Positions 1 to 34,030 of a DNA stretch of 34,030 nucleotides are shown here, in pieces; within the stretch, counting starts at the first letter, position 1, and each line of letters opens with the position of its first letter. A program made the translations under genes and the position numbers. Source of the DNA: Chrysophaeum taylorii (lineage: Eukaryota; Sar; Pelagophyceae; Pelagomonadales; Pelagomonadaceae); assembly GCA_029834535.1 (NCBI GenBank), contig JAQMWT010000532.1:1-34030 (forward strand), given 5' to 3'. The notes below the pieces were generated by a model. The model saw nothing but the letters and a program-made list of their open reading frames with translations, was not told the origin of the DNA and did not search any database.

Positions 1-213
1 AACGTGATAGCTCAGCATCTCATCGTCCGAGAGAGTCTCGTCAAGCTGGCCCGCGCGCCCCAAACGCAAAACCACATCATCACGCTCATGGCAGTGCGCT
101 GAGGAACGGCGCGGCGCGTCTTCCTTCGTCAATCTCGATCCGAAATCACGAACCACTTTAACCTTACCCCTATAATCGCCTTGCGTCAACGTCCTTCCAC
201 TCACCCCAGTTCT

Positions 214-540
214 CCTACGGGCGGCTCGTCCTCTCGCTGCCCCACGACTCGGCGATGACCCGACTAGGTCCCGCGTACTTATCTCCGCCCGTCGGGCACA
301 TCCCTCCTATCCCACAAACCCACCCCAGTTCTCCTTTCTGCTCGACGCCCCGCCGATCTAAGCTGCTTTGAACATCGCACGCTCCGCCTTTGACCTTCAC
401 AGCGTGTTCTCCTTTGACGTTCGGACCCCGCCAATCTAAACTGCTTTACTCCGAGCACGCTCCGCCTTTTAACCTTGAGTTTACTCCAACATACAAGCAC
501 CCACACGCACCCCACCCCCTCTTAGCAGTCGACTTTAAAA
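214..540 (+). repeat. Dispersed GTCGAC-ended repeat, copy interrupted by a second repeat
   Basis: Bases 214-326 match the tandem copies at 13681-14250 with scattered differences (shared blocks such as CTAGGTCCCGCGTACTTATC). The terminal part, ending CCCCTCTTAGCAGTCGAC, resumes at about 494-540. The bases between are a different repeat, so this copy was split by an insertion or rearrangement. No coding potential is convincing here. Bases 1-213 hold nothing I recognise. Confidence 0.7.
327..490 (+). repeat. Two tandem copies of an ~80-bp repeat (CCGCCAATCTAAGCTGCTTTG family)
   Basis: Two diverged copies (about 327-408 and 409-488) share a block resembling CCGCCAATCTAAGCTGCTTT followed by CGCACGCTCCGCC. 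The second copy ends in CCTTGAGTTTACTC. A related copy lies at 12831-12916 between two minisatellite clusters, and the CCTTTGAGTTTACT tail recurs at about 10432-10445. The function is unknown. It is probably a small non-autonomous element or the internal part of one. Confidence 0.6.
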
Positions 541-654
541 CAACCTAAAAACTCATTGGTTTGTTTAGAATTTGCGCTTTAACGACCCGTTATGAGAGAT
601 CGCTAATCATTGTCCGAGGTTTGCACCTTCTAAGCGACTCCTAGTCCGAACCCA

Positions 655-700
655 GGTTTAAAGGTCGACTGCCATGAGGGGGTGGGTGCGTGCGGGACCC
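655..700 (-). repeat. Terminal fragment of the GTCGAC repeat, opposite orientation
   Basis: The sequence GTTTAAAGGTCGACTGCCAT, followed by a G-run and a TGGGTGCGTG-like tail, matches the outer end of the copies at 11034 and 11392. It faces the end at about 535, so two repeat ends point toward each other across about 120 bp. Bases 701-1047 hold no gene I can support. Confidence 0.5.
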
Positions 701-1047
701 GATCATTTGACTGAAAACTGTCCTGTCATAAAACTTTCCTTGGCGCCCCCGACATAACCGTCCTACTGCAACCATTCCGGCTTCCAACCTGCGCGCGGGG
801 GGCGCGAAAAGGTGCCAACCTACGCTGAGGACGGGATGCTCCTTGCAAGGCGCATGTTCAGAAGGCACCGTCCTGCAATTCAACGGTGCGGTTAGCGATC
901 AGGGTAATGAACTGCGAAAAACAGTCAAGGGTATGTACAGCGTCATTCCGGGCCAACGCGCGCAGAAGGAGAGGCCCGGATCAGGGCGGCTCGAGAAGAA
1001 GTTTGTTCCGAGAGTGGCGGTGACCCCAGCTGCTATGCCCAGTTAAC

Positions 1048-1745
1048 TCACCGATGAGGTCTACTTGTCCGAGCTGGGGCAGAGTTGTCCGAAGCCAGCT
1101 GCTCGATGAAAGGCAGGAACTTGCCGTTGAACTGTAGGGGATATCAATAATAGTAAAGATTGAATCCACGGGCGCAGGTCTCACCGTGACAACGACGCGG
1201 CGTTCGCCGCTCTTGCCCGTAGTCTCGCCGACCGTCAGATAAAAGTCGATGGCCGACATGATGCCATCCCCAAACTTTCGTTGACAAGAGCCTTATCGCG
1301 TGCCCATAGTGCGTGATGGCCTCGTAGGTCCGGTAGACATTGGGCTCCTTGGAGGACGTCGCGAAAGTTCGGAAGGGTGGCGCCATCATGGCGTCAAGGT
1401 CCTCAGCAGTGATTGTGGGTAGGAGCGCCGCTAGCTTGTCACGTGCTCCAGGTTTGAGTTGAGCCTGGCCCATCAGCAGCTGTGCCCTGCGCACTCATCA
1501 GGTAAAGGACCCAAGCGGCCGCACGTGTAGGCGTTCGTGTATCCGAGCGAAGCCGCGAGCTCGTCGAACGTCTTGCCTGATGCCTGCCTCTCGTAGTCAG
1601 CGAACACTTGAAAAAAACTGGGTTGCAACACACTGACTACCTGCTTGGCGGCAAGCACCCTGTCAGCCAAACCCGACGAGAAGCTCCGGGGGCCCACGCG
1701 TAAGCCGTGGCGTGCGAACACAACCCCCTGGCGAGTGACGAACAT
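1048..1745 (-). CDS. cynS: Cyanase (cyanate hydratase), four exons, two apparent 1-nt deletions
   Basis: Cyanase converts cyanate and bicarbonate to ammonia and CO2. Exons on the minus strand are 1745-1641, 1583-1525, 1486-1185 and 1131-1048. The introns are 57, 38 and 53 nt, all GT-AG. Joined exons give a cyanase-like N-terminal helical domain (TFDELAASLGYTNAYTAQLL) and a catalytic domain with family motifs VYRTYE, MSAIDFY and FNGKFLPF. The residues matching the E. coli catalytic triad Arg96/Glu99/Ser122 are all present: Arg107 and Glu110 in YRTYE, and Ser at about 134 in MSAID. Between AIR and FGDGIMSAIDF the frame slips by a net two missing bases at about 1292 and 1276, each beside a short G- or A-run. 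This suggests assembly error or a very recent pseudogene. The first 25 residues are Arg-rich without acids and end RSFSSG, like a mitochondrial presequence (inference). The gene lies 105 bp downstream of, and on the same strand as, the glycosyltransferase. Confidence 0.88.
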
Positions 1746-1850
1746 CGTCCACCGCTTTCAGACTCTCTTTTGCGTAGGTCAATGTGGCGAAGGATGCCAG
1801 ATGATTCCGATGTTCTCCTCAAAGATTGGAAATGACATTGTCGGCAAGCC

Positions 1851-2939
1851 TTAGATTTCGAGAAAGGTCAGCGTCGCGAAAACGCGTAGCCGAGCCAAGA
1901 TCGCATCGAGGACCCCGTCGGCAAGGTCTCCGAAACAGGGCAGAATGTCGCGACGCTCGCCACTCCTCATTTCGCAAGAAAAAAGGTGTGGGTAGACGCG
2001 GGACGCGAGAAGCTCCTTGCCACGGCGGCCATTGCCGTGGATCACGGCGGGTGCGTGCCCTGTATCGCGACGGACGATCGCGGGGGCGTCCAAAGAAAAC
2101 TCCGCATTAAAATCTTGGATGCCGTCGAGCGGAGCGAAATGGCGGCCTTCCATGTCCAAGCCGACGGCGGTCGTCGCTCTTGAAAGACAAGTATTCGAAA
2201 GCAAGAACTGGTCGGAGGCACGATGTCCCCCAGCGTTGTTGGCGAGCGCTAGGTCTAAAAGCGACAGAATGGCGACAGCCCGCCCTGCATAGGACCCCGA
2301 GTTGAGGAATCGTCGTATCGCGAGTGGTCCCGCACAGACCTCGGGATTGCATACACGGTCAGCACCGAAAAGGATGACTCGCCGAGGTATCGTGACGGCG
2401 TGCTGGAACACAGTGTCGTAGGCATCGACGAAGACCAGGGCGTCGATGTCGTGCCGTCGGCGCAAGAAGCTCCGCGTCCAGCTCAACTTCTGTACTGTCC
2501 CGACGAACGGAAGACCGAGGCCCAAAATGTAGAGCGTGGCGGGGGCGCGAGCGAGGAGCGACCCGATGAGCGCCCGCAATCCGCCGTCAGGCGACGTCGC
2601 CACAGTGACGACTGTCGCGTTTCCGCCGAGATCGAGTCTCGTGACCGCGTGTTCTGGCAGCTCGCTAAAGACAGAGCCCGCAGCGGCGGCTTCGAATCGC
2701 TTCGTCTCGATGGCTCGCCGTGCCATGAGCTGCACGATTTCGGAGCATTTTGTCTCGTGCGCGCAAAAGCTGTCCGCGAGACGCTCCAAATCCGTGACGC
2801 TGCTGTTGACGTGAAAAATCAACCGTTTCGCCTTCGGTCCGACCTCGAGCTTTAGCGCAACCAAATCCGCCGGCACCTCATCGACAACGCGGCTCACCGC
2901 GATCACTACTAAAGTCCCAAACACGAAGAATGACCTCAT
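1851..2939 (-). CDS. PLOD-type glycosyltransferase domain protein
   Basis: A 362-residue intronless protein resembling the N-terminal glucosyltransferase domain of procollagen lysyl hydroxylases (PLOD/LH3). Residues 1-17 are a hydrophobic signal peptide or anchor. The start is the ATG at 2939; the reading frame opens upstream but has only a TTG there. Family landmarks in order are VVTVATS (111-117, strand before the sugar-nucleotide pocket), FVDAYDTVF (170-178, the DxD-like metal site), FLNSGSYAGRA (211-221, counterpart of FLGSGGFIGYA), Asp-Gln at 243-244, LDG (271-273) and VIHGNG (299-304). The 2-oxoglutarate lysyl hydroxylase domain of animal PLODs is absent, so this is a stand-alone transferase, probably acting in the secretory pathway on hydroxylated or other acceptors. 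Donor and acceptor cannot be read from sequence. Asn-Ala-Thr at 107-109 is a possible N-glycosylation site. Confidence 0.82.
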   Translation of the reverse strand: MRSFFVFGTLVVIAVSRVVDEVPADLVALKLEVGPKAKRLIFHVNSSVTDLERLADSFCAHETKCSEIVQLMARRAIETKRFEAAAAGSVFSELPEHAVTRLDLGGNATVVTVATSPDGGLRALIGSLLARAPATLYILGLGLPFVGTVQKLSWTRSFLRRRHDIDALVFVDAYDTVFQHAVTIPRRVILFGADRVCNPEVCAGPLAIRRFLNSGSYAGRAVAILSLLDLALANNAGGHRASDQFLLSNTCLSRATTAVGLDMEGRHFAPLDGIQDFNAEFSLDAPAIVRRDTGHAPAVIHGNGRRGKELLASRVYPHLFSCEMRSGERRDILPCFGDLADGVLDAILARLRVFATLTFLEI

Positions 2940-2963
2940 ACAATAAGTCGGAGAGAGATTCAA

Positions 2964-4460
2964 CGGCTCTCATTTTGCTGACGCTGAGGCAGGGACTCGA
3001 AAAGCGACCTTCACGCCGCGTTTGAAAGGAGGGAGTATTTCTTGTCTCTTGTACGCGTGGATGGAAGAAGAAAGTTCTTACTGCTGCAGGAATGCACGGA
3101 AGCTGAGGTCGAGAGGCGAAACAAAAGGGGCAAAGCAGAAAGGGGCGCTTGTGTGGTGGCAACTCCCGCCTCCTAAGGCTTACCCCTCTTCTAGGGCCCC
3201 CCCTTATCAGGGGCACCCTACTCCGTTCTGATGATGTCAGTTTTCTTTATGACATTGTCTTCCCTGATTTCTGTGATTCGAGTTTTCTTAATCATAAAGC
3301 AACAGCCGATCCTCAGGTTGTGAGGACCAGGCACGGAAGTTGTTTGTGGTTGTGTGGCGGGAGAACGGCCATCCTCGTCCAGTGACTCCATCAAGGGCAC
3401 GGACGCGAGCGGCGAGCCAGGATTCGAAGGCACGCCAGATAGGCCTAAATTCTCCTTACGCCACAGCTTGTAAGTAGAGGTAAGCAGATGCGGGGTTGCC
3501 GCCACGGCGGGCTCTTTCTTAAGATGAAGTCGTCAACGACTGAAAGAGATGAAGTCGGCATCGACTGAAAGAGTGGAGATCGCATCCACGGAGGAGGCTG
3601 TTGACGCGGCCAATGATGTGTCGGTGAATTTTTGTTTCATTGTGGTCGAAGTGGCTACCAAGGACGTTAATTTCATGAGGTATCAGTGAGGCACAAGCCG
3701 AAGCCGTCCACAATCTTGCGCTATTAGGTGAATTGCTACTGCTGGAGTTTTTGTATTTACGTTAAAAGTGGCGTTCGCTGCTGGCTTCGTTGGGTAGATC
3801 GTGCGTGGGTCATCAAATTCGCGACATTCCTAAGAGTAATTGAGGGCAGCCGCGTCGGAATGCTATTCATATAGACTTCGGCCATGTGGATTTTCCGCTC
3901 CCCCCCCCTTGCCGCTCAATTTCACTTGAAAAATGACAAACGTGCAAAGCTGGAAGCGGCCTCGGTGAGAAGGAACGTTTGGCGGATCGGACGAGGAGTC
4001 AAACGATGCGGAACACCTAGGAATGTGTGGTGTGCTACGTAGTAGCAGTTCGGGGCCGGCGCTGTGTCGTCAAGGATTTTACGAATTTCATACGCCAGTG
4101 GCGAAATCTTCCGGGGGATCACGAAGAGTGCGCACGGGACAGATCGCCACGTTTTGTATACGCGTTCGAAACACGAAACGGAGAACGTCGTCACGAGGGG
4201 TAAACTCTACTTCGATACTAGTTCTCGTGGCACCCAACTTTCTGGGTCGGTTGAGCCTTATGGTGGGTGAGCCCACGTGGCGCGTATGGTGTACGTCTCG
4301 AAAATGCGCCATACCTGGCGCCGAGCTGGTCTGTTTTGGAGAGGAAATCATGATCGGACGATGACAATGGCAGACGCCGGTAGCGCATCATCTTTGGGGA
4401 GAAGATTGATGCTGCAGTGCAGATGCGGCTGCAGACCAGCGTGTGTAGTGCTCAAACGCT
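2964..4460. other. Stretch without a supported gene
   Basis: The left part (2964-3240) is the upstream region of the PLOD-type gene. It includes a purine-rich tract and a CCCCCCC run near 3200. Several overlapping minus-strand frames between 3922 and 4351 look mildly protein-like (one reads EIRKILDDTAPAPNCYYVAH). They change frame repeatedly and match nothing I know. They could be a decayed gene or chance. A nine-C run sits at 3901-3909. Confidence 0.5.
3525..3574. repeat. Two ~25-bp direct repeats each with a small dyad
   Basis: The unit GAAGTCGTCAACGACTGAAA, followed by GAGAT, is repeated as GAAGTCGGCATCGACTGAAA followed by GAGTG. Each unit contains an inverted repeat (GTCGT-CA-ACGAC and GTCG-gcat-CGAC) whose arms pair in both copies although the bases differ, a covarying pattern. 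It may be chance at this length. Confidence 0.5.
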
Positions 4461-4989
4461 AGCCAGATGGGAGGGAGGATCTTCCTGGACGAGGATGGCT
4501 CAGAGGGTCACCTCGGTGAACTGGCTGACACGCTCGGTGTGGTAACTTTGTTGGGGGGCGTTTATACAGGCCTGCCACGGGCTCGCCCGTCGGGGTGCAT
4601 GTTTTTTTTTTTCTCCGGCATGACAAACGAGTCTTACTTCCCCTACGCTATGGCCTCCTTGACCGCGAGATTTGTCAAGCTTGAAGCTCGAAAGTTGGCG
4701 CCCGCGACCTCAGCATCATCATGACCCCAATACAGCACTTCCCCTAGATACAGTAGTTACCAAGCGAGCAGCTTGTGGACAGCGCAGTGCCTCCACCTAC
4801 GTGGAATGTGAGATTACGAGCGAGCTGCGACGACCCTCGTCGACGGCTGCCTCGTCTCTTTCTTTACCTTTGAATAATAATTCCAGTCCCCAAGCTGATA
4901 TTCCCCGACAGCAAAGACCCAACTGCAACCTCGTAAACGTGGAGCGGGACAGATTGGGACCAAACCTATCCAGCTTCTCTTCGTGGAGC

Positions 4990-5116
4990 TTCGACGTTTC
5001 AGTACGCCAAGACCGCCGACCTCCAGCGCGTCTACGAAGCCAACGACACCTTCATCGGCACGATCTATGTGGCCGTCACCCCTCACGTCACCGTCGGGGA
5101 GATTAAGCCTTTTTAG
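4990..5116 (+). CDS. Possible terminal exon of an unrecognised gene
   Basis: A plus-strand frame reads YAKTADLQRVYEANDTF and then an uninterrupted IYVAVTPHVTVGEIKPF to a TAG at 5114-5116. It has protein-like composition and is preceded by a candidate acceptor, CGACGTTTCAG, at about 4993-5003. No start codon or convincing upstream exon is visible. A short piece at 4886-4932, flanked by AG and GTAAAC, is one candidate. The 3' end overlaps the convergent gene at 5103-5531 by 14 nt. I do not recognise the protein. It could be a chance frame. Confidence 0.3.
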
Positions 5117-5531
5117 ACTTTATTGATGCCAAGTTGGCAGCGTAGGACTCCTCTGCGTGTCTAGAAAAACTCATCTGGGTGACCGTCTCGTAAATCCCTT
5201 GGCAAGACGCATCGGCGATCACGAGTTGTTTTCCCTTGGCCTCCTCGTCGACCATTGCGCGAAATTCCTTGTCCATGAGCGCTTCGCGCTTCCCGACCGG
5301 CTCCCGCAACGCGAGAAGTGGAGTATGCGCAGCTCGCATCGTCGAGACGTAGTCCTTTGATTCGACACGCGCCGTGTGTTCGATGAGGCGTGCCTGGAAA
5401 GAGGTCTCGCGCGTCTCCCTCCCAGGCTTGGGCGCGCGGTGGCACCCGGTCGCTTCCTTGAGCGCGAGCTCCTCCCGCCAATTCCCGACACGCGTAACAT
5501 CATTTCCACCGAGGTTGTAGCCAGCGAACAT
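5103..5531 (-). CDS. Small hydrophilic protein, possibly a ciliary microtubule inner protein
   Basis: A 142-residue single-exon ORF starting at the ATG at 5531. The N-terminus reads MFAGYNLGGNDVTRVGNWRE and is followed by a basic and acidic helical body without membrane segments. The C-terminus is Lys-rich. Short proteins with an aromatic/Gly-Asn opening and a VGNW-E-E block resemble small axonemal microtubule inner proteins (CFAP107-like). This is a weak resemblance from memory and not an assignment. The GC-rich third positions match the neighbouring host genes, which supports real coding. The gene is convergent with the possible exon ending at 5116, and its upstream region (5546-5577) carries one member of a direct repeat pair. 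Confidence 0.6.
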   Translation of the reverse strand: MFAGYNLGGNDVTRVGNWREELALKEATGCHRAPKPGRETRETSFQARLIEHTARVESKDYVSTMRAAHTPLLALREPVGKREALMDKEFRAMVDEEAKGKQLVIADASCQGIYETVTQMSFSRHAEESYAANLASIKSKKA

Positions 5532-5545
5532 CGTTTCAATGTATC

Positions 5546-5860
5546 TTTTGCCCGTTAAAAACCCGAGCGGGGATCGTCAACGAAAGTGGTGTGTTCTAGT
5601 TGTATGAGCTCCGAGAAGAAGAAGAAGCGCGCGGAGTCTGATTGGTTGCTTGACGCAACGCGCCCGAGAAGTACACGGCGACGCGGCCGGCCGTGACACA
5701 CGGACGCTAGGATTGCGTTCTGACGAATCGTACGCCGTTTGCGTCAGAATTTGAAGCCGGGTCCGTTTTGCGTCAGAATTTGAAGCCGCCCCCAGACCGG
5801 CGGTGTACACATTAGACTACACTAAAATTTTCGCCCGTTAAAATCCCGAGGGGGGATCGT
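5546..5860. repeat. Direct repeat pair flanking ~250 bp, with an inner GCGTCAGAATTTGAAGCCG repeat
   Basis: About 30 bp around GCCCGTTAAAAACCCGAGCG (with GGGATCGTC following) at 5546-5577 recurs as GCCCGTTAAAATCCCGAGGG plus GGATCGTC at 5829-5860. Between them CGTCAGAATTTGAAGCCG occurs twice (about 5741-5760 and 5771-5790). The block lies between the start of the gene at 5531 and the stop of the gene at 5924. It could be a small inserted element or a duplicated promoter segment. Confidence 0.6.
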
Positions 5861-5923
5861 CGGGGCGCTTTTCCCACCAGAGCCTGCGGGGGAAGTAAGA
5901 TGAAGGACTGAAGGAAGAGGGCC

Positions 5924-6394
5924 TCACGATCCGTACACTACCGCCGAGGTCGCAGCCGCCGTGGCCACGCCGTTGCGGATGAGGCGGCGCCGGGTCCCGA
6001 GAAGCGAGAGCGCGACGGCGAGAACGGTAGAGGCGCCGACGACGACCTCGGGCTTGTGTTGACGCGTCTCGTTGACCTTGGCGGCCGCGTCCTGGAGAAA
6101 AACGGTGCGAGCACTCAGCTCGGTCAAGCCCGCGTCGGCCGCTGAGGAGGCTTCGACGAATTTGGTGTAAGTAGCGGCGATCGAAGCGTTCCAGCCCTCG
6201 CGCACGAAGCGAATGTAGCCGCGCAACGGAGTTCCGTCCTCGTCGATGCGGCGGTTCTCGGCGATGATGGCCCGAGCCCCGCGCACGAGCCACGACCGCC
6301 ACACCCCCAGCGACGCGCCCACCTGCTCCGAGACGCCAGACGGCGACGGGACCATGCTCAGCGTCTCCTTGAGCCACGCGGGCAATTCGACCAT
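5924..6394 (-). CDS. Small membrane protein, MIC26/MIC27-like (tentative)
   Basis: A 156-residue single-exon ORF starting at the ATG at 6394. The first 110 residues are amphipathic helices. The C-terminus has a hydrophobic stretch (VVVGASTVLAVALSLLG, about 117-133), a basic loop (TRRRLIRNG), and a second Ala-rich hydrophobic stretch ending VVYGS. A central hairpin of two membrane helices with an Arg-rich turn near the C-terminus is the layout of the apolipoprotein O-like MICOS subunits MIC26/MIC27, which shape mitochondrial cristae. The resemblance is architectural and not proven by diagnostic residues. Another small membrane protein family is possible. Confidence 0.55.
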   Translation of the reverse strand: MVELPAWLKETLSMVPSPSGVSEQVGASLGVWRSWLVRGARAIIAENRRIDEDGTPLRGYIRFVREGWNASIAATYTKFVEASSAADAGLTELSARTVFLQDAAAKVNETRQHKPEVVVGASTVLAVALSLLGTRRRLIRNGVATAAATSAVVYGS

Positions 6395-6636
6395 ATCGTT
6401 TATAATTACCCTTCCCAGCGGTTGTTATTACAGTCGGTCGATCCAAGGGCGACAGCGAAAGATGTAAGGGGGGTGGGGCAAGGTAGCTGGAGGGGCGAAA
6501 AGCTAAGAGCTAGCCACGGCGTCCTCGGCGGGGGACGATACTATCCACGCTGTGGACGCACACGAGCAACACAGGAACGCGCGCGCACGAAAGTGAAACG
6601 CACTTCGCTTTGGGACATCTACGCGTGGGCCCACTA

Positions 6637-8568
6637 TTACTCGCGGTAGATCGAGGTCAAGAGATGGTCTGCCGCTGCCACGACAACCGAGGGGCGCGGC
6701 CAGGCGCGGGCTTCGAAGTTTGACGGCGGGAGGTTCGCAGCGGCGTACTTGAGGTTGAGGGCAGCGGCGAGGTGCTTGTATTCGTCGAATTCGGGTTCGG
6801 GAAGCGCGAGCTCGAGGACAGCCGCGCCGGGCGAGCAGAAAACGACGTTGGCGAGCCCGGCGCCGTGTACGCCCACGACGAGCCGCGCCGCGTTGAAGGT
6901 GGCGACCGTCTGCGAGAGAGTCGCGTTCGAGCCGTCGAAGAGTTCGAGGACGATATTGTGGCGCGTCGCGAGCGTCGCGAGCGCCGCAACGAGAGCCTGC
7001 TGGTTGCCCAACGACCGCGCCTCATGCGCGCCTCGAACGACGAGGACGAGCCTGGTCAGGAAGGATCGCCGGGGGAGACGGAACGCCGCGCGCAGCCGGT
7101 AGATGGCCGCGCGCGATGGCCGCAACATGGCACCTGCGCCGAGGTCGGAGTACCTCTTGGCGTCGCGCGTCACGCGCGGAACGTAGACGCGGCTCGCGTG
7201 GATCGTCAAAGCTGGCGAGCGGAAGTGCATGACCGAGAACGCGCCGAATAGTTCGCGCGGGAGCGTGCGGATGGCGTCGTCAACGAACGGCGCGCCGCTC
7301 GGAAGGAACACGGGTAGCGCCGGTTCCGGGTGTTCGGCGAGCGAGTCCGCCAAGAACAGCAACCGCGGCAGCCCTTCGAGGAGCCAATGGTAGTACGAGC
7401 TTCCCGAGAAACCGTCGATAAGGCCGATGGTGCGGGCCGTGACGTGACGCTCCTGGTCGCTGCCAGGTGACGGTCCTGTTCTTGCTCTTCCTCTACCTCC
7501 TCCTCCAGGGCTCGGCAAGACGGCCGCCCCGCCAAACTGGCGCCAGAGTGCGGGATAGCACCCACTCATGCCCATGTAGACCCGGCATACGCGACGCTCG
7601 GCAACGAGGTCTTCTTCCACTCCTTCTCGGGAGATTCTTCTGCTGCTGAGCGCGTCGTGGTTGATGTCGTCGTCGATCGGGATGTCGTGAACGACAGCAT
7701 CGAGACCCTGGATTTTGACGGTGTGGTTCTCGGCGGACTCGACGGCAGCGAGGTAGACGTCCTCGACCTCGACACGGGGCGGGAGGCCACGCAGCGTGAC
7801 GGGGCGAATCGTGACGTAGGGCGAAGCGGTCCAGTCGTCGACGAGGGCAATGCTCGCACAACGTCGCGCGGCGATCGCCGCGCCTCGGCCGGCAACCGAG
7901 GGGCTCGCTGAGGACACGTCGGCCATCGTGCGGAGTGTCGCATGCTGCGACGAACACAAGTGCGCCGCGGCGGCGTCGGCTGCTCTGGTGGGGGGGGTGT
8001 CCGGTGCCACGAGCCCCGGGTATAGCTTGAGCAGCAGCGCGAGCGAGTAGTGAGCGCCGCGGTGATCGTCGGCCCTGGCAGCACGGTGCAGCAGCCAGCT
8101 CGCGGCGTGGAGCGCGTCGCGGTAGCGGTCCGTAAGGACCGAGGTTGGTGCCGCGCTCCAGTTGGACGCCCGCATGTGCGTCTCTGTCGCTCGGACCATT
8201 AGGTTCGCCACGGTCGTCGCCGCGTTGCTATCGCGCGGGTCCCTCTCGAGCCGCTCCAGCACCGTCTCCGCGAGCCTTGAAGAGCTCTCGTCCCAGAGCC
8301 GGCTGCACCAGGCTATCGCCCGGTCGAACTGGCCGTCCACGGGGGCGTTTGGGGTTACTGAAAAAGCCAGTCGTCGCAATCTTTTTGTGCGTTCGTCAGC
8401 CATTGGCGTGTGGCGCGGCGTCAACACGGGAAGCCGAAAGAGCCTGCCCATGACCACGACCAGGACTGAAATGATGGCACCCAGCAAAAAGGCACTCGGG
8501 GGCATCTTCTCCAATACCCCCTCATCCTCTTCTTCTTCTTCTTGGCCTACTCGCCGTCGAGACCCCAT
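6637..8568 (-). CDS. GT61-family glycosyltransferase, type II membrane protein
   Basis: A 643-residue intronless protein. A cytosolic acidic tail (EEEEEDE, encoded by a TTC microsatellite) precedes a membrane anchor at about 26-44 (AFLLGAIISVLVVVMG), and the rest would be Golgi-lumenal. The catalytic part carries GT61 (DUF563) hallmarks: SSYYHWLLEGLPRLLFL at about 390, and near residue 563 the block VVGVHGAGLANVVFCSPGAA, followed by an acidic ELALPEPEFDEY. The family transfers xylose, GlcNAc or arabinose to proteins or wall glycans. The exact reaction here is unknown. Residues 60-250 are an Ala/Arg-rich helical region, possibly a stem with TPR-like repeats. A Met at residue 22 is an alternative start. 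The gene is divergent from the thiol dioxygenase, with 353 bp between start codons. Reading frames on the other strand here are shadows. Confidence 0.88.
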   Translation of the reverse strand: MGSRRRVGQEEEEEDEGVLEKMPPSAFLLGAIISVLVVVMGRLFRLPVLTPRHTPMADERTKRLRRLAFSVTPNAPVDGQFDRAIAWCSRLWDESSSRLAETVLERLERDPRDSNAATTVANLMVRATETHMRASNWSAAPTSVLTDRYRDALHAASWLLHRAARADDHRGAHYSLALLLKLYPGLVAPDTPPTRAADAAAAHLCSSQHATLRTMADVSSASPSVAGRGAAIAARRCASIALVDDWTASPYVTIRPVTLRGLPPRVEVEDVYLAAVESAENHTVKIQGLDAVVHDIPIDDDINHDALSSRRISREGVEEDLVAERRVCRVYMGMSGCYPALWRQFGGAAVLPSPGGGGRGRARTGPSPGSDQERHVTARTIGLIDGFSGSSYYHWLLEGLPRLLFLADSLAEHPEPALPVFLPSGAPFVDDAIRTLPRELFGAFSVMHFRSPALTIHASRVYVPRVTRDAKRYSDLGAGAMLRPSRAAIYRLRAAFRLPRRSFLTRLVLVVRGAHEARSLGNQQALVAALATLATRHNIVLELFDGSNATLSQTVATFNAARLVVGVHGAGLANVVFCSPGAAVLELALPEPEFDEYKHLAAALNLKYAAANLPPSNFEARAWPRPSVVVAAADHLLTSIYRE

Positions 8569-8921
8569 TTTTTACATACGAAAATTTTCGTCGGTCAGTA
8601 AGGGAAGGGAAAGGAAAGGAAGGGAAGGGAAGGGGAACGTAAGGTTGTTGCCCTTTTTGCAGCAGTCCTCCTAACTTGTACTTGTAAAAAGGAAAGATTT
8701 CAGCGTTGCACCTTTATTACTCTACGGAGTAAAAAGAATAGGATAAAAAAACCTAATGTTATTACTTGATTTTCCTTTACTTTACCTTTTACTTTAGCCC
8801 TCTCACTCGGCTGCCTGCGACGGCGCAACAGTGGATTATTTTTTTTTTTCTTCTTCTTCTTCTTCAGTCGAGAAAAATACGTACGTTTACGTCAACCCAA
8901 CCCCCTCTTGAAAAAAAGTCT
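8569..8921. promoter_or_regulatory. Divergent intergenic region between GT61 and thiol dioxygenase genes
   Basis: The 353 bp between two divergent start codons presumably hold both promoters. Visible features are a GGGAA/GGAAA purine microsatellite at about 8601-8637, an inverted repeat TTACTC-TACG-GAGTAA at about 8717-8732, a T-rich tract and a TTC microsatellite (about 8846-8870). The AT-rich composition contrasts with the flanking genes. I see no clear TATA box. Confidence 0.5.
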
Positions 8922-9612
8922 ATGAGGTCTATCTTGCGATGGTTTCGAAGGTCGAGTGTCTCGGCGTTGCACGCGGCGCTGCAGCGCCCCGCAGTGCGAG
9001 CAAAGCTCGCCGACCCCGAGGCGCCAGAGACTCGAGAGATTAAGGACCTAATGGACGCGATCGACGAGGCGGAGCTCAACTTAGATGCGGCGTGCGCCCT
9101 AATGCGCGAGGCCCAAGTGGCCTACGTCCCAGTGGTAGAAACCGACGAGTTTCACATCTGCTTGTTTCTGCTCGCGCCGCACGCGTCGATTCCTCTGCAC
9201 GACCATCCGGGCATGACGGTGCTGTCGAGGGTGTTGCGAGGCTCGATGCGAGTAACCTCTTACGACCGCGTATCGTACGGGCACGTCACGCGACACGAGC
9301 CGGTTACGATCGCCGCGCCAGCGAGGACGGTGGCACTGTTCCCGCACCTCCGAAACATCCACGAATTTGTCGCATTGGAGCGTGGTGTCGCCATCCTCGA
9401 CGTCATCGTCCCGTAAGAGCCGATTGTGCGCGCTTTTTCTGACAAAAAAAATCCGCAGGCCCTACGACGACGACCGCCCGTGCACCTACTACGACGTTTA
9501 CGATGACACCCCTGTGTCCGGGAAGGACGCCAACGCCGTCAGGCGCGTCGTCTCTGTTCCGGAACCGGACTTCTCCTGCGTTCACGTCCCTTACTTCGGC
9601 CTCCCTCCCTGA
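8922..9612 (+). CDS. ADO/plant cysteine oxidase-type thiol dioxygenase
   Basis: Two exons, 8922-9412 and 9459-9612, are separated by a 46-nt GT-AG intron (GTAAGAG...CCGCAG); spliced length is 214 residues. Enzymes of this cupin family (2-aminoethanethiol dioxygenase / plant cysteine oxidase) add O2 to cysteamine or to N-terminal cysteine of proteins. In plants and animals this couples oxygen level to N-degron turnover. Iron ligands are visible: His93 and His95 in PLHDHPGMTVL and His147 in NIHEF. The second exon supplies the family C-terminal block PPYDDDRPCTYYDV and a conserved FSCVHVPYFG end. Without splicing, a stop (TAA) lies inside the donor, which confirms the intron. The start is the ATG opening MRSILRWFRR; upstream is T-rich non-coding sequence. 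The intracellular location is not evident. Confidence 0.88.
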
Positions 9613-9738
9613 CTGACGCTCGAGCGAGCGCCTCAATCTCCTTAAGACACGCACTCGCGCCGATTATTAACTAACTGGGTAACAAACTAGGGGCCAGCCC
9701 ATTGCATCGGGCGTACGTAGGCTCATTGTCTCTTATTT

Positions 9739-10176
9739 TCACGATGGTACATTGAATTTTTCTTCGGAGGAGGACTCCTCCCAGGGGCGCCTCGAGAGGC
9801 CCAAGTCTTTCAAGAGACGCTCGCTCTCCTCTCGGAGTTCCTGGACTTTAGCCTCGACCTCGGCCTTCCTGGCATTTTCCTCTTCTTCCAACTTCTTCTC
9901 GAGCGCGGCCAAGTCCAACGGCGGCGCTTCCAAGAGCGCGGCCTCGTCGTCCAAAGGAAGCTCCTCTTTGGAAAGTTCTTCGGGGGCTTCCTCGAAGGTT
10001 TCCTCGCTCGCTTCCTCAGTGTCTTTTGTGTCGATGTCCGCCAGAACGTCGAGCACTCGCAAACGGTCGAGAAATTTCTCGCGCAAGGCCCCGGCTTGCT
10101 CCGGCGGCAGCTTTTTGAACGACTCACCGATGAGTGCCGCGTTCTCGGGCATTTCAGGCGGCCCGTCTTCCGCCAT
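9739..10176 (-). CDS. Acidic coiled-coil protein of unknown function
   Basis: A 145-residue single-exon ORF starting MAEDGPPEMPENAALIGESF. The middle (about 50-85) is a Glu/Asp-rich low-complexity segment. Residues 85-125 form a predicted heptad coiled coil (LAALEKKLEEEENARKAEVE). There are no membrane segments or cysteines. The gene converges with the thiol dioxygenase, 126 bp between stops. The plus-strand frame over the same bases is Ser-rich, as expected for the complement of an acidic helix. Host-like GC3 supports coding, but no function can be assigned. Confidence 0.6.
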   Translation of the reverse strand: MAEDGPPEMPENAALIGESFKKLPPEQAGALREKFLDRLRVLDVLADIDTKDTEEASEETFEEAPEELSKEELPLDDEAALLEAPPLDLAALEKKLEEEENARKAEVEAKVQELREESERLLKDLGLSRRPWEESSSEEKFNVPS

Positions 10177-11030
10177 CTCGTACTGTTGTTTTAGCCCTTC
10201 TTTGAATAAGTCTACATTACCTTAAAAAAAGCGCTGGTTGGAATACTTCAGAGTTACGCACACCCTAACCCTTTTTTTTGTTCGCTGGCGCCTTTACATA
10301 CATTCGTCGCCTTGGGCGACATCGTGCCGTAAGTAGCTCGCCCTCACTCGCCCCGCTTTCCTTTGCTCTCGAATCTCTGATCGACCACTCTGAGCTGCCC
10401 CCTTTCCACGCCCGCTCTGCCTTTAACTAACCTTTGAGTTTACTTTTAACCTGCCTAACCCTGCGATCGCTAACCGTTGGTTGCGATGGAGGACGGGGCC
10501 TAACACGCTTGCTCCCTGCGGCGGCCCCGGCCGTCCCGGAGTGAGACGGTGCCTGCTCGCCTCCCGGGCTGGCCGGTTAGCACCCGGAAAGTCCGCGCTG
10601 GGATGGGGTTCGCTCGGTTGGGCAGAACGCAACGGACTGGTCGATTGTTCGTGGACCAACACGTCCGCGGCCTGCGACGCTTTTGCACGACCTCGCACCA
10701 CAAGACCGCGGTCCGCAGTGGCGGTCCACCATCAACAAGTCCGTCCTACTCGCCCCTGCCCCAACTGCGTGATTTTCCTCTGTGATTCCGTACCGGCTCC
10801 TGCCGGTCCGGCCTGGCTCGCTTGCTCGGGAGAGGTCTGAAGTTAGTTAGTTAGTTAGGTGCTTTTGACAAGGGGTTATTAATCCTTTGGTTGAAAAACT
10901 AGCCCTATCGAAGAGAAGGTTGATTACAATGTTATGCGTTGGCGACACTGGCTCAGTTTTTCTGGATGTTGGATACTAAACGGATCGCAAAAACGGGAAG
11001 TTCAATGTGCGTCTGGCCCTCGTGTCTTTT
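10177..11030. other. Gene-poor stretch with repeat fragments
   Basis: I see no convincing gene. The stretch holds a CCTTTGAGTTTACT fragment of the repeat seen at 327-490 and 12831-12916, a GC-rich core (10500-10830) whose overlapping frames look random, and a TTAG tetranucleotide run at about 10843-10857. Confidence 0.5.
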
Positions 11031-11033
11031 AAG

Positions 11034-11480
11034 GTCGACTGCTAAGAGGGGGGGTGTGAGTGGTGCATGAAGGATGTGTGTGGTTTTGCGGGGCAGGAGA
11101 GATGTGCCTGACGGGCGTAGATAGGTATGCGGGACCTAGTCGGCGTCATCGCCGAGCTGTGGGGCAGGCGAAGAAAGGACGGGCCCCGCCCGTAGGTCGT
11201 ACGCATGCTGCCGGCGGACGTATGTGCGACGAAGGGTGACGTCCTGCTGGGATCGGGCGGCTTGGGTGGGGTTCCCCGAGGCGGCGACATGGGTGAGGGC
11301 GGCGAGGGCACAGCGCGCCCGGCCCAATGCGTTGGCGATCCCCCACTCACGGTGGATGCGGCGAGTTTGGCCCTCTGTCTGTCTTTGAAAGGTCGACTGC
11401 TAAGAGGGGGGGGGTGTTTCGTGCGGGGGGGGGTGTTTGGTGCATGAAGGATGTGCTTGGTTTTGTGGGGCAGGAGGGAC
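11034..11480 (-). repeat. GTCGAC-ended repeat, one full and one partial unit, head to tail
   Basis: A 358-bp unit starts GTCGACTGCTAAGAGGGGG at 11034. A second begins with the same bases at 11392 and runs about 90 bp. Inside is a G/C-rich block (GGGATCGGGCGGCTTGGGTG). The units are in inverted orientation to those at 13681-14250. Both carry GTCTGTCTTT-like sequence just outside the GTCGAC end. Confidence 0.8.
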
Positions 11481-11708
11481 TGTCTGTCCCCTGCGTCTGT
11501 CCCCTACGCCACGATTACTCGGGGGCTGATTTTGTACTGCGAGCTCTATGACGAGCTAATCTGAACGCTGGTTGGTTCGTTTAGCTAGTCACACGTCGGC
11601 ACCAACCAATGAGAGGCCAGAGTAGCTCGTCACACGTCAGCATTAATTTTGCGGCGTGCTCAAGACTTCTTGACGAGCAAGCAACATCGACCGACCACTG
11701 ACCGAACG

Positions 11709-12706
11709 ATGTCTCGGGGGAGGGACCTTCAGCAGCGAAAGCGCCGTATCAACGAAGAGATTGAACGCGACAAGCGTGCTGAGGAGCAGCGGGTAGCTGA
11801 AGCAAAGGCGACGCTGCAGAGGCTCGAAGGGCCTTCTTCCGGTCGCGACCGGCAGCGAGGAAACGAGCCAAGTCCGTCAGGGACAACGGTGGAGTGCGTG
11901 ACGACGAGGACGACGACGACGACGTACACAATGAGGTGATGTCAGAAGCAGAGCCGGTCAGGCAAACTCCTGGAAGTACCGACCCGATTGACCTCTACGG
12001 CGACGCGACCGAAGTGAATCCAAGCAATTTGTGTGGACTCGGCGCCTTCGACCTGCAAGAGTACAGAGCTCTAGCGTCGGGTTTTGTACGGACAGCAATC
12101 GATCGCGAAGGCGTCATCCCGGGCGAGCTCCTGCGTGGATGGACAATTATGTCTCGTTCGGCTGACGGCGGTCGCTCTTGGCCCAAGGAACTGTCCTCCG
12201 TCCTGCGGAAGCCGACACGACGCCCTGTTCGGTGCGAATGGGCGACTCGATAGTCGACCTCTTGTTGGCCCCGTCGCACTACAGGGATGGGCTTGGCGTC
12301 GCAGCTTCGGAACCGCCCCCTTGGTTTTGGATCGGACGCAATGCGGATTTCGCCGTAGTGATGCGTAGTATTATCGACGAGCAAATGACGGAATGCGGAC
12401 GCCGACGGCAGAACGAGGTGGGCGACGGGCACTGCGGCTAACGCGGTAACGTGCGGCAGGTTCTCCTGAAGCGCGGTATTTGCGTCGACTCAATCACTGC
12501 CGCGCACGTCGACGTGGCGCGCGATGTGGTTGCAAGAGGATTGGAACCCTGACGCAATCGTCGAGCTGTCACTCGACCCCAACTTTGCGGAGCACGTTGC
12601 AAGGAGACCGTCGGATCTTCGTGCAGTCGACTGCACTCGGCCCTGCGACCGCCACTACTGGTTCGGCGGCACAGACTTGATGGACGGTCTAGGTCTAGTC
12701 TTTTAA
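11709..12706 (+). pseudogene. Broken or multi-exon unknown gene between inverted repeats
   Basis: Protein-like frames succeed each other on the plus strand. The first (11709-11939) opens MSRGRDLQQRKRRINEEIER, a basic coiled coil. The next (11894-12253) has a poly-Asp run from a GAC microsatellite, followed by DPIDLYGDATEVNPSNLCGL. Then comes 12178-12441 (SIVDLLLAPSHYRDGLGVAA), a frame containing GICVDSITAAHVDVA, and 12524-12706 (WLQEDWNPDAIVELSLD). Clear GT-AG introns are not evident at the switches, so frameshifts are more likely. I recognise no domain. Its position between inverted repeat arms suggests transposon cargo or a captured gene (inference). Confidence 0.4.
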
Positions 12707-12724
12707 GGTGGACAAGTGCAGGCC

Positions 12725-13040
12725 AGTAAGTTCACCTACTCCCAATCTCTAACCCCAGTAAGTTCACCTGCTCCCAGTAAGTTTCGTATAAGTTCACCTG
12801 GTCAGTAAGTTCACCTAGCTCACACCAACTCCTTTGAGCTCGTCGCTCTCGCCTCCGCCAATCTAAGCTGCTTTGATCCGCACGCGCCGCCAACCTTTGA
12901 GTTTACTCTAAAAGCCCTTTACTCTAAAAACCCCAGTAAGTCCACACTTGGTCTCAGTAAGTTCACCTGGTCACTAAGTTCACCTAGTCCCAATCTCAAA
13001 CCCCAGTAAGTCCACGTGGTCCCAGTAAGTTCACCTACAG
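12725..13040 (+). repeat. Minisatellite of CCCAGTAAGTTCACCT units in two clusters
   Basis: About nine imperfect units of CAGTAAGTTCACCT(A/G)GTCC lie at 12725-12830 and 12930-13040. The clusters flank a copy of the CCGCCAATCTAAGCTGCTTT repeat (12831-12916). The core CAG-TAAGT resembles a 5' splice-site consensus lacking one G. Variant units (AGTAAGTCCAC) recur in the second cluster. Confidence 0.75.
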
Positions 13041-13066
13041 TGCGCGTGTAGACGCCGGGAGGGGGC

Positions 13067-13626
13067 TTATTGGTATAGCGCAGCACGTGTGGGGTAGGGT
13101 GGAGTCGTCGACCCAGATGAGTATATCCTCGGGGATGCCGATCGACAGAGAGCCACGTAGAGCTGGACGTGGCAGAAGACGGGCTTGGGAAAGAGGACCC
13201 CGACCTCGCGGGGCGTCTGGACCTGGCTCTTGTTGATCGTTTGGCGTAGGCGGGCCTTAAGCGATACAGGTTGGAGGAGCCTCGGTGACAACGACATGAT
13301 CGATCATGTATCTGGTACCGTTGCAGTGGCCGTGCGACGGGTCGAGGTTGCGAAGACATTAAGCTCGCGATCAAAGTCAGCATGCCGTTGGTTGTCAGGG
13401 AGTTGAAAACTCGACTGTAAAGAGCGCGGCGTCGGCTTCCGACCCAACCTAGTCGGCCGAAAAGAACTCCGACGCCTCGTCTCCGGGAAAAAAAGGCCGC
13501 GGTCACGCGCGCGTTGTCAGCATCGACAACATCGTTTCGACGGGGCGTGAGAATGGCGCGCTGAAAGAGCCGCCGCGGGTCGTGGAAACAGTCTGCGAGG
13601 TCGCCGTAGACGGCTTGGAGGATCAC
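13067..13626 (-). pseudogene. Decayed Helitron/Pif1-like helicase, C-terminal part
   Basis: Three minus-strand frames together show the C-terminal half of a Pif1-type helicase as found in Helitron RepHel proteins. In order: DLADCFHDPRRLFQRAILTP followed by NDVVDADN; VFNSLTTNGM (family FLNSL-x3-GMP); LDPSHGHCNGTRYMI (family NLDPS-GLCNGTRL); and TINKSQVQTPREVGVLFPKP with VFCHVQLYVALCR (family TINKSQGQT-x-GVYLP, then HGQLYVALSR). There are at least two frameshifts and one stop. The Rep nuclease and N-terminal helicase motifs (Walker A/B) are not seen. It is a dead fragment of a rolling-circle transposon. Confidence 0.8.
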
Positions 13627-13680
13627 AGCCTGGCTCGCGCGCCTACCTGATCCTTACCCTAAATCGAGGGACAGACAAAC

Positions 13681-14250
13681 AGCAGGACGTCACCCTTCGT
13701 CGCACATACGTCCGGCGGCAGCATGCGTACGACCTACGGGCGGGGCCCGTCCTCTCTTCGCCTGCCCCACGCCTCGGCGATGACCCCGACTAGGTCCCGC
13801 GTACTTATCTCCGCCCGTCAGGCACATCCCTCATACCCCACAAACCCACCCACATCCTTCATGCTCCCCACACACACCCCTCTTAGCAGTCGACATTTAA
13901 AGACAGACAAACAAACAATTATACGCATTAGGCCGGGCTCGCTGTGCCCCCACCGCCCTCTCCCATGTCGCCGCCTCGGGGAACCCCGCCCAGGCCGCCC
14001 GATCCCAGCAGGACGTCACCCTTCGTCGCACATACGTCCGGCGGCAGCATGCGTACGACCTACGGGCGGGGCCCGTCCTCTCTTCGCCTGCCCCACGCCT
14101 CGGCGATGACCCCGACTAGGTCCCGCGTACTTATCTCCGCCCGTCAGGCACATCCCTCATACCCCACAAACCCACCCACATCCTTCATGCTCCCCACACA
14201 CACCCCCCCTCTTAGCAGTCGACGTTTAAAGACAGACAAACAAACAAACA
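13681..14250 (+). repeat. GTCGAC-ended repeat, two near-identical units, period 326 bp
   Basis: Units start AGCAGGACGTCACCC at 13681 and again at 14007. They are almost identical and end CCTCTTAGCAGTCGAC followed by TTTAAAGACAGACAAACAAA. The spacer (13920-14006) matches the inner end of the oppositely oriented unit at 11034-11391. A trace of a preceding unit (GACAGACAAAC) lies at 13670. A partial inverted end (CCTAAGAGGGGGGGGGC) follows at about 14278. Confidence 0.85.
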
Positions 14251-14518
14251 TCTGTCGATTAGTAGTTAGGACTCCTAAGAGGGGGGGGGGCGCGTATGGG
14301 TGCTTGAAGGTTTTCGTGTGTTGTCTACTGGTCTAGTCCCAGGCCAATGTTTACTCGACTTCGCTTTTGGACGTCACTGTTTGGAAATTCAACGCTGATG
14401 GGACCTTCGAAGACGTGCCGATCAGTCGCTGTGGACCGAGTCGGGAAGGCCTGGTATTTGAGCACGACGGCAGAGTCCTCTACACGGGCTGGGTAAGCGT
14501 CGAACTTGAGCAGGCTGC

Positions 14519-14668
14519 TGTGGCGGTAACCCTCACACCGCCATCCTTACCCCTTAGTTCCTGTGGCGGCAACCCTCACACCGCCATCCTTACCCCTTAG
14601 TTCTATCGAGTTCTCTACCCCACTTCCCGTTTACTGGACTGTTTACTGGACTCTTTACTGGACTCTAC
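14519..14668 (+). repeat. 43-bp tandem duplication and a TTTACTGGACT triplicate
   Basis: A unit beginning TGTGGCGG(T/C)AACCCTCACA and ending CCTTACCCCTTAGTTC occurs twice, at about 14519-14561 and 14562-14604. Then TTTACTGGACT is repeated three times at 14630-14665. A short frame upstream (14367-14518, DGTFEDVPISRCGPSREGLV) looks protein-like but is unplaced and may be a stray exon. Bases 14670-15120 hold no gene I can support. Confidence 0.7.
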
Positions 14669-15125
14669 TTCAACCCCTGACGCACGTATTACAACGCCAC
14701 CAGGCGTTCCCCTTCTTCAGATCGACTAATCTCAACCATAAATTATTTCACGAGTCTTCGGAGCGAAGCTCGTGGACAGTTTGAAGGTTGATCGACAGGA
14801 AGGAAGCGCTCCTCAACCCGCTCGGCACCCTCGAGACGTCGAGGGCACCGTCGAAGCAGGGTAAGAAGTCGGCGCGCATAACCCTTTCCTGCCGCAGCTG
14901 CGATCACAGTACATGGATGGCTACCCGCAGCCTGGATGTGCGCTCGCAACGAGCGACACTTAGTGCTATGTCTCGCGCTTGCCGCATTGACTGAAGATAG
15001 ATAGTGCGCAAGCTAGATAGGGCGCGGGGGAGCGAGGTACGAGCTCGGCCCAACAGCGTCGAGACGAGGACGAACTTCCTTCTTTCTTTTCGCATACCAG
15101 GACAACAAAGTTTCTAGAGCTCGCG

Positions 15126-15134
15126 CTATAAAAT
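15126..15134 (+). promoter_or_regulatory. Candidate TATA box
   Basis: CTATAAAAT sits in a GC-rich context (GCGCTATAAAATCAGAGCC), as in eukaryotic core promoters and many LTRs. No plus-strand gene is recognised downstream. The palindromic iterons begin about 90 bp later, so this may be an orphan promoter or an LTR remnant. Confidence 0.4.
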
Positions 15135-15224
15135 CAGAGCCATCGCGCGTCGTTCCGCTCGTATTCCTTCCCTGAGATAGTTCTTCGCACACACAAGTTC
15201 TCTGAGTACTCGTATTCTCATATC

Positions 15225-15332
15225 AAGGGGATATCAATATCCCCATGCTCTAAGGGGATATCAATACCCCCTTGCTCTAAGGGGATATCAATATCCCCTT
15301 GCTCTAATGGGATATCAATATCCCCTTGCTCA
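15225..15332. repeat. Four 27-bp iterons with perfect 8-bp dyad GGGGATAT-CA-ATATCCCC
   Basis: Units start at 15225, 15252, 15279 and 15306, each AAGGGGATATCAATATCCCC plus (T/A)TGCTCT. Units 2 and 4 carry one or two substitutions. The dyad arms GGGGATAT and ATATCCCC pair perfectly in units 1 and 3. The array is regular, with no spacer variation, and lies between the TATA box at 15126 and the 3' end of the gene at 15550. Confidence 0.9.
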
Positions 15333-15549
15333 TATTCTCACGTCACTAGCCAGCCGATGTTTGCAGGATATGGGGCAGAGGTAGCGAGGCGTGACGGAAG
15401 CCAAGCAGCCTGGACGCAGCGAGGTGTGCGCAAGCCGGAACAGGCTAGACGCTGCCGCGCGTCCAAGAGCATGCGCGTTCGAACTAAGGGGCACTTGTTG
15501 CGAACGAAAGAGATTGACATCCGACGTGGCCCACCACGAGAGAACGCGC

Positions 15550-16707
15550 CTAGTACGTGCTGTCAAGAACAGTGACAGGGAAGAGATCGGTCCAAGAGGT
15601 CCATTTACTCTTCTCTTGGCATACGGCAAGATCCCAGCAGGGACTGTTTCGCACGTTGGGGTCGTGACTGCGCTCCCACTGCTGACAATGAGCTTTGCAG
15701 TAACTCGTACCGTCACGAATCGCGGACGCTTCACCGATAACGATCATGTAGGAAAGGGCGAGGCCCTGGAGGCACGTCTCGGTGAGTGCAATCGCGTTTT
15801 GGGGAGAAGTGGCGTTGGAGCCGAAGTCTTCGCAAACTTTGTACTGGTCCGTCCACGCTCGCCCGCAACGCTCCTCTCCCCAATAACTGAAGCCTTCGAT
15901 TGCGCCGACGCCCCAGGCGCAATGATGCTCGAGGCGCTGGGTGGTGCCCCAAAAGGGTTTGCAAACGTCGGTCGGCTTCAAGTCGCACGGCACCTTCCTA
16001 TGTTCGCCCCGCGCGTACGGGGCGTAGAACACGCAGAATGCTGGATACGCAACGTCGAGGCAGTGCGTGACGTCGGGCGCCGGGAAGGTAATGAAGAAGA
16101 AAACCATCCAGACACCTTCTGCACACGCATAGGCTAGGCCTCGATTTTCGTAGGCATCGCACACTTTTTCGGCATGCTTGACGGTCGCCGTGGTGTCCTT
16201 CACCTTGGTGTGCCGCTTGCACGGCGCTTCTGGGCCAACAGTTCCCGCGAGCGCCGCCGCATACCAGTAGGCACCGTGCCCAATCCCGTGAGAGCAGGTC
16301 CATTGCATCTCGAGGCTCCCCGTCCCGCACAACCGAAGCCCAAGTGCGAGCATCTCAGCGGGTTCAGGACGGCGCTCTGCGCCCTCTTTGTACATCGTCT
16401 GCCACATTGCGCCGTGGATGATCGAGGCGCCGTCGTGGACCATCTCCGTGTCGAACTTGGCCACTAGCATCTCGAATAAAGGAGTGGTGTCGTAGAAGCT
16501 CGCGAGCCACGCGGCGGCGTAGTGCTGAGCTTGTTGGTTCAAATTTATGGCTCTGCCCTCAAGAATCAGATCGACCGCCGTCGATGCGTTAGATGCGAGA
16601 CAAAACTTAGGATTCAACCCACATGTCTCGAGGCACTCTCGTTGCGCCTCCTCGGGAGGCGGCAAGTTCAGCTCGACGCCCGCGACCACCGCCAGCAGCC
16701 AAAACAT
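15550..16707 (-). CDS. Secreted Cys-rich protein with repeated C-x-x-G elements
   Basis: A 385-residue single-exon ORF starting at the ATG at 16707. It opens with a short hydrophobic signal peptide (MFWLLAVVAGVELN) and has about 22 cysteines spread to the C-terminus, so it is probably secreted or lumenal with many disulfides. Four C-x-x-G elements occur at Cys138 (CSHGIGHGAYWY), Cys195 (CAEGVWM), Cys263 (CAWGVGA) and Cys312 (CLQGLA). They are 49-68 residues apart and each is followed by an aromatic or hydrophobic helix, which suggests a solenoid of diverged repeats. Possible N-glycosylation sites are Asn40 (NAS) and Asn298 (NAT). I do not know the family. The 248-residue plus-strand frame opposite it is taken as a shadow. 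Confidence 0.75.
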   Translation of the reverse strand: MFWLLAVVAGVELNLPPPEEAQRECLETCGLNPKFCLASNASTAVDLILEGRAINLNQQAQHYAAAWLASFYDTTPLFEMLVAKFDTEMVHDGASIIHGAMWQTMYKEGAERRPEPAEMLALGLRLCGTGSLEMQWTCSHGIGHGAYWYAAALAGTVGPEAPCKRHTKVKDTTATVKHAEKVCDAYENRGLAYACAEGVWMVFFFITFPAPDVTHCLDVAYPAFCVFYAPYARGEHRKVPCDLKPTDVCKPFWGTTQRLEHHCAWGVGAIEGFSYWGEERCGRAWTDQYKVCEDFGSNATSPQNAIALTETCLQGLALSYMIVIGEASAIRDGTSYCKAHCQQWERSHDPNVRNSPCWDLAVCQEKSKWTSWTDLFPVTVLDSTY

Positions 16708-17296
16708 TATTCTCGGTTCCGTTCTCCGATGTCAGAAAGCAAACAAAAACCTTTGGTTTGGATCCCATAATTTTTTGTTTAGCTTTGGGACATTCTCAGT
16801 AATGTTCTTAAAAACGTATCAAGTACATCCGCCTCACTTTCTCCAAATGTATGCAATGAGCCTGAAGAATTATAAGATCTTCACCAAGATATTTTTTGCT
16901 GAGCAGCAGACGGCCACAGAAGCATCTAAGTCAAGAATACTTCAACAAAGCACGCGAGATACTTTCTCATTCTTAAAAAAAAAAACAGTTCACGTGCAAT
17001 CTATTGTAAGAAAAGACGCTGTCCCCTCGGTATCGCGTTTAGCTCATCAAACCACCTCGCTTCAATCGCGGGTGCTCGCCTGACTATAGCTGGTGCCTCC
17101 GTGGTCGATTACCGCGGGTGCGCAGTCTTTCGGTGGGCGGGCCTCTCACGACGCTGCCCGCTAGGCCACGTTGTCGCGCCATCTCGACCGCCTGAGATCG
17201 CCGCGCCACCGCCCATGAACTCTGTACAGAACTCATGCACCTGCTTCTCTTCATTTTTCGAAAGTAAAAAAACAAAAACAAAAAAAAAAAACGTAA
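16708..17296. other. AT-richer gene-poor stretch
   Basis: Bases 16725-17075 are clearly more AT-rich than the host block and contain a 12-A run at about 16976-16987. A long plus-strand frame crosses this stretch but looks compositionally random. A G/C-rich patch follows at 17080-17210. A second A-rich run lies at 17266-17292. I see no gene. Confidence 0.45.
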
Positions 17297-17450
17297 ATGA
17301 CATCACTGGTTCTTGATTCGTACTTGAGGTCACGTCACTGGTACCCGAAAATGTGAGGTCACATCACTCGCAACGTGGCACTCGCACCCGTGCTTACGTC
17401 ACATCACCCGTACCCTAGGGACACATCACTGGTTACCCGTCTCGCGTGCT
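17297..17450 (+). repeat. Degenerate array of GTCACATCACTGGTACCC-like units
   Basis: Five irregularly spaced, diverged units (TGACATCACTGGTT, GGTCACGTCACTGGTACCC, GGTCACATCACTCG, CGTCACATCACCCGTACCC, GGACACATCACTGGTTACCC) occur over about 150 bp. They could be part of the 5' LTR or upstream flank of the gypsy element. No LTR boundary could be fixed because the 3' LTR is not in the window. Confidence 0.55.
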
Positions 17451-17812
17451 TGTAGATTTTGGTGTGCTGTTTGGGGTATGAAGGATGTTGTGGCAGTAAC
17501 GCCCATCCCCCCACTTGCCTGCCTGCCACCTGACCTACCCTGATTGTTGCCCTGGCATTGCCATTGCCATTATAGGGGGGGGGGGTCACCTTGACACCCT
17601 CACCGGCGCTTCCGCTGGAACCAATGTACCAGGAATTTGTATCCCCCTTTTTGCTATTACCCGCATTTGATTGTCCGATTTCGAGATGACGTGAGTGTTT
17701 ACGCTGAGATCGGGCGTGTGGTGGTTTCACCCGCGGTTGGGATTGGGAGAAAGGGCTTGTTGAGGCCACTGGTCCGGCCAAGTGGGGCGGGTATCTAAGA
17801 AAACCTTTACAG

Positions 17813-17828
17813 TGGTCTCAGAAACGGG
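17813..17828 (+). promoter_or_regulatory. Candidate primer-binding site of the gypsy element
   Basis: TGGTCTCAGAAACGGG begins with TGG, the complement of the tRNA CCA tail, and has the TGG-x-x-TCAGAA shape of many gypsy primer-binding sites. It lies just after a CA-containing putative LTR end (TTTACAG) and 450 bp before gag. The tRNA species is not identified. Confidence 0.45.
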
Positions 17829-17866
17829 AATCGATAGTCCAACTCCCGGACTATCGATTTCCCGTT
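17823..17866. repeat. Long inverted repeat (hairpin) in the gypsy leader
   Basis: AACGGGAATCGATAGTCC (17823-17840) pairs with GGACTATCGATTTCCCGTT (17848-17866) across a 7-nt loop AACTCCC, with a single unpaired T. It overlaps the right half of the candidate primer-binding site. This would be a very stable RNA stem at the start of the genomic RNA, perhaps for packaging, dimerisation or priming control (inference). Confidence 0.8.
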
Positions 17867-18007
17867 CTCGGCGGCGAGTCGGTTCGTAGCGGTCGAGTGA
17901 GTGCAAAGCCGGCGCATTTGTGGGTGAAGATCCAGGGGATCACGGGTGCCGCTGCAGGGTTCATTGCGTGATTCGGATCGGACGGGGAGCGGAGTCAGTA
18001 CGACTCC

Positions 18008-18062
18008 AACCAGGCAAAGGCTGTAAGACCTAACCAGGCAAAGAGAGTGGTAAGACCTAACC
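18008..18062 (+). repeat. Short tandem repeat AACCAGGCAAAG...TAAGACCT in the gypsy leader
   Basis: Two units of about 24-26 bp (AACCAGGCAAAGGCTGTAAG then ACCT, and AACCAGGCAAAGAGAGTGGT then AAGACCT), with a third partial AACCTAGC, lie in the untranslated leader between the hairpin and gag. Confidence 0.7.
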
Positions 18063-18277
18063 TAGCTCGCGCGAGGCAGACCACCTCCCTGACGGCGAGC
18101 GACAGCACCGGGAAGGCCGTCCATAGCCTTCGCGCAAGGCAAAAACTTCGTGAGTCCAGCGCACCGGTTCAGCGCGCAGTCAGACGGCTGCCGGCATTTT
18201 GCTGTCTGACGAGAAAAAGTGCAACAAGCGAGCTGTGAGCGTTCGGATTAATCCTATTATCCGGGCAAAGCGCGGTC

Positions 18278-19393
18278 ATGGCAGAAAGGCCAATTACAGA
18301 ACGACCGCAGTGGTTTCGGGACGCGCAGGAGCGTCTGCAGCGATTCATTACGGCGCCACCTCTTCCCTCCATTGGAAGAACACCGTTCAGCACGCCCTTT
18401 CAACGGCCGGAAGCCGGGGAAAGCGGCATAAGAAGAGAGGCAAGATCATCTGATAGCCTCGACAGCCCCCCAAGCGTGGTCATCCTTCCGGATCCACGCG
18501 CCGGCGAAGGGGGAGCTACGGTTGCGCCAGACGCAACCTCAAGACCGGGTGAGCCGACGTTCCCGTACGCACGACCATACGAACGTGCGATGAGTGCTAC
18601 GGAGCAACCTCGAGCGGACCCAGGATTTTCTACTACGATGCGTGGGCCAGAGGAGAGTGCACCTCCTAGACCACCATCCGCGAATACGAGAGCTGCGGAA
18701 GATCGTCGATTGGATATCGACCCCGAGATTCTGCAGACCATCAACGAACGATTTGAGATGTACCAGTCGCAGATCGAGCAGGTCCTACGTGAAGTAGAGC
18801 TTGCCCGCCACGACGCGCAGCAACAACGCTCAGAAGCGGAGCGGCAGCGGATCGACAATGATCGGCTTCGACGAATGGTGGAGGAATCCGCGCGAGCGCA
18901 TGCTCGAGAGACACGGCCAGCCTCTCCGGATGCCACGCGTGTTACGCTCGAAGAGGATGACGCTGTACCGGCACTGACCGATGATCAGCCACCGCGAAGT
19001 CGACCGGAGCCTATCCCGCGGCATCATGCTGACCCCGGCTCGGCACGTCCTCGTGACGAAGAAGAGATCCGCCAACTCAAGAAGGGAGTCGCTGGTATGA
19101 CTCGCATACCTTTCGTGCCTCTCACCAAGAAAATCACCAAGAATCAGGATGAGGTTGATGCATGGTTTATGCCGTTGCGCCGTAGGATGAAGGGCCAAGC
19201 ATTCCGACCTTATCGGGCGCTCCAGATATACGCGTCATCCCTGGATCCTATTCGCCTTATTGCTGAGACGAGCCCAACGAAGTTCACGTGGCCGTGGAGC
19301 ACATTGGTGAAGGACCCATTGGTATCGACCCCGAAGTCCCGGTGGTCGAAGGCGAGATCATGCCGCATGAAGGATGTGCCAACATGCAGCTAA
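18278..19393 (+). CDS. gag: Gypsy Gag, apparently truncated in capsid
   Basis: A 371-residue ORF from the ATG at 18278. Residues 1-145 are Pro/Ser/Arg-rich and disordered. Residues 150-215 form a strong coiled coil (INERFEMYQSQIEQVLREVE, then Gln/Arg/Glu heptads). A capsid-like start follows (FVPLTKKITKNQDEVDAWFM, about 280-300). After ASSLDPIRL the sequence loses capsid character and stops. A different frame (19288-19548) with an acidic, Pro-rich stretch covers the join to pol. No CCHC zinc knuckle or DTG/DSG protease motif is seen. I infer an internal deletion or frameshift between capsid and protease. The stop lies 132 nt before the pol ATG, in the same frame. Confidence 0.7.
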   Translation: MAERPITERPQWFRDAQERLQRFITAPPLPSIGRTPFSTPFQRPEAGESGIRREARSSDSLDSPPSVVILPDPRAGEGGATVAPDATSRPGEPTFPYARPYERAMSATEQPRADPGFSTTMRGPEESAPPRPPSANTRAAEDRRLDIDPEILQTINERFEMYQSQIEQVLREVELARHDAQQQRSEAERQRIDNDRLRRMVEESARAHARETRPASPDATRVTLEEDDAVPALTDDQPPRSRPEPIPRHHADPGSARPRDEEEIRQLKKGVAGMTRIPFVPLTKKITKNQDEVDAWFMPLRRRMKGQAFRPYRALQIYASSLDPIRLIAETSPTKFTWPWSTLVKDPLVSTPKSRWSKARSCRMKDVPTCS

Positions 19394-19525
19394 AGGCCAC
19401 TGAGAACGTTTGTCATGAGACTCTCATGGCTGCTGTTGACGAGAATGAAGTCGACGAGGATGTCTTGAGTGACAGACCTCCTCCTGAGCCTCCTCCAGGT
19501 GAAGAAGTGAAAAAAAACACCAGAA

Positions 19526-21640
19526 ATGGAGATGGAGGCGACTGCTAGGGAACTGCTATCTAAGCACGCCTCCATGGTTTGGATACACATCACCGACATC
19601 TTTGTCGTCGTCTATTTTGCTGGCGCTGGAGGATCAACGGTGGGTATCCGACGATGCAATGAGCTATACGGAACTTCATTTCGCATTGTCTTGGCTTTGG
19701 ATGCTTGTCCACAAGCCCGCGCCACCTTTGTGCTCAATTTTCCAAAGACCCCCTATATTCTGCATGAGTTGGGGAAATCTCATCGTCGTACATACGACTT
19801 GGTGTTGTCGTATTTACACCCAGGCTTTTGGAAGCATTCTTATTTTCACGCAAGTCCGCGGTGTATCTATGGGTCGACTGCCAATTTGCACTACAGGGAC
19901 GCGCGCAAGGGCGCTACTATTACTTCTTGGGTCCTGCGCCATTTCCGCAACGCACCTTACGTGATTGGACGATGGACGCTCGAACAGGAACCATCAGTGA
20001 TCCCTTTTGTGCATCACAAATTTTATGTGCCGCGCATTGTCGATTCTTATAGTATTAAATTATATACACCGGAACTGCTGTGCTCGCGCACGCGCCTACT
20101 TGCTTGCAACGTTCGCTTGGAACTGCCGTTATTAACGCGTGTACCACCGAATTTACGGGTCCGTCTAGAGCCAGCGTTGGGATTTACGGGTGGTCACCCG
20201 CTCATTATAGTGAACAGCTTCTCATCTACTCGCCCGGCTGTCGGCCCTGCCTTCACGGTGACGCGCAACAAATTGCAGATGGGACCTCACTTCTTGAACA
20301 CCCGCCCACTCACGTTGCAGATGCACCAGGAAATTATGACCGTTCCTGCTACGTGGCAATGGGGTGAGAAAGTGTCACAGACAGCAGCTATGAAGATGCT
20401 TGGCAGTATGGTGCCACCCGCGACTATGACGCGGATCGCACTAGCGGTGCATAATTCTTTCGATCCTCCACTTCGAAATTTGGGTAAGTTGCGGAATATT
20501 GCGACGACTACGATAGCAAAACCCGATCACCACCTTCTACGGTTTTCACCCTTTGCTGTCGAGTCGCGCATTCCAACGCTCGACCCTGACACTCGCAGTG
20601 TGTCGTGGATCTCGCCCAATGAACTCTACTCTTCTGTGAGTCCTGCACCATCAGCTGCTGCCACCACCACCCCACCACCACCTTCGGTTACATTGCCTGG
20701 GACGGCTCGATCTTTTTCAGGGGGCACCGTCGCCACTGCTACTATGCAGAGCAACCCAACTAACAACCTACCCTCCACAACCGCCGAAGAAGAAGGCACC
20801 GCGAAGGAGCGACCGGCGTATTTCAATAAGTACGATGTTCCGTGGGCGGACGCGCCTCACGACGAACATGGTCAACCTTTGCCGGTGATGCCTCCTCATT
20901 TAGCGGATCAGGAGAGCATGCAGGTCATCCCTCCGATCGTCGCGCAAGTCGAAGAGGTGATGGCTGAATTGGGTATTACAGAGCATCCTGCGTTAGATGA
21001 TGACGAGAAGCTGATGATGAAGCATCTAATCTCGTATTCGTGGGCATTTTTCGATGATGTGATGAGACCTGTTGATTCACCTGAAGTGACGCTCCGGTTC
21101 AAAGAAGAGAACCCGACTCCCGTCGAACTCTCGCCATATCGGTTGTCGAAGGAAAAGATTGATTGCTTGCGGATGCAGATTGAAGAATGGGCCCGAGACG
21201 GAGTTATTCGTCCCGCGGGTTCTCCGTGGGGTTTCCCTATTTTGATGTTGCCTAAGAAAGGTGCTGAGCCTGGCACTTCCAATGCTTACAGGGCAGCTGT
21301 CGACCTGCAGCGCCTCAACGCGTTGCACAAGGATGATAGCTGGCCGAGCGTGAGCAAGGCTGACGCGCTGATGTTTCTCATCGACAAGCTCTGTCGTTCT
21401 AGTTTGGATATTCGTTGGGGCTATCACAATTTACGATTGTCGCTAGATACACAAGATGTGGTGACCATCACTAGTCCTATGGGAGCGTACAGCTACATGC
21501 ATCTACCTTTGGGAGTCAAACCAGCCGGAAGTTTGTTTTGTAAGCAGCTGAAAGCTGACTTGTCGAAATGGCTATATCGTGATCACATGGCATATATCGA
21601 CGATATTCTCGCCGGTCACGCGGATACAAAGAATCACTAG
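19526..21640 (+). CDS. pol: Gypsy Pol fragment: C5-cytosine DNA methyltransferase fused to reverse transcriptase
   Basis: A 704-residue ORF. Residues 28-306 are a cytosine-5 DNA methyltransferase. Motif I is YFAGAGGSTVGIRR (30-43, AdoMet binding) and motif II is LALDACPQA (56-64). The motif IV region YDLVLSYLHPGFW is at 90-102, motif VI WTLEQEP at 150-156, and a motif VIII-like CSRTR at 186-190. A target-recognition segment follows, then PLTLQMHQEIM (motif IX region) and KMLGSMVPPATM (motif X, 290-301). The expected catalytic Pro-Cys of motif IV reads Pro-Gly (99-100), so this copy may be inactive. Residues 360-450 are a Pro/Thr-rich linker. From about 530 there is Ty3-type RT, with IEEWARDGVIRPAGSPWGFP, a YRAAVDLQRLN motif, LDIRWGYHNLRL, and catalytic YIDD at 21593-21604. 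The ORF ends at a TAG (21638) inside RT, and the RT frame continues beyond it. The protein would act in the particle and then in the nucleus. Confidence 0.88.
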   Translation: MEMEATARELLSKHASMVWIHITDIFVVVYFAGAGGSTVGIRRCNELYGTSFRIVLALDACPQARATFVLNFPKTPYILHELGKSHRRTYDLVLSYLHPGFWKHSYFHASPRCIYGSTANLHYRDARKGATITSWVLRHFRNAPYVIGRWTLEQEPSVIPFVHHKFYVPRIVDSYSIKLYTPELLCSRTRLLACNVRLELPLLTRVPPNLRVRLEPALGFTGGHPLIIVNSFSSTRPAVGPAFTVTRNKLQMGPHFLNTRPLTLQMHQEIMTVPATWQWGEKVSQTAAMKMLGSMVPPATMTRIALAVHNSFDPPLRNLGKLRNIATTTIAKPDHHLLRFSPFAVESRIPTLDPDTRSVSWISPNELYSSVSPAPSAAATTTPPPPSVTLPGTARSFSGGTVATATMQSNPTNNLPSTTAEEEGTAKERPAYFNKYDVPWADAPHDEHGQPLPVMPPHLADQESMQVIPPIVAQVEEVMAELGITEHPALDDDEKLMMKHLISYSWAFFDDVMRPVDSPEVTLRFKEENPTPVELSPYRLSKEKIDCLRMQIEEWARDGVIRPAGSPWGFPILMLPKKGAEPGTSNAYRAAVDLQRLNALHKDDSWPSVSKADALMFLIDKLCRSSLDIRWGYHNLRLSLDTQDVVTITSPMGAYSYMHLPLGVKPAGSLFCKQLKADLSKWLYRDHMAYIDDILAGHADTKNH

Positions 21641-22774
21641 CAGTGCCTTGTGCAAGTTATTCACCATCTCGCCTTGAAAGGGTACAGCGCCAAGATCAAG
21701 AAGATCCACTTCATGCAAGAAGTCATTGAGTTTTTGGGTCATTTGTCTATACCCCGAACGGACTTCTTCCATCACCGAGGTCTTTCGAAGCCATCAGACA
21801 CATGCCAATCCCAGGCACTTTGTCGGATGCTGACCCTAAGAAGCAAGTGCGGTCTTTCCTTGGAATGGGAAGTTTTTGCCGGCGTTATGTAAGGAATTTT
21901 GCGAAGATTGCAGAGCCATTAAGACAAACGTTGCCGGACGTAAAATTCGAGTGGACGAAAGAGCGTCAGGAAGCTTGGGATGCCATCATCGAGGCTATTG
22001 TCGCTTCGAAGGGTGTCTACCATCCTGACTACTCGTTGCCTTTCTACATTCGAACTGATGCTTCCGTGCATGGGTTGGGCGCTTACCTATTTCAAAAAGT
22101 ACCAGTCGTTGACAACGATGGAAGAGAAACAATAGAAGAGAGAGTTGTCGAGTACTGGAGTCGAACCGTCCCTACATCGATGAGGAAGTATGATCCTCGG
22201 TGCTTGGAGCTCCTCGCAGTGCTCTCCGCTCTTGGGAATTTCCGATTTTATATCGTAGGTACGGATCATCGTAATTTGACGTTTCTTCGGGATTCGAACC
22301 ACACATCTGGACAGTTAGCGCGATGGGCTATGCGGCTTGCTGCGTTCGACCGGGAGCTCGGATATAAGCCTGGAAAATCCCCAGGCATGCGCATCCCGGA
22401 TTGTCTGTCGCGCAACCCTATCGATAAGTTGATCGAGAAAGACGAAGACGGGGAACCGATCAATGAAGCCTATTTGATTTTCCAAGAAATCCCCACCGAT
22501 GTACCTGGCGCAGCCTGTTTCACCTTCTCTTCGGTGACGATGCTGATACCGACGGACAGCGGACCCACCGCAGCTATGGCAGCAGTTAGTACGCGACAGA
22601 ATCTACAACCGCCTCAATTCTCGTACGAGTCTGAGCCAGTTGGCTCCGTAGAACGTCTTCCTTTTGCGGATCAAGCTGAGGATGAGATCACTTTCGATGA
22701 GATAGCGAAAGAACAGGCTGAAGACGACACATGCAAACGAATCAGACGAAATCTCGATTCTGAACAGAAAGATC
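21641..22774 (+). pseudogene. pol: Gypsy Pol continuation: RT thumb and RNase H, frame-broken
   Basis: After the TAG at 21638 the same frame continues (LALKGYSAKIKKIHFMQEVI then EFLGH). It shifts by one base in the CCCC run at about 21754-21757 into the frame with SFLGMGSFCRRYVRNFAKIA. Ty3-type RNase H follows: FYIRTDASVHGLGAYLFQ (first catalytic Asp), then YDPRCLELLAVLSAL (Glu) and IVGTDHRNLTFL (Asp). A linker including CLSRNPID and an acidic stretch ends in IAKEQAEDDTCKRIRRNL, which is where the integrase zinc-binding domain would begin. The copia LTR cuts in at 22775. No Ty3 integrase is in the window. Confidence 0.85.
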
Positions 22775-23177
22775 TCCAGAGCGCTACACTATTACGTGTA
22801 CGACACTGGAACACCTCACTCCTTTCACACCTATCTCCACTAGAGGGCTTTCTCTCCGCAATACGGCTTTCCCTCTTTCCTTCCTTACCCTTCCGCCATT
22901 ATTACTCTCAGATTATGAATAATTAGATCTGCAGTTCACTTCCAACAAGGAGTAGACCTCCAGGTGCGTACCGTCAGGTATGGGGTTGTCTCTTTAATTA
23001 ATGGAGGCTTCACTCCTCATTGTCAGTGTGGACGCTTCTATGGGACCTAATATCCTTAAGAAGTTAGGGCCTAAATCCCTACCTTGTGTAGTAGCATGTG
23101 ACAAGCGGAATGGTCTGTACACGCCTAAGACTGCACGCAGTCTCTACCATGTACCCGGAGAGGGTCAAATCTCTCCA
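22775..23177 (+). repeat. Copia 5' LTR (403 bp)
   Basis: It begins TCCAGAGCGCTACACTATTA and ends GGTCAAATCTCTCCA, just before the primer-binding site. It aligns with the reverse complement of 25322-25717. The last hundred or so bases are identical, including GTAGTAGCATGTGACAAGCG and CATGTACCCGGAGAGGGTC, while the U3 part is more diverged. The left flank is gypsy RNase H-integrase linker coding sequence. The termini are TC...CA rather than the usual TG...CA. Confidence 0.85.
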
Positions 23178-23191
23178 GGTTATGGGCCCAG
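23178..23191 (+). promoter_or_regulatory. Copia primer-binding site, complementary to the tRNA-iMet anticodon arm
   Basis: GGTTATGGGCCCAG directly follows the LTR. It is the complement of the conserved eukaryotic initiator tRNA anticodon stem-loop (CTGGGCCCATAACC). Copia and Ty5 elements prime reverse transcription from such a cleaved half-tRNA(iMet). This fixes the LTR end and the orientation. Confidence 0.88.
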
Positions 23192-23666
23192 ATGCGTAGG
23201 TGTGTCAGCCCAACTGTGTTGTGCGTATAATGGAGTGATCAGTCTACGCCTGATTACGAGTACAACGCGACAATGTTTTTAGCGGTGGTCTACTGTACAT
23301 ATTTGTTGTGTGACGGTATTTGCCCACCAGTTAATTTGGTTTGTGACCGAGTTGGTTGGCCACTGGTCTTATACACTCGCATAGCCAATAAAACTAAAAT
23401 TTTTCCTACACAAGCCGCGGAAACTTGTACGGGTGTTTCCTCTCATTCCCCAACAAAAGACTAACTGCTCGAGAACTAATCCACTCTTCAGTCTCAAAGC
23501 ATCATGCTCAAATGGCATAGTGATTTGTTTTGTCTTGTATATAAATTCACGCTTTAAATGGCGAACTGTACATATCCCTCCGCATGTTAGAAGCCCTTCA
23601 TTCGAACATGTACATGTCATATTGTTTTATCACTCCTATAACCTATTTCCAATAGGTCACACCACC

Positions 23667-25321
23667 ATGTCAAAACCAAAACCAATATCCACTACGGATA
23701 TCTATAAGCAAGAACAAATCCTCGTTGATAAACTCAACGGTGGATTGCGCTTCCAAGACAATTCGACTAAAGTGAGTTTACAAATTGAGATGCTTCGCAG
23801 GCATATGACAAGCCCATATGCGGACGCGTTGTTCACCTACGATTCCTATAACTCATATACGCGAAATGCCCCAGAATATGACCAACTTCTCGAACACGAA
23901 GTTGATATCATTTTCGCTCAATGGAAAGCCGAAAAGATTAATGAATTACAGTTACCTAACGAAGATGCCTTGCCTGCGCATCTCAAGACTTGGCACGTCA
24001 ATTCTACACATCAACTATCAGTTGATGCACGTAATGATCTCGAACGACTTTTCTATCGAGAATCATATAATCTTGTTCGACCCGAATTAAATGAGGATGT
24101 CAAGCGTGTCCTCACTTTATTAGATACCCGTTTTCCTAAATCAATTGTGTATGATTCATCTCTAACCAACATATCCTTCTCAGGTCTCTCTAATGCCGAT
24201 TGGGTTAAACATTGCGAAACTTACGCCGGTTTCCTGTAAACGTTCTTCAACCTGGAATCTCAAGAACGCCCTGCCCTCGCCATGTGGCCGCAGTTAAAGA
24301 AAATTTACTAGTTTACTGCACACCCTAACAAAACGCGTGCATTAACACTTCTAGCTTACCATTATTATGAAACTGTATCTTGCACAGATGTAACTGAACT
24401 TAAATCTCAGTTTAATCGAATGTCCTTAAATGTTAATTGGTATGCTCATGTATTTGTCGAACTACTCCTTGCTTTCCAAACTCAGGCAAATCAATTGAAC
24501 CATGACGAAGCATCAATTCAATTTAATGATTCCATAAACACACTTAAAGCTCACGAGGAGATTTATCGTCTATATGCTAATCCCTCTGATCACGAGCGCT
24601 ATTCTCAGTCTTTATTAGAATGGTGCAAACTTTACGAAACACGCTCGGGGAACAACTCGACTCACGATCCTGAAGTTTTAAAGCTAGTTGATCCCAATGA
24701 TGTTCGTCCGTTATTGGAGTTCTTGTTAAAGATATATAATGAGACAAAGTTTTCATCTAACCGACGCTTGGATAAACCCGCATCATGGATTCCATATATC
24801 CCTGGTACTACCGCTACCAAGCCACCTAAGGTATTACTGATGGATACTATTCATCAATCTCATGATTCTTTAAACAATGCTTACTCATTGTTAGCTACTG
24901 TCGCTGGACAGTCTGGTTTTAATGCTCGTAAGCTTCGTAATGCAAAAGATAAAGCATCGACAATTTTACCTCGTGACACGTCCTACTATCGTCCACCTTC
25001 AAATTATAATGTCAAAGGCACCAGTTTCGACCGTCCTGTCTACTCACAGTCCACTAACCGCAACTCACGCTCCAATATGTCACTCATGGACAGGGCTACT
25101 TATCAAGTTGACCGTCTTCGCCACCTGTTTGGTGAATTACAGTAAGCGAATCCCAATCCCTCTACCGACTCTAAAATGGTACAGGAAGAAATGTAGAGCT
25201 TACTCAGTACCCTTTGGACAACCGCTTCCCAAGCTTCGACACAGTCTCTAGATCCTGATGAAGCTACTCAAGTTCATCTATACTTATCACGGTGATACTA
25301 TGTCCAACACCATCTCGAACC
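23667..25321 (+). pseudogene. gag: Copia-family Gag, interrupted by in-frame stops
   Basis: One frame runs from the ATG at 23667 (MSKPKPISTTDIYKQEQILV) to the truncation point. It is interrupted by stops at 24237 (TAA), 24309 (TAG), 25143 (TAA), about 25194 (TAG) and about 25293 (TGA). The frame does not change, so these are point mutations and not indels. The sequence is hydrophilic and helical (DALFTYDSYNSYTRNAPEYD, then LLAYHYYETVSCTDVTELKS). It becomes Asn/Ser/Tyr-rich toward the end (RPPSNYNVKGTSFDRPVYSQ), like nucleic-acid-binding Gag tails. No CCHC knuckle is present before the cut. Assignment to gag rests on position after LTR and primer-binding site, not on a recognised domain. Confidence 0.65.
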
Positions 25322-25717
25322 TGGAGAGATTTGACCCTCTCCGGGTACATGGTAGAGACTGCGTGCAGTCTTAGGCGTGTACAGACCATTCCGCTTGTCA
25401 CATGCTACTACACAAGGTAGGGATTTAAGCCCTAACTCCTTAAGGACATTAGGTCCCATAGAAGCGTTTACACTGACAACGAGGAACGAAGCCTCTGTTA
25501 ATTAAACAGAACACCCCGTACCTGACGGTACGCACCTGGAGGCCTACTCCATGTTGGAAAAGAGCTTCAGACTGGGTTCTTCATAGTCATGAAAATATAT
25601 AATTGTGGAAGGGTAAGGAAGGATAGAGGGAAAGCCGTATTACAGAGAGAAAACCCTCTTGTAGAGATAGGTGTGAAATGTACCAGTGTCGCACACATAA
25701 TAGTGTAGCTCTCTGGA
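25322..25717 (-). repeat. Copia 3' LTR (396 bp), inverted relative to the LTR at 22775
   Basis: On the minus strand it begins TCCAGAGAGCTACACTATTA and ends GGTCAAATCTCTCCA. It is preceded on that strand by a purine tract and followed by sequence continuing the gag frame of the plus-oriented copy, so this copy inserted into that gag. Small indels in U3 distinguish it from the other LTR. Confidence 0.85.
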
Positions 25718-25726
25718 CCCCCTCAA
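25718..25726 (-). promoter_or_regulatory. Copia polypurine tract
   Basis: On the minus strand TTGAGGGGG lies immediately before the LTR start. It is the expected position and composition of the plus-strand primer for reverse transcription. Confidence 0.75.
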
Positions 25727-25834
25727 CGTGTGAAAACGGTCTATGCACTTCACACGTTCTTGAGGCGGAACTTGTGCAATATACATGAGAACAGTGAACA
25801 ATGGAACAAACAACAACAAAACAGGACAAATTAA

Positions 25835-27823
25835 TTATGATGTCGAGCGTGTTGTGATGTTGCGTAAAGATGCGGTATCGGTATCCAAAACATCAGATGT
25901 GTGGTCCAATTCATCCTCGCTATTATCGTCCAGTTCCTTTAGCTCTGGAGAAGACGAATTATGATTATCGGAGGATAGGTCGTTAGCAGTATTGGTATTG
26001 TGCGTAGTCATTGCATCACTCAAGGTGACCAAGGGTGCCATAACAGACGAGAGGAAGGACATAGCAGCATCTGGTGTAAGAGCGTGCAGATCCAATGCAG
26101 GAATAACACGACCATGTACATCAGACATAGCTGTGTGTAAGCTGTGGGCTGCTGCGTCGATTAGAACTCGCTGTGCCTCATTATACGTATCTGGAGGGAA
26201 CTGTCCAGTGGACGAGATAAGCGACCGAGAAATGATATGGACAAATACAGCAGAGGTCGGGATTATAGTGTCCTGATGCATTTGAAGACTCGACAAGATG
26301 TTGCCTAACAAAGAGACATGCTTGATGTTCTCGGTCACTTGAGTATTTAACGTTTCGTAGGCCTCTTGCATCTGTGTGAGAGAAGTTAGTGCAAGCGATA
26401 GTTGATATTCTCGTGCCATCAATTGCTGTTCGGTGTTAGTGAGACGTAAGGATAAAGACCGAATCTCTTCTTTTAATTGGTGTAAAGATTCAGCCATATT
26501 GTCGTTTGCTTTATCTGGCGTGGGTTCGGCGGGTGGATTTATTGATCGGCGCTGGTGACACATCTTCAGAAGAGGTATTATCAGAAAAGGTATCAATTAT
26601 TTGGGATGGGTAGCCAACTTGGACTAACACGTTTTTAAATGCCAATTGTTGATCAGGTGGAAGTTGGCGAAAGTAGTTAAGCATTGGCGGTACCGTCTCG
26701 GAAGAAGATGCGTCAAGTTGATGAGAAACATCGTTAACAAAGCATTCGATGAGCACATTAAGTAACTCATCAGGATTGGTGACTACACAGGTTTTATCTT
26801 CAACGGACTGTAACAAAGACCAAGCTGCTACAAGGATCTCAAGATTTACACTCGAAATGAAGGGCAGCTGAAGTAAGAGCGGGGCATTAGTGTCAGGGTT
26901 GACGAGAATTTTAGAACCATCGACGTTAAGGGATGTCTTAATCTGCATGAACGCCTCTTTGAGCAGCTTGTTTATAGCAATGGACTTTCCAAGGCGGAGG
27001 ATTATAGCTCCTATGTGGGCAGTTAGATCATTATAGCAAGAGAGTTGGAAGGGATGTTGATTATTGCGAATTAACGCTATCCCGTGATGTGATAAATTGC
27101 ACATCACGCAAATCAACAGAAAGAAGGGGCGCGGTACATCGAAGCAGTGCGATGCATGTTGCTCAGACGCGAGATGATCTTCAATGATTTGTCGTATCCT
27201 GTCCGTTTTAAGCTCATCTTCAGTGCATATGATGAGTACAAGGGGTGTACCCGGCATATCGGTTTTATTATAGCATTTGGTACACGCCACATGTACTTTG
27301 ACAACCCCTTTAATGGGTGGAAAGCGGTGAAAGCGAATACCTTCATTAGGTGATATAGCGGGAGCATTCCGGATGCGCTTTGCTTTTACGCACAGCAATG
27401 AACTGAGATATTGGACATTATCCACAAACTCTGTCTGTTGTGCTTCCGTAAGCAGCTGCTGCAAAGACTTAAGCCAACACTGAGGATCCTTATGTTGCGG
27501 GAGAAGAAAATTGGGTGGCGTTCCCTGACATCATCGCCAGTACGTCAAACTTGCAGTGTTTGAGCAGGAAGTACTCAGACTTCGCTGCTTGCGATTTAGA
27601 CTGTTGTTGGACAGTTGCCTTGGGCGCCTTGGGCGTCACGGGCGTAGATTGATGTTCTTGAGCCACCGACAAGTAGTTTGATGCTTCCGATTAGGAGAAC
27701 TAGTCGGAGCAACGCTTGGATTTAAGGCATTAAGGGTGGAGATAGTGACGACACGCCACCACGGCCACGGTTCAGTACAGAATAGCGCCGGCTCGCAGCA
27801 TCCTTGTTTTTAGTAGGATTCAT
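25835..27823 (-). pseudogene. ORF3 of the copia element, between RNase H and the 3' LTR; unknown protein
   Basis: A protein-coding tract of about 660 codons split by at least three or four frameshifts. It starts at the ATG at 27823 (MNPTKNKDAASRRYSVLNRG, basic with RGRGG). A Gln/Ser-rich part follows (27672-27490). The main body (27464-26511) has a possible metal site: CTKC, then CFDV and CVMCNLSHHG about 55-75 residues later. A coiled-coil C-terminus (from about 26496, MAESLHQLKEEIRSLSLRLT) and a Ser/Asp/Asn-rich acidic tail complete it. No membrane-spanning or envelope-type features are obvious. Ty1/copia elements normally end with RNase H; extra 3' ORFs are known in a few lineages such as Sireviruses. 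I recognise no domain, so the function is open. Confidence 0.65.
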
Positions 27824-27939
27824 CCTAAAAGGGATCTCCACATCGCGTCTTTCATTGCATTTCACATTTTAGCGAGCCAGTATTCCTCTACATAGGAGGG
27901 TTAGTTTAAAGTCATTTCGGACATAGTGAAGCGTAAGGA

Positions 27940-30657
27940 CTAACCATCTTGTTGAGCTATGGGTTGTTGTAAGCCGAGTAACGTGCGAAATCTGCTGAAG
28001 AGTGGAGCTCCAAAGGGTTTGGTAAATCCATCAACAATGTTATGAGTACCGGAAACATGATGTAGACGTATACGTTTTAACTGTACGTAGTCGCGAATAC
28101 GGAACCAGCGTGTGCTGATAGCTTTGGCCTTAGTCGCGCTGTCGGGATTATTAGATAGATGAATAGCAGAGGCAGAATCTCCAAGTATAGGACTGTTACG
28201 TATGAACGACATGTCCGATGGGAGGGGACTGTCGTGAGCATCATAATCTAGTAGCAAGTCTTTCCCTGAAGGTTGGCGAAGATAGAAGTGAGGATTTATA
28301 GCGAATGCCATTTCCGTTAACAGTTTGCGTAACCAGACCACATCATCGGCACACATATTAAGGGCGATAAGTTCACTCTCATGCGTAGAAGTAGCCGTGA
28401 TAGGCTGTAACTTAGACTTCCAAGTGATGAGAGAACCAAACAAAAAGATGGCGTAACCGGTTGTAGACTTGCGGTCTTGTTCATAAGAGGGTGCATTATC
28501 GGCATCAACGAACGCGACCAATGGATCAAAGTTACCTGAATTGACTTGTTCTTTAGTGTAATCCAACATGGTGGCCATGTCAGTGCGATTACCGATAAGA
28601 AGTCGAAGATGGTCCATTAGAGCGGAAGAGCCAGAGTAGTACCAGAGTCGAAGATTACGATTTTCGGGCTTGCGCAAGTAGCGGAGCGTTCCTGTTAGTA
28701 CTTGAACATGTAGAAATGCTGGATTGTGCATTCCTCGAGAGCAACGACTAAGACTTTGGGATAGATCAGGGCGACAAGCCAATTGGACAAACGTGAGCTT
28801 GCCGAGTAGGGTAGAGAAGGTATGAAGAATAAACTTGTCCATATTAGAAGATGGCTCTCCAGTTTTATACGTGGTTGATGGTGACATCGGTGTGGAAGTG
28901 GGACGTAACTGCATTAAAATGGGGTACTCTTCGAACAATGCATCAAGTTTAGCCTGACAGTCCAGTGATATAGAACCATCAGTTGTACGCGTTATGCGCA
29001 TGCCTAAGAGAGTATGGACTTCCTCGAAGGTGTCGACTGAGTATTCCTTTTTCAGGGCTTGCTGGAATTCACGACGTAGAGTTTCCGAAGTGCAAGTAAT
29101 GACGACGTCGTCTACTGAGAGCGTGCAAATTATAAATGTAGCATCAGCTTGGACTTTAGCGTAAATGCAGGTGTCTGTTCGAAATCGTGTATAGCCTAAT
29201 GAATCAAAGAAGCCGTTTGTGGTTTGATTCCAAAGGGCGGGGCTCTGGCGTAATCCATAGAGAGATTTAAGTAGCTTTGGGAGACGACGGCCTTGATATT
29301 TAGTATCTTCGGGATCGAGAAGGTAAATGCCTTGTGGCAGTTTGACATAGACATGAGAGTCGATGGGAGCTTGAACAAAAGCGTTAGGTACGTCGACATG
29401 GTAGACGGGAAGTCGCAGATGAGCTGCTAGCGCCAGAACACAACGGATGCCAGTAAGCTGTGCCATAGGGCTGAATGTGTTGAAAAAATCGGTGCCCAGA
29501 GAGGCTAAGAATCCTCGTAGGACCAGGCGTGCTTTATGCTTAATGTACTGACCAGCAGCATTGGTTTTTATACGTAGGACGAGGCGGGTGTCAATAGGCT
29601 TTGAGTTGACCATTGGCAGCGCTAGTTTAAAGCAGCCAAACTTAACAATATCAAAAATCTCTTTGGAGATGGCGGAGATATAAGCTTCGCGATCAGCGTC
29701 TGAAAGACCTTTGAGGCAGTTCAACTCATATTCATCAATTTTGATATCTTTGGCTTGAATCTTGTATTCGTCCGAACCAACAGTGCTGGGGTCATGAGTC
29801 GTCGTAAGATGGGTAATTGCGTAAGAAGCGACATTATCGTGAGTGTGAGCGTGATCGGGATCTTCGACGAGTTGAACAACTAGTAGAGGAGCATCACCAA
29901 GGTGGGCCTCAATGTAATGCGATTGCACGGTGATATAGTCTTCGATGGCGGAGAGGTGAGGCTCGGAGGCACCATAAGAAGCGTCATTATGATCCAAAAT
30001 GGAGTGGGGTGTGAACAAAGCATAAACATATTGAGCGGGAGGAACTTGAAAGGCGTGAGCATGTTCAGAAATTAGATGAACGAGAGCTTGAGGAAGGTGA
30101 AAGTCTGCAAGGTTGACATCGTCGCAGAAGTGAACGTGAGGAGCATCAGGCGATGGGTGGCTATGGCTCCTATGACACATAACTGAAGAGGACTGTGAAA
30201 GCGCTTGGTGCACATGGTGATGAAGTGATGGTGTAAATTCCCCCTCTGGAGGTATAGCCGTCCAGTGGATGCCATGAGCAAGATCAAGGGAGTGAAGGGT
30301 GGGGTCGCAGAAAGTCATGTGCTGCTTGGAGAGGTCATACTTGAAGTCGGCAAGCGTACCACCGGCTTGTTTATAAGCGGCAACAGTAGGCGAGGCAAGA
30401 CGAGTAAGAACATCCTTGAGATTGGTTTTGCGACGAGGTTGAGGGTGATGAGGACCACGGGTGAGACGTAGGACATCCTGGGAATAGAGAGACCGATAAG
30501 ATGGTAAAAGTGGCAAAGTGTTTGAGGACACTTCAGATGTAGGTGTGGTGGCGGAAGTGGCGGGTGCAGAAGCAGCTGGAGCACATGCGGGAACGGGAGA
30601 GGAAGCATGGGGAGGACGAGCAGAAGTCCCCCTCTCGTGGTCAGTGTCGGTAGGCAT
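27940..30657 (-). CDS. pol: Copia Pol C-terminal half: reverse transcriptase and RNase H
   Basis: An intact 905-residue frame. The open frame extends upstream to about 30855 without an ATG, so it was probably made as part of a polyprotein with integrase. Residues 1-330 are a Pro/His-rich linker. Copia-type RT has KHKARLVLRGFLASLGTDFF, a DVPNAFVQAPI motif with the first catalytic Asp, KSLYGLRQSPALWNQ, and an active site reading SVDD instead of the usual YVDD. Copia-type RNase H has AFVDADNAPSYEQDRKSTTG, then TATSTHESELIALN and ILGDSASAIHLSNNP, with the catalytic acidic residues kept. The end HHVSGTHNIVDGFTKP is typical of the family. The frame carries no stops, so this copy is young or was recently active, in contrast to its integrase and ORF3. 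Confidence 0.92.
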   Translation of the reverse strand: MPTDTDHERGTSARPPHASSPVPACAPAASAPATSATTPTSEVSSNTLPLLPSYRSLYSQDVLRLTRGPHHPQPRRKTNLKDVLTRLASPTVAAYKQAGGTLADFKYDLSKQHMTFCDPTLHSLDLAHGIHWTAIPPEGEFTPSLHHHVHQALSQSSSVMCHRSHSHPSPDAPHVHFCDDVNLADFHLPQALVHLISEHAHAFQVPPAQYVYALFTPHSILDHNDASYGASEPHLSAIEDYITVQSHYIEAHLGDAPLLVVQLVEDPDHAHTHDNVASYAITHLTTTHDPSTVGSDEYKIQAKDIKIDEYELNCLKGLSDADREAYISAISKEIFDIVKFGCFKLALPMVNSKPIDTRLVLRIKTNAAGQYIKHKARLVLRGFLASLGTDFFNTFSPMAQLTGIRCVLALAAHLRLPVYHVDVPNAFVQAPIDSHVYVKLPQGIYLLDPEDTKYQGRRLPKLLKSLYGLRQSPALWNQTTNGFFDSLGYTRFRTDTCIYAKVQADATFIICTLSVDDVVITCTSETLRREFQQALKKEYSVDTFEEVHTLLGMRITRTTDGSISLDCQAKLDALFEEYPILMQLRPTSTPMSPSTTYKTGEPSSNMDKFILHTFSTLLGKLTFVQLACRPDLSQSLSRCSRGMHNPAFLHVQVLTGTLRYLRKPENRNLRLWYYSGSSALMDHLRLLIGNRTDMATMLDYTKEQVNSGNFDPLVAFVDADNAPSYEQDRKSTTGYAIFLFGSLITWKSKLQPITATSTHESELIALNMCADDVVWLRKLLTEMAFAINPHFYLRQPSGKDLLLDYDAHDSPLPSDMSFIRNSPILGDSASAIHLSNNPDSATKAKAISTRWFRIRDYVQLKRIRLHHVSGTHNIVDGFTKPFGAPLFSRFRTLLGLQQPIAQQDG

Positions 30658-30857
30658 AGCAGTCCCCCTCTGCGCCGCATCATTGGGGGTGCTGTGAACA
30701 GAGAAGGGAATGTCGGGTGAAGCTGGAGGTGGATGCTGTTCATAATCAGGAGGAGATTTAGAAATAAGATGAGGAAAGGTCAGTTTAGAGGAAACACGGA
30801 CTTGGCCGTTTTCAGGATTAAGGACAACTTCGGCTAAATGATTAACATGGGGTGTTA

Positions 30858-31948
30858 TTAAAGGGGGTTTATAAAATTAGCACCACATAAGTAGATGTAA
30901 GGACGACATCGAGGCTCATATTTATGAAATTCGTTAGGTTCCAAATGCAGATAACAAACAGAACCAAAAGGTTTGAGGTAGTCCTGTTGGGGAACATTAC
31001 ATTGGTCTAACAAAACTTGTTGGGGGCTTAGGACTTTATTATAAATACGTTCGAGGGAAACGTTAGGGAGGAGATTATACGATTGGATGGCATGTATAAC
31101 AGCCCACGGGTAGTGTGGTGCCGGATCTGTTAGGGGGTGACCTTTATAGGATACATTAAGCATATGCCGGAGTCGTGTAGACGCGGCAGTGGCTATGTGA
31201 CCAACAGCGGCTTCTACTTCATGATTAAAGACATGTAAGTAAGGGGGCAACGCGGACATGTTAATACCATGTTCCACACGGAAGGGGGTTGTAACATGCT
31301 GAGATAAATAGAGTTAAAAGGAATCACAATAGATTTGTTTTAGTTGTACATGAACATAAGTAGAGCAAAAATTGCGGACAAACTCAAGGGCGTTACAAAA
31401 TTCGCTGGAGTTAGTGCTACGACAAAGTACACTAACAAAAATTTAGAAATGAGACACTTAAAATCAATGATATGTCGAAAGGATCCCCATTCCGAGAGAA
31501 CGGATACGTAACCACCGTCACATGCCCAGGCTTCACCAGGTTGAAAAATTTTTTCGAATGATGGTTGCTTGGTAAGATGGTGTGGATGAGGGAAGCGTTT
31601 TTTATGAATTGTACAATCCACACAGAACTTACGGTAGGGTACGTCAGATGGGTGGTGTCCAGGACTGGCAATAACCTGAACAGCTTTTATAGCTTGAGAA
31701 TCACTAGAATGGTGGATGTTGTGAAAATTGGTAGCTCGTTGTTGCGCATCTCGAAATGCGAGGGTGCCCCTGGCATGAACTTTCTTATCGAAGGGCGCAT
31801 GCTTCTCATGGAGCTGTCTTGGCGTTATGAGAGGAATTTGTCTTTCTTTAGTAGGAGATGATATATCTGCGGATGAGGTGTTAGAGAGGAAGACATGAGC
31901 TACTGAATCGAGATGAAAAGATGGAAGTTCGTGGTTAGAAGCAAGATT
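30858..31948 (-). pseudogene. pol: Copia integrase, frame-broken
   Basis: The open frame from 31948 carries the integrase N-terminus: RATNFHNIHHSSDSQAIKAV and KFCVDCTIHKKRFPH, the zinc-binding region. The catalytic core follows: FQPGEAWACDGGYVSVLSEW, with the first Asp in CDGG. After 31340 the frame breaks, and the middle with the second catalytic Asp and the usual DNGGEF is degraded. The next frame (31277-30858) resumes at VEHGINMSALPPYLHVFNHE, with the catalytic Glu region, and continues into the C-terminal block LKPFGSVCYLHLEPNEFHKY and CRPYIYLCG. A further frameshift near 30860 leads into the RT frame. Confidence 0.85.
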
Positions 31949-32105
31949 TCACAACATGAGAGTTTTTTATTGGAGATGTAGAACATTGTAATGGAACTCT
32001 GGTGTAATATTAAGGATGTATCTGTTGGGGATATATTTGTGAAGAAGGTTGACCTATAGTTTTTGGTTAGAGAAGCATGATCAGGGTCAAAAGATGGTGA
32101 TAGCG

Positions 32106-33865
32106 TTAATTTACGCAAGTCACAGACAAGCTGACACAAATGTTATATATATAGATTATATGATATGTTCCAGCCGGAATAGCATTAGCGATTATGTCAC
32201 AGCATAGGTCCGGGGACAAAGACAAACGAAAATTGATTTGGTGCGCTGTGAAGTTATTGGCGCGTGCCAATTCACGAGTTGAGTAGTGTCGAATGCGATC
32301 GAGTCGTGGATCGTACACGAGCATATTAGCAAATCCACGAATGGTAGGAGTGGGAGTGTATATAAAATGAACTTTGGCACCCACCTTCCTATCGCTTGAT
32401 GTAATAAAGCCCAGGTATCTGCTTTGGGACAGATGCATGTCACTTAAAGCAAACATTTTATCGATAATTTTATCGATAAATTCGAGACGATTTTCCTGAG
32501 GGTAGAAGACAAAAGAATCGTGAAATACAGGAGAAGTATAGGGAACCAGTGCTTGTACTAGACGACGCGTGTCTTGATTTTCATTATTATTATGGTATGC
32601 TTGGCAAAGCCAAAGAAAACCAGTAACAGGTTCGAGAGAAGCTGTCTTATCGATTCCGGCATCATGTGTTAGGATGGTATAGGTTTCGCCAAAAGCATTT
32701 ATATGTGCCTGGTATTTAGAAGAGGAGTTCGAAACTGTTATGTCTCCGCCTGTGTGTCTTCCACCGGTGATGTAAATGATGGGGGAAGTAGAGGATTTAT
32801 TTAAGAATAACCTGTGAGATGGTTGGTTAGATTCGATAGTTGTAATACGAAAGGACACAGGTAATGTGATAGATTTAGGGAATAAACGTCCCATAATATT
32901 ATAGAGGAGCACAAAAGCTTTGAGTTCAATAGGAGATCTCATACAAGCAAGTGGTTTTCTTGAATTAGTCAAGAATCCCAGGCGAAAGTTAGAAATGCCC
33001 TCCATGTCATCTTGACTTGGATGTTCGACTGTTTTGTTAGAGTGCAAACGAAGAAACAACATGGTCAAGGTTTCAAGTTCAGTCACAGTTAGACGAACAG
33101 ATCCTGTGCGACTGAAGATGTTGTAGGTTTTAGGTGTGGACTCAAATGGTATGTCGGGAAAGACCTGCTTCCAAGGTTCGTCGACTAATAACTTGCGACT
33201 GATGGAATTAGCGTGATCTGCAATGTCCAGAAAGGAAGTAACTCGCTTGTTAGGCCAAGAAAGCAGATCAAGATGGCCGGTGTTATATTTGCGTGCGACG
33301 AGGATCCATCTTTCCCTGGCTTGATAATCTCCACACAGATAGCATGGAAATCGGTCATATATATCCACCGTATAGTGCATCGTTGAGAAGATGAGATTAG
33401 CAACTCGTATATGGTCTTCATACGATGCGGAATGTGGTGGTGTCATTTCCATGAAAAGAACAAGCGGCTTTAAAAGCTCAAGTACACTTAGGGCACTTGG
33501 AAACAGGGAATCGTCCATATCATGCTCGAAGGTAAAATGGATCTCCCATTGATTATGTTGCGATTTGTGCATGGTGATGTCAGTTCCACTATATCGGTGT
33601 AATATCGTGCACGTTCAGCGTCCGATGCTCGATGGAGATATGTCAGAAACTTGGGTAGGGATGGGAAAACTTCGATGGAATTACCAAAACGTCTTCGTAG
33701 CATGCGCGTGAGATTGTCGTCGCTCTCAACAAGAACTTTAACGTTGATGTTGATTTGCAAGTCATTAGAAGCGCAAGCCAAGAATGCAGGAGTGGACATC
33801 CCAGAGCAAAGTAGAGTTACAGTAGGTGTTCGTGAGCTAGGAGACGTAGTTACTGTGTCAAGCAA
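32106..33865 (-). pseudogene. Copia-encoded C5-cytosine DNA methyltransferase, one frameshift
   Basis: Two overlapping frames form one DNMT. The first (33865-33488) has motif I TVTLLCSGMSTPAFLA, motif II VKVLVESDDNLTRMLRRRFG, and motif IV DIVELTSPCTNRN with the catalytic Pro-Cys intact (33574-33569). The second (33572-32106) continues with LELLKPLVLFMEMTPP (motif VI Glu; EMT in place of ENV), CYLCGDYQARERWILVARK (motif VIII), and a long target-recognition region of over 300 residues. Motif IX is HYSTRELARANNFTAHQINF and motif X is IIANAIPAGTYHI. A frame switch between motifs IV and VI falls somewhere in 33488-33572. Position upstream of integrase, on the same strand and in the same AT-rich block, marks it as element cargo. 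It would methylate cytosines in DNA; specificity is unknown. It shares little beyond core motifs with the gypsy DNMT. The frame has no ATG at its upstream end, so it may be translated as part of a gag-pol polyprotein. Confidence 0.85.
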
Positions 33866-34030
33866 ACGTGTGGTAACCTTGCGTCATACGGGACGTGGGA
33901 AATGCGTGCGTATGTAAGGCAGCTGCGAATGCATTGACTCCAAGAATGGTTTTGGGAGAATTTCTCATTTTTTTAACGCGCTTTTTGCGTTGTTGTTAGC
34001 GAATCAATTGGTAGAGTAGGCGCAACAGGT
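33866..34030 (-). other. Edge of window, upstream of the copia DNMT
   Basis: On the minus strand a short frame from an ATG at about 33968 (MRNSPKTILGVNAFAAALHT) stops before the DNMT frame. No LTR, primer-binding site or gag motif is visible in these 165 bases. Confidence 0.4.

Follow-up and report, generated by a model that had tools for sequence, protein, structure and literature searches.

Cytosine methylation is the classic weapon of the host against retrotransposons, and a retrotransposon that encodes such an enzyme itself reverses that picture. The few DNA methyltransferase (DNMT)-carrying cases described so far are LINE, DIRS and gypsy elements. According to the available portions of de Mendoza et al. 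(2018; PMC5890265), KnitGypsy-Dnmt3 of Klebsormidium nitens is an LTR retrotransposon whose Pol ORF includes the DNMT, with the key residues kept and a Ka/Ks below 0.2, while Symbiodinium harbours SymbioDIRS-Dnmt3 and SymbioLINE-Dnmt, in hundreds of copies as worded in a section title, together with an abundant copia superfamily without any DNMT domain. For SymbioDIRS, the authors propose in these portions that the packaged enzyme methylates the cDNA. In a more recent paper (PMC12344493, 2025), one sentence of the available text places some members of DNMT3 within LTR Copia and DIRS elements, with the 2018 work as its reference; as the latter, in its available text, describes Gypsy and not Copia, the mention of “LTR Copia” may be a slip, and the text available gives it without copia structure, family or sequence, unlike the element presented here. 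No described copia element with a DNMT was found in the literature covered, which includes PMC9998398, PMC6338049 and PMC11244446 in their available text, and to which most subscription papers and all bioRxiv preprints do not belong. As far as these sources go, what is already published consists of DNMT-bearing elements of the three types above and of copia named in one sentence.

The element concerned lies in Chrysophaeum taylorii, on a stretch of 34,030 nucleotides (hereafter the window) corresponding to the whole of contig C532 in an assembly of 70.8 Mb, across which other copies were sought. This genome gives 84 matches to light-harvesting proteins, which, along with element-protein relatives found in MMETSP alone, indicates a marine alga that is photosynthetic. 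The minus strand very probably carries a Ty1/copia LTR retrotransposon in which a C5 cytosine-methyltransferase domain has been added between protease and integrase and is maintained by selection as part of the element. Like the domain of KnitGypsy-Dnmt3, as reported in the available text, it belongs to pol, keeps its key residues and evolves under purifying selection (Ka/Ks below 0.2 there vs. a median dN/dS of 0.076 here), whereas KnitGypsy-Dnmt3 is a gypsy element with an enzyme of the Dnmt3 type and the present one is a copia element, where the DNMT sits between protease and integrase, after a UGA stop, and has about 340 aa between motifs VIII and IX. SymbioDIRS-Dnmt3 and SymbioLINE-Dnmt, on the same partial reading of the source, are likewise retrotransposon-encoded and found in many copies but belong to DIRS and LINE elements. 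As in a retrotransposon-encoded DNMT, the present domain is found within pol, in multiple copies and under purifying selection.

In the window copy, which is frame-broken both in the DNMT and in the integrase, the methyltransferase is spread over two minus-strand frames, namely (i) 33491..33883, whose translation contains motif I TVTLLCSGMSTPAF (33782-33823), the stretch LVESDDN (33713-33733) and motif IV DIVELTSPC with its Pro-Cys (33569-33595), and (ii) 32109..33614, delimited by translation, alignment and a Pfam match, with motif VI VLFMEMTPPH (33432-33461), motif VIII GDYQARERWILVARK (33288-33332), the long stretch between motifs VIII and IX, i.e., the target recognition region, motif IX DRIRHYSTRELARANNF (32250-32300) and motif X CCDIIANAIPAGTYH (32160-32204). 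The motif set and order claimed in an earlier note on this DNA are thereby located in the window, its motif list and coordinates being right, and the very long target-recognition region it had described is real by the motif coordinates. In the family of the window element (family 1), about 341 residues separate motif VIII from motif IX, for a DNMT of about 560 aa. After the recognition region, motifs IX and X read RHYSTRELARANNF and IIANAIPAG, with counterparts recognised by eye in two other copia families, i.e., family 2 (L043) and family 3.

Taken alone, the long frame 32109-33614 matches the Pfam profile PF00145 only marginally (E 0.092), the first frame (33491-33883) has no DNMT match in Pfam, and NCBIfam gives no DNMT match for either frame. 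The second frame can nonetheless be assigned to the DNMT because of a chain of relatives, from P0001 to P0002 and on to a joint profile and solved structures. P0001, an MMETSP protein, is 41% identical to the element protein over 57% of the query (E 3e-74) and matches PF00145 with an E of 4.4e-4, just under the curated cut-off; P0002, found by profile search (E 2.9e-28), is 32% identical to P0001 across 269 columns and matches PF00145 above the cut-off (E 1.2e-10). A profile of 10 members without family 3 and without P0002 (A1) found no match in the PDB, and only two of the 10 match PF00145 at E <= 1. With a profile of eight relatives, i.e., families 1, 2 and 3 plus P0001 and P0002 (A2), 28 PDB matches were obtained at E <= 1, all 28 named cytosine methyltransferases (HhaI, HaeIII, DNMT1 and two “cytosine-specific methyltransferase” among the names, DNMT3 in none), with HhaI as the best (E 3.6e-6) in an alignment spanning motifs IV to VIII where Pro-Cys, Glu and Q-x-R-x-R are in register. 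Such an HMM search of the DNMT frames had been suggested in the earlier note, as had the possibility that the long second frame would lack any DNMT match; the frame turns out to be tied to the DNMTs through P0001, P0002 and A2, although it is so marginal by itself. HhaI (PDB 2i9k and others), with motifs IV, VI and VIII aligned, represents the closest solved relatives by profile, but is a stand-alone bacterial enzyme of 327 aa compared with the domain of about 560 aa in the copia element. Taken at the level of profiles and alignments, the minus-strand frames are confirmed to encode a divergent C5 cytosine methyltransferase, of predicted activity.

The same divergence, with an E of 0.092 for the window frame alone, would also fit a DNMT fold without catalytic activity, retained to bind DNA or to guide the integrase, as would motif VI, which reads E-M-T in the family of the window as opposed to the E-N-V of many C5 methylases. 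Such a reading is nevertheless unlikely in view of the residues retained, as the catalytic Cys of motif IV, the Glu of motif VI and, in motif VIII, the Gln and the first Arg are present in all 14 copies compared (13 of family 1 and one of family 2). The first two of these residues are moreover invariant across A2, family 3, P0001 and P0002 included. The Pro of motif IV is kept in 13 of the 14 copies, as is the second Arg of motif VIII; in family 3, motif VIII differs in reading and retains one Arg.

Around the predicted methyltransferase, the minus strand of the window displays the parts of a copia element in order. On its 5' side, the upstream (protease-end) frame is represented by its last 20 or so codons, ...LESMHSQLPYIRTHFPRPV, before a stop (33887..33952, from translation and alignment), further 5' of which the window copy diverges and the contig ends; between this frame and the methyltransferase-pol frame, comparison of copies places a TGA followed by C (33884..33886) as a proposed readthrough stop. 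On the 3' side of the DNMT lie the N-terminal part of the integrase (31343..31948), recognised by eye from the His/Cys pattern and the first Asp (ACDGG), its C-terminal part with an SH3-like domain (30861..31313; PF25597, E 9.5e-6, 25.9 bits, just under the cut-off of 27) and a Ty1/copia reverse transcriptase (RT) frame of 978 aa (27943..30876), with RVT_2 (PF07727, E 2.9e-41) at 28924-29610 and RNase H by position. Then follows an extra ORF of about 560 aa (25838..27530), in two frames in the window and with a coiled-coil-like end, through which the copies on contigs C317 and C311 align and whose DNA is present in other copies; it has no Pfam domain above cut-off. By its position, this extra ORF resembles an env or accessory gene. 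The polypurine tract GTTGAGGGGG (25718..25727) adjoins the 3' LTR of about 396 bp (25322..25717), the same repeat being found at both ends of the C317 copy. That copy, at 231733-243940 (about 12.2 kb), is bounded by two LTRs that share 92.4% identity across 410 columns; its target-site duplication is not clear. The primer-binding site and the polypurine tract adjoin the LTRs of the element. With the LTR as a query, matches in the window were restricted to 25251-25760 and 22775-23181, with none between DNMT and integrase, so that the 5' LTR which, had it stood there, would have put the DNMT outside the element was not found in this interval.

Further upstream, the putative gag/protease region contains long ORFs without Pfam match, where protease-like motifs (DTCAS, DSCAT or DGGAS) were seen by eye only. 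The first of these was observed in family 1 (L011:2826-4538), the second in family 2 (L044:403-1482) and the third in family 3 (L037). Where families 1 and 2 have Cys in this motif, Gly is usual. With good confidence, the order of the element can be given as LTR, gag-like, protease-like, UGA, DNMT, integrase, RT, RNase H, extra ORF and LTR. The same family is represented on the plus strand by another copy, which is truncated (22775..25321) and where LTR match and repeats reveal a 5' LTR (to 23177), a primer-binding site (23178-23196) and gag-like frames; it lies directly against the 3' LTR of the copy on the minus strand and apparently interrupts a gypsy element.

Since the window copy has broken frames and is truncated on its 5' side by the contig end, the arrangement could be thought to arise from a host DNMT gene beside one copia copy or from a chance insertion into it. 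The other copies make this extremely improbable. The two DNMT frames of the window correspond to one open frame elsewhere (e.g., L009:4360-7911 and L013:3053-7444), and single ORFs extend over DNMT and integrase in L009 (1184 aa) and on to the beginning of RT in L013 (1464 aa); that of L014 (1457 aa) takes in the last part of the DNMT and everything up to and including the RT frame. The ORFs of L013 and L014 match rve (E 0.011-0.014, i.e., PF00665 with E 0.011 under the curated cut-off in L013) and SH3, both under the Pfam cut-offs, followed by RVT_2, in that order. The comparison with other copies recommended for obtaining an unbroken ORF hence joins the DNMT to the integrase and to the beginning of RT in L013; no family-1 copy among those fetched keeps a single open frame across all of pol, from DNMT to RNase H end. 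The placement inside a copia element upstream of the integrase, as originally proposed, is borne out by the same-strand order in the window and by the in-frame fusion in other copies, including L009 and L013. The same arrangement recurs in dozens of copies and in three families, and the reading as a host gene or chance neighbour was rejected on in-frame fusion and copy number.

At the scale of the assembly, the DNMT frame of family 1 corresponds to at least 92 matched stretches, many of them 90-96% identical and with open frames above 600 aa, and family 2, with a DNMT 45-48% identical to that of family 1, to 82 matched stretches. Considering the best 150 RVT_2 matches, RVT_2 lies within 8 kb downstream on the same strand for at least 18 of 82 family-1 and at least 23 of 77 family-2 DNMT places; among the RVT_2 matches listed, the gap is of 2.2-3.2 kb in 34 of the 41 same-strand downstream pairs, RVT_2 is upstream of the DNMT once in family 1 and never in family 2, and on the opposite strand again once and never, respectively. 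In family 2, the sequence downstream of the DNMT at L043, L045 and L046 aligns to the integrase or RT of family 1. A peculiar chimera was observed on contig C641 (L041/L015), where a family-2 DNMT is fused to the last part of the upstream frame of family 1 and has a family-1 DNMT after it, resulting in two tandem DNMT domains.

A Pfam search of the genome gave 57 DNMT matches, two of which are host-like genes (L021 and L022); most of the other loci cut out from these matches (L023-L040) were assigned to family 3 by eye. The host-like genes on contigs C634 (L021) and C621 (L022) comprise one stand-alone enzyme of 360 aa and one 2086-aa frame with a clear PF00145 match and motif IV T-S-C. In the family-3 copy on contig C96 (L037, L053), the protease motif (DGGAS), DNMT, integrase and RT are in one frame of 1952 aa. 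Family 3 was at one point considered as gypsy, as L040 carries a gypsy-like integrase upstream, an assignment rejected because the RT of L053 aligns to the copia RT of family 1; RT is 34% identical between both families over 290 residues and the integrase part 23% over 482. The family-3 DNMT is nearer PF00145 than that of the window family. In a profile comparison, the DNMTs of families 1 and 2 match that of family 3 over 481 columns (E 1.1e-5, probability 82%), to be compared with probabilities of 0.7 (L022) and 0.3 (L021) for the host-like genes, and motifs VIII and IX are 319 residues apart in family 3 vs. about 341 in family 1. Because of this profile match, the shared layout and the similar VIII-IX spacing, the three copia families, which carry related DNMTs in the same layout, are most simply explained by a single ancient acquisition of the enzyme in a copia lineage that has retained it ever since. 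Respective to a viral origin, no relative was found in viral_contigs by a scan for short peptide patterns.

As for selection, the DNMT dN/dS among 13 open family-1 copies, which are natural copies picked for open frames and form non-independent pairs, has the above median of 0.076 and ranges from 0.017 to 0.19 (77 of 78 pairs with dS > 0.02). The VIII-IX stretch alone has a median of 0.072 (72 pairs), and the linker-integrase stretch 3' of the DNMT a higher one of 0.182 (57 pairs, several of them short). Judging from these codon comparisons, the DNMT domain is under purifying selection in family 1. Another conceivable role is that the domain limits its own element, with self-silencing methylation lowering the damage to the host so that the element persists. 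The high copy number with many little diverged copies would accord with it and, in its available part, PMC5890265 puts forward a similar idea for other DNMT retrotransposons. Even so, it appears quite unlikely, given that selection among copies should not easily retain a self-repressing domain and that the low dN/dS fits a positive role in replication better. A methylation footprint was searched from CpG content and minority transitions in the element and no clear one was found: with an observed/expected ratio of 0.93, CpG is slightly depleted in the window element, and minority-transition sites amount to 24/155 for CG, 34/204 for CT, 22/250 for CA and 8/143 for CC.

Concerning expression, the boundary between upstream and DNMT frames reads TGA-C in 18 of the 18 distinct places compared (13 of family 1, the window and four of family 2), four other fetched places (C311, C344, C572 and C424) having been left out as their boundary is shifted or missing. 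While the presence of a stop at this boundary follows from the way frames are cut, a constant TGA-C at the same place does not. An upstream frame of at least 200 aa ends one codon before the DNMT frame in five of 12 fetched stretches (L009, L011, L012, L015 and L016), with ORF lengths of 207-632 aa in L009, L011, L015 and L016, the one in L015 being a family-2 chimera; the stop separating both frames in L017 is located about 28 codons further up. All four family-2 places read TGA-CTA, which is a strong readthrough context, and family 3 has no stop between protease motif and DNMT. Because the stop is always TGA-C at the same place, we infer that UGA readthrough is the likely route to a DNMT-pol product. 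A hairpin can be drawn around the stop, with 91.8% of cells paired in 11 distinct rows, of which the covariation is not beyond chance (62 of 500 shuffles reach the score); z-scores for an RNA signal at the stop were 1.21, -1.81, -1.60, -0.24 and -0.17 in five stretches, and no signal is claimed there.

The proposed scenario would then be as follows: (i) readthrough of UGA-C would yield the DNMT-pol product, (ii) the DNMT would enter the virus-like particle along with integrase and RT, (iii) the packaged enzyme would methylate the newly made cDNA of the element, or the integration site, before or during insertion, and (iv) methylation would make the cDNA look like DNA of the host or protect it against degradation or deamination. 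For the specific step, methylation by the DNMT of the element's own cDNA, we see a real possibility, somewhat short of an even chance.

Alternatively, the methyltransferase could act on RNA, namely the genomic RNA of the element or the primer tRNA in the particle, thereby stabilising RNA or aiding reverse transcription. C5-methyltransferases of the DNMT2 type act on tRNA, and the primer-binding site of the element resembles the anticodon arm of a tRNA we take to be initiator Met. At three places cut out of five and nine pattern places for the gene of the primer tRNA, ARAGORN calls no tRNA; one is an LTR copy and one has a Met-type 3' half. Furthermore, according to the available text of PMC5890265, the SymbioLINE DNMT produced no DNA methylation in yeast and a role on RNA is raised by the authors. 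With the long VIII-IX stretch sitting at the position of DNA target recognition, and with DNA methylases, HhaI, HaeIII and DNMT1 among them, as the named PDB relatives, an RNA substrate is nonetheless improbable, and methylation of the cDNA is preferred.

The window also contains, on the plus strand, a gypsy element (18239-22926) which, like the copia one and in the same genome, is an LTR retrotransposon with a DNMT upstream of RT. It corresponds to 126 matched genome stretches, with open frames up to 2129 aa, and its DNMT displays a motif I of its own as well as, in L057, the motif S-P-P-C. In contrast to the copia enzyme, it is compact, with about 300 aa from motif I to X vs. about 560 aa, and by blastp it has no similarity at E <= 1e-3 to the DNMTs of copia families 1 and 3 or to P0002. 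The strong difference between the two enzymes that had been pointed out agrees with these results, and their separate capture, also advanced at the time, is supported without being proven; since blastp finds no similarity, it would be the simpler reading.

More broadly, it is tempting, if rather speculative, to extend this to a whole copia lineage, where a captured DNMT with an unusually long recognition region would have become one of the core enzymes of pol, produced by readthrough of UGA and entering the particle together with the integrase, and would methylate each new cDNA of its own element prior to insertion, a gypsy lineage having independently acquired a different DNMT; carrying such an enzyme would then be a repeatedly selected strategy of algal LTR retrotransposons. 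At least three copia families have a DNMT beside their integrase, under selection in family 1, where this was measured, and present in many copies that have diverged little, near a gypsy DNMT to which it is apparently unrelated; the benefit that a DNMT brings to a retrotransposon thereby becomes directly testable in one alga. Elsewhere in the window, a repeated stretch occurs in direct and inverted copies at 13680-14206, 11045-11332 and 259-325.
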